Shown here: positions 1 to 64,000 of the stretch, piece after piece
Numbering within the stretch: position 1 is the first letter of the stretch
How the letters are laid out: every line of letters begins with the position of its first letter
NCBI RefSeq assembly: GCF_015624425.1
Contig: NZ_CP049919.1
Location: forward strand, 1,798,001-1,862,000
Direction: 5' to 3'
DNA from: Roseateles sp. DAIF2
GTDB taxonomy: Bacteria; Pseudomonadota; Gammaproteobacteria; Burkholderiales; Burkholderiaceae_C
Length of the DNA: 64,000 nucleotides
Position numbers and translations under genes: made by a program
Notes under the pieces: generated by a model
The model's input: the letters and a program-made list of their open reading frames with translations, nothing else
What the model was told of the DNA's origin: nothing
Databases searched by the model: none

Positions 1-689
1 TTCAGCAGCGGGAACAGGGTGCCCAGGGTCTTGCCGATGCCGGTGGGCGCCTGGGCCAGCAGGCAGCGGCCGGCGCGCGCGGTCTTGAACACGCCCTCGG
101 CCAGCGCGCGCTGGCCGGCGCGGAACTCGCCGAAGGGAAAGCTCAGCGCGCTCAGGGCCGCGTCGCGCGCCGCGCGATGCGCCAGCTGCCGCTCGGCCCA
201 GGCCAGGAAGGCATGGCAGTGCTGCTCGAAGAAGGCCTGCAGCTGTACCGCGCCCAGGCGCTCGGTGAACACCGTCTCGCGCTGCTTGCCGATGTCGTAA
301 TAGACCAGGGCCAGCTCCAGCTCGTCCAGCGACTCCTGCTGGCACAGCAGCCAGCCGTAGATCTTCAGCTGCGCCCAGTGCAGCGCGCGGTGCGAGGCGG
401 GCTGGGATTCGAGCCGGCCCTTGAAGGTCTTGATCTCCTCCAGCCGCTGCTGTTGCGGCCGGTAGCCGTCGGCGCGGCCGCGCACGCGCAGCACGCAGTC
501 GCGGCCCTGGTATTCGCCGGCCAGGCTCAGCTCGGTCTGGTAGCCGGCGCCGCGGCCCTGCGCCACCGCGGCATGGCCGGCGACGCCCTCCTGCGCGGTC
601 GGCGCGGGTGTGAAGCGCAGGTCCAGGTCGCCACTCTTGGCCGTGAACTCGCACAGCTCGCGCACGGCCACCGTGTAGGCTGCGGGCAT
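1..689 (-). CDS. PD-(D/E)XK nuclease / DinG-type superfamily 2 helicase, 3' part beyond window
   Basis: Only the first 229 residues are inside the window; the gene continues past the left edge. Two parts are visible. Residues about 45-135 carry a RecB-like PD-(D/E)XK signature: Asp in GRADGY (D74), the ExK motif EIK (E85, K87) and a Q-x3-Y helix (Q107, Y111). Walker A, APTGIGKT at 214-221, starts a helicase core of the DinG/XPD class. The likely role is ATP-driven unwinding coupled to DNA cleavage in repair; that is family knowledge plus inference. The start ATG is 7 bp after the stop of the upstream nuclease-like gene, so both form one operon under the LexA box at 1565-1584. The iron-sulfur and later helicase motifs lie outside the window and could not be checked. 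Confidence 0.82.
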   Translation of the reverse strand, partial: MPAAYTVAVRELCEFTAKSGDLDLRFTPAPTAQEGVAGHAAVAQGRGAGYQTELSLAGEYQGRDCVLRVRGRADGYRPQQQRLEEIKTFKGRLESQPASHRALHWAQLKIYGWLLCQQESLDELELALVYYDIGKQRETVFTERLGAVQLQAFFEQHCHAFLAWAERQLAHRAARDAALSALSFPFGEFRAGQRALAEGVFKTARAGRCLLAQAPTGIGKTLGTLFPLL

Positions 690-696
690 CGCGCGC

Positions 697-1539
697 TCAG
701 GACAGTTGGGCGGGCGGGCGATCTGGATCGTCACCCATTTGGCCGAGCGGGCCCAGCGCCGTCTGGGCCGGGTCATGCTCGGCCTGCAGCGGCGTGGCCT
801 TGGCCAGCGCCAGCCAGACCGCGAAGGGCAGCTTGCAGGGCTGGTGGCGCGCCGGGCGCAGCAGCTCGAACTGGCCCTCGTCCAGGTCGCCATGCAGCAC
901 CCAGACGCCGAACTGCATCGGGATCTCGTTGGGCTTGGCGACCGCGGCCGGGAACACGTAATAGACCTCGCTGCACAGCCATTGGTAGGCCTGGCGCTTG
1001 GCCGCATGGCGCAGATCCGAGAGCAGGTCGGCGCGGCTGAACTTGATCTCGTGCACCATCGGCTGCAGATAGCTCTCCACCGAGGTGTTGCGCACCGAGA
1101 ACAGGTCGGGCCGCGCCATGCGCCAGACGCGCTTCACCGCGGCCGGCGGCGGTGCCTCGTCCTGCCACAGCGCGGCATCCGGCGGCTCGGGCGGCGGGGG
1201 CGGGGCTTCCGCCGCGGCGTCCTCGTCCTCGACCTGGGCGCGCAGGGAGAGCTCGCGCCAGACGATGCGGCCCATGTCCATCAGATGGCTGGCGAAGCGC
1301 TGGGCCAGTCGGTCGTGCGCGCTGGCCGAGCGCAGGCCGCGCTGGCGCGACTCGGCCAGCAGCTCGATGCCGGCCTCGGTCAGCTTCAGGGTCTCGCGGC
1401 CGGCGTCGTCGGCCTGCTGGCGCAACAGGCCGGCGGCCAGCAGATCGATCTCCAGGCCATCCTTGCAGGGCCAGCCGGCCGAGCGCCAGATCTGCAGCAG
1501 GCGCGCACGATGGAAGCGGGTCAGTTGAGGTGCCGACAT
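697..1539 (-). CDS. PD-(D/E)XK nuclease-like protein, SOS-controlled
   Basis: This 280-residue protein has an N-terminal helical, possibly winged-helix part (1-65), a Pro/Ala/Glu-rich linker at about 105-135, and a C-terminal domain with a nuclease-type signature: RPD (D145), then HEIK (E164, K166) followed by a helix, which is the D...ExK arrangement of the PD-(D/E)XK fold. The sequence resembles MmcB-type putative repair endonucleases only in this motif, so the exact family is not assigned. It is the first gene of an operon with the nuclease-helicase 7 bp downstream. Its ATG lies 25 bp after a LexA operator, so induction by DNA damage is expected. Nuclease activity is inferred from motifs alone. 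Confidence 0.75.
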   Translation of the reverse strand: MSAPQLTRFHRARLLQIWRSAGWPCKDGLEIDLLAAGLLRQQADDAGRETLKLTEAGIELLAESRQRGLRSASAHDRLAQRFASHLMDMGRIVWRELSLRAQVEDEDAAAEAPPPPPEPPDAALWQDEAPPPAAVKRVWRMARPDLFSVRNTSVESYLQPMVHEIKFSRADLLSDLRHAAKRQAYQWLCSEVYYVFPAAVAKPNEIPMQFGVWVLHGDLDEGQFELLRPARHQPCKLPFAVWLALAKATPLQAEHDPAQTALGPLGQMGDDPDRPPAQLS

Positions 1540-1564
1540 GGGAGCGGGAGCGGGTCGAAATGAA

Positions 1565-1584
1565 TACTGATTATAAATACAGTA
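1565..1584 (-). promoter_or_regulatory. LexA operator (SOS box) of the nuclease/helicase operon
   Basis: TACTGATTATAAATACAGTA has the CTG-N10-CAG core with TA extensions on both sides and an AT-only centre, the pattern of proteobacterial LexA boxes. It lies 25 bp upstream of the leftward nuclease-like gene. The rightward ABM gene begins 99 bp away on the other side and could be affected, but the leftward operon fits an SOS role better. Confidence 0.85.
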
Positions 1585-1683
1585 TTTGACGATTTTGCGG
1601 CCGGGGCCGGGTCTTGCTGGGGGCTGGCCTTACAGTCCGCGCTCGGCCGTTCCGGTTCGGCCGCCACCTGGGCCCCAGCAGCG

Positions 1684-2004
1684 ATGTTGTATTCCTCGAC
1701 CTTCATCTTCGGCAAGAAACAGTTCGATGACGAGTTCCATGCGCTCGACGCGGAGATCGCGCGGGTGGCCCGCGCGATTCCGGGCTACCGCGGCGAGGAG
1801 AGCTGGGAGAACCCGAGCACCGGCCTGTTCAGCAATGTCTATTACTGGGACTCGCTGGAGGCGCTGCAGCAGCTGATGGCCGATCCGCGGCATCGGCAGG
1901 CCAAGGCCGCGCAGGGGCGCTGGCTGGACGGCTACAAGGTCGTGGTCGCGCAGGTGCTGCGCGAATATGGCGATCCGGCGCTGGGCCTGTTGCCCAGGGA
2001 TTGA
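1684..2004 (+). CDS. Antibiotic-biosynthesis-monooxygenase (ABM) fold protein
   Basis: A 106-residue protein with the pattern of a single dimeric alpha/beta-barrel (ferredoxin-like) ABM domain: an N-terminal strand (SSTFIFGKKQ), a helix, the GYRG loop, a SNVYYWDS strand, the helix EALQQLMADPRHRQAK, and a final strand GYKVVVAQV. Such proteins are small haem-degrading enzymes, monooxygenases or stress proteins; no residue here decides between them. It is a single gene, convergent with the broken permease that ends 19 bp downstream. No specific substrate can be assigned. Confidence 0.72.
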   Translation: MLYSSTFIFGKKQFDDEFHALDAEIARVARAIPGYRGEESWENPSTGLFSNVYYWDSLEALQQLMADPRHRQAKAAQGRWLDGYKVVVAQVLREYGDPALGLLPRD

Positions 2005-2022
2005 GCCCGGCGGCGGCGGCGC

Positions 2023-2774
2023 TCAGAAGCGCGCCAGCAGCCGCGGCAGCGAGCCGGCCAGCAGCGCCAGGCCCGACAGGGTCAGCAGGCCCAGCACGAT
2101 CTGGCGAAAGCGCGCCTCCGAGATGCCGCTGTACAGGCGCGCGCCCAGCAGGGTGGGCAGCAGCATCGCCGGCGCGACGATCGCGAACAGCGGCAGCATC
2201 GCGCGGGTGACCAGGCCCTGCGTGAGGTAGACGATCATCGTGACGCTCAGCGCCGCGAGGTTGAAGTTCTGGATCACCGCGCGCTGCTCGTCCTTGGGCC
2301 AGCCGCGCAGGGTGCACCACAGGGTCGGGATCACGCCGGTGAAGCCGCCCAGCCCGCCCATCAGGCCGCCGCAGGCGCCGGCCACCGCGTCGGCCAGGCG
2401 GCCACCGCGGCGGATGCGCGGCAGGCGGCCCGCCGCGAGCATCAGCGGGCACCAGACGGCCAGCAGCAGGCCCAGGCCGGCCTGGAACAGCGGCAGGTCC
2501 AGCCGCGGCAGGATCGCGACCCCGACCGGGATGCCCGCGAGCCGCCGGCCAGGAAGGGCGCCAAGGCCCGCCAGCTGAAACCGCGCCGCACCGTCAGCGC
2601 CGCGATGATCTGGCCGGTCAGCGCGCCGAACACCGCCAGCGCGGCGGCCAGGCGCGGATCCAGCGACCAGGCCCAGAAGGACATCGCGGTCATGCCGAAG
2701 CCGAAGCCCGACAGGCCCTGCACGAAGCCGGCGGCGATGGCGCCGACGGCGACCAGGGCGAATGTGGAATCCAT
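2023..2774 (-). pseudogene. TSUP (TauE/SafE-type) permease, frameshifted
   Basis: The gene starts with MDSTFALVAVGAIAAGF and shows the hallmark glycine-rich segment QGLSGFGFGMTAM of TSUP anion exporters, then loses frame near 2540-2545. From there the family sequence continues in another frame (LAGIPVGVAILPRLDLPLF, then GGLMGGLGGFTGVIPTLW) to a stop at 2023. Restoring one C in the GGCGGC/CTCGCG context would rejoin the frames into a protein of about 250 residues with roughly eight membrane segments. Either the gene is inactivated by a one-base deletion or the assembly has an error in a G/C-rich run. The usual substrates of the family are sulfite, sulfoacetate or similar anions. Confidence 0.8.
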
Positions 2775-2899
2775 GGCGATGCGGGGAGAGGCGGCGATGG
2801 CCGTGGCTCAAGACCTGACCCCAGGAGGGGCGGCCGGAGCGGCGGGCGGATGTGGGCGCGACGCGACGTGGCGCTTGGCAAGCCGGGGGAAGCTGGGTA

Positions 2900-2919
2900 T
2901 GCTGTATGTATATACAGTA
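2900..2919 (+). promoter_or_regulatory. LexA operator (SOS box), second copy
   Basis: TGCTGTATGTATATACAGTA is a near-perfect LexA box: CTG and CAG separated by ten bases of alternating T/A with one G. It lies 26 bp before the ATG of the 30-codon frame at 2946 and 125 bp before the divergent broken permease. Position and orientation favour control of the short rightward frame. Confidence 0.85.
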
Positions 2920-2945
2920 TTCAATCCGCCGAGCGAGGCCCGATC

Positions 2946-3038
2946 ATGCACCACCCGTCCGCCTACCGCCAGACCTATCAACCCGCCCCCGCGCTGCGCC
3001 TGCCGCGCTGGCTGCTGAGCATCTGGTATTGGTTCTGA
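2946..3038 (+). CDS. Candidate SOS-induced 30-residue peptide
   Basis: A 30-codon frame begins at ATG 2946, with CGAGG as a plausible ribosome binding site 7 bp before it, and ends at TGA 3036-3038. The peptide starts MHHPSAYRQTY, has a Pro/Ala/Leu middle and a strongly hydrophobic aromatic end (RWLLSIWYWF). It lies directly downstream of a textbook LexA box and is followed by a cluster of hairpins that could end its transcript. Length, hydrophobic end and LexA control recall the E. coli TisB class of SOS-induced membrane peptides, but there is no sequence match to claim and the hydrophobic stretch is shorter. Translation is unproven. Confidence 0.55.
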   Translation: MHHPSAYRQTYQPAPALRLPRWLLSIWYWF

Positions 3039-3046
3039 CCCACTCA

Positions 3047-3207
3047 GCCCACCCCCTACGGCCTGCGGCCGCCCCCTCAAGGGGGCCGAGGCCGGACACA
3101 AACAGTCCTGAGGACTGTTTGTGTCTGCCGAGGGCCAAGGACTCTGGCCTTGGCACGTCCGTAGGACCGGCAAAGCCGGATCCTCGGACGTCGCTGGGTG
3201 GGGCAAT
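3047..3207. repeat. Composite hairpin cluster / intergenic repeat
   Basis: Four hairpins follow one another between the SOS peptide frame and the convergent arsC-like gene. The first is GCCCCCT-CA-AGGGGGC (3071-3086), inside a C-rich repeat (3047-3087) that recurs elsewhere in this window. The second has perfect 14 bp arms (3095-3108 and 3112-3125) around a TGA loop. The third is GCCAAGG/CCTTGGC (3134-3140, 3148-3154). The fourth is a long stem at 3155-3191 with ACGTCCG/CGGACGT outer arms and an AAA loop. No transposase is nearby. It may act as a transcription barrier. Confidence 0.7.
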
Positions 3208-3216
3208 GCGTCCGAA

Positions 3217-3573
3217 CTAGAGCAGCTGCAGCAGCAGCTCCGGCGGCCGCGCGATCACGGCGCGCTCGCCATGCACGACGATGGGGCGCTGCAGCAGCTT
3301 CGGATGCGCGGCGATGGCCTGCAGCACGGCCTCATCGCTCAGGGAGGCGTCGGCCAGACCCAGGCTGGCGTATTCCTCCTCGCCGCTGCGCAGCAGCTCG
3401 CGTGCAGGCAGGCCCAGCTGCGCAAGCAGGCTGCGCAGCTCGCCCGGCTGCGGCGGGTTCTGCAGGTAATCGACCACTTCGGGATCAAGCCCGCGCGCCT
3501 GCAGCAGGGCCAGGGCCTCGCGCGACTTCGAGCAGCGCGGGTTATGAAAAATGCGAATGAGCTTCTGTGCCAT
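3217..3573 (-). CDS. ArsC-family (arsenate reductase-like) protein
   Basis: A thioredoxin-fold protein of about 118 residues. It begins QKLIRIFHNPRCSKSR, with the redox cysteine in the HNPRCSKSR loop typical of glutaredoxin-dependent ArsC. It then has the ArsC-type segment VVDYLQNPPQPGELRSLL, and ends with the LLQRPIVVHGERAVIARPPE strand-loop carrying the conserved RPIV-x(7-9)-R region. The start is placed at MAQK (3573), because the in-frame ATG six codons upstream would add a non-conserved extension. It stands alone with no arsenic resistance genes beside it, so it may be a YffB/Spx-like member rather than a true arsenate reductase. Confidence 0.82.
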   Translation of the reverse strand: MAQKLIRIFHNPRCSKSREALALLQARGLDPEVVDYLQNPPQPGELRSLLAQLGLPARELLRSGEEEYASLGLADASLSDEAVLQAIAAHPKLLQRPIVVHGERAVIARPPELLLQLL

Positions 3574-3668
3574 GGCCCCAGGGTAAACCATAGCGCTGGT
3601 CGAGCCTGCCCCTCAGTACCCTCCGCGGTCCCGGAGTCGCAAGACGCCGCCGCGCACGAGGAGGCCGG

Positions 3669-5381
3669 ATGGCCGCGAGGAAAGACAAGACCGATGCCTA
3701 TCGGACCCTGCATCAGGGCTTCCGCTGGCAGGTGCCCGAGCAGTTCAGCCTCGCCGAGGCCTGCTGCGGCCGCTGGGCTCGCGAGACGCCGGAGGCCACG
3801 GCCATCCTGTTCGAAAGCGACAGCGGTTGCCGTGCGCAATACAGCTACGGCCAGCTGCAGCGCGCCGCGAACCGCCTCTCGAATGTGCTGAAGCGCCTGG
3901 GCGTCGCGCGCGGCGACCGGGTCGCGATCGTGCTGCCGCAGCGCTTCGAGACCGCGGTCGCGCATATCGCGATCAACCAGCTCGGCGCGATCGCGATGCC
4001 GCTGTCGATGCTGTTCGGCCCGGAGGCGCTGGAGTACCGGCTGCAGGACAGCGGCGCGGTGCTGGCCCTGGCCGAATGCGCGGCGCTGCCGGCGCTGCGC
4101 GGCGTGCGCGCGAACTGCCCGGCGCTGAAGCACCTGATCGTGGTCGGCGAATGCCCGGCCGGGCCGGACGAGATCGGCTGGATGGGGGCGCTGCAGGCCG
4201 AGGATGCGCGCTTCACGGCCGAGCGCATGCGGGCCGAGGACGCCGCGGTGCTGATCTACACCAGCGGCACCACCGGCCAGCCCAAGGGCGCGCTGCTGCC
4301 GCAGCGTGCGCTGATCGGCAATCTGAGCGGCTTCATCGCGAGCCAGAACTGGTTCGGCTTCGATCCCGACGATGCGACGCGGCCGACCCGGGCCGTGTTC
4401 TGGAGCCCGGCCGACTGGGCCTGGACCGGCGGGCTGATGGATGCGCTGCTGCCGACGCTCTACTTCGGCCGGCCGATCCTGGCCTATCAGGGCCGCTTCG
4501 CGCCGGACAAGGCCTTCGAGCTGATGGCCGCGCATGGCGTCACCCACACCTTCCTGTTCCCCACCGCGCTGAAGGCGATGATGAAGGCGGTGCCGCGGCC
4601 GCGCGCCAGCTATCCGGGCCTGCGCCTGGAGGCGGTGATGAGCGCCGGCGAGGCGGTCGGCGACGCGGTGTTCGCCTATGGCCGCGAGCAGCTCGGCCTG
4701 ACGATCAACGAGATGTTCGGCCAGACCGAGATCAACTATGTGGTCGGCAACTGCAGCCGGCTCTGGCCGGCCAAGCCCGGCAGCATGGGCCGAGCCTACC
4801 CGGGGCACCGGGTCGCGGTGATCGACGAGGCGGGCAAGACCTGTCCCCCGGGCGTGGCCGGCGACGTGGCGGTGCACCGCCGCGATGTGCATGGCGAGCC
4901 GGACCCGATCTTCTTCCTCGGCTACTGGAACAACGAGGCGGCGACGCGCGCCAAGTTCAGCGGCGATCCGGACGACAGCTGGTGCCGCACCGGCGATATG
5001 GCGCTGCAGGACGAGGACGGCTACCTCTGGTACCAGGGCCGCAGCGACGATGTGTTCAAGGCCGCCGGCTACCGCATCGGCCCCAGCGAGATCGAGAACT
5101 GCCTGGTCAAGCATGCGGCGGTCGCGAACGCCGCGGTCGTGCCCAAGCCCGATGCCGAGCGTGGCGCGCTGGTCAAGGCCTTCGTTGTGCTGGCGCCGGG
5201 TCACCAGGGCTCGGCCGCGCTGGTGGCCGAGCTGCAGGCCCATGTGAAGGGCCGGCTCGCGCCCTACGAGTACCCGAAGGAGATCGAGTTCATCGAGGCC
5301 CTGCCGATGACCACCACCGGTAAGCTGCAGCGGCGCGTGCTGCGCGAGTTGGAGCGCGAGCGGGCGGTGGCGGGGGCTTAG
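3669..5381 (+). CDS. Acyl-CoA synthetase (AMP-forming, medium-chain/acetate-like)
   Basis: A 570-residue ANL-superfamily adenylating enzyme. It shows the P-loop-like motif YTSGTTGQPKG (about 197-207), the A5-type motif MFGQTEINY, the A7/A8 region WCRTGDMALQDEDGYLWYQGRSDDVFKAAGYRIGPSE (described by its key TGD and GR-x-DD-x-(F/I)-K residues), and the C-terminal catalytic lysine in TTTGKLQRR. It would activate a carboxylic acid to acyl-AMP and then acyl-CoA in the cytoplasm. Overall architecture resembles the medium-chain (ACSM/AcsM) group; the substrate cannot be read from sequence. It is a single gene whose stop overlaps the convergent gene at 5378 by four bases. Confidence 0.88.
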   Translation: MAARKDKTDAYRTLHQGFRWQVPEQFSLAEACCGRWARETPEATAILFESDSGCRAQYSYGQLQRAANRLSNVLKRLGVARGDRVAIVLPQRFETAVAHIAINQLGAIAMPLSMLFGPEALEYRLQDSGAVLALAECAALPALRGVRANCPALKHLIVVGECPAGPDEIGWMGALQAEDARFTAERMRAEDAAVLIYTSGTTGQPKGALLPQRALIGNLSGFIASQNWFGFDPDDATRPTRAVFWSPADWAWTGGLMDALLPTLYFGRPILAYQGRFAPDKAFELMAAHGVTHTFLFPTALKAMMKAVPRPRASYPGLRLEAVMSAGEAVGDAVFAYGREQLGLTINEMFGQTEINYVVGNCSRLWPAKPGSMGRAYPGHRVAVIDEAGKTCPPGVAGDVAVHRRDVHGEPDPIFFLGYWNNEAATRAKFSGDPDDSWCRTGDMALQDEDGYLWYQGRSDDVFKAAGYRIGPSEIENCLVKHAAVANAAVVPKPDAERGALVKAFVVLAPGHQGSAALVAELQAHVKGRLAPYEYPKEIEFIEALPMTTTGKLQRRVLRELERERAVAGA

Positions 5382-6130
5382 AGCGCGCCACGATCCTTCG
5401 TGCCCATCCGCACGCTCAGCGTCGCATCGGCCGGCGCCAGCAGGCGCGCGCTGGCGGGCCAAGGCTCCTCGCCGGTCAGCACGGTGCAGGCGCGCTTGCT
5501 GTCCTTCGGCGCATCGGGGTCGCGGCCGCCCGGCTCGGTGGGCAGCGGCAGGCCCAGCAGCTGGCCGCGCTCGTCGCGCCATTCGAGTTCCCAGCGCGGC
5601 TGCTCGCTGCAGATGCGCACGCCGCCGACCTGCGGGAACAGCCAGCGCGCGTACCAGGGCAGCAGCTCGCCGCGCACGGTGCGCCCGACTTCCATGATGC
5701 GGCGCACCTGGGCCATCGTCAGCTGCTCCGGCTTGAGCGTGAGCTTGATCCGGCCATGCAGCTGCGCCTGGCCGCGCGGCAGGGTGCTGGCCAGTTCGGC
5801 AGTCTTGGCCTGCTCGGGCGGCAGCACCGGCAGCTCGAAGCGGCCCGCCGCGTCGCGCGGGATCGGGGTGTAGGCCTCGTCCTGCACCAGGGCGATCTTG
5901 ACCTTGTCGGTCGGCTGGCCGTCCTTGCGCGTGAGCTTGAAGTCCAGTGTGACCAGGCCCTGGCCATGCTTCTTCAGGTCCTGCAGGATGCCGTTCATGC
6001 GCCCATAAGGCATCGCGGCCGGATCCTTGACCATCTCGACCTGCACGGTCTCGAGCTGCCGGGTGGGCTCCTCGGCCAGGGCCGGCAGCGCGGCGAGCAG
6101 CAGGGCGATCGGGCGTAGCGAATGCTTCAT
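5378..6130 (-). CDS. Hypothetical exported protein
   Basis: A 250-residue protein with a signal peptide (MKHSLRPIALLLAALPALAEE, cleavage expected after ALA). The mature part is mostly beta-rich and soluble and has two cysteines (in RICSEQ and RACTVL) that may pair. No catalytic motif was recognised. It follows the TonB-like small protein by about 40 bp on the same strand and probably ends the operon that starts with the DUF2975/XRE genes. The true start is at MKHS (6130); a longer upstream frame exists, but only from shadow sequence. Confidence 0.65.
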   Translation of the reverse strand: MKHSLRPIALLLAALPALAEEPTRQLETVQVEMVKDPAAMPYGRMNGILQDLKKHGQGLVTLDFKLTRKDGQPTDKVKIALVQDEAYTPIPRDAAGRFELPVLPPEQAKTAELASTLPRGQAQLHGRIKLTLKPEQLTMAQVRRIMEVGRTVRGELLPWYARWLFPQVGGVRICSEQPRWELEWRDERGQLLGLPLPTEPGGRDPDAPKDSKRACTVLTGEEPWPASARLLAPADATLSVRMGTKDRGAL

Positions 6131-6171
6131 GGCTTCCTTCGGTGGGACATGAAAAGTGAAACGTGAAAAGT

Positions 6172-6744
6172 TCAGCGCTTGCATTTGCCGCGCGCCTCTG
6201 CCAGCAGCCAGAAAGGCGCGCTCAGCAGGCCCATGCCGCCGCCGATGAACTCGCCCTTCAGGCAGTCGCCGTGGCCGCTCTGGTCGATCCTGCGGGCCAG
6301 GCGCTGCTGCTCGGTCTCGCCGGGCGGTGCGGCGGTCAGCGGCGCCGCCTCGCGCGCGGCCTGGCGGATCGCGCGGCGCGTGGCCTCGCTGTCCAGCAGC
6401 AGGGGCTGCGTCGGCCCGGAGGCCGCTGCGCTGGCCGGCTGGGCGGGCGTGATCGCCGCGGTCTGCTCGACCGGGGCGCTGGCGGGTGCGGGCGCGGGCG
6501 CGGGGCGGGCCGTGCGCACCGCTGCGGCCGGGGCCTGCCGCGTCGGTGGCGTGATCCGGGCCGGTGGCGGCGCCGGCCTGGCCGCGATCAGGCGCAGCGG
6601 GATCGTGACGCGCGTCGTCGTCGCCGGATCCGGTCGACGCGGCGTCTGGCGCTGTGCGAACAGGCCGAACAGCAGCAGGGCATGGGCCAGCAGCACCAGT
6701 GCCAGCAGCAGACCCTGCCGCCGTGCCGGGGCACTGTTCTTCAT
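6172..6744 (-). CDS. Single-pass membrane protein with Pro/Ala-rich stalk (TonB-like layout)
   Basis: A 190-residue protein. One hydrophobic helix at about 12-30 (LLLALVLLAHALLLFGLF) anchors it in the inner membrane. Residues 35-115 form a Pro/Ala/Arg-rich periplasmic stalk, and the C-terminal 75 residues form a small domain with cysteines in HGDCLKGE and GKCKR. The layout resembles TonB-type energy transducers, but no TonB C-terminal motif is present. The ATG overlaps the stop of the XRE regulator (ATGA), so the two are translationally coupled. Function unknown. Confidence 0.65.
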   Translation of the reverse strand: MKNSAPARRQGLLLALVLLAHALLLFGLFAQRQTPRRPDPATTTRVTIPLRLIAARPAPPPARITPPTRQAPAAAVRTARPAPAPAPASAPVEQTAAITPAQPASAAASGPTQPLLLDSEATRRAIRQAAREAAPLTAAPPGETEQQRLARRIDQSGHGDCLKGEFIGGGMGLLSAPFWLLAEARGKCKR

Positions 6745-6980
6745 GCGTCGGCCCCTTCTTCATCATCGCCCTCGGGGCCGGGCTCATAGGCCAGCAGCTC
6801 GCCCGGCTGGCATTCCAGCACCGCGCAGATGCGCGCCAGGGTGTCGAAGCGCACGCCGCGCACCTTGCCGGACTTCAGCAGCGAGAGATTGGCCTCGGTG
6901 ATGCCGATGCGCTCGGCCAGCTCGCGCGAGCGCATCTTGCGTTTGGCCAGCATCAGGTCGAGGGTGACGACGATCGGCAT
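6741..6980 (-). CDS. XRE-family (YozG-like) transcriptional regulator
   Basis: A 79-residue Cro/CI-type helix-turn-helix protein. The DNA-binding fold covers residues 5-65 (LDLMLAKRKMRSRELAERIG, ITEANLSLLKSGKVRGVRFD, TLARICAVLECQPGELLAYE), followed by an acidic tail. Small regulators of this YozG type are usually paired with a DUF2975 membrane protein, as here. The start at MPIVV was chosen over an upstream in-frame ATG because homologues begin directly with this strand. It probably represses its own operon. Confidence 0.82.
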   Translation of the reverse strand: MPIVVTLDLMLAKRKMRSRELAERIGITEANLSLLKSGKVRGVRFDTLARICAVLECQPGELLAYEPGPEGDDEEGADA

Positions 6981-7036
6981 CTCAGCACCCCTCCGGGGGG
7001 CAGCGAACGACATGGACGAGAGGGCCGGTCATCGGC

Positions 7037-7591
7037 TCAGACGAACTCGGCGTTCTCGCGCGCCACCCGCGCGGCCTCGGCCAGCACGGTGGCCAGGGCC
7101 AGCAGCATCAGGCCGAACATCAGGCTCAGGTAATGCTGCGAGGACAGGCCGAACCAAAACACGCGCTGACCCGGCGGGTTGCCCCAGGTCAGGGCCAGCA
7201 CGGTCAGGGTATGGCCCAGCGGCATCGCGGCGGCCAGCGCGATCAGCGCCAGGCCCAGGCGGCGCAGATAGGCCGCGGGCCGCGGCGTCAGCAACTCGCC
7301 ATGGGCATAGCAGCCGAACAGCGACCAGAGCTGCCACAGCGCCCACAGCGCCACGCCGCCCGGCAGCATCGAGGCCGCGAAGCCGCCGGCCAGCGAGGCC
7401 GGGTCCAGCTGCACGGCCTTCAGCCCCCAATCGCCGGTGGCATGGCGGGCCACCCTTTCCGGATGGGTCCAGAACAGCAGCGCCAGGCTCAGGACCGTGA
7501 CCGCGCCGGCCACGCTCAGCGCGCGCACGCTATGGGCGAGGCGACGGATGCGGCGCAGGCCGTCGGACGGCAGGGTGGGAGCAGAATTCAT
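7037..7591 (-). CDS. DUF2975-type membrane protein
   Basis: A 184-residue inner-membrane protein with about four transmembrane segments (near residues 25-42, 68-90, 112-135 and 155-172). It lies 56 bp upstream of the YozG-like regulator, the standard arrangement of DUF2975 proteins with their XRE partner. The family's activity is unknown; it may sense or modulate the partner regulator. The upstream 117 bp region is unusually AT-rich and has two copies of CTGTAAA (near 7600 and 7622) that could be operator half-sites. Confidence 0.7.
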   Translation of the reverse strand: MNSAPTLPSDGLRRIRRLAHSVRALSVAGAVTVLSLALLFWTHPERVARHATGDWGLKAVQLDPASLAGGFAASMLPGGVALWALWQLWSLFGCYAHGELLTPRPAAYLRRLGLALIALAAAMPLGHTLTVLALTWGNPPGQRVFWFGLSSQHYLSLMFGLMLLALATVLAEAARVARENAEFV

Positions 7592-7708
7592 GAAAATTAC
7601 TGTAAAACAATAAAAAATAGCTGTAAAGAAGAAACTGATTGGGTTTGCCTGCGAGGCCTTCCGGCTTGCGGCACACTGCCGGCCTTGTCTTTTCGGGAGC
7701 AGTGCCTC

Positions 7709-8776
7709 ATGGGCCCCATGGAATTCGTCACGCTGGGTCGATCGGACCTGCAGGTCAGCCGCATCTGCCTGGGCACGATGACCTTCGGCGAGCAGGTCGA
7801 CGAGACGGGCACGCACGCCATCCTGGACCATGCGGTCGCGCGCGGCATCAACTTCATCGACAGCGCCGAGATGTACCCGGTGCCGGCGCGTGCGGCCACC
7901 TTCGCCGACACCGAGCGCCTGATCGGCCGCTGGCTGCAGGCGCGGCCGGGCCTGCGCGAGCGGTTGGTGCTGGCGACCAAGGTCAGCGGCCCCTCGCGCG
8001 GCTATGAATGGATCCGCAACGGTGCGCAGGACCTGCGCGCGGCCGACATCGTCGCGGCCTGCGAGGACAGCCTGCGGCGCCTGCAGACCGACCATATCGA
8101 CCTCTACCAGATCCACTGGCCGGTGCGCCATGTGCCGATGTTCGGTGGCCTGTTTTTCGAGCCGGCCAAGGACCGGCCGGTCAGCAGCATCCAGGAGCAG
8201 CTGGAGGCGCTGCAGCGCCTGGTGCAGGCCGGCAAGGTACGCCAGATCGGCCTGTCCAACGAGACGCCCTATGGCGTCGCGGAGTTCGTGCACTTGGCCG
8301 AACGCCATGGCCTGCCGCGCATCGCCAGCGTGCAGAACCCCTATGCGCTGGTGAACCGCGTGCTCGAGAACGGCCTGGACGAGGTGCTGTACCGGCACCA
8401 GGTCGGCCTGCTGGCCTACTCGCCGCTGGGCTTCGGCAGCCTGACCGGCAAGTACGACGCCGCCGGCTTCGAGGACCCGGAGCGGCCGGGCCGCCTGGCG
8501 ATCTTCGAGGGCATGCGCAAGCAGCGCTGGGCGCGGCCCGAGACCCTGGCCGCCGCGCGGCGCTACAACGCACTGGCGCGCGAGCATGGGCTGACGCCGG
8601 CGGCGCTGGCGCTGGCCTGGTGCTACGGCCGCTGGCAGACCGCCAGCACCATCATCGGCGTGACCAGCATCGCCCAGCTGGACGAGAACATCGACGCCTG
8701 GGGCGTAACTCTGGCGCCCGAGCTGCTGGCCGAGATCGACCGCATCCGCTGGGAGATCCGCGACCCGGCGCAGTAA
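7709..8776 (+). CDS. tas: Aldo/keto reductase, Tas-like
   Basis: A 355-residue NADP-dependent aldo-keto reductase. It matches the E. coli Tas group in several signatures: LGTMTFGEQ near the start, FIDSAEMYPVPARA with the catalytic Asp and Tyr (DxxEMYP), LATKVSGPSRG with the catalytic Lys, DLYQIHWP with the His, and the NADP-binding end STIIGVTSIAQLDEN. Start 7709 was chosen because GGGAG lies nine bases before it; the second ATG (7718) has no site at the right spacing. It likely reduces small carbonyl compounds; the physiological substrate is unknown. It is a single gene transcribed from the AT-rich region shared with the divergent DUF2975 operon. Confidence 0.85.
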   Translation: MGPMEFVTLGRSDLQVSRICLGTMTFGEQVDETGTHAILDHAVARGINFIDSAEMYPVPARAATFADTERLIGRWLQARPGLRERLVLATKVSGPSRGYEWIRNGAQDLRAADIVAACEDSLRRLQTDHIDLYQIHWPVRHVPMFGGLFFEPAKDRPVSSIQEQLEALQRLVQAGKVRQIGLSNETPYGVAEFVHLAERHGLPRIASVQNPYALVNRVLENGLDEVLYRHQVGLLAYSPLGFGSLTGKYDAAGFEDPERPGRLAIFEGMRKQRWARPETLAAARRYNALAREHGLTPAALALAWCYGRWQTASTIIGVTSIAQLDENIDAWGVTLAPELLAEIDRIRWEIRDPAQ

Positions 8777-9085
8777 GCCCCAAACCCCGGGGAAACGGTA
8801 CCGGGCCCGCACGACCGGCGGCAAGGGCCGCTGTGTCCGCGCCGGTGGCACGGGTCGTGGGCGACGGCCTCAAGCTCCGCCGTGCCGGTTGCCGGGTCGA
8901 TCGCGAACTGCCGCCGTCGCAGTGAAGCTGGCCCGCCTTGTCGGCTTGCCCAGAATCGGCGCGCCATGTTCGCCAGCGCACCGAGTTGTGGCGGCGGGGC
9001 GCCTAGGCTGAAACGCAGGCCGAGGCATGGGCGCTGGAACCGATGGTGCCCGTACCCACCGGCCCGTGTTGCCAAGGAGCACACC
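8777..9085. other. Intergenic region with no gene seen
   Basis: About 300 bp between the aldo-keto reductase and the DUF3309 gene. All frames are short or shadow-like. No convincing terminator, operator or RNA structure was found. A GGAG ribosome binding site for the next gene lies at its right end. Confidence 0.5.
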
Positions 9086-9244
9086 ATGAGCCTGTTCACC
9101 ATTCTCCTGATCCTGTTGCTACTGATGCTGGTCGGCGCGATGCCGACCTGGCCCCATAGCCGCAACTGGGGCTATATGCCCAGCGGTGCGCTTGGCGTTC
9201 TGGTGCTGATCCTGCTCGTGCTGCTGCTGACGGGGCGGTTGTGA
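9086..9244 (+). CDS. DUF3309 small membrane protein
   Basis: A 52-residue hydrophobic protein: two Leu/Ile-rich transmembrane segments flank a short loop, MPTWPHSRNWGYMPSG, which carries the W(P/A)xSRxWGYxPSG motif of DUF3309. The start has AAGGAG eight bases upstream. It is the first of three closely spaced envelope genes. Family members are found widely in proteobacteria and have no known role; stress-related expression is a common guess. Confidence 0.85.
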   Translation: MSLFTILLILLLLMLVGAMPTWPHSRNWGYMPSGALGVLVLILLVLLLTGRL

Positions 9245-9297
9245 GGCCGCCCGGCCCGCATGCCGGTGCCCCGTTCCTCTCTGCCACAAGGACTGCC

Positions 9298-9852
9298 ATG
9301 AACAAGTACTCTCTTTGCAAGACGTCGATCGGCCTGCTAGCCCTGCTGCTGCCGCTGGGCGTCGCCCAGGCCGCCCGCATGAGCGCGGCCGAGCACAAGC
9401 GTTCCGATGCGCGCATCACGGCCGACTACAAAGCCGACGAAGCGGGCTGCAAGGCTCAGTCCGGCAATGCCAAGGACATCTGCCTGCAGGAGGCCAAGGC
9501 CAGGCGGACGGTGGCGCATGCCGAACTGCAACATAGCTACAGTGGCAAGGCGCGGGACTGGACCCGCCTGCAGGTCGCCAAGGCGGAGTCGGCCTACGCG
9601 GTGGCCAAGGAACGCTGCGACGACAAGGCGGGCCAGGCCAAGGACGTCTGCGTCGAGGAGGCCAAGGCCGTCGAGACCAAGGCCCTGGCGGAGGCCCGGA
9701 TGAACAAGCGCATCGAAGCGGCCCGCTCCGACGCCGCCAGCGACAAGAACGATGCCGGCTACAAGCTTGCGACCGAGAAATGCGAGAGCCAGGCGGGGGA
9801 TGCCAAGTCGGCCTGCATTGCACAGGCCAAGGCCCGGTTCGGCAAGAGCTGA
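9298..9852 (+). CDS. Periplasmic Cys-repeat protein
   Basis: A 184-residue exported protein with a signal peptide ending at VAQA-A (residue 25). The mature chain is Ala/Lys-rich and predicted helical. It holds three evenly spaced copies of a C-x10-C unit (C51/C62, C107/C118, C162/C173), each with the core G-x-AK-x2-C-x2-(E/Q)AKA and repeating every 55-56 residues. Each pair could form one disulfide clamping a helical hairpin. Function unknown. It sits between DUF3309 and DUF1003 genes (gaps 53 and 10 bp), suggesting co-expression in an envelope context. Confidence 0.75.
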   Translation: MNKYSLCKTSIGLLALLLPLGVAQAARMSAAEHKRSDARITADYKADEAGCKAQSGNAKDICLQEAKARRTVAHAELQHSYSGKARDWTRLQVAKAESAYAVAKERCDDKAGQAKDVCVEEAKAVETKALAEARMNKRIEAARSDAASDKNDAGYKLATEKCESQAGDAKSACIAQAKARFGKS

Positions 9853-9862
9853 GCGCGGCGCG

Positions 9863-10474
9863 ATGAAGGCCGCCGGCCTCCGATCCGGACCGACCGCTGG
9901 CACGGCGCCGGCGCCATCTCAAGAAGCGGGCGATATCGCCGCCCGCCTGCTGGGAAAGTCCTACGAGGCCCTGGACGACAGGGCCCGCAAGGCGGCCCAG
10001 CATGTCGCGGCACGCACCCCGATCGCGCGCAACACCGCGCAGGATGTCGACGCCCATCCCAGCTGCGGCCAGCGCGCGGCCGATGCGGTGGCCTCCTTCG
10101 GCGGCTCCTGGATCTTTGTCGGCCTGTTCGCCGCGGCGATGCTGCTGTGGGTGGGACTGAACGCCTGGCTGCTGCTGCGCCGGGGTTCGACCTTCGACCC
10201 CTATCCCTACATCCTGCTCAATCTCTTTCTTTCGATGCTGGCGGCCATCCAGGCGCCCATCATCCTGATGTCGCAGAATCGCCAGGCGCAGAAGGATCGC
10301 ATCGGTGCCGAGCATGACTACGAGGTCAATCTGAAGGCCGAGCTGGAGATCCTGCTCTTGCACGACAAGCTTGACCTGCTGCGCGAGAAGCAGTGGCAGG
10401 AACTGCTGGCGCTGCAGCGCACCCAACTGCAACTGCTGGCCGAGCTGCGCGGCCGAGCCTGCGACCCGGCCTGA
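9863..10474 (+). CDS. DUF1003 membrane protein
   Basis: A 203-residue inner-membrane protein. After a hydrophilic N-terminus of about 75 residues come the family's two transmembrane helices (GGSWIFVGLFAAAMLLWVGL and YPYILLNLFLSMLAAIQAPI) joined by the FDPYPYI loop, then the conserved IILMSQNRQAQKDRIGAEHDYEVN segment (read here by its SQNRQ and DR-x3-E-x-DYxVN residues) and a cytoplasmic coiled coil. The role of DUF1003 is unknown. It starts 10 bp after the Cys-repeat gene, so the two are probably one transcript. Confidence 0.85.
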   Translation: MKAAGLRSGPTAGTAPAPSQEAGDIAARLLGKSYEALDDRARKAAQHVAARTPIARNTAQDVDAHPSCGQRAADAVASFGGSWIFVGLFAAAMLLWVGLNAWLLLRRGSTFDPYPYILLNLFLSMLAAIQAPIILMSQNRQAQKDRIGAEHDYEVNLKAELEILLLHDKLDLLREKQWQELLALQRTQLQLLAELRGRACDPA

Positions 10475-10567
10475 ACCCGTGGCATGCGCGGTCGGCAAGA
10501 TTCGCGCGAGAATCCGCGGCCGCAGGCCTGATGGGTTGGCCTGCCGAACCCGCCGGAGGAAGTTCCC

Positions 10568-10999
10568 ATGCATCTGGTCTGCCCCGCCTGCGCCGCCACC
10601 AACCGCGTGCCCGAGGAAAAGCTGCAGGACCAGCCGGTCTGCGGCCGCTGCGGCAGCGAGCTGATGGCGCCCCAGCCCGTCGAGCTGAACGACGCCAACT
10701 TCGCCGCCTTCGTCGGCCGCACCGAGCTGCCGGTGCTGGTCGATTTCTGGGCCGACTGGTGCGGCCCCTGCAAGATGATGGCGCCGCAGTTCGCACAGGC
10801 CGCGGCGCAGCAACCGCTGATCCGCTTCGCCAAGCTGGATACGGAGGCCGCGCGACAGACGGCCGCGGCCTACAACATCCGCAGCATCCCGACCCTGATC
10901 CTGTTCCAGGGCGGGCGCGAGACCGCGCGCGTCAGCGGCGCGATGGGCGCGGCCGATCTGCAGCGCTGGCTGCAGCAGCAGTTGCTGGCGCGCGGCTGA
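10568..10999 (+). CDS. trxC: Thioredoxin 2
   Basis: A 143-residue thioredoxin of the TrxC type. It has an N-terminal zinc-binding domain with two CxxC motifs (CPAC at 5-8 and CGRC at 25-28) and a thioredoxin domain with the active site WADWCGPCKMM, plus the cis-proline loop SIPTLILF. It reduces disulfides in the cytoplasm and is usually induced by oxidative stress. A GGAGG site precedes the ATG. Its stop overlaps the start of a GNAT acetyltransferase (TGATG). Confidence 0.95.
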   Translation: MHLVCPACAATNRVPEEKLQDQPVCGRCGSELMAPQPVELNDANFAAFVGRTELPVLVDFWADWCGPCKMMAPQFAQAAAQQPLIRFAKLDTEAARQTAAAYNIRSIPTLILFQGGRETARVSGAMGAADLQRWLQQQLLARG

Positions 11000-11487
11000 T
11001 GGCGATGCCGCACGCGCTGGCCGACATCCGCATCGAGCCCCTGGTCCGCCATCCCGCGCTGCTGTCACGGCTGCAGGCCTGGATGGAAGCCGAATGGCCG
11101 GGCTGGTACGGCCCCGGCGGGCGCGGCGATGCGCGCGCCGACCTGGCCGACTTCGCGCGCGCCGAGGGGTTGCCGCTGGGCCTGCTGGCCTTGCGCGCGG
11201 GCGAGCCGGTGGGCCTGGCGGCGCTGAAGCGCGCCGGCGGCTTCGCCGGGCTGGACCTGCCGGGGCCCTGGGCCGCGGCCGGCCTGGTGCCGGCCGAGCT
11301 GCGCGGCCGCGGCATCGGCCGGCTGCTGCTGGCGGGCCTGGAGGACGCGGCGCGAGCCCAGGGCTTTCGCACCATCTTCTGCGGCACGGCCAGCTCGGCC
11401 AGCCTCTTGCGGCGCGCCGGCTGGTCGCTGCGTCAGCCCTTCGACCACGAGGGACAGGTCTTGTCGATCTTCGAGAAGGCTCTGTAA
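10999..11487 (+). CDS. GNAT-family N-acetyltransferase
   Basis: A 162-residue acetyltransferase. The acetyl-CoA-binding motif A is seen as ELRGRGIGRLLLAGLEDAARAQG (key Q/R-x-x-G-x-G/A pattern R-G-R-G-I-G), preceded by the strand PVGLAALKR and followed by FCGTASSASLLRRAGW. The acceptor substrate is unknown. The start overlaps the trxC stop in a TGATG junction, giving translational coupling with thioredoxin 2. Confidence 0.82.
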   Translation: MAMPHALADIRIEPLVRHPALLSRLQAWMEAEWPGWYGPGGRGDARADLADFARAEGLPLGLLALRAGEPVGLAALKRAGGFAGLDLPGPWAAAGLVPAELRGRGIGRLLLAGLEDAARAQGFRTIFCGTASSASLLRRAGWSLRQPFDHEGQVLSIFEKAL

Positions 11488-11543
11488 GGGCACCGCAATC
11501 CGGTACAAGCCAGGTCGCGGGCCGCGGCCCGACAATCGGTGCC

Positions 11544-12050
11544 ATGAGCAAGAAGTCGTCCGGCAGCAGTGCCCATGTCAGCGAAACCCCCGCGACGCAG
11601 TTCCTGCGCCGCCAGCAGATCGCCTTCGGCGAGCATGTCTACGACTATGTCGAGCATGGCGGCACCGCCGAGAGTTCGCGCCAGCTGGGCGTGGACGAGC
11701 ATGCGGTGGTCAAGACCCTGGTGATGCAGGACGAGAAGGGCGATCCGCTGATCGTGCTGATGCATGGCGACCGCCAGGTCAGCCTGAAGGAGCTGGCGCG
11801 CCAGATCCCCTGCAAGAAGGTCGAGCCCTGCAAGCCCGAGGTGGCGCAGCGCCACAGCGGCTATCTGGTCGGCGGCACCTCGCCCTTCGGCACGCGCAAG
11901 GCCATGCCGGTCTATGTGGAGCGCAGCATCCTGGCGCTGCCGCGCATCTGCATCAACGGCGGCAAGCGCGGCTACCTGATCAGCCTGGAGCCGCGCCTGC
12001 TGCCGGAGCTGCTGCAGGCCCGCGCGGTCGATTGCGCGCTGCAGCCCTGA
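11544..12050 (+). CDS. ybaK: Cys-tRNA(Pro)/Cys-tRNA deacylase-type protein YbaK
   Basis: A 168-residue YbaK/EbsC-type aminoacyl-tRNA deacylase. It shows the N-terminal TPATQFLRRQ segment, VVKTLVMQ with the conserved lysine of the active site, the SLKELAR helix, and the family signature GYLVGGTSPFGTRKAMPVYVE (here V-G-G-x-S-P-F-G residues), then ICINGGKRG. It hydrolyses mischarged Cys-tRNA(Pro). It stands alone 56 bp after the GNAT gene. Confidence 0.92.
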   Translation: MSKKSSGSSAHVSETPATQFLRRQQIAFGEHVYDYVEHGGTAESSRQLGVDEHAVVKTLVMQDEKGDPLIVLMHGDRQVSLKELARQIPCKKVEPCKPEVAQRHSGYLVGGTSPFGTRKAMPVYVERSILALPRICINGGKRGYLISLEPRLLPELLQARAVDCALQP

Positions 12051-12110
12051 GGGCAAGCCCCGGGGGAGGGCGCCGGAAAACGGCCCGTATTGCGGCCACA
12101 ATAACGGCCC

Positions 12111-12845
12111 ATGCAAGACACCCTCCTTCCCCTGCTGGCCGGGCTGGCCGCCTACCTGATCGGCTCGCTGTCCTTCGCGGTGATCGTCAGCCGCCTGATG
12201 GGCCTGTCGGACCCGCGCAGCTACGGTTCGGGCAACCCGGGCGCCACCAATGTGCTGCGCTCGGGCAACAAGAAGGCCGCGATCCTGACCCTGGCCTTCG
12301 ATGCGCTGAAGGGCTATGTGCCGGTGCTGCTGGTGCTGCTGTATGGCGAGCGCTTCGGCCTGGGCGAGGGCACGGCGGCGCTGGTCGGCCTGACGGCCTT
12401 CCTGGGCCATCTGTGGCCGGTGTTCTTCGGCTTCAAGGGCGGCAAGGGCGTGGCCACCGCGGCCGGCGTGCTGCTGGCGCTGAACCCGCTGCTGGGCGCG
12501 GCCACCCTGGTGACCTGGCTGATCATTGCCTACTTCAGCCGCTATTCCTCGCTGGCCGCGCTGGTGGCCTCGGTATTCGCGCCCTTCTACCAGATGCTGA
12601 TCTGGGGCATGGGCCCGATCGTGCTGACCGCTGGCCTGATGGGCCTGCTGCTGATCTGGCGCCACGAGGCCAATATCAAGAAGCTGCTGAACGGCACCGA
12701 GAGCAAGCTCGGCCAGAAGGCCCCGGCCGCCGCCGCCGCGCCGACCGGCGCCAGCCACAAGCATCCGCATGGCACGGGCCCGAAGGCGCCCGGCCATTCC
12801 CATCACCATCACCACCCTAGCAAGTCCAAGGAAAGCAAACGATGA
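12111..12845 (+). CDS. plsY: Glycerol-3-phosphate acyltransferase PlsY with His-rich tail
   Basis: Inner-membrane acyl-phosphate:glycerol-3-phosphate acyltransferase, the first committed step of phospholipid synthesis. The three PlsY motifs are present: [14 protein letters not shown] (about 37-50), [21 protein letters not shown] (key [17 protein letters not shown]) and the late [15 protein letters not shown] segment. With 244 residues it is about 40 longer than typical PlsY. The excess is a C-terminal extension of about 35-40 residues, Ala/Lys-rich and ending in a histidine run (HKHPHG, then GHSHHHHHP). The stop overlaps the RidA start (ATGA). Confidence 0.95.
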
Positions 12846-13189
12846 CCCTGCAACGCTTCGACGTCGGCGCCCGCATCTCCGAAATGGCCGTGTACAACGG
12901 CGTGGCCTATCTGGCCGGCCAGGTGCCTGAGGACGCCACCCAGGACATCACCGGCCAGACGGCCCAGGTGCTGGCCGCGATCGACAAGCTGCTGGCCCGC
13001 GCCGGCACCGACAAGAGCAAGATCCTGATGGCCCAGGTCTACATCAAGGACCTGGCCGACTTCCCCGGCATGAACGCCGCCTGGGACGCCTGGGTTGCGA
13101 AGGACAATGCGCCCCCGCGCGCCACCGTCGAGGCCAAGCTGGCCCGCGCCGAGTGGAAGGTGGAGATCGTCGTCACCGCGGCGATCTGA
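12842..13189 (+). CDS. RidA-family (Rid/YjgF) protein
   Basis: A 115-residue RidA-like protein with the family core: [15 protein letters not shown], then [32 protein letters not shown] (key QxxxVLxxIxxxLxxAG), the [18 protein letters not shown] loop, and a C-terminal strand VEIVVTAAI. True RidA deaminases have an Arg in the R(A/T)-x(6)-(L/P) loop, present here as [10 protein letters not shown], so hydrolysis of reactive enamine/imine intermediates is plausible. Translation is coupled to plsY by a 4 bp overlap. Confidence 0.88.
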
Positions 13190-13203
13190 TCTCCCCTGCG
13201 GGC

Positions 13204-13686
13204 CTAGCGGGGCAGTAGGCTCAGCTCGACCCGCAACAGGCCCGCGCCGCCCGGCGCGGCGCCCTCGAGCACCACGGCCCGGCCATCGGGCCGCAGCGCC
13301 TGCGGCGGCGCGAGCGATTCGTCGCCGCGGCCCGCCAGCAGGCGGCCCTCGTAGCGCAGCTCGCCGTCCTCGAACTGGAAGGCGCTGAGCTCGACGAACC
13401 AGCCCGCATCCAGCACCTCGGGGCGCAGCCGCAGCATGGTCTCGCTGGCCGTCGCGCTGCGGCGCAGCAGCAGCTCGGCCTGCTGCTCGCGCCAGACCCC
13501 GTTGGGCAGGCGGGCGCGCATCAGGACCTGCAGGCGTTGCTCGGCCGCGTTTGCAGTGGCCGCCGCTGGCGTGGGCGTGGCGGCCGGCTGCGCCATGGCG
13601 GGGCCCGCCAGGCCGGCCAGCAAGGCGCCGGCGATCAGGAGGGCGGCGGCCGGACGGCCAGGTCGGGGATGCTGCTGCGGATTCAT
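13204..13686 (-). CDS. Hypothetical exported protein
   Basis: A 160-residue protein with a signal peptide (AALLIAGALLAGLAGPAMAQ, after a basic N-terminus) and an Ala/Pro/Thr-rich linker. The beta-rich domain that follows, with stretches such as LPNGVWREQQAELLLRR and ELRYEGRLLAGRG, looks like a small lipocalin- or MAPEG-unrelated beta sandwich. No motif was recognised. It is convergent with the RidA gene and begins close to the divergent ODP gene. The start at MNPQQ (13686) was preferred to an upstream in-frame ATG because it sits right at the signal peptide. Confidence 0.6.
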   Translation of the reverse strand: MNPQQHPRPGRPAAALLIAGALLAGLAGPAMAQPAATPTPAAATANAAEQRLQVLMRARLPNGVWREQQAELLLRRSATASETMLRLRPEVLDAGWFVELSAFQFEDGELRYEGRLLAGRGDESLAPPQALRPDGRAVVLEGAAPGGAGLLRVELSLLPR

Positions 13687-13834
13687 GCGGTGGTACTGCT
13701 CGTGAAGAAGGTCCGGTGGTGGCACCGGCTGGCGGCAACTGTACAGGCCGCCGGCGCTTGATCCAGCTCAAGCCGGGGCAAGACCCGACCCCCTACAGTG
13801 GCCGCGCGCCGCCAGCACAGGGGATTTTTCAGGC

Positions 13835-14611
13835 ATGCCGATCGAATTGTTCCACCAGGGGGCGCACCGCTGCCTGATGTTCGCCGACTTCCACCAGGAA
13901 GACGGCGAAGCCGTGCAGTCGAACCAGTTCCTGCTGCTGCATGGCGCGGCCGGCGCCATCCTCGATCCCGGCGGCAACGTGGCCTACAACGCGCTCTACC
14001 TGGGCCTGACCCAGCACCTGGCGCCGCCCAAGCTGTCGGCCATCCTGGCCTCGCATGCCGACCCGGACATCATCGCCTCGCTGGACCGCTGGATGACCGC
14101 GACCCAGGCGCCGGTCTACATTTCGCGCGTCTGGGAACGCTTCGTGCCGCATTTCTGCAAGCCGGGCAAGACACAGGGCCGCATCATCGGCCTGCCCGAT
14201 GCCGGCGCGCGGCTGCGCCTGGGGCAGGGCGCCGACCTCTTCGAGCTCTGGGCGCTGCCGGCGCATTTCCTGCATGCCGAGGGCAATTTCCAGTTCTACG
14301 ACCCGGTCAGCCGCATCCTGTTCTCCGGCGACCTAGGCGCCTCGCTGGGCGCCGAGCCGGGGCGGGTGATCCAGCGCCTGGACATCGCCCATATCGGCCG
14401 CATGGAGGGCTTTCATCGCCGCTACATGGTCAGCAACAAGGTGATGCGGCTGTGGGCGAGCATGGTGCGCGAGCTCGACATCGCGATGATCGTGCCGCAG
14501 CATGGCGCGCCGATGGCCGGCGCTGCGGTGCCCGAGTTCATCGCCTGGGCCGAGCAGTTGGCCTGCGGCATCGACCTGATGGGGCCGGCGCAGTATCGCG
14601 TTCCCACGTAG
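13835..14611 (+). CDS. ODP-type metallo-beta-lactamase-fold di-iron protein
   Basis: A 258-residue MBL-fold protein with flavodiiron-like metal ligands. Seen in order: ILASHADPD (H-x-D-P-D in place of the hydrolase HxHxDH), LPAHFLHAEGNFQFYD (His and surrounding ODP-type segment), the bridging Asp in ILFSGDLGAS and a late His in IVPQHGAPM. This is the pattern of the 'oxygen-binding di-iron protein' family, linked elsewhere to chemotaxis receptors and oxygen or peroxide sensing. Here it is a stand-alone protein. It precedes a membrane-anchored glutaredoxin by nine bases, hinting at a redox role. Confidence 0.82.
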   Translation: MPIELFHQGAHRCLMFADFHQEDGEAVQSNQFLLLHGAAGAILDPGGNVAYNALYLGLTQHLAPPKLSAILASHADPDIIASLDRWMTATQAPVYISRVWERFVPHFCKPGKTQGRIIGLPDAGARLRLGQGADLFELWALPAHFLHAEGNFQFYDPVSRILFSGDLGASLGAEPGRVIQRLDIAHIGRMEGFHRRYMVSNKVMRLWASMVRELDIAMIVPQHGAPMAGAAVPEFIAWAEQLACGIDLMGPAQYRVPT

Positions 14612-14620
14612 GATCGCCCC

Positions 14621-14986
14621 ATGAACCGATCTCGTTGGAAGGAGCTGGCCGTGCTGGCCGGCCTGGTGGCGCTGTTCTGGGGCGGCGCGCAGTGGATCGG
14701 CGGCCGCCAGGCCGCCAGCGAGGGCCAGGTCTTGCGCGAGCTGGCGCGGCCGGGCGACATCCTGATGCTGTCGTCCACCACCTGCGTGTTCTGCAAGCGC
14801 GCCAGTGCCTGGCTGGTCGAGCAGCAGGTGCCGCACCGCGAATGCTTCATCGAGCGCGACGCGGCCTGCCTGGCCGAATACCAGGCCCGCGGCGCGCGCG
14901 GCACGCCGACCTTCGTCGTGCGCGGCCAGACCCTGCTGGGCTTCGATCCGCAGCGCATGCGTGCGATCTTGCGACCGCCGGCTTGA
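14621..14986 (+). CDS. Membrane-tethered glutaredoxin-like protein
   Basis: A 121-residue protein with one N-terminal hydrophobic helix (ELAVLAGLVALFWGGAQWI) and a glutaredoxin domain. The active site is STTCVFCKRA (C-V-F-C), and RGTPTFVVRGQTLLGFD gives the cis-proline and glutathione-loop region. The helix probably anchors the domain on the periplasmic side. The gene begins nine bases after the ODP-like gene and is likely co-transcribed, so it may keep that protein or a shared partner reduced. This is inference from context. Confidence 0.78.
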   Translation: MNRSRWKELAVLAGLVALFWGGAQWIGGRQAASEGQVLRELARPGDILMLSSTTCVFCKRASAWLVEQQVPHRECFIERDAACLAEYQARGARGTPTFVVRGQTLLGFDPQRMRAILRPPA

Positions 14987-15001
14987 GCCGCTGCGCGAAC
15001 G

Positions 15002-15028
15002 GATGAGAGAATGCGAAGCACTCTCATC
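15002..15028. promoter_or_regulatory. Perfect dyad upstream of the imelysin/di-haem operon
   Basis: GATGAGAG and CTCTCATC form an 8 bp perfect inverted repeat with an 11 bp spacer that itself contains GAATGC/GCA. It lies 20 bp before the first imelysin ATG. Operons of this composition are commonly under Fur control, and TGAGA...TCTCA is compatible with a Fur-type site, but the match to the Fur consensus is partial. Confidence 0.5.
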
Positions 15029-15047
15029 TACGGAGCCTGTAGCACCC

Positions 15048-16229
15048 ATGAAATCTCTCGTCCTGTCCCTGGGGCTGGCGGCCGGCGCCGCAGCGTTCTC
15101 CCCCCTGCTGCTGGCCCAGCCCGCGGCGCAGGCCGAGGCGGCGCTGACGCCGGCGGCGGTGGCGCGGCATTACGCCGTGCTGGTGCATGCGAACTATGCC
15201 GACAGCGTGGCCGGCGCGCAGGCTCTGCAGCAGGCGATCAAGGCCTTCGTGGCCCAGCCCTCGGCCGAAAGCCTGGCGGCGGCGCGCAAGGCCTGGCTGG
15301 CGGCGCGCGAGTTCTACGGCCAGACCGAGGCCTTCCGCTTCTACGGCGGCCCGATCGATGACGACAAGGGCCCGGAGGGGCGCCTGAACGCCTGGCCGAT
15401 GGATGAGAGCTATGTCGATCGCGTCGAGGGCAAGAAGGCCAGCGGCCTGATCAACAAGCGCAGCTTCAAGATCAGCAAGGCCGCGCTGTCGGCGCAGAAC
15501 GAGCGCGGCGGCGAGGAGAACGTCGCCACCGGCTGGCATGCGATCGAGTTCCTGCTCTGGGGGCAAGACCTGTCCCCGACCGGCCCGGGCGAACGCAGCT
15601 TCGAGGACTTCGTCGACGGCAAGGCGCCGAACGCGGATCGCCGCCGCCAGTATCTGGTGGTGGTGACCGAGCTGCTGATCGACGACCTGAACTTCCTGGC
15701 CAAGTCCTGGGCGCCCGGCGTCAAGAACAACTACCGCGCCCGCTTCGAGAAGGGCGGTCAGGAATCGCTGCGCAAGATGCTGGTGGGCCTGGGCTCGCTG
15801 TCGCGCGGCGAGCTGGCGGGCGAACGCCTGGAGGTGGCGCTGGCCAGCCAGGACCAGGAGGACGAGCATTCCTGCTTCTCCGACAACACGCACCGCGACG
15901 CGGTGACCAACGCGCTGGGCATCGAGAACGTCTGGCTGGGCCGCTACAAGCGCGCCGACGGCAGCCTGCTGCAGGGCGCCTCGCTGCGCGACCTGGTGGC
16001 CGCCAAGGATGCGGCGCTGGCCGCGCGCCTGACCCAGCAGCTGGCCGCCTCGGTGGCTGCGGCCGAGAAGATCCAGGCGCCGTTCGACCAGGAGATCCTG
16101 GGCGGCAAGGAGGCCCCGGGCCGCCAGCGCATCCAGACCACGATCAACAGCCTGACCGAGCAGAGCAAGCAGCTGGTCGAGGCGGCCACCGCGATCGGCA
16201 TCACCAAGCTGACCCTGGTCCAGCCGTGA
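15048..16229 (+). CDS. Imelysin-family periplasmic protein (iron-regulated, EfeO-like M75)
   Basis: A 393-residue secreted imelysin (peptidase M75-like/EfeO-type) protein. The signal peptide ends near LLLAQPAAQA. The family signature GxHxxE is present as GWHAIEFLLWG, with further conserved stretches FRFYGGPIDDD, RLNAWPMDES, and DEHSCFSDNTHRD (the HxCFSDNTH motif). Imelysins act in ferrous iron or haem uptake. It is the first gene of a four-gene overlapping operon with a di-haem peroxidase-like protein, a second imelysin and DUF1513, a set known from Fur-controlled loci of pseudomonads. Confidence 0.93.
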   Translation: MKSLVLSLGLAAGAAAFSPLLLAQPAAQAEAALTPAAVARHYAVLVHANYADSVAGAQALQQAIKAFVAQPSAESLAAARKAWLAAREFYGQTEAFRFYGGPIDDDKGPEGRLNAWPMDESYVDRVEGKKASGLINKRSFKISKAALSAQNERGGEENVATGWHAIEFLLWGQDLSPTGPGERSFEDFVDGKAPNADRRRQYLVVVTELLIDDLNFLAKSWAPGVKNNYRARFEKGGQESLRKMLVGLGSLSRGELAGERLEVALASQDQEDEHSCFSDNTHRDAVTNALGIENVWLGRYKRADGSLLQGASLRDLVAAKDAALAARLTQQLAASVAAAEKIQAPFDQEILGGKEAPGRQRIQTTINSLTEQSKQLVEAATAIGITKLTLVQP

Positions 16230-17716
16230 AGCTGCGCCAGCTAGCCATCGCCAGCCTGTGCAGCCTGGCGGCCCTGGGCCTGGTCGTCGCCGCCACCAGC
16301 CGCGAGGACGAGAAGACCGGCGGCGCGACCACGGTCTATGCCGACGGCCGCAACGCCTTCTCCTTCCCGGCTGCGAACCTGAGCGACGAGGAGCGCACCC
16401 GCTTCGCGATCGGCAACAGCTTCTTCCGCCGCAACTGGGTCGAGGCGCCGGCCTCGACCACCGCGCGCGACGGGCTGGGCCCGCATTTCATCGCGCGCAG
16501 CTGCGGCGGCTGCCATGTGCAGGATGGCCGCGGCGCGCCGCCGGACTTCCGCAAGGGCCTGAGCCCGGCGCCGGGCCGCCCCAAGCCGGGCGATCACCCC
16601 CTCGGGGGCCAGTCGCTCAGCGCCGTGGGGGCCGACATGCACGAGCAGCCGGTGGCGCTGCTGATGCGCCTGTCGGTGCCGGGGCAGGACGCCCATGGCG
16701 GCCCCAAACATGACCCGGTCTATGGCGACCAGCTCGACAACGCGGCCGTCGAGGGCGTCAAGCCCGAGGGTCAGGTCACGCTGCGCTACGAGACCCTGCG
16801 CGGCCGCTTCAAGGACGGCACGCCCTATAGCCTGCTGAAGCCCCATTACGGCTTCAAGGACCTGGGCTACGGCCCGATGGCGACGGACGTGATGGTCAGC
16901 CCGCGCATCGCGCCGCAGCTGATCGGCGTGGGTCTGCTGGAGGCGATTCCCGCGGCCGAGATCCTGCGCAACGCGGCCGAGCAGGCGGCGGCGCCGGGGC
17001 CGATCAAGGGCCAGGTGAACCAGGTCTGGGACGCCTTCGCGGGAAAGGCCATGCCGGGCCGCTTCGGCTGGAAGGCCAATGTCGCGACCGTCGCGCACCA
17101 GACCGCCGGTGCCTTCCTCGGCGACATGGGCATCACCTCGACCCATTTCGCCGCCGAGGCCTGCACGCCGGGCCAGACCGACTGCCTGGCCGCGCCGCGC
17201 GGTGCCAAGGGTCAAGGCGTCGAGATCGACGACAAGACCCTGGCCGATGTGATCTTCTACCAGGCCACCCTGGCGCCGCCGGCACGCCGCCGGGTCGACG
17301 ATCAGCAGGTCCTGCGCGGCCAGGCCCTGTTTGCCCAGGTCCAATGCGCCAGCTGCCACCGGCCCAGCTACACGACGACCGAGGGCCCCTTCCCCAGCCT
17401 CAGCAGCAAGGCGCTGAACGGCCAGAAGATCTGGCCCTATACCGATCTGCTGCTGCACGACATGGGCGCGGGCCTGGCCGACGGCCGCCCTGACTTCCAG
17501 GCCAACGGCCGGCAGTGGAAGACCCCGCCGCTGTGGGGCATCGGCCTGATCAAGGATGTCAACGGCCATACCCGGCTGCTGCACGACGGGCGCGCCCGCG
17601 GCGTGCTGGAGGCCGTGCTGTGGCATGGCGGCGAGGCCGAGGAGGCCAAGCAGAAGGTGTTGGGCATGACGCGTGCGGAGCGCGAGGCCCTGGTCAAGTT
17701 CGTGGAGTCGCTGTGA
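16226..17716 (+). CDS. Di-haem oxidoreductase (DHOR family)
   Basis: A 496-residue periplasmic protein with a signal anchor (LAIASLCSLAALGLVVAAT) and two c-type haem-binding sites: CGGCH (near 93-97) and CASCH (near 373-377). It belongs to the 'di-haem oxidoreductase, putative peroxidase' family found in imelysin operons, and probably oxidises iron or passes electrons for iron uptake; that role is inferred. The start overlaps the first imelysin stop by four bases and the stop overlaps the GTG of the second. Around residue 122 the stretch GDHPLGGQSLSAVG follows a C-rich DNA segment that looks repeat-like but is in frame. Confidence 0.92.
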   Translation: MKLRQLAIASLCSLAALGLVVAATSREDEKTGGATTVYADGRNAFSFPAANLSDEERTRFAIGNSFFRRNWVEAPASTTARDGLGPHFIARSCGGCHVQDGRGAPPDFRKGLSPAPGRPKPGDHPLGGQSLSAVGADMHEQPVALLMRLSVPGQDAHGGPKHDPVYGDQLDNAAVEGVKPEGQVTLRYETLRGRFKDGTPYSLLKPHYGFKDLGYGPMATDVMVSPRIAPQLIGVGLLEAIPAAEILRNAAEQAAAPGPIKGQVNQVWDAFAGKAMPGRFGWKANVATVAHQTAGAFLGDMGITSTHFAAEACTPGQTDCLAAPRGAKGQGVEIDDKTLADVIFYQATLAPPARRRVDDQQVLRGQALFAQVQCASCHRPSYTTTEGPFPSLSSKALNGQKIWPYTDLLLHDMGAGLADGRPDFQANGRQWKTPPLWGIGLIKDVNGHTRLLHDGRARGVLEAVLWHGGEAEEAKQKVLGMTRAEREALVKFVESL

Positions 17717-18717
17717 GGATCGATCGCCGTCTTTTCCTGGCGGGTGTGGCGAGCTGCGCCAGCGGCGCGGCCCTGGCCCAGACCGACTGGACCCGCGAGG
17801 CCGTGCCGGCCTACACGCCGCTGCACCTGGTGCTGGGCCTGCACAAGCACTGGACCCTGCCGCGCGCCGAGGCCTTCCTGGCCGCGGCGCAGCGCCTGGT
17901 CGAGCGCCTGGACCGCCCGAGTTGGGGCGAGGCGATGCTGCTGTGGGAGCGGCTGGCGATGCCGGCGCTGGGGCCCGTCGTGGCGCGGCGCTCGCTGCGC
18001 CAGATCGACTTCGCGCCCAGCCGCCCGGCCCTGATCGCGCGCGCGGTGCAGGCCGCGCCGCGCGAACTGGCGGCGCTGGAGCGCATCGGCACCCCCGCCA
18101 AGGGCCTGCCGGCGCTGGAGCAACTGCTGTGGCAGCAGCGCCCGCTCAGCGAGGCCGAGCGCCGCTATGCGCAGCTGCTGGCCGAGGAACTGTTGAACGA
18201 GGCCCGCGCGCTGCAGGCCGGCTTTGCCGCGCTGGCCGCGCGCGAGGCCGAGGACTGGAGCGAAGAGGACGCGCTGGCCGGCACCTCGGAGCTGCTGAAC
18301 CAATGGGTGGGCGGCGTCGAGCGCCTGCGCTGGGCGCAGATGGAAAAACCGCTGCGCTCCGGCAGCAAGGACGCGCTGCCGCGCGCGACCAGCGGCCTGA
18401 CCGCCGCGGCCTGGGCCGCCGAATGGCAGAGCCTGCGCGGCCTGGCCCTGTTCGAGGGCCGGCAGGCCCCGGCGCCGGGCGCCGGCCTGGTGCCGCTGGA
18501 GACCTATCTGCGCGGCCGCGGCCGCAACGCCGTGGCCGATGCGCTGCGCAATACCGTGCTGGCCGCCGACGCCAAGCTGCAGGGCCTGAGCCCGGCCAAG
18601 CCGCAGCCGGTGCTGGCCGCCGCGAAGGCGCTGGAGGCGCTGAAGCGCCTGGTGCAGGACCAGGTGGCGCCGGCGCTCGATCTGAGCCTGGGCTTCTCGG
18701 ACGCCGATGGCGATTGA
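17713..18717 (+). CDS. Second imelysin-family protein
   Basis: A 334-residue imelysin-like protein with a short signal ([19 protein letters not shown]). The GxHxxE motif of the first imelysin is replaced by the degenerate region around [12 protein letters not shown], as is usual for the second imelysin of such operons. The start is GTG 17713, which overlaps the DHOR stop (GTGA); no ATG gives a signal peptide. The C-terminus overlaps the DUF1513 start by about ten bases. Its likely job is iron binding alongside the other members of the operon. Confidence 0.88.
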
Positions 18718-19774
18718 GATGCAGCGCAGGCAAGTCCTGACCCTTGCCGCCGCGGGGCTGGCGCTGCCGGCCTGGGCCTCGCGCGCCGCGGCGCCGCTGG
18801 AGCTGGCCGCGGCCTGGCGCGACGAGGCGCCCAGCTACCGCGTCGGCCGCCTGGCGCTGGCCGGCGATGCCCTGGCGCTGCGCGCCAGCATCGAGGTGCC
18901 GACCCGCGCCCATGGCCTGCTGGCCGAGCCCGGCGGCAGCCTGCTGGCGGTGGCGCGCCGGCCGGGCGACTGGCTGCTGCGCTTCTCGCGCGAGGGCCGC
19001 GAGCTGCAATGGGCCTGGATCGAGCCGGACCGCGCCTTCACCGGCCATCTGGCGCACAGCGCCGACGGCCGGCGCCTGTTCTGCGGCGAGACCGATCTGG
19101 AGAGCGGCGCCGGCCTGATCGGCGTGCGCGATGCGCGGAGCCTGGAGAAGCTGGACGAATGGCCCAGCCATGGCGTCGATGTGCATGAGCTGTCGCCGCG
19201 CGGCGCGGGCGATCTGTGGGTCGCCAATGGCGGCATCCAGACCCTGCCCGAGACCGGGCGCCAGAAGCTGAACCTGCCGGCGATGAATTCTTCGCTGGTG
19301 CGGCTGGATGCGCAGAGCGGCGCGCTGCGCGGGCAATGGCGGCTGGCCGATCCGCGCCTGTCGCTGCGGCATCTGGCCTGGCGACCCGACGGCCGCCTGG
19401 GCATCGCGATCCAGGCCGAGCATGAGGATCCGGCGGCGAAGCGGGACGCCCCCATCCTGGCGGTCTTCGACGGCCGCGCGCTGCGCCTGGCCGAGGGCCA
19501 GCCCGCGCTGGCCGGCTATGGCGGCGATATCGCCGCCAGCACCGAGGGCTTCGCGATCGGCTGCCCGCGCAGCGGCGGCGTGGCGCGCTTCGATGCCGAG
19601 GGTCGCTGGCAAGGCCTGACCCCGCTGCCCGAGGCCTGCGCGCTGGCCGAGGGCCGCGACCCGCGCGAGGGCCTGTGGGCCGGCGGCCGCGGCCGGGTGC
19701 TGCATCTGCCGGAGGGCCGCGGCAAGCGGCTGGCGAGCGCGCTGGAGCTGGACAACCATTGGATCCGGATCTGA
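18707..19774 (+). CDS. DUF1513 beta-propeller protein, exported
   Basis: A 355-residue protein with a Tat-like or Sec signal (RRQVLTLAAAGLALPAWASRA) and repeated beta-propeller blades. It shows typical DUF1513 stretches: RAHGLLAEPGGSLLAVARRPG, ERLFCGET-like DGRRLFCGETDLESG, GVDVHELSPRG, LWVANGGIQT and DPRLSLRHLAW. It ends the imelysin operon. Two possible starts, 18707 and 18719 (MQRRQ), cannot be separated; the first overlaps the preceding gene. The function of DUF1513 is unknown; the constant link with imelysins points to iron handling. Confidence 0.88.
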   Translation: MAIEMQRRQVLTLAAAGLALPAWASRAAAPLELAAAWRDEAPSYRVGRLALAGDALALRASIEVPTRAHGLLAEPGGSLLAVARRPGDWLLRFSREGRELQWAWIEPDRAFTGHLAHSADGRRLFCGETDLESGAGLIGVRDARSLEKLDEWPSHGVDVHELSPRGAGDLWVANGGIQTLPETGRQKLNLPAMNSSLVRLDAQSGALRGQWRLADPRLSLRHLAWRPDGRLGIAIQAEHEDPAAKRDAPILAVFDGRALRLAEGQPALAGYGGDIAASTEGFAIGCPRSGGVARFDAEGRWQGLTPLPEACALAEGRDPREGLWAGGRGRVLHLPEGRGKRLASALELDNHWIRI

Positions 19775-19799
19775 TCGATCACCCGTTCGGGTGACGATC
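19773..19799 (+). terminator. Stem-loop after the iron operon
   Basis: TCACCC-GTTC-GGGTGA (19779-19794) is a perfect 6 bp stem with a tetraloop, extended by GATC/GATC outside. It starts inside the DUF1513 stop region. There is no T-run, so intrinsic termination is uncertain; it may be a Rho-linked or stability hairpin. Confidence 0.35.
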
Positions 19800-19835
19800 G
19801 TCGGCACGGGGCCGGGCATGGCATGCTGCCGCGCT

Positions 19836-20321
19836 ATGCCCATCACCCCGTTCCACTTCGGTCTTGGCGCCGCCCTGCATGGCGCGGCGCCGCGGCGGGT
19901 CAGCTTCCGGGCCTTCTGCGTGGCGAGCGTGCTGATCGACCTGGAATCGCTGCACAAGCTGCTACGGCAGCGCCATCCGGTGCATGCCTTCCTGCACAGC
20001 TATCTCGGCGCCACCCTGGTGGTGCTCGCGACCCTGCTGTTGTTCCTGCTGCTGCGCCGCTGGGCGACGCGCCTGCCCAATCTGCTGGGCTGGCGCGATC
20101 TGAAGGCGGGGGCGGTGACACTGGGCGCCGCGCTCGGGGCCTATTCGCATATCGTGCTCGACAGCATCATGCACGCCGACATGCGGCCGCTCTGGCCCTT
20201 CAGCCAGCACAACGGCTTGCTGGGCGTACTGTCGCTGAGGCAGTTGCACCTGTGGTGCCTGGGTCTCGGCGCACTGGGCCTGCTGCTGATTGCGGCGCGT
20301 CGTCTGCTGCGCCCGCGCTGA
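19836..20321 (+). CDS. Membrane protein of the YdjM-like / membrane-bound metal-dependent hydrolase type
   Basis: A 161-residue integral membrane protein beginning MPITPFHFGLGA. His and Asp residues are spaced as in membrane-bound 'metal-dependent hydrolase' families: PFHF near the start, DLESLHKLL, HPVHAFLHSYLG, and YSHIVLDSIMHAD. Four or so hydrophobic segments carry them. No activity has been proven for close families. It stands alone between the iron operon and convergent yciO, 11 bp from the yciO stop. Confidence 0.65.
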   Translation: MPITPFHFGLGAALHGAAPRRVSFRAFCVASVLIDLESLHKLLRQRHPVHAFLHSYLGATLVVLATLLLFLLLRRWATRLPNLLGWRDLKAGAVTLGAALGAYSHIVLDSIMHADMRPLWPFSQHNGLLGVLSLRQLHLWCLGLGALGLLLIAARRLLRPR

Positions 20322-20332
20322 GGCGAGGAGGG

Positions 20333-20965
20333 TCAATCCAGCCCGAGGCAGGCCGGATCGCCGCAGCCGCGGCGCACCAGTACCGGCGGCGCGTCGTCAT
20401 CGCTCATGTCGACCACGGTGGTCGGCTGCATCGTGCAGGCGCCGGCATCGACGATGGCTTGGAGCAGCTTGTCGTAGCGCGCGCTGATCTCCTGCGGGTC
20501 GTTCAGCGGCTCCTGCTCGCCGGGCGGGATCAGGGTGGTGGCCAGCAGCGGCTGGCCGAAGATGGCCAGCAGCTCCTGGGTCACGCGATGGTCGGGCACG
20601 CGCAGGCCGATGGTGCGGCGCGAGGGATGCGAGACGCGGCGCGGCACCTCCTTGGTGGCCTGCAGGATGAAGGTGAAGGGGCCGGGCGTGGCGTTCTTGA
20701 TCAGGCGGTACTGGCGGTTGTCGACACGCGCGTAGTTGGCCAGCTCGCTGAGGTCGCGGCACAGGAGGGTCAGGTGATGCTTGTCATCGACGCCGCGGAT
20801 GCGCCGCAGGTTCTCGGCCGCGGCCTTGTCGTCCAGATGGCAGACCAGGGCGTAGCTGGAGTCGGTCGGGATCGCCGCGATGCCGCCTTGGCCGAGGATC
20901 TGCGCGGCCTGGCGCAGGAAGCGCGGTTGCGGGTTATCGGGATGCACTTCGAAGAGTTGCGCCAT
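20333..20965 (-). CDS. yciO: YciO/Sua5-domain protein (threonylcarbamoyladenylate synthase-like)
   Basis: A 210-residue protein of the YrdC/Sua5 superfamily, close in length and pattern to E. coli YciO. Key features are the start with hydrophilic strand FEVHPDNPQPRFL, the nucleotide/bicarbonate motif IAAIPTDSSYALVC, KHHLTLLC with the catalytic basic residues, ATPGPFTFILQATKEVPRR, and TIGLRVPDH. It may synthesise threonylcarbamoyl-AMP for tRNA t6A, though YciO itself is only weakly active in that step. The start at MAQL (20965) is favoured over a longer shadow extension. Confidence 0.88.
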   Translation of the reverse strand: MAQLFEVHPDNPQPRFLRQAAQILGQGGIAAIPTDSSYALVCHLDDKAAAENLRRIRGVDDKHHLTLLCRDLSELANYARVDNRQYRLIKNATPGPFTFILQATKEVPRRVSHPSRRTIGLRVPDHRVTQELLAIFGQPLLATTLIPPGEQEPLNDPQEISARYDKLLQAIVDAGACTMQPTTVVDMSDDDAPPVLVRRGCGDPACLGLD

Positions 20966-20987
20966 CGTGGAGGCTCCGTTGGGATTG

Positions 20988-21680
20988 TTAGCGCCGCGGC
21001 GCCTTGCTGGTCTTGTGGCCGGCCGCGGCAGGGCGGTCGGCATCGAACAGCTCCGTCATCAGGCCGCGCAGCGCGGCGGCGACCGCGCTCTCGCTGGCCT
21101 GGCCGCGGATCAGCTCGCGGCTGATGTTCTCGGCCGCACCGGCCACGCCGATGCAGCGCAGCCGCAGCGCCGCGGCCGGCAGCGCGGAGAAGGGCGCGAA
21201 GGCGCGCTGCAGCTCGCGCACATAGGCCTCGGTCAGCTCCTGCTGCACGGCGGCCATCGCTTCGCTGCCGCGCAGCGCTGCGGCGATCGCCTGCCATTCG
21301 GCGCCGTTGTCGCGCGCGCAGTCCAGATAGCTCTCGCAGACCGCCGCCACCACCGCGGCCAGGCGCGGCGGCGCGGCGGCCTGCAGCGCCTGGCGCAGCG
21401 CGTCCAGGTGATGGCCGTCGATCTCGCGGTAGAGCTCGATCAGCAGGCCCTCGCGGGTGCCGAAATGTTCATAAGCGACCGGCTTGGTGACGCCGGCGCA
21501 TTCGGCCACCAGGGCCAGGGTCAGCGCATCCGCGCCGCGCTCGCGCAGGACGCCCTTGGCCGTCTCCAGCAGCTGGGCGCGGCGTGCCTCCTTGGGCAGC
21601 TTCTTCGGCTTGCTCTGTGCTTCGCTGTTCTTTTCGTTCACCGCATCGGCTCCTGGCGGGGAGGGGTTCGCGGGCGCCAT
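20988..21680 (-). CDS. TetR-family regulator
   Basis: A TetR-type repressor. The N-terminal HTH covers about residues 29-75 (RRAQLLETAKGVLRERGADALTL, ALVAECAGVTKPVAYEHFGTREGL), followed by a helical ligand-binding domain. The start is uncertain: ATG 21680 or GTG 21641; both leave the HTH intact, and the more upstream 21755 would run through the operator. It is divergent from the saccharopine-dehydrogenase-like gene, and the intergenic region holds a strong dyad that it probably binds. Confidence 0.85.
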   Translation of the reverse strand: MAPANPSPPGADAVNEKNSEAQSKPKKLPKEARRAQLLETAKGVLRERGADALTLALVAECAGVTKPVAYEHFGTREGLLIELYREIDGHHLDALRQALQAAAPPRLAAVVAAVCESYLDCARDNGAEWQAIAAALRGSEAMAAVQQELTEAYVRELQRAFAPFSALPAAALRLRCIGVAGAAENISRELIRGQASESAVAAALRGLMTELFDADRPAAAGHKTSKAPRR

Positions 21681-21685
21681 GCCGC

Positions 21686-21752
21686 TTGACAGTGCGTCCG
21701 GAATAAAATCTACTATAAGTAACTTACATTGGGTAAGTTTCGATTGGTAAGT
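21686..21752 (+). promoter_or_regulatory. Promoter and TetR operator between tetR and the oxidoreductase gene
   Basis: TTGACA (21686-21691) is a strong -35 box for the rightward gene, with TACTAT or TCTACT as -10 candidates near 21709-21716. Immediately downstream AACTTAC-ATTGG-GTAAGTT (21721-21739) is a perfect inverted repeat with 7 bp arms. TAAGTAACTTA (21716-21726) overlaps its left arm, and a further GTAAGT half-site is at 21747-21752. The arrangement fits a TetR dimer or pair of dimers blocking the start of transcription. Confidence 0.7.
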
Positions 21753-21786
21753 CATATCAAGCCTAACTCATTCCGGAGCCTGTTCC

Positions 21787-22815
21787 ATGTCCACCACCTC
21801 GACCCCTGTTTCTTCTTCCCAACGCCCGGCGCTGATCATCGGCGGCTCGGGCGTCGTCGGCGCGCAGGCCGCGACCCTGCTGCGCCGCCTGCAGCCCGGC
21901 CTGCCGCTGGCCATCGCCGGGCGCGACCTGGCCAAGGCGCAGCAGGTGGCGCGGGGCCTGGGCCATGCGGAGGGCTGGCGGGTGGATCTGTCGCGGCCGG
22001 ACCTGGGTCTGCCGGCGGACGCGGCCTTCGGCGCGGTCGTGCTCTTCGTCAAGGACGAATGGCAGCATGCGCTGCGCTTTGCGCAGCGCCGGGGCATCCC
22101 CTTCCTGAGCCTCTCCAGCGGCAGCTTCGAGATCGGCCCCGAGGTGGCGCAGCATCTGCATGCGCCGCAGCGCTCGGCGGTGCTGCTGGCCAGCCATTGG
22201 CTGGCGGGCGCGGCGCTGTTCCCGACCTTGCAGCTGGCGCGCAGCTTCCAGCGCCTGGACAAGATCCGCATCGGCGTGCTGCTGGACGAGCAGGACATGG
22301 GCGGGCCCGCGGCGCTGGCCGACTACGAGCGCCTGACCGGCGTCGCGCCGGCGGCCCTGACCCTGCAGGACGGGCGCATGCGCTGGATCAGCGGCGCCGA
22401 GGCGCAGACCCGCTACCGCAGCGTGGATGGCGTCGAGCTGCCGGCCCAGGCCTACTCGCCCTTTGACGTGATGGCGCTGGCCGCGGCGACGCAGGCGCGC
22501 GACATCCGGCTCGACCTGGCCTATGCCGAATCGGCCAGCCGGCGCCGCGGCGAGCCTTTCTCGACCGAGATCGTGCTGGAGCTGGAGGGGCTGGACGCCG
22601 CGGGGCGGCCGCACAGCAGCCGCCACCAGATCGTGCATCCGCAGGGCCAGGCGCCGCTGACCGCGCTGGGCGTGGCGTTGGGGCTGGAGCGGCTGCTGGG
22701 CCTGGCCGGCGGCGCGCCGGTGGCGCCGGGCCTGTACCTGCCCGAGCATCTGCTGGACGTGGACCGCTTCGTTGCGCAGATGCGCGAGTTCGGCGCGCGC
22801 TTCGAGCCCGCCTGA
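21787..22815 (+). CDS. Saccharopine dehydrogenase-like NAD(P)-binding protein
   Basis: A 342-residue protein with an N-terminal Rossmann nucleotide-binding motif (ALIIGGSGVVGAQAATLL; G-G-x-G-V-V-G) followed by LPLAIAGRDLAKAQQ, the layout of saccharopine-dehydrogenase-like oxidoreductases. The middle (LSLSSGSFEIGPE, LLASHWLAGAALFP) forms the usual substrate-domain region. True saccharopine dehydrogenase is not expected; the substrate is unknown. It is controlled most likely by the divergent TetR protein through the operator at 21716-21752. Confidence 0.7.
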   Translation: MSTTSTPVSSSQRPALIIGGSGVVGAQAATLLRRLQPGLPLAIAGRDLAKAQQVARGLGHAEGWRVDLSRPDLGLPADAAFGAVVLFVKDEWQHALRFAQRRGIPFLSLSSGSFEIGPEVAQHLHAPQRSAVLLASHWLAGAALFPTLQLARSFQRLDKIRIGVLLDEQDMGGPAALADYERLTGVAPAALTLQDGRMRWISGAEAQTRYRSVDGVELPAQAYSPFDVMALAAATQARDIRLDLAYAESASRRRGEPFSTEIVLELEGLDAAGRPHSSRHQIVHPQGQAPLTALGVALGLERLLGLAGGAPVAPGLYLPEHLLDVDRFVAQMREFGARFEPA

Positions 22816-22831
22816 GGCGTCAATCAATCAG

Positions 22832-23761
22832 TCAGTCAGCGATCGTGTCGACGACCACCGGTGCGGGCCGCTGCCGGCGCACATTGAGCCAGGCGGAGGC
22901 CGCGCCGCAGGCCGAGAGCACGCCCATGCCCAGCCAGGCATAGCCGTCGGGCGCATGGTCGAAGGCCAGCCAGCCGATCGCGGCGGCCACCGCGATCTGC
23001 ACATAGACAAAAGGCATCAGGGTGCCGGTCGGCGCCAGGCCCAGCGCCAGGATCAGCAGCAGATGGCCGACCGTGCCGAGCAGGCCGACCAGGGCCAGCA
23101 GCCCGAGCTGGCCCGGTGTGGCGGCTTGCAGGGTGCCGACGATATCCAGCGAGGGCAGCAGGGCCAGCAGCGGGCTCAGCGCCAGCATGCCGGTCAGGCC
23201 GGTGTAGAAATGCGTGGTGTAGGGGCTCTCCAGCGCGGAGAGCTTGGCGGTCAGCACCTGGAAGCTGGCATAGCTCAGCGCGCCGGCCAGCGGGAACAGC
23301 ACGGCCCAGCCGAACAGGCCGCTGCCGGGCCGGATCACGATCAGCGCGCCGGCGAAGCCGCCAACCACCAGGGCCCAGCGCAGGCGCGAGACCGGCTCGT
23401 GCAGCACGGTGGCGGCCAGCAGGGTGACCAGCACCGGGGTCAGCATATTGATCGCGGTGAACTCGGCCACCGGCATGTGCTGCACGCCATAGAAGCTCAT
23501 CGCGCTGGTGCACAGCAGCAGCAGGCCGCGCACCGCCTGGAAGCGCGGATGCGCGGCGCGGAAGGCATCGCGCCGGCCGCGCCAGCGCGCCACCAGCAGC
23601 CAGACCAGCATCACGACGGCCTGGAAGCTGTAGCGCAGCCAGAGGATCAGCAGCACCGGCAGGAAGGCGCCGAGGTAGCGGATCGTGCTGTCCATCGACG
23701 CGAAGCAGGTGGCCATCAGCACGATCAGTGCGATGCCCAGCATCGGGCGCCGCGGCCTCAC
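22832..23761 (-). CDS. EamA/DMT-superfamily transporter
   Basis: A ten-helix drug/metabolite transporter of 309 residues, consisting of two EamA repeats. Visible landmarks are the N-terminal helix IALIVLMATCFASMDS, the repeat signature FTAINMLTPVLVTLLAATVLHEPV (key P-x3-x(5)-E-P) and the second-repeat segment ALGLAPTGTLMPFVYVQIAVAA. The start is GTG 23761, overlapping the PHP-gene stop (GTGA); ATG 23743 is an alternative. Substrate unknown. It is co-transcribed with the upstream phosphatase gene. Confidence 0.85.
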   Translation of the reverse strand: MRPRRPMLGIALIVLMATCFASMDSTIRYLGAFLPVLLILWLRYSFQAVVMLVWLLVARWRGRRDAFRAAHPRFQAVRGLLLLCTSAMSFYGVQHMPVAEFTAINMLTPVLVTLLAATVLHEPVSRLRWALVVGGFAGALIVIRPGSGLFGWAVLFPLAGALSYASFQVLTAKLSALESPYTTHFYTGLTGMLALSPLLALLPSLDIVGTLQAATPGQLGLLALVGLLGTVGHLLLILALGLAPTGTLMPFVYVQIAVAAAIGWLAFDHAPDGYAWLGMGVLSACGAASAWLNVRRQRPAPVVVDTIAD

Positions 23762-24651
23762 GAGGCGCGCACCGGGGTCGTCGGGCGATGGATGCGCGGC
23801 TCCAGCAACTGCCAGATCGGCGTCAGCCGGCCCGACAGATGGGTGTCCAGCCGGCCGAGGTCGGTGCGGCTTTCCTCGGGGCTGTGGAAGTCGGAGCCGC
23901 GCGAGGCATAGAGGCCGAACTCCAGCGCGGTCTCGGTGTACTTGACCGCGTCGGCCGCGGTATGGCTGCCGGTCACCACCTCGACCCCGCGTCCGCCATG
24001 GGCGATGAACTCGGTGAAGAGGGCGTATTCCTCGGTGGGCGTGAAGGGGTAGCGGCCCGGGTGGGCGATCACCGCCTCGCCGCCGGCCTCGCGCACCCAG
24101 CGCACCGCGTCACCCAGGCGGGCCCATTTGTGCTCGACATAGCCGGGCTTGCCCTCGGTGAGGAAGCGGCGGAACACCTCGGGGATGTCGCCGCAATGGC
24201 CGGCCTCGACCAGGAAGCGCGCGAAATGCGTGCGCGAGATCAGCTCGGGGTTGCCGACATAGCGCAGCGCGCCCTCGTAGGCGTCCTTGATGCCGACCTG
24301 GGCCAGGCCCGCGGCCATCTCCCGCGCGCGCGCGCCGCGGCCGCCGCGCGTGGCGCGCAGGCCCTCGGTCAGCGCGGCGTCGCGATGGTCGAAGCCCAGT
24401 CCGACGATATGCACCACGCGGCCGGCGAAGCTGACCGAGATTTCGGTGCCGGTCAGGTAGGGCAGGTCCAGTGCCAGCGCCGCGTCGAGCGCGCGCTGCT
24501 GGCCGCCGATCTCGTCATGATCGGTCAGCGCCCACAGCTCCACGCCATGGGCCTTGGCCCGCGCGGCCAGGGCCTCGGGCTCCAGCGTGCCGTCGGAGAC
24601 CTTGGAATGGCAGTGCAGGTCGGCGTTGATCAAGAAGGGTGTCGGATCCAC
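23758..24651 (-). CDS. PHP-domain phosphoesterase (3',5'-nucleoside bisphosphate phosphatase, YciV/RNase AM type)
   Basis: A 297-residue PHP enzyme. Metal ligands are visible in order: ADLHCHSKVSDG (HxH at about 11-13), WALTDHDEIGG (TDHD), GTEISVSF (E), AHPGRYPF (H in AHPG) and SRGSDFHSP (SDFH). E. coli YciV/RnaAM of the same layout degrades pAp-type bisphosphates and trims the 5' ends of rRNA. In many proteobacteria it lies beside yciO; here yciO is 2.8 kb away with an inserted regulator/enzyme/transporter block between. Confidence 0.9.
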   Translation of the reverse strand: MDPTPFLINADLHCHSKVSDGTLEPEALAARAKAHGVELWALTDHDEIGGQQRALDAALALDLPYLTGTEISVSFAGRVVHIVGLGFDHRDAALTEGLRATRGGRGARAREMAAGLAQVGIKDAYEGALRYVGNPELISRTHFARFLVEAGHCGDIPEVFRRFLTEGKPGYVEHKWARLGDAVRWVREAGGEAVIAHPGRYPFTPTEEYALFTEFIAHGGRGVEVVTGSHTAADAVKYTETALEFGLYASRGSDFHSPEESRTDLGRLDTHLSGRLTPIWQLLEPRIHRPTTPVRAS

Positions 24652-24856
24652 GCCGGCATTTTAGAAGCGCCGCCATGACAGCGCCGGCGCGGGGGCTTGG
24701 GCGCGGCGCAGGAGCCTTGTAGGTGGATTGCTCACAGCGATTTGCGTTATCCGCGACTGGCAGGCCCGGGCGCGCTTGCGAATACTGGCAGCACGGTCGG
24801 ACAGCAGTCGGGTCGCGGCCGCGATAGCAGCAGCAGTAGCAGCAGGGAGCAGCACG

Positions 24857-25057
24857 ATGGACAACGTACTTCTGTGGCGCGTGGTGTATTCCCGCAAGGC
24901 CAATCTCAGCAGCGATGGTTTCTGCGCCGGGCCCTGGCATCCGGACAAGGACCATGTCGACCGCTGCGCGTCGGTGCTGCGCTCGATCGCGCAGTCGGTC
25001 GGCGTGCAGAGCAATCAGCAGGCGGTGCGCACGGCATCGACCTGGCTGAAGCGCTGA
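24857..25057 (+). CDS. Small hypothetical protein (66 aa)
   Basis: A 66-codon frame with AGGGAG eight bases before ATG 24857. It begins MDNVLLWRVVYSRKANLSS and ends in a basic helix. It contains a strikingly regular mix of Trp, Cys and His (FCAGPWHPDKDHVDRCAS) that could bind a metal. The region before it has short GCAGCAG/AGCAGT microrepeats. It is the only frame in the 425 bp between the PHP and MarR genes with a real ribosome binding site. Family unknown. Confidence 0.55.
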   Translation: MDNVLLWRVVYSRKANLSSDGFCAGPWHPDKDHVDRCASVLRSIAQSVGVQSNQQAVRTASTWLKR

Positions 25058-25077
25058 ACTTTTCTCCTCCCCTCTCC

Positions 25078-25596
25078 TCAATCCCGGGGCTGCGGCTCTA
25101 GGATCGCCAGCAGCGCGATCAGCCGCGCGTCCAGCGCGGCCAGCTCGGCGGCCTTCAGCGGCGCCAGGATGCGGTGCTCGTTGGCCATATGGGCGGTCAC
25201 CGCCCGGTCGATCAGCGCCAAGCCCGGCGGCGTCAGCCGGACCAGCAGGCTGCGCGCGTCGCAGGGGTTCGGCTCGCGCGACACCCAGCCGGCGGCTTCC
25301 AGGCGCTGCAGGCGGTGCGTCATCGTGCCCGAGCTGACCATCAGGCTGGAGAACAGCGCGGTCGGCGCCAGGCAATGCGGCTCGCCGGCGCGGCGCAGGG
25401 TGGCCAGCACATCGAACTCCCAGCCGTTCAGCCCGAACTCGGCGAAGGTCTCATCGAGCCGACGCTGCAGCAGCGCGGCGCAGCGATTGACGCGGCCGAT
25501 CGTCGCCATCGGCGCCAGCTCCAGATCGGGGCGCTCGCGCCGCCATTGATCCAGGATGCGGTCGACGGCGTCGGCGGGGCGGGCTATCGCTTTCAT
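25078..25596 (-). CDS. MarR-family regulator
   Basis: A 172-residue winged-helix MarR regulator: dimer helix at the N-terminus, recognition region LNGWEFDVLATLRRAGEP (helices), HCLAPTALFSSLMVSSGTMTHRLQRLEAAGWVSREPNPCDARSLLVRLTPPG (read by its SSGT-M-T-x-R-L and D-x-R-S-x-x-V-x-L-T elements). The start MKAI (25596) is preferred over 25623, which would put the first codons inside the operator. It probably represses itself and the divergent EamA gene through two dyads in the gap. Confidence 0.88.
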   Translation of the reverse strand: MKAIARPADAVDRILDQWRRERPDLELAPMATIGRVNRCAALLQRRLDETFAEFGLNGWEFDVLATLRRAGEPHCLAPTALFSSLMVSSGTMTHRLQRLEAAGWVSREPNPCDARSLLVRLTPPGLALIDRAVTAHMANEHRILAPLKAAELAALDARLIALLAILEPQPRD

Positions 25597-25611
25597 TGAG
25601 ACATCCAATTG

Positions 25612-25660
25612 TCTTGATTTCAAGATTATCGGCTACGATGAATTATCTCGAAATCAAGAT
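25612..25660. promoter_or_regulatory. Two MarR operators between marR and the EamA gene
   Basis: TCTTGA-TT-TCAAGA (25612-25625) is a perfect 6-2-6 dyad. ATCTCGA-AA-TCAAGAT (25645-25660) repeats the same half-site TCAAGA with one mismatch. Both lie in the 77 bp between the chosen starts, and the shared TCTTGA half-site argues for one dimeric regulator, the adjacent MarR protein. The two operators also decide the gene starts, because both longer start choices would code through them. Confidence 0.75.
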
Positions 25661-25673
25661 AAATGGTGTGCTG

Positions 25674-26552
25674 ATGAACTCCTCCCAAAAGAGCCCCCTT
25701 GATGCCCTGCTGACGGCGCTGGCGCCGGTGATCTGGGGCTCGACCTATATCGTCACGACCGAATGGCTGCCGCCGGACCGGCCCTTCACCGCGGCGCTGC
25801 TGCGCACCCTGCCGGCCGGGCTGCTGCTGGTGCTGTGGACCCGCCATCTGCCCCAGCGCGGCGAGTGGGGGCGGCTGCTGGTGCTGGCGGCGCTGAACCT
25901 GGCGGTGTTCCAGGCCCTGCTGTTCGTCGCGGCCTACCGGCTGCCGGGCGGCGTCGCAGCGGTGGTCGGCGCGATCCAGCCGCTGCTGGTGATGGGCCTG
26001 GCCTGGGGCGTCGATGCACGCCGCCCGCCCTGGCTGGCGCTGGGGGCCGGCCTGCTGGGCGTGGCCGGCATGGCCGCGCTGCTGCTGTCGCCGCAGGCGC
26101 GCTGGGACACCCTGGGCATCGCCGCGGCCCTGGCCGGCGCGACCAGCATGGCCGCCGGCACCTATCTGGCGCGGCGCTGGAAGCCGGCGATGCCGGTGCT
26201 GGCCTTCACCGGCTGGCAACTGCTGGCCGCCGGGCTGATGCTGCTGCCGCTGGCCGGCTGGCTGGACGCGCCGCTGCCGCGCCTGGCCGCCTCGCAATGG
26301 GCAGCCTATACCTATCTCTCGCTGGCCGGGGCGCTGCTGTCCTATGCGCTGTGGTTCCGCGGCATCGCGCGGCTGTCGCCGGTGGCGGTGTCCTCGCTGG
26401 GCCTCCTGAGCCCGGTGACCGCGGTGCTGCTGGGCTGGGCCCTGCTGGGCCAGACCCTGGCCGGCCTGTCGCTGCTGGGCCTGCTGGTGGTGCTGGGCAG
26501 CGTGCTGGCGGTGCAATGGGCGATGAGCCCGCGCGCCAGCAACGCCGCCTGA
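25674..26552 (+). CDS. EamA/DMT-superfamily transporter
   Basis: A 292-residue ten-helix DMT exporter. Helices start at ALLTALAPVIWGSTYIVTTE, a typical first helix with the conserved WGSTY. The second half carries LSPVAVSSLGLLSPVTAVLLGWALLGQTL (EamA repeat signature with P-x5-LG-x2-LLG). Start 25674 was chosen because the longer frame from 25638 would include the MarR operator. It is probably repressed by the divergent MarR protein and derepressed by an aromatic or drug-like ligand. Confidence 0.85.
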   Translation: MNSSQKSPLDALLTALAPVIWGSTYIVTTEWLPPDRPFTAALLRTLPAGLLLVLWTRHLPQRGEWGRLLVLAALNLAVFQALLFVAAYRLPGGVAAVVGAIQPLLVMGLAWGVDARRPPWLALGAGLLGVAGMAALLLSPQARWDTLGIAAALAGATSMAAGTYLARRWKPAMPVLAFTGWQLLAAGLMLLPLAGWLDAPLPRLAASQWAAYTYLSLAGALLSYALWFRGIARLSPVAVSSLGLLSPVTAVLLGWALLGQTLAGLSLLGLLVVLGSVLAVQWAMSPRASNAA

Positions 26553-26597
26553 GATCAGGTGTTCCTCATCCCTTCTCTCCCTATTTCCGAACCTCGA

Positions 26598-27233
26598 ATG
26601 CGAAACATGAGCTCCTCTTCTTCCTCCATCCTTGAACTGATCGAGTCCCGCAACTCCGTGACCCGCTACGACCCGAGCCGCGGCGTATCCGACGCCACCC
26701 TGGCCGAGCTGGTGCGGCTGGCGACCCTGGCGCCCTCGGCCTACCACCTGCAGAACTGGAAGTTTGTCGCGGTGCGCAGCGCCGAGGCCAAGGCGCGCCT
26801 GATGGCCGCGGCCTATGGCCAGCCGCAGGTGCAGGAGGCAGCGGCCACCTTCATCGTCGTGGGCCGTCTGGCGGCGCATGAGCAGCTGCCGCGGGCGCTG
26901 CAGCCGGCGCTGGAGCGCGGCGTGATGCCGGCCGCGGTGATCGAGCGCTGGGTGGCGGCGGCCAACGAGGCCCATCCCGGCGACCCGCAGCTGCAGCGCG
27001 ACGAGGCGGTGCGCTCCGCCTCGCTGGCCGCGATGACCCTGATGCTGGCCGCGCAGGGCATGGGCCTGGCCACCGGCGCGATGGGTGGCTTCGATGCGCA
27101 ACAGGTGATCCAGGAGTTCGGCCTGGAGGCGCAGGACGTGCCGGTGATGCTGGTGACCCTCGGCCATGCGCGCGACGGCAACTGGTCGCAGAAGCCGCGC
27201 AAGCCGCTGCAGGAAGTGCTGGCCTTCGCCTAA
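26598..27233 (+). CDS. Nitroreductase-family protein
   Basis: A flavin-binding nitroreductase of about 210 residues. FMN-binding features are RNSVTRYDPSRGVSD with the Arg at the N-terminus, LATLAPSAYHLQNWKFVAV (P-S-x3-x-Q-x-W), and GLATGAMGGFD (G-x-x-G-x-M-GG-F-D) near the C-terminus. Such enzymes reduce nitro-aromatics or quinones with NAD(P)H. Starts at 26598 and 26607 both precede the poly-serine N-terminus and cannot be separated. Its stop shares bases with the recJ stop; the two genes converge. Confidence 0.82.
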   Translation: MRNMSSSSSSILELIESRNSVTRYDPSRGVSDATLAELVRLATLAPSAYHLQNWKFVAVRSAEAKARLMAAAYGQPQVQEAAATFIVVGRLAAHEQLPRALQPALERGVMPAAVIERWVAAANEAHPGDPQLQRDEAVRSASLAAMTLMLAAQGMGLATGAMGGFDAQQVIQEFGLEAQDVPVMLVTLGHARDGNWSQKPRKPLQEVLAFA

Positions 27234-29047
27234 CTCATCGCCTCGACGATCATCTGCACCCGCTGCTGGCCCTGGTATTCGTCCAGCGCCAGCCGGTAGG
27301 CCAGCCGACCCTGCTCGGGTACCGGGTCGACATGGCCGAACCAGATCGCGTCGCGCAGCTGCCCGGCCTGTTTGACGCGCAGCTTCAGATGGCGTTCGCC
27401 GACGATGCGCTGTGACACCACCTGCACCTCGTCGCAGAACAGCGGTGCCTCGAAGGCCTGGCCCCAGACCTGGGCCTCCAGCTGCAGCACGATGTCCGGC
27501 GTGAAGGCCTCGGCCGGCAGCGGGCCATCTGTCTTCAGCGTGCGAGTCAGCGCGGCGGCGTCCAGCCATTCGCGCGCCACCTGCTGCAGCGCGGCGCCGA
27601 AGGCCCGCACGCAGGCCTCGGCGCTCTCGGGATCCTCGGCGGTCAGGGTGCAGCCGGCCGCCATCGCATGGCCGCCGAACTTCTTCAGCAAGCTGGGTTC
27701 GCGCTTGGAGACCAGGTCCAGCGCGTCACGCAGATGAAAGCCCGGGATCGAGCGGCCCGAGCCCTTGACCTGCCCGTCGGCGCCCAGCGCGAACACGAAG
27801 GTGGGGCGGTGCAGCCGGTCCTTGACTCGGCCCGCGACGATGCCCACCACGCCCTCGTGGAACTCCGGCTCGTACAGGCACAGCGCCGGCGGCGCCTCGC
27901 CCTGCAGGGCCGGGTCCTGCATCAGCTCGTCGAGCTTCAGCTCGGCCAGCTCGCGCATGCCGGCCTCGATCTCGCGGCGCTCGCGGTTGATCGCATCGAG
28001 CTGGCGTGCCAGCTCCAGCGCGCGTGCCGGATCGTCGGTCGTCAGGCATTCGATGCCCAGGGTCATGTCCGAGAGCCGGCCGGCCGCGTTGATGCGCGGC
28101 CCCAGCGCGAAGCCGAGGTCGAAGCTGTTGGCGCGCGCCGCGTCGCGGCCGGCGGCCGAGAACAGCGCGGCCACGCCCGGCTGCATGCGGCCGGCGCGCA
28201 TGCGGCGCAGGCCCTGGGCCACCAGGCGGCGGTTGTTGGGATCGAGCCGCACCACGTCGGCCACCGTGCCCAGCGCAACCAGGTCCAGCAAGGTGTCCAG
28301 CCGCGGTTGAGGACGGGGCCCCCCACCCCCCAAGGGGGGCGAGGCCGCTTGGGAGCGGCCCGGCGCGGCCTCGGCATCGAAGACCCCGCGCCGGCGCAGC
28401 TCGCCGCGCAGCGCCAGCAGGGTGTAGAAGGCCACGCCGACGCCGGCCAGGTTCTTGCTCTCGAAGGTACAGCCCGGCTGGTTCGGGTTGACGATCGCAT
28501 CGGCCGCGGGCACGACCTCGGCGCCGTCGACCACGGCCGGCAGGTGGTGGTCGGTCACCAGCACCTTCAGTCCCAGGGCCTGGGCATGGGCCACGCCGGC
28601 CAGGCTGGCGATGCCGTTGTCCACCGTCATCAGCAGGTCCGGCTTCAGCGGCAGGGCCAGCTCGACGATCGCCGGGGTCAGGCCGTAGCCATGCACCGCG
28701 CGGTCCGGCACCACATAGTGCAGGGTGCCGGGTCTTGCCCCCAGCAGGCCCAGGCCGCGCAACGCGACGCTGCAGGCGGTGGCGCCGTCGCAGTCGTAGT
28801 CGGCGACGATGCAGATGCGCGAGCCCTGCTGGATCGCGTCGGCCAGCAGCGCGGCGGCCTCGGCCATGCCCTTCAGGCCCTCGGGCGGGATCAGAAGGGC
28901 CAGGCCGTCGTCCAGCTCCTCGGCACTGCGCACGCCGCGCGCGGCGAACAGGCGTGCCAGCAGCGGCGGGATGCCGGCCTGCTCCAGCGCCCAGCTGGCA
29001 CGCGGCGGCACGTCGCGGGTCAGGATCTGCGGGGTGATGTGGCTCAC
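27230..29047 (-). CDS. recJ: Single-strand-specific 5'-3' exonuclease RecJ
   Basis: RecJ of 605 residues, with the DHH-family motifs in place: CIVADYDCDGATA (about 79-91), LLMTVDNGIAS, VLVTDHHLP (DHH at 166-168) and the DHHA1 region KKFGGHAMAAGC. It degrades 5'-ended single strands in recombination and base-excision/mismatch repair. The start is GTG 29047, overlapping the rpfE-type stop (GTGA). Around residues 224-249 an extra segment rich in Pro/Gly (RSQAASPPLGGGGPRPQPR) is encoded by a C-rich repeat-like stretch (28314-28370), and the remaining sequence matches RecJ on both sides. Confidence 0.93.
   Translation of the reverse strand: MSHITPQILTRDVPPRASWALEQAGIPPLLARLFAARGVRSAEELDDGLALLIPPEGLKGMAEAAALLADAIQQGSRICIVADYDCDGATACSVALRGLGLLGARPGTLHYVVPDRAVHGYGLTPAIVELALPLKPDLLMTVDNGIASLAGVAHAQALGLKVLVTDHHLPAVVDGAEVVPAADAIVNPNQPGCTFESKNLAGVGVAFYTLLALRGELRRRGVFDAEAAPGRSQAASPPLGGGGPRPQPRLDTLLDLVALGTVADVVRLDPNNRRLVAQGLRRMRAGRMQPGVAALFSAAGRDAARANSFDLGFALGPRINAAGRLSDMTLGIECLTTDDPARALELARQLDAINRERREIEAGMRELAELKLDELMQDPALQGEAPPALCLYEPEFHEGVVGIVAGRVKDRLHRPTFVFALGADGQVKGSGRSIPGFHLRDALDLVSKREPSLLKKFGGHAMAAGCTLTAEDPESAEACVRAFGAALQQVAREWLDAAALTRTLKTDGPLPAEAFTPDIVLQLEAQVWGQAFEAPLFCDEVQVVSQRIVGERHLKLRVKQAGQLRDAIWFGHVDPVPEQGRLAYRLALDEYQGQQRVQMIVEAMS
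28314..28370. repeat. C-rich hairpin repeat inside recJ
   Basis: This stretch contains CCCCCC-ACCCCCC-AAGGGGGG with a following GGCCGCTTGGGAGCGGCC palindrome. It is compositionally unlike the flanking codons but keeps the reading frame. It shares C-rich hairpin style, not sequence identity along its length, with the repeats at 3047-3087, 38864-38902 and 40240-40280. Confidence 0.5.
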
Positions 29048-29976
29048 AGGCTCTCCAGGGTCTTGTGCACGTCGGCGCGCGGCGCGGCGATGCGCTGCCA
29101 CAGCCGGGTCAGGCCGCCCGCCGGGCGCGGGCGGTAGCGGCGCGCCAGGCGCTCGCCGCACAGGGTCAGGCCGACATCCTCGCCGGCCTGCGCGCGGGCC
29201 AGCAGTTCGGCCACTGGGCCGGCATCCAGCGCCACCCAGGCCTCGGCCCAGGCGGTCCAGTCCTCGGCCAGCAGCGGTTCGCGCAGGCGTTCGTCGAGCC
29301 GCAGTTCCGGTGTGACGGCGCGCGGCAACGCGCGGCCGGCGCCGCTGATCCAGACCGAGTTCAGCGCCAGCGCGCCGCGCGCCTCGCGGGCCTCGCCCAG
29401 CGGATGGCGGTGCAGGGCCATCTGCAGCTCGTTTTGCAGGGTGCGCAGGCGCCGCGCCTCGGGCATCCAGGGATCGACATTGCGGTTGATCACCCGCTCC
29501 AGGCTGGCGCAGGCCAGGCCGGCCAGGTCCTCGTGGGCGACATACCAGCGCGTCGGCGCACCCCAGGCGCGGTGCCAGCCCTCGTCGGCCGGGAACAGCC
29601 AGGCCAGCGACTCGAAGAAGTCGCGCGATTCGGCCTCGTCCAGCGCCAGGGCATCGGGGTTCAGCGCGGTGACCTGGTCGCTGCCGACCGACATATGCAG
29701 CGGGCTCAGCAGGGCCCAGCAGCGGCCTTCGGTGGCGATGCCGTCGGCCTCGGCCTGGGCGGCGGCCAGCGGCAGCGCCGCGCTCTCGGCGGGCCAGCCC
29801 CACAGCGCGGCCTGGGCCTGCTCCTGCGGCGTTTGCAGCGCGTATTCGTCGCTGCCCTGCTGTCCGGCCGGGGCCAGCAGGCCCAGCAGGGCCGCCAGCC
29901 GGGGCAGGGCCAGCGTCTGCTGGGCCTGGGCGCAGGCCTCGCCCAGGGTGCTGGCATGGGAAATCATCAGATGCAT
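29044..29976 (-). CDS. rpfE: RpfE-type regulatory protein (phosphoglycerate-mutase-like)
   Basis: A 310-residue protein linked to recJ, as rpfE is in Xanthomonas. It is dominated by acidic and Trp-rich segments (ESLAWLFPADEGWHRAWG, RWYVAHEDLAGL, RVINRNVDPWMP, SVWISGAGR). Annotation as cofactor-independent phosphoglycerate mutase is common for this family but no catalytic serine/metal set could be identified here. In Xanthomonas rpfE is part of the rpf cluster. The role in betaproteobacteria is unknown. It overlaps recJ by four bases and is probably its operon partner. Confidence 0.72.
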   Translation of the reverse strand: MHLMISHASTLGEACAQAQQTLALPRLAALLGLLAPAGQQGSDEYALQTPQEQAQAALWGWPAESAALPLAAAQAEADGIATEGRCWALLSPLHMSVGSDQVTALNPDALALDEAESRDFFESLAWLFPADEGWHRAWGAPTRWYVAHEDLAGLACASLERVINRNVDPWMPEARRLRTLQNELQMALHRHPLGEAREARGALALNSVWISGAGRALPRAVTPELRLDERLREPLLAEDWTAWAEAWVALDAGPVAELLARAQAGEDVGLTLCGERLARRYRPRPAGGLTRLWQRIAAPRADVHKTLESL

Positions 29977-30062
29977 GGCGCGATTATCCCGGGCCGGGCC
30001 GTCACCCAATCTTCATCCGCCTGCCATGGCGCCGACATGGCCCGGCGCGAAGCTGGCGGTCC

Positions 30063-30955
30063 ATGAAACCCGCCGCCTACCCCATGCGTGCCGCCATGGA
30101 CCCCAGCCCGCCCGAGGCGCCGGAGGAGCGCGGCGCGCTGCAGGTGCGCACGGTCTGGATCTCGGACCTGCATCTGGGCACGCCGGGCTGCCAGGCCCAG
30201 GCGCTGCTGGAATTCCTGCGCCAGGTCGAATGCGAGCAGCTGTTCCTGGTCGGCGACATCATCGACGGCTGGCAGCTGCGGCGCAGCTGGTATTGGCCGC
30301 AGGCGCACAACGATGTGGTGCAGAAGCTGCTGCGCAAGGCGCGCAAGGGCTGCCGGGTGATCTTCATCCCGGGCAACCACGACGAGTTCGCGCGCCGCTA
30401 CCTGGACCACAGCTTCGGCGGCATCGAGGTGGCCGAGGACTGGCTGCATGTGACGGCCGACGGCCGGCGCCTGTGGATCACCCATGGCGACCTGTTCGAC
30501 GGCGTCGTGCAATGCGCGCGCTGGTTGGCCCTGCTGGGCGACCAGGCCTACGAGTTCACCCTGAAGCTGAACCGCTGGCTCAATTCGGCGCGCGCGCGCC
30601 TGGGGCTGCCCTACTGGAGCCTGTCCAAGTACCTGAAGCTGAAGGTCAAGCGCGCGGTCAGCTATGTCTCTGACTTCGAGACCGCGCTGGCGCGCGAGGC
30701 CAAGAAGCGCGGCGCCGACGGCGTGGTCTGCGGCCATATCCACCATGCCGAGCTGCGCGAGATCGAGGGCGTGCTGTATGCCAACGACGGCGACTGGGTC
30801 GAGAGCCTGACCGCCCTGGTCGAGCATGCAGACGGCCGGCTCGAGATCCTGGACTGGAGCGCGCTGGCCCAGACGCCGCAGCAGCGCGCGGCCGCCGCCA
30901 ACAAAACGTCATCGTCCGTCACGGAACTGTCACCAAGCCTTCATAGAATCATCCG

Positions 30956-30959
<4 letters not shown>
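30063..30959 (+). CDS. LpxH-like metallophosphoesterase
   Basis: A metallophosphoesterase of about 298 residues with the calcineurin motif series: WISDLHLGTPG (D-x-H), FLVGDIIDGW (GD-x-x-D), FIPGNHDEFA (GNHD/E), WITHGDLFDG (HGD) and VCGHIHHAE (GHxH). The class is close to UDP-2,3-diacylglucosamine diphosphatase (LpxH/LpxH2), acting in lipid A synthesis. Starts downstream at 30084 or 30096 are possible. The last 15 or so codons coincide with a tandem Pho box for the downstream ppk, and the stop overlaps the ppk ATG. Confidence 0.82.
30906..30948 (+). promoter_or_regulatory. Tandem Pho box upstream of ppk
   Basis: Four direct repeats carry TCA in register (starting 30909, 30919, 30930, 30941; spacings 10, 11, 11). 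The clearest is CTGTCACCAAG (30927-30937), followed by CCTTCATAGAA (30938-30948). They match the 11 bp CTGTCAT-A/T-rich half-site of PhoB in spacing and core. The array ends 7 bp before the ppk ATG and lies inside the 3' end of the lpxH-like coding region. Confidence 0.6.
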
Positions 30960-33028
<2,069 letters not shown>

Positions 33029-33047
33029 AACCGGGTAGGGCACGAAA

Positions 33048-33080
33048 GCAAAAAGGCCGATCATCGATCGGCCTTTTTGC
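33048..33080. terminator. Bidirectional rho-independent terminator between ppk and ppx
   Basis: GCAAAAAGGCCGATC and GATCGGCCTTTTTGC are perfect 15 bp arms around a three-base loop (ATC). A- and T-runs on both sides make it work for both convergent genes. Confidence 0.9.
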
Positions 33081-33085
33081 TGGGT

Positions 33086-34594
33086 TCAGGGTTCAACCGA
33101 GAGTTTGAGCTGCTCGCCGCGCGACCAGGCCTCGGCCTCCTCGCGCAGGAGGAACAGGGCGCGCGGCTGATCGGCGGCCCAGCGTTTGGCCGGCGCGAGG
33201 CGCACCTGCTGGCGCTCGCGCGCCAGGCCCAGGGCCTGCGCGCTGACCGGGCTGCGGCCGTGGCAGGCCAGCACCGCCAGGCGCAGCGCCAGCACCTGCC
33301 AGACCAGGGCCGGCTCGGCCGCGAACTGGGCCTCCAGCTTGCGCAGGCCGCCGCGCTGGCCCAGCGCCAGGTCGGCCAGGCGGCGCAGCTGGTTCTGCGA
33401 GAAGCCGGGCGCGTCCACATGGGCCAGCAGGTAGGCGCTGTGACGGTGGTGGTCGTGGTGCGAGACCATCATGCCGATCTCGTGCAGGGCCGCGGCCCAG
33501 CCCAGCTCGCGCTGCTGCTCGCGCGTGGCCTCGGGCTGCAGCTGCTTGTACAGAGCCTGGGCCAGCTTGCCGACGCGCTCGGCCTGGCTGGCGTCGACGC
33601 CGAAGCGCTGCTGCAGCGCGACCACCGACTGGTCGCGCATGTCGTGCGCGCCGCCGGGGCGCTGCGCCTCCAGGCGCTCGGCCAGGTCGAAGATCACGCC
33701 CTGGCGCAGCGCGCCCTTGGTGGGCTGCAGGCTGTCGATGCCGAACTGGGTCAGCAGGGTGTAGAGGATGCACAGGCCGCCACCGACCACCGCGCGGCGG
33801 TCGTCCTTCAGGCCGGGCAGCTTCAGCCGGTCCACATGGCCGGCCTCCAGGCATTGGGCCATGCACCAGCGCAGCGCGTCCGGCGTGATGCGGCCGTCGG
33901 TGATGCCGCTGCCGGCCAGCAGCTGGGCCACCGCGCCGACCGTACCGGAGCTGCCCAGCGCCTCGCGCCAGAGCTTGCGGTCGAACAGGGCGCGCGCCTC
34001 CTCCAGCTCGGCGCCGGCCGCCACCTGGGCGGCGCGGAAGGCCTCGGGCGTGAAGCGGCCGTCGGGGAAGAAGCGCAGCGACAGGCTGACGCTGCCGACC
34101 TGGAAACTCTCGGCGGTACGCGGCGTCGTGCCCTGGCCCAGGATCATCTCGGTGGAGCGGCCGCCGATGTCGATCACCAGGCGCGGTTCGCTGGAGGTCT
34201 GCAGCCGCGCGACGCCGGCATAGATCAGGCGCGCCTCCTCGCGGCCCGAGATCACCTCGATCGGGAAGCCCAGAGCGCCCTCGGCGCGGCGCAGGAAGGC
34301 GTCGCGGTTCTTGGCCTCGCGCAGGGTCTGGGTCGCGACCGCGCGCACCCGGCCGGGCGCAAAGCCCTGCAGCTCGACGGCGAAGCGGGCCAGGCAGTCC
34401 AGGCCGCGCTGCATCGCGGCCTCGGTCAGCATGCCTTCATCGTCAAGACCTGCCCCCAGGCGCACGGTCTCCTTCAGGTAGGCGAGGCGGCGGTAGCGGC
34501 CGCGCTGCAGCTGGGCGATCTCCAGTCGGAAGCTGTTGGAGCCCATGTCGATGGCGGCAAGGGCGGCGGAAGCGGTGCTCTGGGGCAAGGTCAT
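33086..34594 (-). CDS. ppx: Exopolyphosphatase (Ppx/GppA)
   Basis: Ppx/GppA phosphatase of 502 residues. Actin-like ATPase fold motifs are seen: AAIDMGSNSFRLEI at the start (D-x-G-S-N-S), VETVR-like KETVRLGAGLDDEG, RAVATQTLREAKN, EVISGREEARLIYAG, and LVIDIGGRSTEMIL (DIGG-x-STE). It removes terminal phosphates from polyphosphate (or pppGpp). The C-terminal helical HD-like part (HEIGMMVSHHDHHRHSAYL) is typical. It is convergent with ppk across the shared terminator. Confidence 0.92.
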   Translation of the reverse strand: MTLPQSTASAALAAIDMGSNSFRLEIAQLQRGRYRRLAYLKETVRLGAGLDDEGMLTEAAMQRGLDCLARFAVELQGFAPGRVRAVATQTLREAKNRDAFLRRAEGALGFPIEVISGREEARLIYAGVARLQTSSEPRLVIDIGGRSTEMILGQGTTPRTAESFQVGSVSLSLRFFPDGRFTPEAFRAAQVAAGAELEEARALFDRKLWREALGSSGTVGAVAQLLAGSGITDGRITPDALRWCMAQCLEAGHVDRLKLPGLKDDRRAVVGGGLCILYTLLTQFGIDSLQPTKGALRQGVIFDLAERLEAQRPGGAHDMRDQSVVALQQRFGVDASQAERVGKLAQALYKQLQPEATREQQRELGWAAALHEIGMMVSHHDHHRHSAYLLAHVDAPGFSQNQLRRLADLALGQRGGLRKLEAQFAAEPALVWQVLALRLAVLACHGRSPVSAQALGLARERQQVRLAPAKRWAADQPRALFLLREEAEAWSRGEQLKLSVEP

Positions 34595-34706
34595 GATGTG
34601 CGCGATTGTCGTGGCAAACCCGTGACGGTTCCGCTGCAGAGCTCGGCGGTCCTGCCTAGAATTCGCCAGCCTTCCCTGGTTCACCCCCTCGACAGGAGCT
34701 GCGACG

Positions 34707-35582
34707 ATGCTGAAGAACGATGTGGACAGCCTGGCCCCCGGCCGCGATTTCAACCGGCGCGACTTCGTGCGTACCACGGTCGGCAGCGGCTTCGCCGCCG
34801 CGGTGCTGCCGGTGACGGCGCAGACCGTGGTCAAGACCGATGCGCAGGGCCTGGAGGTCGGCGAGGTGACGATTCCGGTCGGCGACTTCAAGATGCCGGC
34901 CTACCGCGCCCAGCCGGCCGGCGCGAAAAACCCGCCGGTGCTGCTGGTGGTCAGCGAGATCTTCGGTGTGCACGAGCATATCGCCGACGTGGCACGGCGC
35001 TTCGCCAAGCAGGGCTATCTGGCGATCGCGCCGGAGCTGTTCGTGCGCCAGGGCGACGCCGGCAGTTATGGCGAGGTCGCCAAGCTGCAGGCCGAGGTGA
35101 TCCTGAAGGTGCCGGACGAGCAGGTGATGCGCGACCTGGACGCCGCGGTGGCCTGGGCCAAGGGGCAGGGCGGCAATACCGCGAAGCTGGGCATCACCGG
35201 CTTTTGCTGGGGCGGCCGCATCACCTGGCTTTACGCGGCCCACAACCCGGGCCTGAAGGCCGGCGTGGCCTGGTACGGGCGCCTGGTCGGCAACAGCGTC
35301 CCGCTGCAGCCGCGGCACCCGCTGGAGCTGGCCGGCCAGCTGCAGGGACCGGTGCTGGGCCTCTATGGCGGACAGGACGGCGGCATCCCGCTTGACACGG
35401 TTGATAAGATGAAGGCTGCCCTGGCCCAAGGTTCGGCGGCCTCGAAGCGCAGCGAGTTCCACGTCTACCCGGACGCGCCGCATGCCTTCCATGCCGACTA
35501 CCGCCCCAGCTATCGCAAGGAAGCGGCCGAGGACGGATGGCAACGCTGCCTGGCCTGGTTCAAGGCCAACGGCGTGGCCTGA
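34707..35582 (+). CDS. Dienelactone hydrolase-family protein, exported
   Basis: A 291-residue alpha/beta-hydrolase. A Tat-type signal is present: two arginines in NRRDFVRTTVGSGFAAAVLP. The DLH domain carries the nucleophile elbow GFCWGGR (Cys in G-x-C-x-G-G), the Glu in LVVSEIFGVHEHI, an Asp in YGGQDGGIP and His in APHAFHADYR. It hydrolyses lactones or esters; the substrate is unknown. A strong terminator follows. Confidence 0.87.
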   Translation: MLKNDVDSLAPGRDFNRRDFVRTTVGSGFAAAVLPVTAQTVVKTDAQGLEVGEVTIPVGDFKMPAYRAQPAGAKNPPVLLVVSEIFGVHEHIADVARRFAKQGYLAIAPELFVRQGDAGSYGEVAKLQAEVILKVPDEQVMRDLDAAVAWAKGQGGNTAKLGITGFCWGGRITWLYAAHNPGLKAGVAWYGRLVGNSVPLQPRHPLELAGQLQGPVLGLYGGQDGGIPLDTVDKMKAALAQGSAASKRSEFHVYPDAPHAFHADYRPSYRKEAAEDGWQRCLAWFKANGVA

Positions 35583-35603
35583 CGCCGGAATCCGATTCGC
35601 CAG

Positions 35604-35641
35604 CAAACCGCGCCCGAGTCCCTGAGGCGCGGTTTGTTTTT
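35604..35641 (+). terminator. Rho-independent terminator of the dienelactone hydrolase gene
   Basis: CAAACCGCGCC and GGCGCGGTTTG form a perfect 11 bp stem with an 11-base loop, followed by TTTTTA. Confidence 0.9.
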
Positions 35642-35654
35642 ATGTCTGACCTAG

Positions 35655-36437
35655 ATGTCCATGACCCTTTTCTACATCGTGCTCGCGACCCTGGTCGGCG
35701 GGCTGCTGTCGGTGCTGATCGCCGCCAGCCTGACCGTGGGCCTGCTGGGCCGCGTGGTCAAGCATCTGGTCAGCCTGTCGACCGGCGTGCTGCTGGGCAC
35801 GGCGCTGCTGCATGTGCTGCCGGAGGCCTTCGAGGGCCAGGCCAGCCCGCATGAGCTGTTCCTGACCCTGCTGGGCGGCCTGATGTTCTTCTTCCTGCTG
35901 GAGAAGGCCGAGCTGTACCGCCACACCCATCACCACGAGGGCGACGGGCATCACCACCATCACCATTTCGACCATGAGCAGGCGGGGCGTGGCGGCCTGT
36001 CGGTGCTGGTGGGCGATTCGATCCACAACTTCTGCGACGGCATCATCATCGCCGCGGCCTTCCTGGCCGACACGCGCCTGGGCGTGGCCACCTCGCTGGC
36101 CATCATCGCCCACGAGATCCCGCAGGAGGTGGGCGACTACATCGTGTTGCTGAACGCCGGCTTCACGCGCGCCCGCGCCCTGGTCTACAACGCGATCTCG
36201 GGCCTGGCGGCGGTGCTGGGCGGGGTGCTGGGCTACTTCGTGGTCGGCGCCTGGGAGCCGCTGTTCCCCTACCTGCTGGTGGTGGCTTCGAGCAGCTTCA
36301 TCTATGTGGCGGTGGCCGACCTGATCCCGCAGTTGCAGCGCCGCCTGCCCTGGCGGGACACGGCGGCGCAACTGGCCTGGCTGGCGGCCGGCCTGGGCCT
36401 GGTGCTGGTCGTCTCAGGCGGCGCCCATTCCCACTAG
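35655..36437 (+). CDS. ZIP-family metal transporter
   Basis: A 260-residue eight-helix ZIP permease. The family signatures are HNFCDGIIIAAAF (124-136, helix IV His/Asn/Asp) and HEIPQEVGD (153-161, helix V). A long cytoplasmic histidine-rich loop lies between helices III and IV (residues 90-108, two H-runs), expected to bind or buffer zinc. It imports divalent cations such as Zn2+. It is a single gene. Confidence 0.92.
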   Translation: MSMTLFYIVLATLVGGLLSVLIAASLTVGLLGRVVKHLVSLSTGVLLGTALLHVLPEAFEGQASPHELFLTLLGGLMFFFLLEKAELYRHTHHHEGDGHHHHHHFDHEQAGRGGLSVLVGDSIHNFCDGIIIAAAFLADTRLGVATSLAIIAHEIPQEVGDYIVLLNAGFTRARALVYNAISGLAAVLGGVLGYFVVGAWEPLFPYLLVVASSSFIYVAVADLIPQLQRRLPWRDTAAQLAWLAAGLGLVLVVSGGAHSH

Positions 36438-36454
36438 GCCTTAGCCCACTGGGT

Positions 36455-36889
36455 TTAGCGGACCACCAGCACCGGCACGGTGCAGTGGGTCAGCACCTTC
36501 TGCGTCTCGCTGCCCAGCAGCAGGGCCTGGAAGCCGCGCCGGCCATGCGAGGCCATCACGACCAGGTCGGCCTGGTTGCGGTCGGCATGCTCGATGATGG
36601 CCTCCCAGGCATGCAGGGCCTCGATCGTGTGGCCCTCGCAGGGCACGCCGGCCGCCTCGGCCGCGGCGACCACGGCCTTGACCCGGCCACTGGCGATGCG
36701 CTCCTGGGCGTCGAAGAACTCCTGCGGCGGCGTCGGCTGCATCTCGGAGACGGCGCTGTAGGGGAAGGGTTCCTTGACGCTGACCGCGTAGAGCTTGGCG
36801 CCATGGAACTTGGCCAGGGCGATCGCGGTGTCGACCGCCTTGGCGGTGATGTCGGAACCGTCGGTGGGGATGACGATGCGCTTGAACAT
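36455..36889 (-). CDS. Universal stress protein (UspA family)
   Basis: A 144-residue Usp-domain protein. It begins RIVIPTDGSDITAKAVDTAI (P-x-DGS-x-x-A) and ends with the ATP-binding signature G-x2-G-x9-G-(S/T): GRRGFQALLLGSETQKVL. It binds ATP and is usually induced by starvation or stress. It is a single gene, convergent with the ZIP transporter 17 bp away. Confidence 0.92.
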   Translation of the reverse strand: MFKRIVIPTDGSDITAKAVDTAIALAKFHGAKLYAVSVKEPFPYSAVSEMQPTPPQEFFDAQERIASGRVKAVVAAAEAAGVPCEGHTIEALHAWEAIIEHADRNQADLVVMASHGRRGFQALLLGSETQKVLTHCTVPVLVVR

Positions 36890-36974
36890 GGCAAACCTCC
36901 TTCTGCTGATGGCAGGCCCGGGCCGGGCCCTGAGGAGATATTGCCTCGCAGAGGCGGTCTTGTCTTGCTCTGCG

Positions 36975-37832
36975 TCAAGCCCGCGCTATCGGACGGCGCG
37001 GATCGGCCGACCACTCGCTCCAGGAGCCCGGATAGAGCTTTGAGCCTAGCAGCCCGGCATGTTCCATGGCCAGCAGGTTGTGACAGGCGGTGACCCCCGA
37101 GCCGCATTGATGCACCACGCCGGCCGCGCCCTGCGGCGCCACCAGGGGCTCGAACTCGCGGCGCAGCTGCTCGGCGCTCTTGAAGCGGCCGTCCTCGGCC
37201 AGGTTCAGCTTGAACAGGCGGTTGCTGGCACCGGGGATGTGGCCCGCTTGTTTGTCCAGCGGTTCGACCTCGCCGCGAAAGCGCTCCGGCGCGCGCGCAT
37301 CGATCAGGCGCACCCGGCCCAGCTGCGTCTGCAGCGCATCGGCGTCCAGGGCCTCGACCAGGCTGGCGCCGGCGCGGAAGTCGCTGCGCGGCGGCGTGGG
37401 TGTGGCCTCCTGCGTCAGCGCGCCGCCGGCCGCGTTCCAGGCGGCCAGACCGCCGTCCAGCACCGCGGCCGCCGTGTGGCCCAACCAGCGCAGCATCCAC
37501 CAGGCGCGCGCCGCATACATGCCGCCCTGGGCGTCGTAGCAGACCACCTGGGTCTCGGCCGTCAGCCCCAGGGCGGCCATGCGCGCGGCGAAGGCCTCGC
37601 GCTCGGGCAGCGGATGGCGGCCGTTGCTGCCGGTCTTGGTCGCGCTGAGGTCGCGGTCCAGGTGCAGGTAGACGGCACCCGGGATATGGCCCTGGCCATG
37701 GGCGCGCTCGCCGGCGGCGGTGTCGGCCAGGTCGAAGCCGAGGTCGAGGATCAGCAGCGGGCGGCCGGCGGCCTGCAGGGCCCGCAGCTCGGCGACGGAG
37801 ATCAGGGTTCGGTGGTCGGCAGGGCTCATCAT
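36975..37832 (-). CDS. sseA: Thiosulfate/3-mercaptopyruvate sulfurtransferase
   Basis: A 285-residue tandem rhodanese. The inactive N-terminal domain covers about 1-140 and the catalytic C-terminal domain carries CGSGVTACHN (active cysteine in the CGSGVT(A) loop typical of SseA) and RLIDARAPERFRGEVEPLD (key D-A-R). It transfers sulfur from 3-mercaptopyruvate or thiosulfate to a thiophile. Its ATG overlaps the upstream DMT stop (ATGA), so the two are coupled. Confidence 0.9.
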   Translation of the reverse strand: MMSPADHRTLISVAELRALQAAGRPLLILDLGFDLADTAAGERAHGQGHIPGAVYLHLDRDLSATKTGSNGRHPLPEREAFAARMAALGLTAETQVVCYDAQGGMYAARAWWMLRWLGHTAAAVLDGGLAAWNAAGGALTQEATPTPPRSDFRAGASLVEALDADALQTQLGRVRLIDARAPERFRGEVEPLDKQAGHIPGASNRLFKLNLAEDGRFKSAEQLRREFEPLVAPQGAAGVVHQCGSGVTACHNLLAMEHAGLLGSKLYPGSWSEWSADPRRPIARA

Positions 37833-38734
37833 GATTCGGTGACGGAATGTTGGCTGTCGGGCGGGGTGCTGCGCGCGCGCAGCAGGGTGGCGGCCAGGCC
37901 GGCGCCGATGATCAGCGCCATGCCCAGCAGCGCGCTCCAGGTGATCGCGTCCTTGAACAGGGCCACACCATATATGAAGGAGAACACGATGCCCAGGTAT
38001 TGCAGGCTGGCGTTGACCAGGGTCTTGCCGGTGCCGTAGGCGCGCGTCATCAGCAGCTGGGCGGCGGTGGCCAGCAGGCCTACGGCCAGCAGCAGGGCGA
38101 TGCCCAGCAGGCTCGGGTGTCCATGCCAGCCGCCAGTGGAGGCGGTCGTCAGCGCGCCGGCGACGACGCCGCCCAGCGAGAAGTAGAAGACGATGCGGAT
38201 CTCCGGCTCGCCGGCGCGACCGAGGGAGGTGACCTGCAGATAGGCCAGGGCCGAGAGCATGCCCGACAGCAGGCCGGCCAGGCCATGCCAGGCCTGCTGC
38301 TGGTCGATCGTCGGACGCAGGATCAGGGCCACGCCGACGAAGCCCAGCAGCACCGCGCCGACCAGGCGGCCGTCCACCCGCGCGCTGCCCAGCATCACCG
38401 CGCCGCCGATCAGGAACAGGGCCATCCAGACCGAGGACATGTAGTTCAAGGTCATCGCGGTGGCCAGCGGCAGCTTGCCGATCGAGTAGAACCACAGCGA
38501 CAGGGCCAGCACGCCGGACAGGCTGCGCCAGAAATGCATCGCCGGCACGGCGGTCTTCAGGCTCAGGCCCTGCCAGCGCGATAGCAGCGCCATCATCGTG
38601 ACGCCCACCAGGCCGCGGTACATCACGATCTCGCCGGCGTCATAGAACTCCGACGCCAGCTTGACGCAGACCCCCATCGTGGCGAACAGGAAGGTGGCGG
38701 CGATCATCATCAGGGAGGCGGGCATGGCCGGCAT
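37829..38734 (-). CDS. EamA/DMT-superfamily transporter
   Basis: A 301-residue ten-helix DMT protein. The first helix is MMIAATFLFATMGVCVK, and the first repeat carries NYMSSVWMALFLIGGAVML; the second repeat includes NASLQYLGIVFSFIYGVALF. Substrate unknown. It overlaps the sulfurtransferase gene and is likely co-transcribed, which suggests a sulfur or amino-acid related substrate, but this is only context. Confidence 0.85.
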   Translation of the reverse strand: MPAMPASLMMIAATFLFATMGVCVKLASEFYDAGEIVMYRGLVGVTMMALLSRWQGLSLKTAVPAMHFWRSLSGVLALSLWFYSIGKLPLATAMTLNYMSSVWMALFLIGGAVMLGSARVDGRLVGAVLLGFVGVALILRPTIDQQQAWHGLAGLLSGMLSALAYLQVTSLGRAGEPEIRIVFYFSLGGVVAGALTTASTGGWHGHPSLLGIALLLAVGLLATAAQLLMTRAYGTGKTLVNASLQYLGIVFSFIYGVALFKDAITWSALLGMALIIGAGLAATLLRARSTPPDSQHSVTES

Positions 38735-38863
38735 TGTGGCCCGGCACCATGCAAGAGCGCCCCGGCAGCAGGCTGCGCGGGGCGTTTGGCGATGTTGTTG
38801 TCGACGTTGCCGTATTACCCAGCGGAGTCCGCGGATCCGGCTCCGCCGGTCCGCCGGACTCGC

Positions 38864-38902
38864 CTCCTTGAGGGGGCGCGCGCAGCGCGTAGGGGGTGGG
38901 CC
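38864..38902 (-). repeat. C-rich intergenic repeat, copy 2
   Basis: Read on the minus strand it begins GGCCCACCCCCTACG and ends CGCCCCCTCAAGGAG. It matches copy 1 (3047-3087) outside a short variable GC core. It lies just before the stop of the Rieske oxygenase gene, at the boundary with the DMT gene. Confidence 0.7.
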
Positions 38903-38906
38903 GATC

Positions 38907-40022
38907 TCAGGCGCCGAATTTCATCTCGCGGCGGTACCACTCGTGGAAATGCTGCATGCCGTCCTCCATCGGGCTCTGGTAGGGGCCGACCTCGTTGTCG
39001 CCGCGTTCCATCAGCGCGCGCCGGCCCTGGTCCATGCGCAGCGCGATCTCGTCGTCCTCGATGCAGGTCTCCATATAGGCGGCCTGGTTGGCCTCGACGA
39101 AGTCGCGCTCGAAGGCGGCGATCTCCTCGGGGTAGTAGAACTCGACGATGTTGGTGGTCTTCTGCGGGCCCTTGGGGTGCAGGGTCGAGACGACCAGCAC
39201 ATGCGGGTACCACTCGACCATGATGTGCGGGTAGTAGGTCAGCCAGATCGCGCCCTGCTTGGGCGGCACGCCGCCGCCGAACTGCAGCACCTGCTCGTGC
39301 CACTTGGCATAGGTGGCCGAGCCGGGCTTGCTCAGGGCCTTGTTGATGCCGACGGTCTGCACCGAATGGTGGCGGCCGAACTCCCAGGCCAGGTCCTCGC
39401 AGGTGACGAACTGGCCCAGGCCCGGATGGAAGGGCCCGACGTGGTAGTCCTCCAGATAGACCTCGATGAAGGTCTTCCAGTTGTAGTCGCACTCGTGCAC
39501 ATGGACCTTGTCCAGCACATAGCCGCTGAAGTCCAGCTCCGCGGCCGGGCCCATCTTGGCCAGCTGGGCCGCGACGTCATGGCCGTTGTCCTCGAACAGC
39601 AGGCCGTTCCATTCGCGCAGCTTGTAGCGATTCAGGTTCAGGCAGGGATCCTGCTCGAAGTGCGGCGCGCCGACCAGCTGGCCCTTCAGGTCGTAGGTCC
39701 AGCGGTGCAGCGGGCAGACCACATGCTTGCCGGTATTGCCGCGGCCCTTCAGCATCACCGCCTGGCGATGCCGGCAGACATTGGACAGCAGCTCGATGCC
39801 GCCCGCGGTGCGCACCAGGGCCCGGCCCTCGCCCTCCTGGGGCAGGGCGTAATGGTCGCCGACCTCGGGCACGCTGAGCGCGTGGCCGAGGTAGCGCGGT
39901 CCATGCTGGAAGATCAGTTCCTGTTCCCTACGGAACAGGTCCTCGTCGAAGTAGGAAGTGACGGGCAGCTGGGTTTTGTAGCTGCGTTCAAGCGCTGAGA
40001 GAGTGAGGCTCAGGTCGGACAT
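38907..40022 (-). CDS. Rieske-type aromatic ring-hydroxylating oxygenase alpha subunit
   Basis: A 371-residue Rieske non-haem iron oxygenase. The [2Fe-2S] ligands are CRH (in NVCRHRQAVML) and CPLH (in VVCPLHRWTYD). The mononuclear iron ligands lie in VYLEDYHVGPFHPGL (E/D-x-x-H-x4-H). It hydroxylates an aromatic or amine substrate using electrons from a reductase not present here. Start MSDL (40022) is favoured over the longer frame. It is a lone gene facing xseB. Confidence 0.87.
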   Translation of the reverse strand: MSDLSLTLSALERSYKTQLPVTSYFDEDLFRREQELIFQHGPRYLGHALSVPEVGDHYALPQEGEGRALVRTAGGIELLSNVCRHRQAVMLKGRGNTGKHVVCPLHRWTYDLKGQLVGAPHFEQDPCLNLNRYKLREWNGLLFEDNGHDVAAQLAKMGPAAELDFSGYVLDKVHVHECDYNWKTFIEVYLEDYHVGPFHPGLGQFVTCEDLAWEFGRHHSVQTVGINKALSKPGSATYAKWHEQVLQFGGGVPPKQGAIWLTYYPHIMVEWYPHVLVVSTLHPKGPQKTTNIVEFYYPEEIAAFERDFVEANQAAYMETCIEDDEIALRMDQGRRALMERGDNEVGPYQSPMEDGMQHFHEWYRREMKFGA

Positions 40023-40239
40023 GATCCAAGAGGGTCTCCAAGAAACCAATGTCAACCCCCCGGCGGCCTTGGCTCGGGGCCAGGTACCGGGTTTGTGTCA
40101 ATACGGGGAATAGAGGTCACGCGCGCGCTCGGGAGCGCTGGGCGAGGGCGGGATTGTACCCAGGTCCACAGGAATGGTTTTGAGGCGGCGCAAGCCCGGC
40201 GGCGCAAGCCTCTTTACCTTGTCTGTGGCGCCGGCCTGA

Positions 40240-40280
40240 CAGCCACCCAAGGGGGCGACGAACAGCTAGGGGTTGGCCCC
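40240..40280 (-). repeat. C-rich intergenic repeat, diverged copy 3
   Basis: On the minus strand it reads GGGGCCAACCCCTAGC at one end and TCGCCCCCTTGGGTGG at the other, with the same order of blocks as the copies at 3047-3087 and 38864-38902 but a different core. It overlaps the presumed xseB promoter; TACAAT (40283-40288) could be the -10 box. Confidence 0.55.
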
Positions 40281-40308
40281 ACTACAATTACAGGTTTCGC
40301 GTTCTGAA

Positions 40309-40557
40309 ATGACCAAAGCCTCCGCCGCCAAGAATGCGTCCAAGGACGCAGTTTCGCCCAGTTACGAGCAAGCGCTCGAGGAACTGGAGCGTCTGGTGGC
40401 GACCATGGAGGGCGGTCAGCTGCCGCTGGATCAGCTGCTGGACAGCTACCGGCGGGGGGCCGAGCTGCTCGGTTTCTGTCGCGAGCGCCTGCAGGCCGTA
40501 GAACAACAGGTCAAGGTACTGGAGGGCGGGGAGTTGAAGTCTTGGGAGGACTCTTAA
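40309..40557 (+). CDS. xseB: Exodeoxyribonuclease VII small subunit
   Basis: An 82-residue Xse[36 protein letters not shown] matches the core pattern (E-x-A-L-x-x-L-E-x-I/V-V-x-x-L-E-x-G) and is followed by a coiled-coil tail. It forms exonuclease VII with XseA. It is the first gene of the xseB-ispA-dxs operon, and the stop lies 3 bp from the ispA start. Confidence 0.94.
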
Positions 40558-40559
40558 GC

Positions 40560-41447
40560 GTGGATGCTGGGGTTTTTGAACAATGGGTGCAGCGTTGCCT
40601 GGGCACCTATGAAGTGGCGCTCGACGCCTGGGTGCCGGCCTCTGCGCCGGCCGGTCTGGGCGAGGCGATGCGCTATGCGGTGCTCGGCGGCGGCAAGCGG
40701 CTGCGCCCGCTGCTGGTGCTGGCCGCCTGCGAGGCGGTGCAGGGCGAGGCCGAGGCCGCGATGCGCGCGGCCTGTGCGGTGGAGCTGATCCACGCCTATT
40801 CGCTGGTGCATGACGACATGCCCTGCATGGACAACGACGTGCTGCGCCGCGGCAAGCCGACGGTGCATGTCGCCTATGGCGAGGCGCAGGCGATGCTGGC
40901 CGGCGACGCGATGCAGGCCCTGGCCTTCGAGGTGTTGACGCCCGATGCCGGTGTGGCGCCGGCCCTGCAGGCGCGCCTGTGCGCGCTGCTGGCGCGCGCC
41001 TCCGGCCATGCCGGCATGGCCGGCGGCCAGGCGATCGATCTGGCTAGCATCGGCAAGCCGCTGGACGAGACCGCGCTGCGCGACATGCACCGCCGCAAGA
41101 CCGGCGTGCTGCTGCAGGCCAGCGTGCTGATGGGCGCGGCCTGCGGCGCGACCGAAGCCAAGGCCTGGGACGCGCTGGCCGACTATGGCGCCGCGATCGG
41201 CCTGGCCTTCCAGGTGGTCGACGATATCCTGGACGTGACCCAGGATTCCGAGGTGCTGGGCAAGACCGCCGGCAAGGATCAGGATGCCAACAAGCCGACC
41301 TACGTCTCGGTGCTGGGCCTGGACGCGGCGCGTGCCTATGCCGACCGACTGCGCGACGAGGCGCATCAGGCGCTGGCGCGCAGCGGCCTGGCCCATACCG
41401 CCTGGCTGAGCCTGCTGGCCGACAAGGTGGTCGAGCGCGACAATTGA
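40560..41447 (+). CDS. ispA: Farnesyl diphosphate synthase
   Basis: A 295-residue trans-prenyltransferase. Aspartate-rich motifs [16 protein letters not shown] and [17 protein letters not shown] are present, along with [12 protein letters not shown]. It makes farnesyl diphosphate from IPP and DMAPP/GPP. The start is GTG 40560, because GGGAGGA lies nine bases before it; TTG 40542 overlaps xseB and lacks a site. Its stop overlaps an alternative dxs ATG. Confidence 0.94.
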
Positions 41448-41473
41448 TGTTCAAGCCGGAAGTAGAGTCGATC

Positions 41474-43372
41474 ATGAACTATGCCCTGCTGAAGACGGTC
41501 AACAGCCCCTCCGATCTGCGCCGCCTGCCGCGCACGGATCTGAAGAAACTGTCCGACGAGCTGCGCGCCTATGTGCTGGACAGCGTGGCCAAGGTCGGCA
41601 ACGGCCACCTGGGCTCCAATCTCGGCACGGTCGAGCTGACCGTGGCCCTGCACTATGTGTTCAACACGCCGCATGACCGCCTGGTCTGGGACGTGGGCCA
41701 CCAGACCTATCCGCACAAGGTGCTGACCGGCCGCCGCGAGGCCATGGCCACCCTGCGCCAAGCGGGCGGCATGAGCGGCTTTCCGCGCCGCGACGAGAGC
41801 GAGTACGACACCTTCGGCACCGGCCATTCCAGCACCTCGATCTCGGCCGCCCATGGCATGGCGATGGCCGCCAAGCTCAAGGGCGAGGACCGCAAGACCG
41901 TGGCCATCATCGGCGACGGCGCGATGACCGCCGGCATGGCCTTCGAGGCGCTGAACAACGCTGGCGTCTCGCATGGCGGGCTGCTCGGCGATGTGCTGGT
42001 GATCCTGAACGACAACGACATGTCGATCAGCCCGCCGGTCGGCGCGCTGAACAAATACCTGGCGCGCCTGATGAGCGGCAAGTTCTACGCCGCTGCGCGC
42101 GAGGGCGCGAAGTCGGTGCTGAAGAACACGCCGCTGTACGAGTTCGCGCGCCGCTTCGAGGAGCACACCAAGGGCATGGTCGTGCCCGGCACGATCTTCG
42201 AGGAATTCGGCTTCAACTATGTCGGCCCGATTGATGGCCATGACCTGGAATCGCTGATCCCCACCCTGGAAAACCTGCGCGGCAAGAGCGGCCCGCAGTT
42301 CCTGCATGTGGTGACCAAGAAGGGCGCGGGCTACAAGCTGGCCGAGGCCGACCCGGTCAAGTACCACGCGGCCTCCGGCAAGTTCGACCCCGCGGTCGGC
42401 TTCGTCAAGCCGGCGACGCCGGCCAAGACCACCTTCACCCAGGTGTTCGGCGAATGGCTGTGCGACATGGCCGAGCAGGACAAGCGCCTGGTCGGCATCA
42501 CGCCGGCGATGCGCGAGGGTTCGGGCATGGTGGACTTCCACAAGCGCTTCCCGACCCGCTATCACGACGTCGGCATCGCCGAGCAGCATTCGGTGACCTT
42601 CGCCGCCGGCATGGCCTGCGAGGGCCTGAAGCCGGTGGTGGCGATCTACTCGACCTTCCTGCAGCGCGCCTACGACCAGCTGGTGCATGACGTCGCGATC
42701 CAGAACCTGCCGGTGCTGTTCGCGCTGGACCGCGCCGGCCTGGTCGGTGCCGATGGCGCGACCCATGCCGGCAACTACGACATCGCCTTCACCCGCTGCA
42801 TCCCGAACATGGCGATCCTGACGCCGGCCGACGAGAACGAGTGCCGCCAGGCCCTGTTCACCGGCTTCAGCCATGACGGCCCGACCGCGGTGCGCTACCC
42901 GCGCGGCGCCGGCGCCGGCATCGCGGTGCAGAAGGACATGCAGGTCCTGCCCTGGGGCAAGGGCGAGCTGCGCCGCAAGGGCTCGCGCATCGCGATCCTG
43001 GCCTTCGGCACCCTGCTGTACCCGGCCCTGAAGGCGGCCGAGAGCCTGGATGCGACGGTCGCGAACATGCGCTTCGTCAAGCCGCTGGACACCGAGCTGG
43101 TGGCCGAGCTGGCGCGCACCCATGAGGCCATCGTCACGGTCGAGGACGGCTGCGTGATGGGCGGCGCCGGCTCCGCGGTGCTGGAGGCGCTGCAGGCCGC
43201 CGGCTTGGCCCTGCCGGTGCTGCAGCTGGGCCTGCCCGACGAGTTCATCGAGCATGGCGATGCGGCCAAGCTGATGGCGCAATGCGGCCTGGATGCCGCC
43301 GGCATCGAGCAGAGCATCCTGAAGCGCTTCGGCGCCCGGCCGACCCTGGTGGCACGCGCCGCCAACCAGTAA
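41474..43372 (+). CDS. dxs: 1-deoxy-D-xylulose-5-phosphate synthase
   Basis: DXS of 632 residues, the first enzyme of the MEP isoprenoid pathway. It shows the thiamine-diphosphate motif [18 protein letters not shown] (G-D-G...N-N), HGHDL-type signature DGHDLESLI, and [17 protein letters not shown] (the catalytic Glu and His) in the pyrimidine-binding domain. Start at MNYALLK (41474) follows the conserved N-terminus; a longer frame starts at 41447. It completes the classical xseB-ispA-dxs operon. Confidence 0.95.
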
Positions 43373-43375
43373 AGA

Positions 43376-44293
43376 TCAGCAAAGAAGTGTGGCGAGCCGG
43401 CCGGGCATGGCCCCGGCCGCCGCGCGCAGCTGCTCCAGCAGGGCCCGCACCAGCGGCTGCGCAGGCCTGAACTCGGGCAGCAGCGCATTGACCCGGAAGG
43501 GCACCGAAACCGAGAAGCGCCGCAGTGCCAGCCCCGGGCCAGCGACGGCTAGGGCCGTCAGCGGATTCACGATCGCCAGGCCCAGGCCCTGCTGCACCAG
43601 CGCGCAGACCGCCGCCGCGCTGTGCGTCTCCAGCCGCAGCCGGCGCTCGACCCCGGCCTCGGCGAACAGCGCATCGAATTGGCGCCGGTAGGGATCCTCC
43701 GGCGAGAGGCTGACGAAATCCTCACCGGCGAAATCGGCCGGCTCCAGCACCGGCCTGGCCAGCAGCCGGTGCCCGGCCGGCAGCACGCAGACCTCGTCCA
43801 GCTGCAGCAGCGGCTCCAGCCGCGTGCCCGGGGCCGGCTGGCCGGATTCCGACAGACCCAGGTCGAAGCGCTGGGCCCCCATCCATTCCTCCAGCAGCGG
43901 CGACTCCTGCGGCGTGATCGACAGCTGCGCACCGGAGTGCTGGCGCAAGAAGCCGGCGCAGGCCTCGGGCAGCAGGGCATGGGCGAGCGCCGGCAGGCAC
44001 AGCACCGAGAGCCTGGCCTCGTCCTCGGCGCGGCCCAGCTGCGCCGCGCGTTCCGCCACCCGGGCCAGGCCCTGGTAGCTGCGCTGCACCTCCTCGAACA
44101 GGGCCAGCGCCCGCGCGTTCGCGCGCAAGCGCCCGGCTTGGCGTTCGAACAGGGCATAGCCCAGCAGCTGTTCCAGGCGCGCCAGCTCCCGGCTCACGGT
44201 GGGCTGGCTGCTGTGCAGCAGGGCGGCGGCGCCGGTGACGCTGCCGGCGGTCATCACGGCGCGGAACACCTCGATATGGCGATGGCTGATCAT
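43376..44293 (-). CDS. lysR: LysR-type regulator, probably of lysA
   Basis: A 305-residue LTTR with an N-terminal winged helix (RHIEVFRAVMTAGSVTGAAALLHSSQPTVSRELARLEQLL; key A-x3-x-x-SQPTVSRxIxxLE) and a C-terminal effector domain. It is divergent from lysA with a 109 bp gap, the same arrangement as E. coli lysR/lysA, so activation of lysA by diaminopimelate is likely. It ends three bases from the dxs stop, convergent. Confidence 0.88.
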   Translation of the reverse strand: MISHRHIEVFRAVMTAGSVTGAAALLHSSQPTVSRELARLEQLLGYALFERQAGRLRANARALALFEEVQRSYQGLARVAERAAQLGRAEDEARLSVLCLPALAHALLPEACAGFLRQHSGAQLSITPQESPLLEEWMGAQRFDLGLSESGQPAPGTRLEPLLQLDEVCVLPAGHRLLARPVLEPADFAGEDFVSLSPEDPYRRQFDALFAEAGVERRLRLETHSAAAVCALVQQGLGLAIVNPLTALAVAGPGLALRRFSVSVPFRVNALLPEFRPAQPLVRALLEQLRAAAGAMPGRLATLLC

Positions 44294-44311
44294 CCGCCAA
44301 CCATATCAGTA

Positions 44312-44346
44312 TTGAATGATTGAAGAAAATCAAAGCATTTGAATGA
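44312..44346. promoter_or_regulatory. Probable LysR-binding region between lysR and lysA
   Basis: Two copies of TTGAATGA (44312-44319 and 44339-44346) flank the dyad TTGA-AGAAAA-TCAA (44320-44333). LTTR sites are of the T-N11-A type, which the dyad and the T/A spacing fit. This AT-rich stretch is the only such one in the gap. The exact site is not certain. Confidence 0.5.
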
Positions 44347-44402
44347 ATGAATGGCGGCTGGCATGCTGCGCGCATTCTGAATTTCCCTAGCGAGCCTTTG
44401 CC

Positions 44403-45647
44403 ATGCCCCGTCCGCTGTCCGCGCCCCTGCTCTGGAACCTGGCCGAACGCTTCGGCACCCCGCTGTGGGTCTACGACGCGGCGGTGATCCGCGCGCGCGT
44501 GGCGGCGCTGCGCGCCTTCGACACGATCCGCTTCGCGCAGAAGGCCTGCTCGAACACCCATATCCTCAAGCTGATGCGCGAGCAGGGCGTTCATGTGGAC
44601 GCGGTCTCCCGCGGCGAGATCCTGCGCGCGCTGGCGGCCGGCTACCGGGCCGGGCCGGACGGCGAGATCGTCTTCACCGCCGATCTGCTGGACCGCGAGA
44701 CCCTGGCCACGGTCGCCGAGCACCGGGTGCCGGTCAATGCCGGCTCGATCGACATGCTGGGCCAGCTGGGCGCGGCCTCGCCCGGCCATCCGGTCTGGCT
44801 GCGCATCAACCCCGGCTTCGGCCATGGCCACAGCAACAAGACCAATACCGGCGGCGAGCACAGCAAGCATGGCATCTGGCACAGCGAACTGGGCGCGGCG
44901 CTGGCGGCCGTTTCCAGGCATGGCTTGAAGCTGGTCGGCCTGCACATGCATATCGGCTCCGGCGTCGACTACGGCCATCTGGCCCAGGTCTGCGGCGCGA
45001 TGGTCGATCTGGTGCGCCAGGCCCGCGAGGCCGGCCATGACCTGGCCGCGATCTCGGCCGGCGGCGGGCTCTCGATCCCCTATCGCGAGGGCGGGGCGGT
45101 GATCGACACCGCGCATTACTTCGGCCTCTGGGACGCGGCGCGGCGGCAGGCCGAGGCCCTGGTCGGCCACCAGCTGCATCTGGAGATCGAACCGGGCCGC
45201 TACCTGGTGGCCGAGTCCGGCCTGCTGCTGGCCGAGGTGCGCGCCACCAAGAATGCCGGCGCGAACCATTTCGTGCTGGTCGACGCCGGCTTCAACGAGC
45301 TGATGCGCCCGGCCATGTACGGCGCCTTCCATGCGATGGAGGTGCTGGCCAGGGACGGCGGCACGCGCGAGTCGCGGCCCACCGTGGTGGCCGGCCCGCT
45401 GTGTGAGTCGGGCGATGTGTTCACGCAGGAGGACGGCGGCGTGGTCGTGCCGCGCGAGCTGGCCCGCGCCGAGGTGGGCGACCTGCTGGTGATCCACGAC
45501 ACCGGTGCCTATGGCGCCTCCATGTCCAGCAACTACAACAGCCGGCCGCTGATCGCCGAGGTGCTGGTCGACGGCTCGGACCCGGCCTCGGCGCGCCTGA
45601 TCCGGCGCCGCCAGACGGTCGAGGAGCTGCTGGCACTGGAACTTTGA
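44403..45647 (+). CDS. lysA: Diaminopimelate decarboxylase
   Basis: A 414-residue PLP enzyme, the last step of lysine synthesis. The PLP lysine is in FAQKACSNTHILKLM (K47), followed by VHVDAVSRGE, the glycine-rich phosphate loop SAGGGLSIPY, the LEIEPGRYLVAESG segment and the substrate-side cysteine in GPLCESGDVF. The size and pattern match proteobacterial LysA. It is divergently transcribed from lysR. Confidence 0.95.
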   Translation: MPRPLSAPLLWNLAERFGTPLWVYDAAVIRARVAALRAFDTIRFAQKACSNTHILKLMREQGVHVDAVSRGEILRALAAGYRAGPDGEIVFTADLLDRETLATVAEHRVPVNAGSIDMLGQLGAASPGHPVWLRINPGFGHGHSNKTNTGGEHSKHGIWHSELGAALAAVSRHGLKLVGLHMHIGSGVDYGHLAQVCGAMVDLVRQAREAGHDLAAISAGGGLSIPYREGGAVIDTAHYFGLWDAARRQAEALVGHQLHLEIEPGRYLVAESGLLLAEVRATKNAGANHFVLVDAGFNELMRPAMYGAFHAMEVLARDGGTRESRPTVVAGPLCESGDVFTQEDGGVVVPRELARAEVGDLLVIHDTGAYGASMSSNYNSRPLIAEVLVDGSDPASARLIRRRQTVEELLALEL

Positions 45648-45676
45648 TATTGCTATCGCACAAATTTTGAGCAATA
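45648..45676. promoter_or_regulatory. Dyad in the ahpC upstream region
   Basis: TATTGCT (45648-45654) and AGCAATA (45670-45676) are perfect 7 bp arms separated by 15 bases of AT-rich sequence. It lies 112 bp before ahpC and directly after the lysA stop. A LysR-type regulator such as OxyR is a natural candidate; the fit to the tetrameric ATAG-N7-CTAT pattern is poor, so identity is open. Confidence 0.4.
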
Positions 45677-45788
45677 GACTGCATCAATAGGTGGAGCCAA
45701 TGGGGGCGATTTGATTAAACAAACCTAAGGGTTGGTGGGGATCGATATGATTCGTTCCATTCCATCAACCCACAGCGGAGTTTTCTCG

Positions 45789-46352
45789 ATGTCCCTGATC
45801 AACACCCAAGTCCAGCCCTTCAAGGCCCAAGCCTTCCACAACGGCAAGTTCATCGAAGTCACCGAAGCCTCGCTGAAGGGCAAGTGGTCCGTGCTGATCT
45901 TCATGCCGGCCGCCTTCACCTTCAACTGCCCGACCGAAGTGGAAGACGCCGCCGAGCATTACGCCGAATTCCAGAAGGCCGAGACCGAGGTCTACATCGT
46001 CACCACCGACACGCATTTCTCGCACAAGGTGTGGCACGAAACCAGCCCGGCCGTCGGCAAGGCCAAGTTCCCCCTGGTCGGTGACCCGACCCACGCCCTG
46101 ACCAATGCATTCGGCGTGCACATCCCGGAAGAAGGCCTGGCCCTGCGCGGCACCTTCGTGATCAACCCGGAAGGCGTGATCAAGACGGCTGAAGTGCACT
46201 CCAACGAGATCGCCCGCGACGTCAAGGAAACCCTGCGCAAGCTGAAGGCTGCCCAGTACACCGCCAAGAACCCCGGCCAGGTCTGCCCGGCCAAGTGGAA
46301 CGAAGGCGCCAAGACCATCGCCCCCTCGCTGGACCTGGTCGGCAAGATCTAA
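45789..46352 (+). CDS. ahpC: Alkyl hydroperoxide reductase subunit C (peroxiredoxin)
   Basis: A 187-residue typical two-Cys peroxiredoxin with the peroxidatic Cys in FTFNCPTE (C47) and the resolving Cys in VCPAKW (C166), the same positions as E. coli AhpC. It reduces H2O2 and organic peroxides, with AhpF as its reductant. GGAG lies nine bases before the ATG. It is followed by ahpF after a 168 bp gap in which a GGAAGGA site precedes ahpF. Confidence 0.96.
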   Translation: MSLINTQVQPFKAQAFHNGKFIEVTEASLKGKWSVLIFMPAAFTFNCPTEVEDAAEHYAEFQKAETEVYIVTTDTHFSHKVWHETSPAVGKAKFPLVGDPTHALTNAFGVHIPEEGLALRGTFVINPEGVIKTAEVHSNEIARDVKETLRKLKAAQYTAKNPGQVCPAKWNEGAKTIAPSLDLVGKI

Positions 46353-46520
46353 ATAGATCTGCCCCTCCCACCCGTGTTGAGGTCCGTCCTCATCACCGCT
46401 TGCAGCATTTCCGGCGGCCTTGGCGCCGCCGGGATGCCCCTGGCCGCCCGTTCGCGTGAAAGGAGGCCAGCTCTCAAAGTCGCTTGATTGATCGAATTCG
46501 AATAGGAAGGAAGCACCACC

Positions 46521-48074
46521 ATGTTGGACGACACCCTGAAGGCCCAGCTCAAGGCATACCTGGGGCGCGTCACCCTGCCGTTCGAGATCGAGGCTTCCCT
46601 GAGCGACTCTGAGAGCTCCCGCGAGCTGCAGCAACTGCTGCAGGACATCGCCGCGATGTCCGACAAGATCACCCTGCGCACCGATGGCCAGGACGCCCGC
46701 CGTCCTTCCTTCAGCCTCAAGCGCACCGGCACCGAGCAGAGCCTGCGCTTTGCCGCCATCCCGCTGGGCCATGAGTTCACCTCCCTCGTGCTGGCCTTGC
46801 TGTGGACCGGCGGCCATCCGCCCAAGGTCGAGCAAGACACCATCGAGCGCATCAAGGGCCTGGACGGCGACTATGCCTTCGAGGTCTACATGTCCCTGTC
46901 CTGCCACAACTGCCCGGACGTGGTGCAGGCCCTGTCGCTGATGTCGGTGCTGAACCCCAAGGTCAAGTCCGTCGTGGTCGACGGTGCCCTGTTCCAGGAC
47001 GAGGTCAATGGCCGCGAGATCATGGCCGTGCCGGCGGTCTGGTTGAACGGCGCGCCCTTCGGCTCGGGCCGCATGACGGTGGAAGAGATCGTCGCCAAGC
47101 TGGACAGTGGCGCGGCCGCCAAGGACGCCGAGAAGCTCAGCGCCAAGGAAGCCTTCGACGTGCTGATCGTCGGCGGTGGCCCGGCCGGCGCCGCGGCGGC
47201 TGTCTATGCCGCCCGCAAGGGCATCCGCACCGGCATCGCCGCCGAGCGCTTCGGCGGCCAGGTCAATGACACGATGGCGATCGAGAACTACATCTCGGTG
47301 CTGGAGACCGATGGTCCGAAGTTCGCGACCGCGCTGGAACAGCATGTCAAGCATTACGGCGTCGACACGATGAACCTGCAGCGCGCCACCGGTCTGGTGC
47401 CCGCAAGCCAGCCCGGCGGCCTGGTCGAGGTGCAGCTGGAAAACGGCGGCGTGCTTAGAGCCAAGACCGTGATCCTCTCCACCGGCGCGCGCTGGAGAAA
47501 CGTCAACGTGCCCGGCGAGCAGGAGTACAAGAACAAGGGCGTGGCCTACTGCCCGCATTGCGACGGCCCGCTGTTCAAGGGCAAGCGCGTCGCGGTGATC
47601 GGCGGCGGCAACTCCGGCGTCGAGGCCGCGATCGACCTGGCCGGCATCGTCTCGCATGTGACCCTGCTGGAGTTCGGCGAGCAGCTCCGTGCCGACGCGG
47701 TGCTGGTCAAGAAGCTGGAGAGCCTGGCCAACGTCAGCATCATCAAGCAGGCCCAGACCACCGAGTTCACCGGCGCGGGCGGCAAGCTCAGCGGCCTGAA
47801 CTACACCGACCGCGCCACCGGCGAGGCCAGGCGCGTCGAGCTGGAAGGCGTGTTCGTGCAGATCGGCCTGGTGCCCAACACCGAATGGCTGAAGGGCACG
47901 GTGGAGCTCTCCAAGCATGGCGAGATCATCGTCGACGCCAGGGGCCAGACCTCGGTGCCGGGCGTGTTCGCCGCCGGCGATGCGACGACGACGCCGTTCA
48001 AGCAGATCATCATCGCCGCCGGCGAGGGCGCGAAGGCGGCGTTGGCTGCGTTCGACCACATCATCCGCAACTGA
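46521..48074 (+). CDS. ahpF: Alkyl hydroperoxide reductase subunit F
   Basis: AhpF of 517 residues. The N-terminal tandem thioredoxin domain has the CHNC redox centre (SCHNCPD). The flavoprotein part has the FAD dinucleotide motif [12 protein letters not shown], the active disulfide [10 protein letters not shown] and [17 protein letters not shown] for NAD(P)H. It transfers electrons from NADH to AhpC. A strong terminator follows. Confidence 0.96.
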
Positions 48075-48102
48075 AGCGGGCGGCCCAGAGGGCTGTTGTA
48101 GA

Positions 48103-48134
48103 AAAGGCCGGTCAATCATTGTTGACCGGCCTTT
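48103..48134 (+). terminator. Rho-independent terminator after ahpF
   Basis: AAAGGCCGGTCAA and TTGACCGGCCTTT are perfect 13 bp arms with a six-base loop (TCATTG), flanked by A and T runs. Confidence 0.88.
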
Positions 48135-48214
48135 GCTTTGCTTGGCTGCTGCGGGCGGTGGTGGCGCGTTCTGTCGGCTTGCGGCCAGAAGCAGTCATCC
48201 AAGCTTGTTGTCAT

Positions 48215-49435
48215 CTAGGACTTCAACTGCTCCAACCCTCCACGGGCGCATAGGGCTTGCTTTTCCAGGCCAGCGTTAACCGCGATCAGGAAAGCCATAC
48301 CAGCAGTGCCACCCGCGAGCCACAGGGCAGTGTGTAGCCCCAATCCATCGACAGCATGTCCGCCTGACCAAGCCCCGACCGCAATGCCGATGTTGAACAC
48401 TCCCACATAAAGCGCGGTGGCAATCTCGACCGCGTCCGGCACGGCCTTCATCATCCACGTCATCAGACCTACCGAAACGCCACCGTAGGCCAAGCCCCAG
48501 ACGAGCAAGGCTGCGCCGCTGCCCACTGGCGAACTTCCGATAGTGAGAAACAGGATCTGCGTCAGCAGCAGCCCGAGCGCTATCGCCATCAAAGTCAGCT
48601 TGGTACGACGGGCGGCGACGATTCCCACGAGAAAGTTGCCGACAATTCCCGCGATACCGTAGGCGAGGAGTCCGCCTGGAATCCATCGCACGTCGAAGCC
48701 GCCCACCCACAAGAGCAAAGGCCGCACGAAGGTAAACGCCATGAAATGGCTGCCAACCAGGAAAAGCGTCAGCAGGAGTCCTGCTTGCAGCTTGCGGTTG
48801 CCAAGCTGCGTGCCGAACTGGCGCAGGCTGACGGCGCTGCTCACGGGCAGACTGGGAAGTACGGCGAGCAAAAGAACCAGAACGAGCCCACTGAGCAGTG
48901 CCATGCTGCCGAAAGCCCAGCGCCATCCACCCAGTTCGCCGATCAATGCGCCGAGTGGAACGCCCAGCACGGAAGCCGCTGCGACCCCACCGAAGACGAT
49001 GGACGTGGCGAGGCCCACGGCATGCGTTGGCACGAGTCGGGCTGCGAGCCCCCCGGCGACGGCCCAGATCCCGCCGATGCAAACGCCGACAAGAATGCGC
49101 GCAGCCAAAAGCCAGGGCAAACTCGGTGCCAGAGCCGACGCCAGGTTGGCGATCAACAGCAGCCCCAGCAATCCGCACAGAAGGCTGCGCCTGTCCATGC
49201 CGCCTGCTGCAATCACCACGAGGGGGGCGAACAACGCGGCCAACAACGCTGGCAGCGACATGGTCAGGCCGGCCGCTCCGGTTGATGTGCCAAGCGTTCC
49301 GGCCATCGCGTCCAGCACTCCGACCGGCAGCATCTCCGTGGTGACGACTGAGAAGGTGGCAAGGCCAACGGCGACCACGGCCCACCAGGAGGCTCCGGCA
49401 GGGGTTCTCGTCAACGTCGATGAGGCCATGTTCAT
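48215..49435 (-). CDS. MFS transporter (DHA1-like)
   Basis: A 406-residue 12-helix major facilitator protein. Motif A is seen as GGMDRRSLLCGLLGLLL in the helix II-III loop, and the cytoplasmic N-terminus is followed by WWAVVAVGLATFSVVTTEMLP, a start typical of purine/sugar-efflux-like MFS. It is less GC-rich, with more varied codon choice than its neighbours. It lies 47 bp after the second MFS gene on the same strand, and both probably answer to the divergent TetR. Substrate unknown. Confidence 0.85.
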   Translation of the reverse strand: MNMASSTLTRTPAGASWWAVVAVGLATFSVVTTEMLPVGVLDAMAGTLGTSTGAAGLTMSLPALLAALFAPLVVIAAGGMDRRSLLCGLLGLLLIANLASALAPSLPWLLAARILVGVCIGGIWAVAGGLAARLVPTHAVGLATSIVFGGVAAASVLGVPLGALIGELGGWRWAFGSMALLSGLVLVLLLAVLPSLPVSSAVSLRQFGTQLGNRKLQAGLLLTLFLVGSHFMAFTFVRPLLLWVGGFDVRWIPGGLLAYGIAGIVGNFLVGIVAARRTKLTLMAIALGLLLTQILFLTIGSSPVGSGAALLVWGLAYGGVSVGLMTWMMKAVPDAVEIATALYVGVFNIGIAVGAWSGGHAVDGLGLHTALWLAGGTAGMAFLIAVNAGLEKQALCARGGLEQLKS

Positions 49436-49482
49436 GGCTGGAATCCTTGTTCTTGAATGGAGGGGAGGAGAGGAGGCTGCTG

Positions 49483-50691
49483 TCACGCCGTGACTGTCGT
49501 GGCCGCGCCGCGCGGCGGCGCGAGCCGGGCGCCCGACAGCGTCGCCAGCAGGACCAGGGCGCCCGCGCAGAGCGCAACCCCGAATCCGCTTCGTGTACCG
49601 CCTTGGTCCACCAGATGGCCGGCGAGTGCGGCGCCCAAGGCCACCCCGACATTCAGGCCGGCAAGCAGCCAGGTCATCCCTTCGGTCGTGCGGTGCTCGG
49701 GCACGAGCCGTTCCAGCAGGGACATCGCCACGATCATGGTCGGCGCAAAGAACAAGCCGGCCACCAGCACCGCCGCCATCAGTGCAGCGACGCTGTCGAC
49801 GAACACCAATGGCAGCGTCGTTGCAGCGGTCGCCATGCCGCCCAGCAGCAGCAGGCGGTTCAACGGAGCCTTCAGCTCAAGCATGCCGAACAGCAGGCCG
49901 GCGAGGCAGGATCCGATCGCGTAAGCGGACAGCACCAGACTGGCCGCAACCGCTTGTCCGCGTTGCTCGGCAAAGGCGACGCTGACGATGTCCACGGTGC
50001 CAACGATGACGCCCATTGCAGCCATCAACAGCGCAAGCAGGCGGACTCCCGGAAAGCGCAGCAGGGACTGGGAGCGCACCATCCCGGCCGTCAGCCCCTG
50101 TGCCGGTGGTTCGGTGCCGCGTTGCACCACCAGGCCCGCGACGCCAAGAACCAGCAGCAACGCTGCTGCCAGCGGCCCAGCCTGGGGAAACAGCAGCACG
50201 GACAGTCCGACCGACAGTGGCGGCCCGGCAATGAAGCTCACTTCATCCAACACCGTTTCCAGCGCATGGGCGGTCTGCAGGCGCGGCTGGCCCCGAAAGA
50301 GGGTCGTCCAGCGTGCCCGCACCATGGCCGACATGCTCGGCATGCAGCCGGTGAGGATGGCGCCAATGAACAGGATCCAGTCGGGGCCGTTCCACCAGGT
50401 CCCCGCCAGCAGAAGCAGCATGCCCGCCACGCTGATCGCGGTGGCCACCGGTAGCACCCGGCGCTGCCCGTGCCGATCGACCTGACGAGAGACCTGCGGT
50501 GACACCAACGCATACGTCAGGACGAAGGCCGCCGACACAGCGCCTGCCAGCGCATAGCTGCCGCGCAACTGGGACAGCATGGTGATGATGCCGATACCGG
50601 TCATCGGCAGCGGCGTGCGCGCCACCAAGCCTGCAAGGACAAATCCCTTGCTTCCAGGCGCAGCGAAAAGTTCTCCATAAGCGTTGGCCAC
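49483..50691 (-). CDS. MFS transporter
   Basis: A 402-residue MFS protein with about 12 hydrophobic helices; motif-A-like QVDRHGQRRVLPVATAI lies in the helix II-III loop. It starts 104 bp from the divergent tetR gene, with repeated CATAC/GTATG operators in between. Its G/C bias is milder than in the window generally. Substrate is probably a drug or metabolite. No other function can be read. Confidence 0.85.
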   Translation of the reverse strand: MANAYGELFAAPGSKGFVLAGLVARTPLPMTGIGIITMLSQLRGSYALAGAVSAAFVLTYALVSPQVSRQVDRHGQRRVLPVATAISVAGMLLLLAGTWWNGPDWILFIGAILTGCMPSMSAMVRARWTTLFRGQPRLQTAHALETVLDEVSFIAGPPLSVGLSVLLFPQAGPLAAALLLVLGVAGLVVQRGTEPPAQGLTAGMVRSQSLLRFPGVRLLALLMAAMGVIVGTVDIVSVAFAEQRGQAVAASLVLSAYAIGSCLAGLLFGMLELKAPLNRLLLLGGMATAATTLPLVFVDSVAALMAAVLVAGLFFAPTMIVAMSLLERLVPEHRTTEGMTWLLAGLNVGVALGAALAGHLVDQGGTRSGFGVALCAGALVLLATLSGARLAPPRGAATTVTA

Positions 50692-50710
50692 TCGTTCTCC
50701 TGAGACAATA

Positions 50711-50749
50711 CATACATGGCGTATGAATAAATCATACCCGTATACATAC
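50711..50749. promoter_or_regulatory. Multi-copy TetR operator (CATAC/GTATG)
   Basis: Alternating half-sites form dyads: CATAC-N5-GTATG (50711-50725), GTATGA-N5-TCATAC (50721-50737, overlapping) and GTATACATAC (50740-50749). They fill the space between the MFS and tetR starts. The pattern of one repeated half-site at about one-helical-turn spacing fits cooperative binding by the divergent TetR regulator. Confidence 0.7.
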
Positions 50750-50794
50750 GCCCTGTTTGTAAAACCACTTCAACCCGTATGGAAGGACAGGGTC

Positions 50795-51382
50795 ATGGTT
50801 CGTCGCACCCGTGCCGAGATGGAAGAAACGCGTGCGGCCCTGCTGGCAACGGCGCGCAAGGTCTTCGCCACGCAGGGCTATGCCAGCACCTCGATGGACG
50901 ATCTGACCGCACAAGCGGGCTTCACCCGCGGGGCGCTGTACCACCACTTCGGCGACAAGAGGGGTTTGCTGGCGGCGGTCGTGCGGCAGATCGACGCCGA
51001 GACGGACGAGCGCCTGCAAGCAATCTCGAATGCGGCAGACGATCCATGGGAGGGGTTTCGTCGCCGATGCAGGGCCTATCTGGAGATGGCCATGGAGCCC
51101 GAGATCCAGCGCATCGTGCTACGCGACTCCAGAGCCGTCCTGGGTGGCTCCTCTCCAGAGGCGCAGCGGCATTGCGTGGCGTCGATGCAAGGGCTGATCG
51201 AAAATCTCATGCAGCAAGGCCTGATCGCGGAGGCCAACGCCCAGGCGTTGGCGACGATGGTTTATGGCAGCCTCGCTGAAGCAGCGTGCTGGATCGCTGA
51301 AGAGGGGGGCGGAGACGCGCGGCTAGCCCAAGGTCTTGCAACGCTGGAACTCCTGTTGCGCGGCGTGCGGCGCAGTCGCTGA
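50795..51382 (+). CDS. TetR-family regulator of the efflux genes
   Basis: A 195-residue TetR/AcrR-type repressor. The DNA-binding domain runs from RRTRAEMEETRAALLATARKVF to GYASTSMDDLTAQAGFTRGALYHHFGDKRGLL (key T-x-D-x-L-T-x-x-A-x-x-x-x-G-A-x-Y-x-H-F). A plausible GGACAGGG site precedes ATG 50795. It is divergent from two MFS genes and shares the CATAC/GTATG operators with them. Confidence 0.9.
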   Translation: MVRRTRAEMEETRAALLATARKVFATQGYASTSMDDLTAQAGFTRGALYHHFGDKRGLLAAVVRQIDAETDERLQAISNAADDPWEGFRRRCRAYLEMAMEPEIQRIVLRDSRAVLGGSSPEAQRHCVASMQGLIENLMQQGLIAEANAQALATMVYGSLAEAACWIAEEGGGDARLAQGLATLELLLRGVRRSR

Positions 51383-51513
51383 GCGGCGACTGTTGACTCA
51401 AACCGGCGCTGCTTTGAGGCTCGACTCCATCCGGGAATGAGCGTCTGCCCTGCTCACCAGTCATAGACCGCTATGGGTCGAAAGCCGCCAGCCACCGCCA
51501 ACTCGGCTCCACC

Positions 51514-52410
51514 TCAACAAGACCTTAGCCCCTTGGCCGCCGCCGCCCGCCTCCCAACCCACAGCCCCTCCACGCTATAGATCGCCAGCGCGGCCCAGAT
51601 GCAAGCAAAAGCCACCAGGCGCGCCGGGGCCAGCGGCTCCTTGAACAGCCAGACGCCCAGGAAGAACTGCATCGAGGGCGAGATGTACTGCACCAGGCCC
51701 AGGGTGGTCAGCGGGATGCGCCGCGCGCCGGCCGCGAACAGCAGCAGGGGCACGGCGGTCAGCGGCCCGGCCATCAGCAGCCAGGCGAGCTGGCGTGTGT
51801 CGCCCTGCGCGAAGGCGCTGTGGCCCTGCACGGTCCACAGGCCCAGCGCCGCGGCGGCCAGCGGCGCGATCAGCAGGGTCTCGAGCGCCAGGCCCTCCAT
51901 CGCCCCCAGCGGCGCGATCTTGCGCACCAGGCCGTAGAAGCCGAAGCTCAGCGCCAGCACCAGCGCGATCCAGGGCAGGCTGCCGGTCTGCAGGGTCAGC
52001 CACAGGACGCCGAAGCCCGCCAGGGCGACCGCCAGCCATTGCACCGGCCGCGGCCGCTCGCGCAGGAAGGCAAAACCCAGCGCCACATTGATCAGCGGGT
52101 TGATGAAGTAGCCCAGGCTGGCCTCCAGCACATGGCCATGCTGGACCGCCCAGACATAGGACAGCGAGTTCGCCACCAGCAGCGCGGCCGACAGCAGGAA
52201 CAGGCCCAGCACCCGCGGCTGGCGCAGCACCGGGCCGGCCCAGGTCCAGCGCCGCAGCAGGGTCAGCAGCAGCGCGACGAAGGCCAGCGACCACAGGGTG
52301 CGATGCGCCACCACCTCCAGCGCCGGTACCTCGCTGAGCTGCTTGAAGTAGAGCGGAAACAGGCCCCAGCACAGATAGGCGAGGGCGGCATAGGCGATGC
52401 CCCAGTTCAT
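51514..52410 (-). CDS. rarD: RarD-type EamA transporter
   Basis: A 298-residue ten-helix DMT protein of the RarD (chloramphenicol-sensitive) branch. It starts MNWGIAYAALAYLCWGLFPLYFK (typical W-G-x-x-P-x-Y-x-K) and shows SLGYFINPLINVALGFAFLRE and LGLVQYISPSMQFFLGVWLF. Substrate unknown. The 131 bp before it, up to the tetR stop, holds no feature. Confidence 0.88.
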   Translation of the reverse strand: MNWGIAYAALAYLCWGLFPLYFKQLSEVPALEVVAHRTLWSLAFVALLLTLLRRWTWAGPVLRQPRVLGLFLLSAALLVANSLSYVWAVQHGHVLEASLGYFINPLINVALGFAFLRERPRPVQWLAVALAGFGVLWLTLQTGSLPWIALVLALSFGFYGLVRKIAPLGAMEGLALETLLIAPLAAAALGLWTVQGHSAFAQGDTRQLAWLLMAGPLTAVPLLLFAAGARRIPLTTLGLVQYISPSMQFFLGVWLFKEPLAPARLVAFACIWAALAIYSVEGLWVGRRAAAAKGLRSC

Positions 52411-52589
52411 CGGGATCGGGCTCCGGTCGGGTGGGCGAGGGCGCGATTCTGCCGCCGCGGCCCGACCCTCGCTGCGGCCGGGGCTTGTGCGCGAATGGCC
52501 CCCGACGTTCGGCGCCGGCCGGAATCGACAGGCGCCGGCTCCCGATCTTCCCTCTGTTGCGCCGGCCGCCGGTGCGGCAGCATCGCGGC

Positions 52590-52859
52590 ATGGCCCGCAT
52601 CGTCTTCACGCCCCAGCTGCGCCGCTTTGTCGAAGTGCCCGAGATCGAGACCGCGGCGGGCACGCTGCGTGCCGGCCTAGAGGCGGCCTTCGCGCAGAAC
52701 CCGCGCCTGCGCGGCTATGTGCTGGACGACCAGGGCCATCTGCGCGCCAATGTGACGATCTTCATCGACGGGCGCCGGCTGCGCGACGGCCGCCGTCTCG
52801 ACGATCCGCTGGCGCCCGCGAGCCAGGTCCATGTGCTGCAAGCCTTGTCCGGAGGATGA
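52590..52859 (+). CDS. ThiS/MoaD-like (beta-grasp) small protein
   Basis: An 89-residue beta-grasp protein: two strands ARIVFTPQLRRFVEVPEI, a helix RAGLEAAFAQNPRL, RANVTIFIDGRRL and the end ALSGG. The C-terminal GG matches MoaD/ThiS-type sulfur carriers, which are activated at this end. No thiF/moeB or moa/thi gene is adjacent. It stands five bases before a beta-propeller gene, a pair also known in other bacteria, suggesting a modifier or chaperone function. The role is unknown. Confidence 0.75.
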   Translation: MARIVFTPQLRRFVEVPEIETAAGTLRAGLEAAFAQNPRLRGYVLDDQGHLRANVTIFIDGRRLRDGRRLDDPLAPASQVHVLQALSGG

Positions 52860-52864
52860 ATCAG

Positions 52865-53944
52865 ATGAGCGATACCGCCTGGGTGGCCACCCGCAAGGGC
52901 CTGTTCGAGTTGAAGCACCGGCCCGGCGGCGGCTGGGACATCGCCGGGGTCAGCTTCCTGGCCGAGCCGCTGTCGATGCTGCTGCCCGCGCCGGCCGGCG
53001 GCGGGCGCATGTTCGCCGCGCTGAACCTGGGCCATTTCGGCACCAAGCTGCAGGGTTCGGACGACGGCGGCAAGACCTGGACCGAGCTGGCCGTGCCGAC
53101 CTATCCCGAGCAGCCCGAGGGCGCCGAGGGGCCGGCCTGGAAGCTGCAGCAGATCTGGGCGCTGGAGCGCGTCGGCGGCACCCTGTGGGCCGGCACCATT
53201 CCTGGTGGCCTGTTCAGGAGCGTGGACGAGGGCGCCAGCTGGCAGCTGGTCGACAGCCTGTGGCAGCGCCCGGAGCGGCTGGAATGGTTCGGCGGTGGCT
53301 ACGACGCGCCGGGCATCCATTCGATCTGCCCCTATCCGGGCCGGCCGGACGAACTGCTGCTGGGCATCTCCTGCGGCGGCGCCTGGCGCTCGACCGATGG
53401 CGGTGCCAATTGGGCGCAGCGCGCGGCCGGCATGCGGGCCGACTTCATGCCGCCGGAGCGCGCGGAGGATCAGAACATCCAGGACCCGCACCGCGTCGTG
53501 CGCTGCGCCGGCGCGCCCGAGGTGCTGTGGACCCAGCACCATTGCGGCATCTGGCGCTCGGCCGACAACGGCGCAAGCTGGCAGGAGCTGCGGGCCCAGC
53601 CCTCCAGCTTCGGCTTCGCGGTCGCCGCGCATCCGGGCGACCCGGACACCGCCTGGTTCGCGCCGGCGGTCAAGGACGAGAAGCGCGTGCCGGTCGATGC
53701 CGCGCTGTGCGTGACCCGCACCCGTGACGGCGGCAAGAGCTTCGAGGTGCTGCGCGTCGGCCTGCCGCAGACCCATTGCTACGACCTGATCTACCGCCAT
53801 GGCCTGGCGGTTGACGGCAGCGGCGAGCGCCTGCTGATGGGCAGCACCACCGGCGGGCTCTGGTCCAGCGACGATGGTGGCGACCACTGGACGGAGGTCT
53901 CGCGCGGGCTGCCGCCGATCTATGCCTTACGCTTCGGCGCATGA
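52865..53944 (+). CDS. Sialidase-fold (BNR-repeat) beta-propeller protein
   Basis: A 359-residue cytoplasmic-looking protein (no signal peptide) of the YCF48/exo-alpha-sialidase type. It has several Asp-box BNR motifs: S-x-DGG-x-T-W (SDDGGKTWTEL), S-x-DEGASWQLV, STDGGANWAQR, SADNGASWQEL, TRDGGKSFEVL and SSDDGGDHWTEV. True sialidase activity is doubtful, since the Arg triad was not seen. Start 52865 was chosen over 52856 because GGAGG lies at nine bases. It overlaps the following GNAT gene by four bases. Confidence 0.8.
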   Translation: MSDTAWVATRKGLFELKHRPGGGWDIAGVSFLAEPLSMLLPAPAGGGRMFAALNLGHFGTKLQGSDDGGKTWTELAVPTYPEQPEGAEGPAWKLQQIWALERVGGTLWAGTIPGGLFRSVDEGASWQLVDSLWQRPERLEWFGGGYDAPGIHSICPYPGRPDELLLGISCGGAWRSTDGGANWAQRAAGMRADFMPPERAEDQNIQDPHRVVRCAGAPEVLWTQHHCGIWRSADNGASWQELRAQPSSFGFAVAAHPGDPDTAWFAPAVKDEKRVPVDAALCVTRTRDGGKSFEVLRVGLPQTHCYDLIYRHGLAVDGSGERLLMGSTTGGLWSSDDGGDHWTEVSRGLPPIYALRFGA

Positions 53945-54516
53945 ACCTTGCCGATGCCGCCAGCTTCCCGATCCTGCAGACCGAACGCCTGCGCCTGCGT
54001 GAGCTGCTGCCGGCCGATGCGCCGGCCCTGTTCGCCATCCATGGCGACGCACAGGCGATGCGCTGGTTCGGCAGCGACCCGCTGACCAGCCTGGCCGAGG
54101 CCGAGCGCCTGGTCGAGGTGTTTGCCGGCTGGCGCCGCCAGCCCAACCCCGGCACGCGCTGGGGGCTGGAGCGGCTGTCGGACGGTGCCCTGGTCGGCAG
54201 CTGCGGCCTGTTCAACTGGAACCGCGCCTGGCGTCGCTGCACCCTGGGCTATGAACTGGCGCGCGAGGCCCAGGGCCGGGGCCTGATGGCCGAGGCGCTG
54301 CGCCGGGTGCTGGCCTGGGGCTTCGCGCCGGAGGGCATGGGCCTGAACCGCATCGAGGCGATGATCCATCCGGAGAACCAGCCCTCGCTGCGCCTGGTCG
54401 AGGGCCTGGGCTTTCGCCGCGAGGGCCTGCTGCGCGAGGTCGCCTTCTGGGGCGGCCGGCACCAGGATCTGGAGATGCACGCGCTGCTGGCGCGGGAGCA
54501 GCGCGGCAAGGCCTGA
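53941..54516 (+). CDS. GNAT acetyltransferase (RimJ/RimL-type)
   Basis: A 191-residue GNAT enzyme of the ribosomal-protein-acetyltransferase type. It starts with LQTERLRLRELLPADAPALFAIHGD, carries SCGLFNWNRAWRRCTLGYELAREAQGRGLMAEALRRVLAWGF (motif A residues Q/R-G-x-G-x-M), and ends with LNRIEAMIHPENQPSLRLVEGLGFRREG. The acceptor is unknown. It is coupled to the propeller gene by a 4 bp overlap (ATGA). Confidence 0.86.
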   Translation: MNLADAASFPILQTERLRLRELLPADAPALFAIHGDAQAMRWFGSDPLTSLAEAERLVEVFAGWRRQPNPGTRWGLERLSDGALVGSCGLFNWNRAWRRCTLGYELAREAQGRGLMAEALRRVLAWGFAPEGMGLNRIEAMIHPENQPSLRLVEGLGFRREGLLREVAFWGGRHQDLEMHALLAREQRGKA

Positions 54517-54527
54517 CCCCGCGCCAC

Positions 54528-55409
54528 TTAGCCGGGCAGGGCGGGCCGGGGCTCGTCGCGCCAGGTCTGCGAGATCAGCCGTCCCAGCTCGGCCGCGGCC
54601 GGGTTGCGGGCCTCGATGTCGTCATCACCGCGGTCGAGCCGGAAGTCCAGCGCCGGCAGCGGCGGCAGGCCCTCGCGTTCGCCGAGCTCGGCCATGCCCG
54701 GCCGCAGATGATCCCGCGTGAAGGTGGTCACCGCCAGGCCGCTGAGCGCGACCGTGCGCAGGTCCTGCAGGCTGTGCGAGCTGAAGGCGCCATGCCAGGC
54801 GATCCCGGCGCGGTTCAGCGCGTCGATGCTGACCTGGTGGCAGACGCAGGGCGGCGGCGAGTAGGCGAGCGGCAGCGAGGCGTGGCCGGCCAGGTCGAAA
54901 TCCGCGCTCGCGGCCCAGACCATCGGCAGGCGCTGCAGCAGTTCGCCCCGGCCCTCGCCCGCGACCGACACCACGACGGCCAGATCCAGCTCGCGCTCGC
55001 GCACCATGGTCGCGAGGTCCAGGGTCAGCCCGACGCTGACCTCCAGCCGCACATTCGGGCAGCCGCGCGAGAACTGGGTCAGCAGGCGCGGCAGGCCCTC
55101 GCGCATGAAGGCCTCGGGCACGCCGAAGCGCACCGTGCCCTCGATCGGCGAGCGCCGGAAATGCTGGGTCAGCGCGTCCTGCGCCTGCAGGATGCGCTGC
55201 GCCAGGCGCAGGAAATCCTCGCCGTCGGCGGTCAGGTTCAGGCGCCGGGTGGTGCGGTGGAACAGCGGCCGGCCGACCAGCTCCTCCAGCCGCCGGATCT
55301 GGTGGCTGATCGCCGACTGGGAGAGGTGCAGGCGCTCGGCCGCGCGGGTGAAGCCATTGGCCTGATGCACCGCGAGAAAGGCCTGCAGCAGGCTGGTGTC
55401 GTAGCTCAT
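54528..55409 (-). CDS. LysR-type regulator
   Basis: A 293-residue LTTR. The HTH is visible as LQAFLAVHQANGFTRAAERLHLSQSAISHQIRRLEELVGRPLFHRTTRRLNLT (key A-x3-L-x-x-SQ-x-A-I-S-x-x-I-x-x-LE). It is divergent from the DHA2-type MFS gene with a 116 bp gap, so it most likely regulates that exporter. Start MSYD (55409) is preferred; a longer frame begins at 55448. Confidence 0.85.
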   Translation of the reverse strand: MSYDTSLLQAFLAVHQANGFTRAAERLHLSQSAISHQIRRLEELVGRPLFHRTTRRLNLTADGEDFLRLAQRILQAQDALTQHFRRSPIEGTVRFGVPEAFMREGLPRLLTQFSRGCPNVRLEVSVGLTLDLATMVRERELDLAVVVSVAGEGRGELLQRLPMVWAASADFDLAGHASLPLAYSPPPCVCHQVSIDALNRAGIAWHGAFSSHSLQDLRTVALSGLAVTTFTRDHLRPGMAELGEREGLPPLPALDFRLDRGDDDIEARNPAAAELGRLISQTWRDEPRPALPG

Positions 55410-55460
55410 GGCGGCGGATTGATGAATTGGATGGGTTAATCGCGCCAAGTTTAATCATTT

Positions 55461-55472
55461 GCCTCATGAGGC
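55461..55472. promoter_or_regulatory. Palindrome between LysR and DHA2-MFS genes
   Basis: GCCTCATGAGGC is a perfect 12 bp palindrome near the middle of the 116 bp gap. It may be part of the LysR-type operator, since CTCAT recurs 5 bp further right. Not decisive. Confidence 0.4.
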
Positions 55473-55525
55473 GTGGCTCATAAGAATGGCCGCCATCGTC
55501 CCCGCGACGCCATCCAGGAATCCTC

Positions 55526-57085
55526 ATGTCTCCCGCCCGCTCCCCTCTGCTCGCGCTGGCCGCCGTCTGTCTGGCGGCCCTGATGTTCGGCCTTGAAATC
55601 TCCAGCGTGCCGATCATCCTGCCGGTGCTGGAGGCGCGGCTGCGGGCCGACTTCCAGAACATGCAATGGATCATGAACGCCTACACCATCGCCTGCACCA
55701 GCGTGCTGATGTCCACCGGCACCCTGGCCGACCGCTATGGCCGGCGCCGGGTGTTCGCGATCACGGTGCTGGCCTTCGGCATCGCCTCGCTGCTGTGCGG
55801 GATCGCGCCCGGCACGCCGGCGCTGATCGCCGCGCGCTTCCTGCAGGGCATGGCGGGCGGCGCGATGTTCATCTGCTCGATCGCGATCCTGTCGCACCAG
55901 TTTCCCGAGGGTAGCCGGCGCGCCCGCGCCTTCGCGATCTGGGGCGTGGTGGCCGGCATCGGCCTGGGCTTCGGGCCGGTGATCGGCGGCGCGATCGTCG
56001 CGCTGACGAGCTGGCACTGGGTGTTCGCCGTGCATGCGCCGCTGGCCCTGCTGGGCTTGGCGCTGATCGGGGTTGGCGTCGAGGAGTCCAGCGATCCGCA
56101 GGCCCGCCAGCAGCCGCTGGACATCGGCGGCATCCTCGCGCTGACCGTCGCGGTGCTGGGCCTGAGCGCGCTGATCACGCAGGGGGCCGCCCTCGGCTGG
56201 ACCAGCCCCGCCGCCCTGGGCCTGCTGGCGGCGACCTTGGTTGGCCTGATCGGCTTCGTCGTCGCGGAGCGCTCGCATCCGCATCCGATGTTTGACTTCA
56301 CGGTGTTCCGCATCCGCGATTTCTCCGGCGCGATCCTGGGCTGCGTTGGCATGAACTGCAGCTACTGGCCGTTCATGATCTACCTGCCGCTGTACTTCTC
56401 CGCCGGGCTGGGCTACGACGTCGCCAGCACCGGCCTGGCCCTGCTGGCCTACACCGTGCCCTTCCTGCTGATGCCGCCGATCGCGCAATGGCTGCTGCTG
56501 CGCTACGAGGCGCGCTATGTGATCCCGGCCGGGCTGTTCGCGATCGGCCTGGGTTTTTTGCTGATGCTGCTGGGCAGCCGGCTGGTCCACCTGGCGCATT
56601 GGGCGGTGCTGCCCGGCGCGCTGGTGGCGGGCATCGGCCTGGGCCTGACGACCACGCCGGCCACCAGCATGACGACCTCGGCCGTGCCGGCCCATCGCGC
56701 CGGCATGGCCTCCGGCATGGACGTGAGCGCGCGGCTGATCACCTTGGCGCTGAACATCGCGGTGATGGGGCTGCTGCTGGTCGCTGGCATCGGCGCGGGG
56801 CTGCAGGCCGCGCTGGGCGCCGCCGTCGAGCAGGGTCAGCTGCGCGTCCTGGCCGAGCGCCTGGCCGGCGGCGATGCGGCCGGCGGCCGGCAGCTGATCG
56901 CCGCGATCGCCGATCCGCAGAGCGCCGCGGCGGTGGTGCATGGCGCGGTGACGCAGGGTTTCGGCTGGGTCATGCTGTATGGCGGCCTGAGCGCCTGGCT
57001 GACGGCGGCGGCGAGCTGGGTCGTGCTCGGCGCCGTGAAGCCGGCTGCGGGCGTCAGCCGTTCTGCCAGTCGCCTAGGCTCCTGA
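55526..57085 (+). CDS. DHA2-family MFS efflux transporter
   Basis: A 519-residue 14-helix MFS transporter. Motif A (LADRYGRRRVFAITV) and motif C-type GVVAGIGLGFGPVIGGAI are clear, as is the N-terminal LEISSVPIILPVLEARLRADFQNMQWIMNAYTI region (family core: D-x-x-I-V-x-x-A-LP-x-I-x-x-x-L-x-x-x-x-x-x-x-QW-x-x-x-x-Y). It exports drugs or antiseptics in exchange for protons. Its end overlaps the convergent truC gene by 32 bp. Confidence 0.88.
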   Translation: MSPARSPLLALAAVCLAALMFGLEISSVPIILPVLEARLRADFQNMQWIMNAYTIACTSVLMSTGTLADRYGRRRVFAITVLAFGIASLLCGIAPGTPALIAARFLQGMAGGAMFICSIAILSHQFPEGSRRARAFAIWGVVAGIGLGFGPVIGGAIVALTSWHWVFAVHAPLALLGLALIGVGVEESSDPQARQQPLDIGGILALTVAVLGLSALITQGAALGWTSPAALGLLAATLVGLIGFVVAERSHPHPMFDFTVFRIRDFSGAILGCVGMNCSYWPFMIYLPLYFSAGLGYDVASTGLALLAYTVPFLLMPPIAQWLLLRYEARYVIPAGLFAIGLGFLLMLLGSRLVHLAHWAVLPGALVAGIGLGLTTTPATSMTTSAVPAHRAGMASGMDVSARLITLALNIAVMGLLLVAGIGAGLQAALGAAVEQGQLRVLAERLAGGDAAGGRQLIAAIADPQSAAAVVHGAVTQGFGWVMLYGGLSAWLTAAASWVVLGAVKPAAGVSRSASRLGS

Positions 57086-57767
57086 GTGCCTGCCACTCCG
57101 GCCCCAGCGGCGCCGTGAGGCGCAGCGCCGCGCCGCTGACCGGATGGCTCAGCGCCAGCTCCAGCCCATGCAGCCACAGGCGCTGCCGGCCCAGGTGGGC
57201 GGCCAGCGCCCGGTTCAGCGCGCCCTTGCCATGGGTGGCGTCGCCGATGATCGGATGGGCGATGTGCTTCAGATGGCGGCGGATCTGGTGGCGCCGGCCG
57301 CTCTCGGGCCGGCATTCCAGCAGCGCGCCGCGGGTGGTCGGGAACCGAGCGTCGCTGGCCAGCGGCCACTCGACCCGCGCCAGCCGCGTCCAGCTGGTGC
57401 GCGCCGGCAGCAGCTGCTGGCCGGCCGAAGGCCGCTCCGGGTCGCGCGCCAGCGCATGGTCGATCAGGCCCTCGGGCTCGGCCGTCCAGCCTCGCACCAG
57501 GGCCAGGTAGCGCTTCCTCATCGCGCCGGACTCAAAGGCCTGGCCCAATGCCGAGGCCACCTCGGCCGAGAGCGCGAACAGCAGCAGGCCCGAGGTGCCC
57601 TTGTCCAGGCGATGCGCGGGCCAGACCGGCCGGCCCAGCTGGTCGCGCAGCAGCTGCAGCGCGAAGACCTCCTCCTGCGCATCGAGCTGGCTGCGATGCA
57701 CCAGCAGGCCGGCGGGTTTGTCGATCGCGACGAGATGCTCGTCGGCATAGAGGACTTTTAACAACAT
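57054..57767 (-). CDS. truC: tRNA pseudouridine synthase TruC
   Basis: A 237-residue RluA-type pseudouridine synthase. The catalytic Asp is in AHRLDKGTSGLLLFA, with the strand segment LYADEHLVAIDKPAGLLVHRS and the RHQIRRHLKHIAHPIIGDATHG region. The lack of an S4 domain and the size fit TruC, which modifies U65 of tRNA(Ile/Asp), although other RluA-type enzymes without S4 exist. It is convergent with, and overlaps, the MFS gene. Confidence 0.88.
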   Translation of the reverse strand: MLLKVLYADEHLVAIDKPAGLLVHRSQLDAQEEVFALQLLRDQLGRPVWPAHRLDKGTSGLLLFALSAEVASALGQAFESGAMRKRYLALVRGWTAEPEGLIDHALARDPERPSAGQQLLPARTSWTRLARVEWPLASDARFPTTRGALLECRPESGRRHQIRRHLKHIAHPIIGDATHGKGALNRALAAHLGRQRLWLHGLELALSHPVSGAALRLTAPLGPEWQALRSLGDWQNG

Positions 57768-57977
57768 CGCAGCGCGTGACGGAGTTGGCGCCTGTCCCCG
57801 GCTTCAGGGGCGTGGCGTTTCGATTCGGGCGAAAAGCGGTCGCATTACAGGGTTAGCCCCAGAAGGGGGGAGTGACAGGGCCAGGCCCGGTCGAAAGAAT
57901 CTTGTCATCCGCCACGCCCATCATTGAACCCGTAGCAGCCGCTTGCTCGCTAGCCAGCCAGCTCCCTGGAGTACAAC

Positions 57978-58100
57978 ATGCCCAAGACCTATTCCGTCGG
58001 ACACCGCCCGCTCATCGCCACGGTCCAGGCATGGCTACTGAATCTGCTGGGCCGCTCGCATTCGCAGCAGGCCTGGCCGCCGCGGCGCCGGATCGGCTGA
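57978..58100 (+). CDS. Candidate 40-residue small protein
   Basis: A 40-codon frame beginning MPKTYSVGHRPLIATVQ, with GGAG six bases before ATG 57978. It is followed by a short hydrophobic stretch (WLLNLLG) and a basic end (PPRRRIG). It fills the gap between truC and ychJ. No similarity was recognised. Support is the ribosome binding site and a frame that looks less shadow-like than others here. Confidence 0.35.
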   Translation: MPKTYSVGHRPLIATVQAWLLNLLGRSHSQQAWPPRRRIG

Positions 58101-58108
58101 TCCGGCCT

Positions 58109-58501
58109 TCAGCCCACATCCCCGTCCAGGTAATACCAGACGCCGTCCTCGCGGACGAAGCGGCTGGTCTCCGCCAGCCGATGGGCGCGCCCGCCCAGCT
58201 TGCTGCGCGCGACAAAGCTCACCGTCGCATGCGTGGCGTCCTGCTGGCGGTGTGACTTGAGCTCCAGCCCCAACCATTTCAGGCCCGCCTCGTTGGGCTC
58301 CAGGCTCGCCGGCCGGGTGCTGGCATGCCAGCTGGCCAGCAGATAGGCCAGCTCGTCGCGCACGAAGGCGCTGTAGCGCGAGCGCATCAGCTGCTCGGCG
58401 TCCGGCGCCTGCAGGCCCTGGCCGGCGGCGAAGGCGGCATGCCAGCGGCCACAGCATTGTTCATAGGGCTGCGGGCGGCCGCAGGGGCAGGGTGTCGTCA
58501 T
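58109..58501 (-). CDS. ychJ: YchJ-family (UPF0225) protein with SEC-C motif
   Basis: A 130-residue YchJ-type protein. It has an N-terminal SEC-C zinc motif (CPCGRPQPYEQCCGRWH, ligands C, C and later CC/H) and the NTF2-like body MRSRYSAFVRDELAYLLASWHASTRP, typical of the family. Function unknown; translation-linked zinc binding is often assumed. The start is inside the 3' end of the same-strand MarR-GNAT gene (41 bp overlap in another frame). Confidence 0.88.
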   Translation of the reverse strand: MTTPCPCGRPQPYEQCCGRWHAAFAAGQGLQAPDAEQLMRSRYSAFVRDELAYLLASWHASTRPASLEPNEAGLKWLGLELKSHRQQDATHATVSFVARSKLGGRAHRLAETSRFVREDGVWYYLDGDVG

Positions 58502-59459
58502 CGAATCTCAGTTCCCAGGTCTCTCCGACCAGATCATGCCCGAAGCTGTGGTGTGCCTCGGTCGCGATCAGGCGGTAGCCTTCGGCCTGGTAGATGCCGC
58601 GCGCGGCGGACAGCAGGCTGTTGGTCCAGAGCCGGATGCCGCGGTAGCAGCCGGCCTGGCGCGCGAAGGCGTTGCAGCCCGCGACCAGGCGCTTGCCCAG
58701 GCCCAGGCCGCGCGCCTGCGGTTCCAGCAGCAGCATGCGCAGCTGCGCCCAGCCGGGATCGGGTTCCCCGGTCTGTTCGTCGCGGGCCTGGACCAGGAAG
58801 ACGCAGCCGAGCCGTTCGCCATCCGCCTCCCGCTCGGCGATCCAGCCGGCCTCGCGCGCCGGGTCGAAGCGCTCGACGAAGCCGGCCGCGATGCGCGCGA
58901 CCAGCGCCTCGAAGCGCAGGTCGAAACCGAACTGCTGGGCGTAGAGCGCGCCATGGCGGGCGATCACCCAGCCGAGGTCGCCGCTGCGCAGCGGACGCAG
59001 CCGCACCGCGGCGGCCGGTGCCGGCACCTCGTCGCCCAGCAGGTGCTGCACCCGCGCCAGCGCGCCGAGCAGTTCCTCGCGTCGCGGCGCATCCAGGCGG
59101 GCCAGCATCTCGCCGACCTGGGCCTGGCTGCCCTGGTCCAGCGGCGCGAAGGCGCGCTTGCCGGCGGCCGTCAGGCTCAGCAGGCTCTGGCGCGCATCGG
59201 CCGGGTTGGCGCGCGAGCGCACCAGGCCGCGCTCGCGCAGGCCCTTCAGCAGCCGGCTCAGGTAGCCCAGGTCCAGCCGCAGCTCGCGCGATAGCTGGCT
59301 GGCGCCGACCGGCGCGGCGGCATGGGCGAGCTCCCACAGCACCCGCGCCTCGGCCAGGCTGAACTCGGTATGGGACAGGCCCTCGTCCAGCGCACCGATG
59401 CGGCGGGTGTAGAAGCGGTTGAAGGCGCGGACGGCGGCGATCGGGTCGAGGTCGGGCAT
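58461..59459 (-). CDS. MarR-GNAT fusion protein
   Basis: A 332-residue two-domain protein. Residues about 1-145 are a MarR winged-helix regulator (FNRFYTRRIGALDEGLSHTEFSLAEARVLWEL, then SQLSRELRLDLGYLSRLLKGLRERGLVRSRANPADARQSLLSLTAAG), and about 150-320 a GNAT acetyltransferase with the acetyl-CoA motif LEPQARGLGLGKRLVAG and an SLLSAARGIYQAEGYRL end. Such fusions are known regulators with attached acetyltransferases. It is divergent from uvrD, with two dyads between them. Confidence 0.88.
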   Translation of the reverse strand: MPDLDPIAAVRAFNRFYTRRIGALDEGLSHTEFSLAEARVLWELAHAAAPVGASQLSRELRLDLGYLSRLLKGLRERGLVRSRANPADARQSLLSLTAAGKRAFAPLDQGSQAQVGEMLARLDAPRREELLGALARVQHLLGDEVPAPAAAVRLRPLRSGDLGWVIARHGALYAQQFGFDLRFEALVARIAAGFVERFDPAREAGWIAEREADGERLGCVFLVQARDEQTGEPDPGWAQLRMLLLEPQARGLGLGKRLVAGCNAFARQAGCYRGIRLWTNSLLSAARGIYQAEGYRLIATEAHHSFGHDLVGETWELRFDDDTLPLRPPAAL

Positions 59460-59467
59460 GGCGCCAT

Positions 59468-59496
59468 CATCAATCTTGATGCTTGCTTTTGGCAAG
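59468..59496. promoter_or_regulatory. Two dyads between the MarR-GNAT gene and uvrD
   Basis: CATCAA-TC-TTGATG (59468-59481) is a perfect 6-2-6 inverted repeat. CTTGC-TTTTG-GCAAG (59482-59496) follows immediately with 5 bp arms. Both lie in the 71 bp gap and fit MarR autoregulation. They also lie 34 bp or more upstream of the uvrD ATG and could affect it. Confidence 0.6.
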
Positions 59497-59530
59497 TATT
59501 TTGTGAAGAGGCGAACTCTAGAATGCGCGC

Positions 59531-61963
59531 ATGAGTCTGCCCCCCCAAGAAGACATGTTCGCCGCGCCGGTGGCGCCGCCCGCACCCGCCGCCAGCGGCG
59601 GCCTGCTGAAGAACCTGAACCCCGAGCAATACGCGGCCGTCACCGCGCCGGCCGAGCCGAGCCTGATCCTGGCCGGCGCCGGCTCGGGCAAGACCCGGGT
59701 GCTGACCACCCGCATCGCCTGGCTGCTGCAGACCGGCCAGGCCTCGCCGGGCGCGATCATGGCGGTGACCTTCACCAACAAGGCGGCCAAGGAGATGCTG
59801 ACCCGGCTGACCACGATGCTGCCGGTCAATGTGCGGGGCATGTGGATCGGCACCTTCCACGGCCTGTGCAACCGCTTCCTGCGCGCGCATTGGAAGCTGG
59901 CGGGTCTGCCGCAGGGCTTCCAGATCCTGGACTCGGGCGACACGGTCTCGGCGATCAAGCGCGTGATCAAGGCGATGAAGCTCGACGAGGAGCGCTTCGT
60001 GCCCAAGCAGGTCGGCTGGTTCATCGCCGGCGCCAAGGAGGACGGGCTGCGCCCCAAGGACATCGAGCAGCGCGACGAGCAGACCAAGAAGCTGGTCGAG
60101 ATCTACCAGGCCTACGAGGACCAATGCACGCGCGAGGGCGTGGTCGACTTTGCCGAGCTGATGCTGCGCTCCTACGAGCTGATGCGCGACAACGCCGCGG
60201 TGCGCGCGCATTACCAGCACCGCTTCCAGCATCTGCTGGTCGACGAGTTCCAGGACACCAACAAGCTGCAGTACGCCTGGCTGAAGATGTTCGCGCCGCC
60301 GGCCAACGCGGGCCGTGGCCAGGCCGTGTTCGCGGTCGGCGACGACGACCAGAGCATCTACGCCTTCCGCGGCGCGCGGGTCGGCAATATGTCCGACTTC
60401 GAGCGCGAGTATCGCGTCAAGAACGTCGTCAAGCTGGAGCAGAACTACCGCAGCTTCGGCAACATCCTCGATGCGGCCAATACCCTGATCAGCAACAACA
60501 GCCGGCGTCTGGGCAAGAACCTGCGCACCGAGGCCGGCCCCGGCGAGCCGATCCGCGTGCAGGAGGCTGCCAGCGACTTCAATGAGGCGCAGTGGCTGAT
60601 CGAGGAGGCCCAGGCCCTGCATCGGGCTGGTCTTGCTCGCCAAGAGATCGCGGTGCTGTATCGCAGCAACGCGCAGTCGCGGGTGATCGAATCGGCGCTG
60701 TTCAATGCCGGCATTCCCTATCGCGTCTACGGCGGCCTGCGCTTCTTCGAGCGCGCCGAGGTCAAGCATGCGCTGGCCTATCTGCGCCTGATCGAGAACG
60801 CCAACGACGACACCAGCTTCCTGCGCGTCGTCAACTTCCCGACCCGCGGCATCGGCGCACGCACCATCGAGCAGCTGCAGGACGCGGCGCGCCAGAGCGG
60901 GCGCAGCCTCTACCAGAGCGTCGGTGCGGTGGCCGGCAAGGGCGGCAGCAACCTGGCCGCCTTCGTCAATCTGGTCGATTCGATGCGCAACCTGACGCAA
61001 GGCCTGACCCTGCGCGAGATCATCGAGCAGGTGGTCGAGACCTCGGGTCTGGCGGACTTCTACCGCACCGAGAAGGAAGGCGCCGAGCGGCTGGAGAATC
61101 TGGCCGAACTGGTCAACGCGGCCGAGGCCTTCGTCACCCAGGAGGGCTTCGGCAAGGATGCGATCGCGCTGCCGGTCGACGAGACCGCGCCAGGCACGAT
61201 CGCCGAGGGCCTGCCGCAGGCGGTGGCCGCCGCGGCGATCACGCCGGATGCCGAGACCGGCGAGATCATGTCGCCGCTGGCCGCTTTCCTGACCCATGCC
61301 TCGCTGGAGGCCGGCGACAACCAGGCCCAGGCCGGCCAGGACGCGGTGCAGCTGATGACCGTGCACTCGGCCAAGGGCCTGGAGTTCGACGCGGTCTTCA
61401 TCACCGGTCTGGAAGAGGGCCTGTTCCCGCACGAGAACTCGCTCTCCGACAACGACGGGCTCGAGGAGGAACGGCGCCTGATGTATGTGGCGATCACGCG
61501 GGCGCGCCAGCGCCTGTACATCAGCTTCTGCCAGACCCGCATGCTGCACGGCCAGACGCGCTACAACATCAAGAGCCGCTTCTTCGACGAACTGCCCGAG
61601 GCCGCACTGAAATGGCTGACGCCGAAGAACCAGGGCTTCGGCTCGGGCTTCGCGAAGGAGTACCAGGAGGCCTGGTCGCGCGGCTCGGGGCTGAAGTCCA
61701 TGGTCGGCGCCGGCAGCCGGGCGCAGAGCAGCGAGAAGGCTGCCTGGGTCAGCGCGCCGGTGCCGCCTTCGATGGTCAAGAAGGTCGACGAGGAACATGG
61801 CGGGCTGCGCGTCGGCAAGGGCGTGTTCCACACCAAGTTCGGCGAGGGCGTGCTGGTCACCCTGGAGGGCAGCGGCGCCGACGCGCGCGCGCAGGTCAAC
61901 TTCGGACGCCACGGCATGAAGTGGCTGGCGCTCAGCGTCGCGAAGCTGACACCGATCGACTGA
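59531..61963 (+). CDS. uvrD: UvrD/Rep-family ATP-dependent 3'-5' helicase
   Basis: A superfamily-1 helicase of 810 residues, UvrD/PcrA type. All core motifs are present: Walker A LILAGAGSGKTRVL, Ia AVTFTNKAAKEML, II VDEFQDTN, III VGDDDQSIYAFRGA, IV QNYRS, V VQLMTVHSAKGLEFDAVF and VI YVAITRARQRLYIS. It unwinds DNA in nucleotide excision and mismatch repair. Length exceeds E. coli UvrD (720) through linker insertions (e.g. around residues 540-590). No LexA box was found upstream, unlike in E. coli. Confidence 0.93.
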   Translation: MSLPPQEDMFAAPVAPPAPAASGGLLKNLNPEQYAAVTAPAEPSLILAGAGSGKTRVLTTRIAWLLQTGQASPGAIMAVTFTNKAAKEMLTRLTTMLPVNVRGMWIGTFHGLCNRFLRAHWKLAGLPQGFQILDSGDTVSAIKRVIKAMKLDEERFVPKQVGWFIAGAKEDGLRPKDIEQRDEQTKKLVEIYQAYEDQCTREGVVDFAELMLRSYELMRDNAAVRAHYQHRFQHLLVDEFQDTNKLQYAWLKMFAPPANAGRGQAVFAVGDDDQSIYAFRGARVGNMSDFEREYRVKNVVKLEQNYRSFGNILDAANTLISNNSRRLGKNLRTEAGPGEPIRVQEAASDFNEAQWLIEEAQALHRAGLARQEIAVLYRSNAQSRVIESALFNAGIPYRVYGGLRFFERAEVKHALAYLRLIENANDDTSFLRVVNFPTRGIGARTIEQLQDAARQSGRSLYQSVGAVAGKGGSNLAAFVNLVDSMRNLTQGLTLREIIEQVVETSGLADFYRTEKEGAERLENLAELVNAAEAFVTQEGFGKDAIALPVDETAPGTIAEGLPQAVAAAAITPDAETGEIMSPLAAFLTHASLEAGDNQAQAGQDAVQLMTVHSAKGLEFDAVFITGLEEGLFPHENSLSDNDGLEEERRLMYVAITRARQRLYISFCQTRMLHGQTRYNIKSRFFDELPEAALKWLTPKNQGFGSGFAKEYQEAWSRGSGLKSMVGAGSRAQSSEKAAWVSAPVPPSMVKKVDEEHGGLRVGKGVFHTKFGEGVLVTLEGSGADARAQVNFGRHGMKWLALSVAKLTPID

Positions 61964-62106
61964 GAGGCTGAGAGTTTTTCTACTGCGCCATCGCCATGCG
62001 TCGTTGGCCGGTGCTCGGAATCCTCACGTACAGGGAGTACGTTCCGGTTCCTGTGCGCCGTCCGCCTAGCCTGACGTTGGCTCGCGACGAAAACCTCTCA
62101 GCCTCT
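61963..62106. repeat. 144 bp element with 12 bp terminal inverted repeats
   Basis: AGAGGCTGAGAG (61963-61974) pairs perfectly with CTCTCAGCCTCT (62095-62106), and inside this TTTTC (61976-61980) pairs with GAAAA (62089-62093). The middle contains a second hairpin: ACGTAC-AGGGA-GTACGT (62026-62042) bounded by CGGAA and TTCCG. The left arm begins on the last base of the uvrD stop codon and the right arm ends 11 bp before the stop of the convergent subtilase. No coding capacity. Possibly a bidirectional termination structure or a small non-autonomous mobile element. Confidence 0.7.
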
Positions 62107-62117
62107 GAGCTCGCCCC

Positions 62118-64000
62118 TCAGGCGATCGAAACCCGCGCGAACAGCCGCCAGCGTTCCAGCCGGCCGGCATCGAGCCGCACGCTGTCGGCCACGCGCAGCT
62201 GCCAGCGGCCGGTGATCGCGCGGCCCAGCAGGCCGCGCAGCGCCGGGTGGTTGGCCACCGAGTAGGTACGCCGCAGATCGTCGGCGCTGCCGCCGCCATG
62301 GTTGTGCAGCGCGACCGCGGTGCCGTCGGGCGCCAGCAGGTCGACGCGCAGGTCGCCGACATAGCTGTGGGCGATCTCGACCTGGATGCGCAGGTCCTCG
62401 ATCCGACCCTCGTCGCCGATCTCGAGCGCGCTGACGATGGGCGCGCCCGCGTCGGGGATCGCCAGGCCCGGCGCCAGGCTGCGGTCGATCGTGCGCTGCT
62501 CCAGCGTGCCGGCCGTCGCGGCCTTGACCGCCTTGAAGGCGTTCACCTTGCCATGGCCGAACCAGAGGCTGAAGCCCTGTGCGTCGAAGCCGCCGGGCTC
62601 GTTGACGGGGGTATGGGTCTGCAGCGACAGGTCCTTGTCGGCGCTCTTGCAGATGATCTCGCGCACCTGCTGCGCGCTCAGCGCCGGATTCGCCGACAGC
62701 ACCAGCGCGCACACGCCGGCCACCGTCGGCGTGGCGCTGGAGGTGCCGCCGAAGCGGTCGGTGAAGCGCGAGTTGGGCGTGAAGTCCGAGCGCGGACCGG
62801 CGCCCTCGTTGTCGGTGGTCACGATGCCGCGCCCGGGCACTTGCTGCGCGCGCAGATCATCCCAATTGTCCGAGGGCGCGCAGACGCTGATCTGCCGGCC
62901 CCAGGAGGAATAGGCGGAGCGCGTCTTCAGCGAGGTGCTGGCGCTGACGATCAGGGCCGCCGGGTGCGCCGCCACCCAGCGGTCGATCGGCCCGGCATAG
63001 CCGCGCCGGATGCCGAAGCGGTCCAGGTACTCGTAGCGGCGGGTGTTCTGCAGATCCTGCACCGGGCAGTTGTTGTTGCCGGCGGCGATGCAGAAGACCA
63101 TGCCCTTGCCGCGCCGGCCGCCGCTCTGCGCCAGCGCGGTGATCGCATCGGCGAGCGCGCGGCTCATCGGCGCATTGGCCGGCCCGACGCCCCAGGAGCA
63201 GGACACCACGTCGGCCAGCGGCGAGAGCTTGCGGAACATCGCGATGAAGTTGGCATCGGTCATCGCGGCCAGCGGGAAGCGCAGCGCGACGATGCCGCAG
63301 CCCGGCGCCACGCCGATCACGCCGCCGCCATTGCCCTCGGCCGCCGCGACGCCCAGGCAGGGCGTGCCGTGGTAGTCGCCGGCGCGGGGCTGCACATCCG
63401 CGTCCCATTCGATGCTGGGCGCATCGGCGCCCTCGCCGCGCAGGGTGGCGTTGAGTCGGGCCACCACCTTGCCCTCGCCCTGGAAGTCCGGATGCGTCAT
63501 GTCGAAGCCGTCGTCGGCCACCGCGATCACCACGTCGCGCCGGCCGCGCGTCAGGTCCCAGGCCTCGGCGGCGAAGATGCCGGCGCCGGCCACCAGATCG
63601 GTGCCCGCGCTCGGCGCATGCAGATGCCATTGGCTCGCGAACAGCGGGTCCGAGGGGATGAAGAAGCGGGTCAGCGGCCGCACCAGATTCGGTTCGGCAT
63701 ACTCGACCACGTCGCTGGCCTGCGCCTCGTTGGCGGCCCGGATCGGGTTCTTGCCGGTCGCATCGGTGACGCGCACCAGGAAGGTCAGGTCCCCCAGCTC
63801 GCGCTCCACCACCAGATGCTGGCCGCGCAGATGGTCCTGGATGCGCTGCGGCGCGGTGCCGGGCTTGAACTTCAGGAAGAAGCTCTCGGTGATCAGGTAC
63901 TCGTCACCGCCCTCGTCGGCCGGTTCGCTCTCCGGCTGGGTCGAACCCTGCGGGGCTGCGCGGTAGACATGGTGCACCACCTCGCGCTGCGCGCGCAGCC
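62118..64000 (-). CDS. Subtilisin-like serine protease (S8) with P-domain, 5' part beyond window
   Basis: At least 620 residues, open to the right edge (LRAQREV precedes GTG 63980 in frame), so the N-terminus and any signal peptide are probably outside. The S8 triad is visible: Asp in VIAVADDGFDMTHPD, His in GDYHGTPCLGVAAAEG and Ser in GGTSSATPTVAGV, with the oxyanion-hole Asn in FCIAAGNNN. The last 130 residues form a P/Homo B convertase domain (IEDLRIQVEIAHSYVGDLRVDLLAPDG). It is likely secreted. The stop is 11 bp from the 144 bp element. Confidence 0.88.
   Translation of the reverse strand, partial: LRAQREVVHHVYRAAPQGSTQPESEPADEGGDEYLITESFFLKFKPGTAPQRIQDHLRGQHLVVERELGDLTFLVRVTDATGKNPIRAANEAQASDVVEYAEPNLVRPLTRFFIPSDPLFASQWHLHAPSAGTDLVAGAGIFAAEAWDLTRGRRDVVIAVADDGFDMTHPDFQGEGKVVARLNATLRGEGADAPSIEWDADVQPRAGDYHGTPCLGVAAAEGNGGGVIGVAPGCGIVALRFPLAAMTDANFIAMFRKLSPLADVVSCSWGVGPANAPMSRALADAITALAQSGGRRGKGMVFCIAAGNNNCPVQDLQNTRRYEYLDRFGIRRGYAGPIDRWVAAHPAALIVSASTSLKTRSAYSSWGRQISVCAPSDNWDDLRAQQVPGRGIVTTDNEGAGPRSDFTPNSRFTDRFGGTSSATPTVAGVCALVLSANPALSAQQVREIICKSADKDLSLQTHTPVNEPGGFDAQGFSLWFGHGKVNAFKAVKAATAGTLEQRTIDRSLAPGLAIPDAGAPIVSALEIGDEGRIEDLRIQVEIAHSYVGDLRVDLLAPDGTAVALHNHGGGSADDLRRTYSVANHPALRGLLGRAITGRWQLRVADSVRLDAGRLERWRLFARVSIA

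Follow-up and report, generated by a model that had tools for sequence, protein, structure and literature searches.

A conserved small-peptide gene family behind LexA boxes in Roseateles-type bacteria, with a possible part in an SOS checkpoint

Layout of the locus

The window analyzed here is a stretch of 64,000 nucleotides from Roseateles sp. DAIF2 (contig NZ_CP049919.1, positions 1,798,001 to 1,862,000 of the forward strand), and positions below are counted from its first letter. On the plus strand, positions 2900 to 2919 hold a LexA (SOS) box, the 20-mer TGCTGTATGTATATACAGTA, with two mismatches to the E. coli consensus and a core at 2902 to 2917. The box is followed on the same strand by a ribosome binding site, GAGG (2935 to 2938), which lies 7 nt 5' of an ATG at 2946, itself 26 bp past the 20-mer. 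This ATG opens a gene (2946 to 3038, stop included) for a peptide of 30 residues, MHHPSAYRQTYQPAPALRLPRWLLSIWYWF, called from its frame, its conservation, and its ratio of nonsynonymous to synonymous change (pN/pS). The C-terminal end of the peptide reads LLSIWYWF. The initial annotation of this DNA had described a near-perfect LexA site 26 bp before a start codon with a ribosome binding site, and a 30-residue product with a Trp/Leu/Tyr-rich end; both descriptions are borne out.

A consensus scan places a -35 element, TTGGCA, at 2875 to 2880 and a -10 element, TATGCT, at 2898 to 2903 on the plus strand, with a 17-bp spacer; the -10 element overlaps the LexA box, and the -35 hexamer and the spacing are the same in genome G001. 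This pair (2875 to 2903) is the sole promoter-like site on either strand between 2780 and 3700 in a scan for the sigma-70 consensus (mean of 0.1 in shuffles), and the same scan, which covers that consensus only, gave no minus-strand (antisense) promoter-like site in the interval. No Rfam match reached its gathering score between 2500 and 3700. As the initial annotation also had it, an ArsC-family gene (3217 to 3591) converges on the peptide gene, and the next plus-strand gene, for an AMP-binding enzyme, starts only at 3669. A TauE/SafE-like gene (2026 to 2774) is divergent on the minus strand, and some 125 bp separate its start at 2774 from the box; it spans two frames, with profile positions 2 to 74 in one and 74 to 237 in the other, and is broken here or misread. 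Starting 45 bp past the peptide stop, positions 3084 to 3136 form an inverted repeat (26 nt, 81% complementary, arms 1 nt apart); neither genus relative aligns over this stretch, and no terminator-like site was called in it.

The exact CTGT-N8-ACAG core occurs a single time in the whole window, at the box. By chance, 0.62 copies of this 16-base core are expected per window, and 48 of 100 shuffles have at least one. A core so common by chance led us to reject the window's box as proof when taken alone; it is the relatives that lift the box beyond chance.

Spread and conservation of peptide, box, and frame

The peptide is present in all three genomes of the genus, the window's own included (E values of 5.0e-17, 5.8e-17, and 9.9e-16), and the copies in the two others are 97% and 93% identical to that of the window; in a different genus (genome G015) identity is 62%. 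Profile A2 was built from 22 sequences, its members being picked by peptide motif, with no DNA and no box in the profile. Run against 399 genomes of the bacterial family, which span 141 genera, it matched 70 places (E ≤ 0.001), spread over 67 genomes and 31 genera. Among the named carriers of the peptide are Roseateles asaccharophilus, R. oligotrophus, and Paucibacter sp. KBW04. Among 27 new loci (L038 to L064), L054 and L064 had been excluded from A2 as nonmembers and near-identical copies thinned; some early matches had no locus and were unread at that stage, and several of these reappeared in the search of 399 genomes. The remaining 332 genomes had no detectable copy, a count from a search limited to the 20 to 45 top-ranking candidates of each genome and so no proof of absence; it suggests that the peptide is not a general requirement in the bacterial family.

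Outside the bacterial family, no members emerged from order searches with A2 and with A4 (300 genomes each), the latter an alignment of the window's peptide with 61 of the other 69, or from a class search with A4 (185 genomes). These searches returned 7 (A2, order), 18 (A4, order), and 1 (A4, class) outside rows, partly for identical places, all of which were read and rejected as having neither a box by the looser rule given below nor a short frame carrying the family's end. The same two grounds excluded L069, a partial match from a Geminicoccaceae assembly. As far as searched, the peptide family appears confined to the bacterial family that holds Roseateles. A mobile-element origin was also rejected, for want of phage, viral-contig, or significant plasmid matches: the window's peptide matched nothing among phages, viral contigs gave no match, and plasmids searched with one other family member gave only matches at E of 4 to 6. 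Apart from a partner gene described below, no neighboring gene is consistently common to the 70 loci, and therefore the peptide unit has either moved between sites or had its surroundings reshuffled.

Library searches returned no significant match to the peptide (best E of 0.19 in Pfam, 0.048 in PHROGs, and 0.15 in the PDB; none in NCBIfam). A Pfam scan of 22 peptides at E ≤ 1 returned a lone family, FAM209, for one member (E = 0.19), and no SulA (PF03846). On sequence grounds the peptide forms a small-protein family conserved among Roseateles-type bacteria. No description of it was met in the openly licensed papers listed, as judged by their titles and abstract openings; gene callers may skip it because it is short.

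Box and peptide were compared by two rules, a strict one (perfect core, at most 8 mismatches in 20, within 250 bp) and a looser one (within 420 bp, allowing up to 9 mismatches if the core is perfect and up to 8 if the core has one mismatch). A perfect-core box lies within 250 bp upstream in 54 of the 70 loci and within 250 bp downstream in none, and the rest of the same loci, 511,791 bases in all, holds one. The strict rule fails at 16 loci, where the box is imperfect or absent, and the looser rule at 3; a looser-rule site thus precedes 67 of the 70, whereas none of 16 chance hits from other bacterial families has one. From the start of the 20-mer to the ATG the median distance is 42 bp (50 of 54 within 85 bp). 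Genome G001 carries a box identical to that of the window, and G002 one with a perfect core and 5 mismatches, farther from the ATG. A promoter score of at least 9 out of 12 was found around the box in 17 of the 54 perfect-core loci and at 0.16% of random places in the same loci, a contrast that arises in part because the box itself is AT-rich. In 60 of the 70 members the start is preceded by a Shine-Dalgarno-like word, 4 bases or longer, a count that leans upward, starts having been chosen with that word as first criterion.

Members are 25 to 40 residues long, and 69 of 70 have a net charge of +3 to +7. Alignment of 62 members gives the consensus MxxxxRQxYRPxxxRxPxWLRRxWxWL, or in shorter form [YFL]RQxYRPxxxRxPxWLRRxWxWL, in which R8 and P20 are invariant and Y11, P13, W22, and W29 are kept in at least 90%. 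The C-terminal end is fixed in its spacing: counted back from the last residue, the proline of Px[WF] holds position 11 in 62 of 64 distinct peptides, and W[LFC] closes 63 of the 64. The fixed C terminus and the conserved residues offer clear sites for mutation work. For the idea of an FtsA-like membrane anchor, the C terminus of FtsA in the window's genome was compared with the peptide end by eye; the two are alike in general style only, and the idea is kept as no more than a lead.

The frame also bears the mark of purifying selection. Between close relatives, compared in 14 pairs, the differences were synonymous in 55.5 cases and nonsynonymous in 23.5 (pS = 0.19, pN = 0.025, ratio 0.13), 2 of 16 pairs having been dropped for unequal length and the pairs not being all independent, as several share a genome. 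Because change falls mainly at synonymous sites, we take the frame to be translated. Aligned across the genus, the peptide contrasts with the sequence past its stop, where conservation is poor, and upstream of it the box and leader are nearly identical between the window's genome and G001. The initial annotation had proposed as a check the joint conservation of box, ATG, and peptide in relatives, and all three are kept together across genera. The pattern that it took to speak against the peptide, a broken frame behind a kept box, was not seen: there is no internal stop among the 70 listed profile matches, a result to be read with the fact that the profile finds kept frames only. Its suggestion of a new family of SOS-controlled small peptides is thereby supported, through joint conservation and purifying selection, and we consider it almost certain that this is a real, translated, LexA-controlled gene family.

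The SOS system of the genome and the search for SulA

The window's genome encodes lexA (TIGR00498), and the region about 100 bp before that match has weaker sites only, with 1 and 2 core mismatches. The LexA-like pattern CTGTNTNTNNNNACAG occurs at 7 places in the genome: the peptide locus, recA, imuA, an unknown 100-residue gene, and three without a recognized SOS gene. Since the genome has both LexA and RecA and carries this type of box before recA and imuA, it can be taken to use the box type found before the peptide. A near-perfect LexA box, GACTGTATAAATATACAGTA, lies at 1499 to 1518 of locus L002 (G000:C1, about 2833426), 28 bp from a divergent gene of 100 residues that begins MYLDLQDPDSIVNWW and has no Pfam or NCBIfam match; this gene is another candidate SOS gene.

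SulA is the SOS-induced division inhibitor whose role the peptide would fill. No intact SulA was found with PF03846 in 80 genomes of the bacterial family, 40 drawn from the 67 carriers of the peptide and 40 from the 332 noncarriers. The model hit 1 of the 40 carriers, in a sequence with two stops inside, and 3 of the 40 noncarriers, all of them ImuA by NCBIfam. Replacement of SulA by the peptide through mutual exclusion was rejected on these counts, as SulA is equally missing from peptide-negative relatives and no exclusion is demonstrable. The SOS core of beta-Proteobacteria, as described in a study of their LexA regulon, comprises lexA, recA, dinB and/or polB, uvrA, and imuA-imuB-dnaE2, with no division inhibitor among them, and the word sulA is absent from the main text of that study (PMC3323433).

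Proposed roles and relation to known systems

The mechanism proposed below draws on the fixed C terminus and the net charge given above and on the physical character of the peptide end. The last ten residues have a mean hydrophobic moment of 0.64, compared with 0.37 when shuffled (0.53 for the window's own peptide), and the last 11 favor the membrane interface, with a mean of -5.1 kcal/mol. AlphaFold predicts a helix at residues 21 to 29 with a mean pLDDT of 76; its pTM of 0.26 makes this a local prediction only.

We propose, with a probability of roughly 0.4, that the product is a LexA-repressed peptide that sits at the membrane face or in a protein groove and blocks division or growth after DNA damage. 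Upon damage, RecA would make LexA cleave itself, and the peptide promoter would fire. The amphipathic Trp helix (PxWLxxxWxW[LF]) would then lie against the cytoplasmic membrane from the inside or in the groove of a protein, while the conserved RQxYxP part would bind a specific target. Most likely, cells would stop dividing or growing for a time, and the peptide would stand in for SulA and for the SidA of Caulobacter; in some genera the peptide may work beside a beta-rich SOS protein of about 70 residues. Conservation at the level of single residues favors a protein target over a simple pore, and division is the most likely outcome because no intact SulA was found and because other lineages have SOS division inhibitors of their own (SidA, YneA, SosA). 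YneA and SosA are, like SidA, lineage-specific. Several findings count against this mechanism: the lack of SulA is equal in peptide-negative relatives and so does not single out carriers; 332 of the 399 genomes have no detectable copy; the box fails the strict rule at 16 loci and the looser one at 3; and, the partner gene aside, neighboring genes give no functional link. In the broader terms that the peptide holds the cell back during DNA repair, the reading is probable.

A cationic, Trp-rich, amphipathic C terminus with a favorable interface energy, under a LexA box, would also suit an SOS-induced membrane toxin. Such a peptide would enter the inner membrane, lower its potential, and slow growth, producing the effect of TisB and DinQ with another architecture. 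We consider this doubtful, as none of the 64 distinct peptides has a stretch of transmembrane length (highest 19-residue Kyte-Doolittle mean 0.42, against a threshold of 1.6), the locus has no antisense promoter-like site in the sigma-70 scan, and what is kept is particular residues (R8, Y11, P13, P20, W22, and W29) rather than mere hydrophobicity.

The partner gene raises a second alternative. It encodes 62 to 77 residues with the consensus MNAPLLPEVL...SPQ..LPLATEGVQRYVWESRFGxMLIEVxDGVAYVNGxRVEP, and it adjoins the peptide gene on the same strand in 17 of the 70 loci (15 genomes; L155, L117, L114, and 14 others), 10 times downstream and 7 times upstream. In two of these loci stop and start overlap. 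Of 250 genomes searched from the bacterial family, 21 have the partner, and in 15 of these the peptide is present too. Among the 27 partner matches, 12 lie within 250 bp of a perfect-core box, 8 lie within that distance of a box mismatched at one core position, and 7 have neither; for the 16 matches away from the peptide the corresponding numbers are 5, 6, and 5. A protein search returned 1424 relatives, and among the best 120 of these the readable names were hypothetical or uncharacterized. No Pfam match was obtained for three members and no significant NCBIfam match for 15 (best E of 0.16), and viral contigs held no match. AlphaFold models the partner with four strands (mean pLDDT of 66, the central part being confident), and the model matched no PDB fold at E ≤ 0.001. 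Genome G092 holds three peptide-partner cassettes (L161, L169, and L170), of which one has a perfect-core box, one a box with a single core mismatch, and one no recognizable box. Together, the peptide and its partner indicate that this group's SOS regulon includes two or more small proteins absent from the libraries searched.

The adjacency, the two overlaps, the co-occurrence in 15 of 21 genomes, and the boxes before stand-alone partners are what one would expect of a two-protein SOS module, in which peptide and partner form a complex as toxin and antidote or as halves of an inhibitor; in partner-less genomes the peptide would act alone or with an unrecognized partner. We nonetheless hold such a module to be unlikely, given that neither the window's genome nor the two others of the genus yielded the partner, that 53 of the 70 loci have no adjacent partner, that the gap can reach about 210 bp (L151), and that shared control could itself bring two unrelated SOS genes side by side.

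Binding to a repair or replication protein, such as RecA, a translesion polymerase subunit, or the sliding clamp, would have the peptide tune SOS mutagenesis rather than division. The box type shared with recA and imuA in the genome and the particular residues conserved are consistent with this, but no neighbor other than the partner is conserved and no PDB sequence matched better than E of 0.15, which leaves it a rather improbable reading. That the box serves the divergent TauE-like gene, whose frame starts about 125 bp away, or a noncoding RNA, the peptide frame being incidental, is highly improbable, as neighbors differ in other genera while box and frame stay together, synonymous changes are in excess, and the region gave no Rfam match at gathering score.

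Returning to the block of division or growth at the inner membrane face, the peptide can be set beside several known systems. SulA is a folded protein (NCBIfam models of 157 to 169 positions) with no similarity to it. The initial annotation had raised E. coli TisB and DinQ, described as SOS-controlled toxic peptides, DinQ being a single transmembrane peptide of 27 residues and both loci having an antisense RNA (PMC3567139). Kinship with these is unsupported by the build of the peptide, which has a short amphipathic helix and a conserved polar motif in place of a transmembrane-length segment, and whose locus showed no antisense promoter-like site in the scan for the sigma-70 consensus. Two hypothetical genes with predicted LexA boxes in beta-Proteobacteria, hypA and hypB, resemble the peptide and its partner in being unknown LexA-box genes of related bacteria, as far as their description allows comparison; the genomes in the corresponding figure legend are of Burkholderia, Ralstonia, Cupriavidus, and Variovorax, not Roseateles (PMC3323433). 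By description, SidA of Caulobacter crescentus is similar in size and control, being 29 residues long, induced by LexA cleavage, and presented as a dedicated inhibitor of division at the time of damage (PMC4211646). SidA and the SOS-independent DidA are transmembrane and act on FtsW/FtsI/FtsN (PMC4211646), whereas the peptide has no such stretch and is predicted to form only the helix at residues 21 to 29.

With carriers in 31 of 141 genera, and a LexA box before most copies, the peptide is a direct candidate for a missing checkpoint. Our tentative picture is of an SOS checkpoint new to the Roseateles family, in which a cationic, Trp-tailed peptide, alone or together with a beta-rich partner that LexA also controls, would arrest division or growth by docking specifically at the inner face of the membrane. 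If this is correct, the peptide would represent an independent evolutionary answer to the problem that SulA, SidA, and YneA solve in their own lineages.
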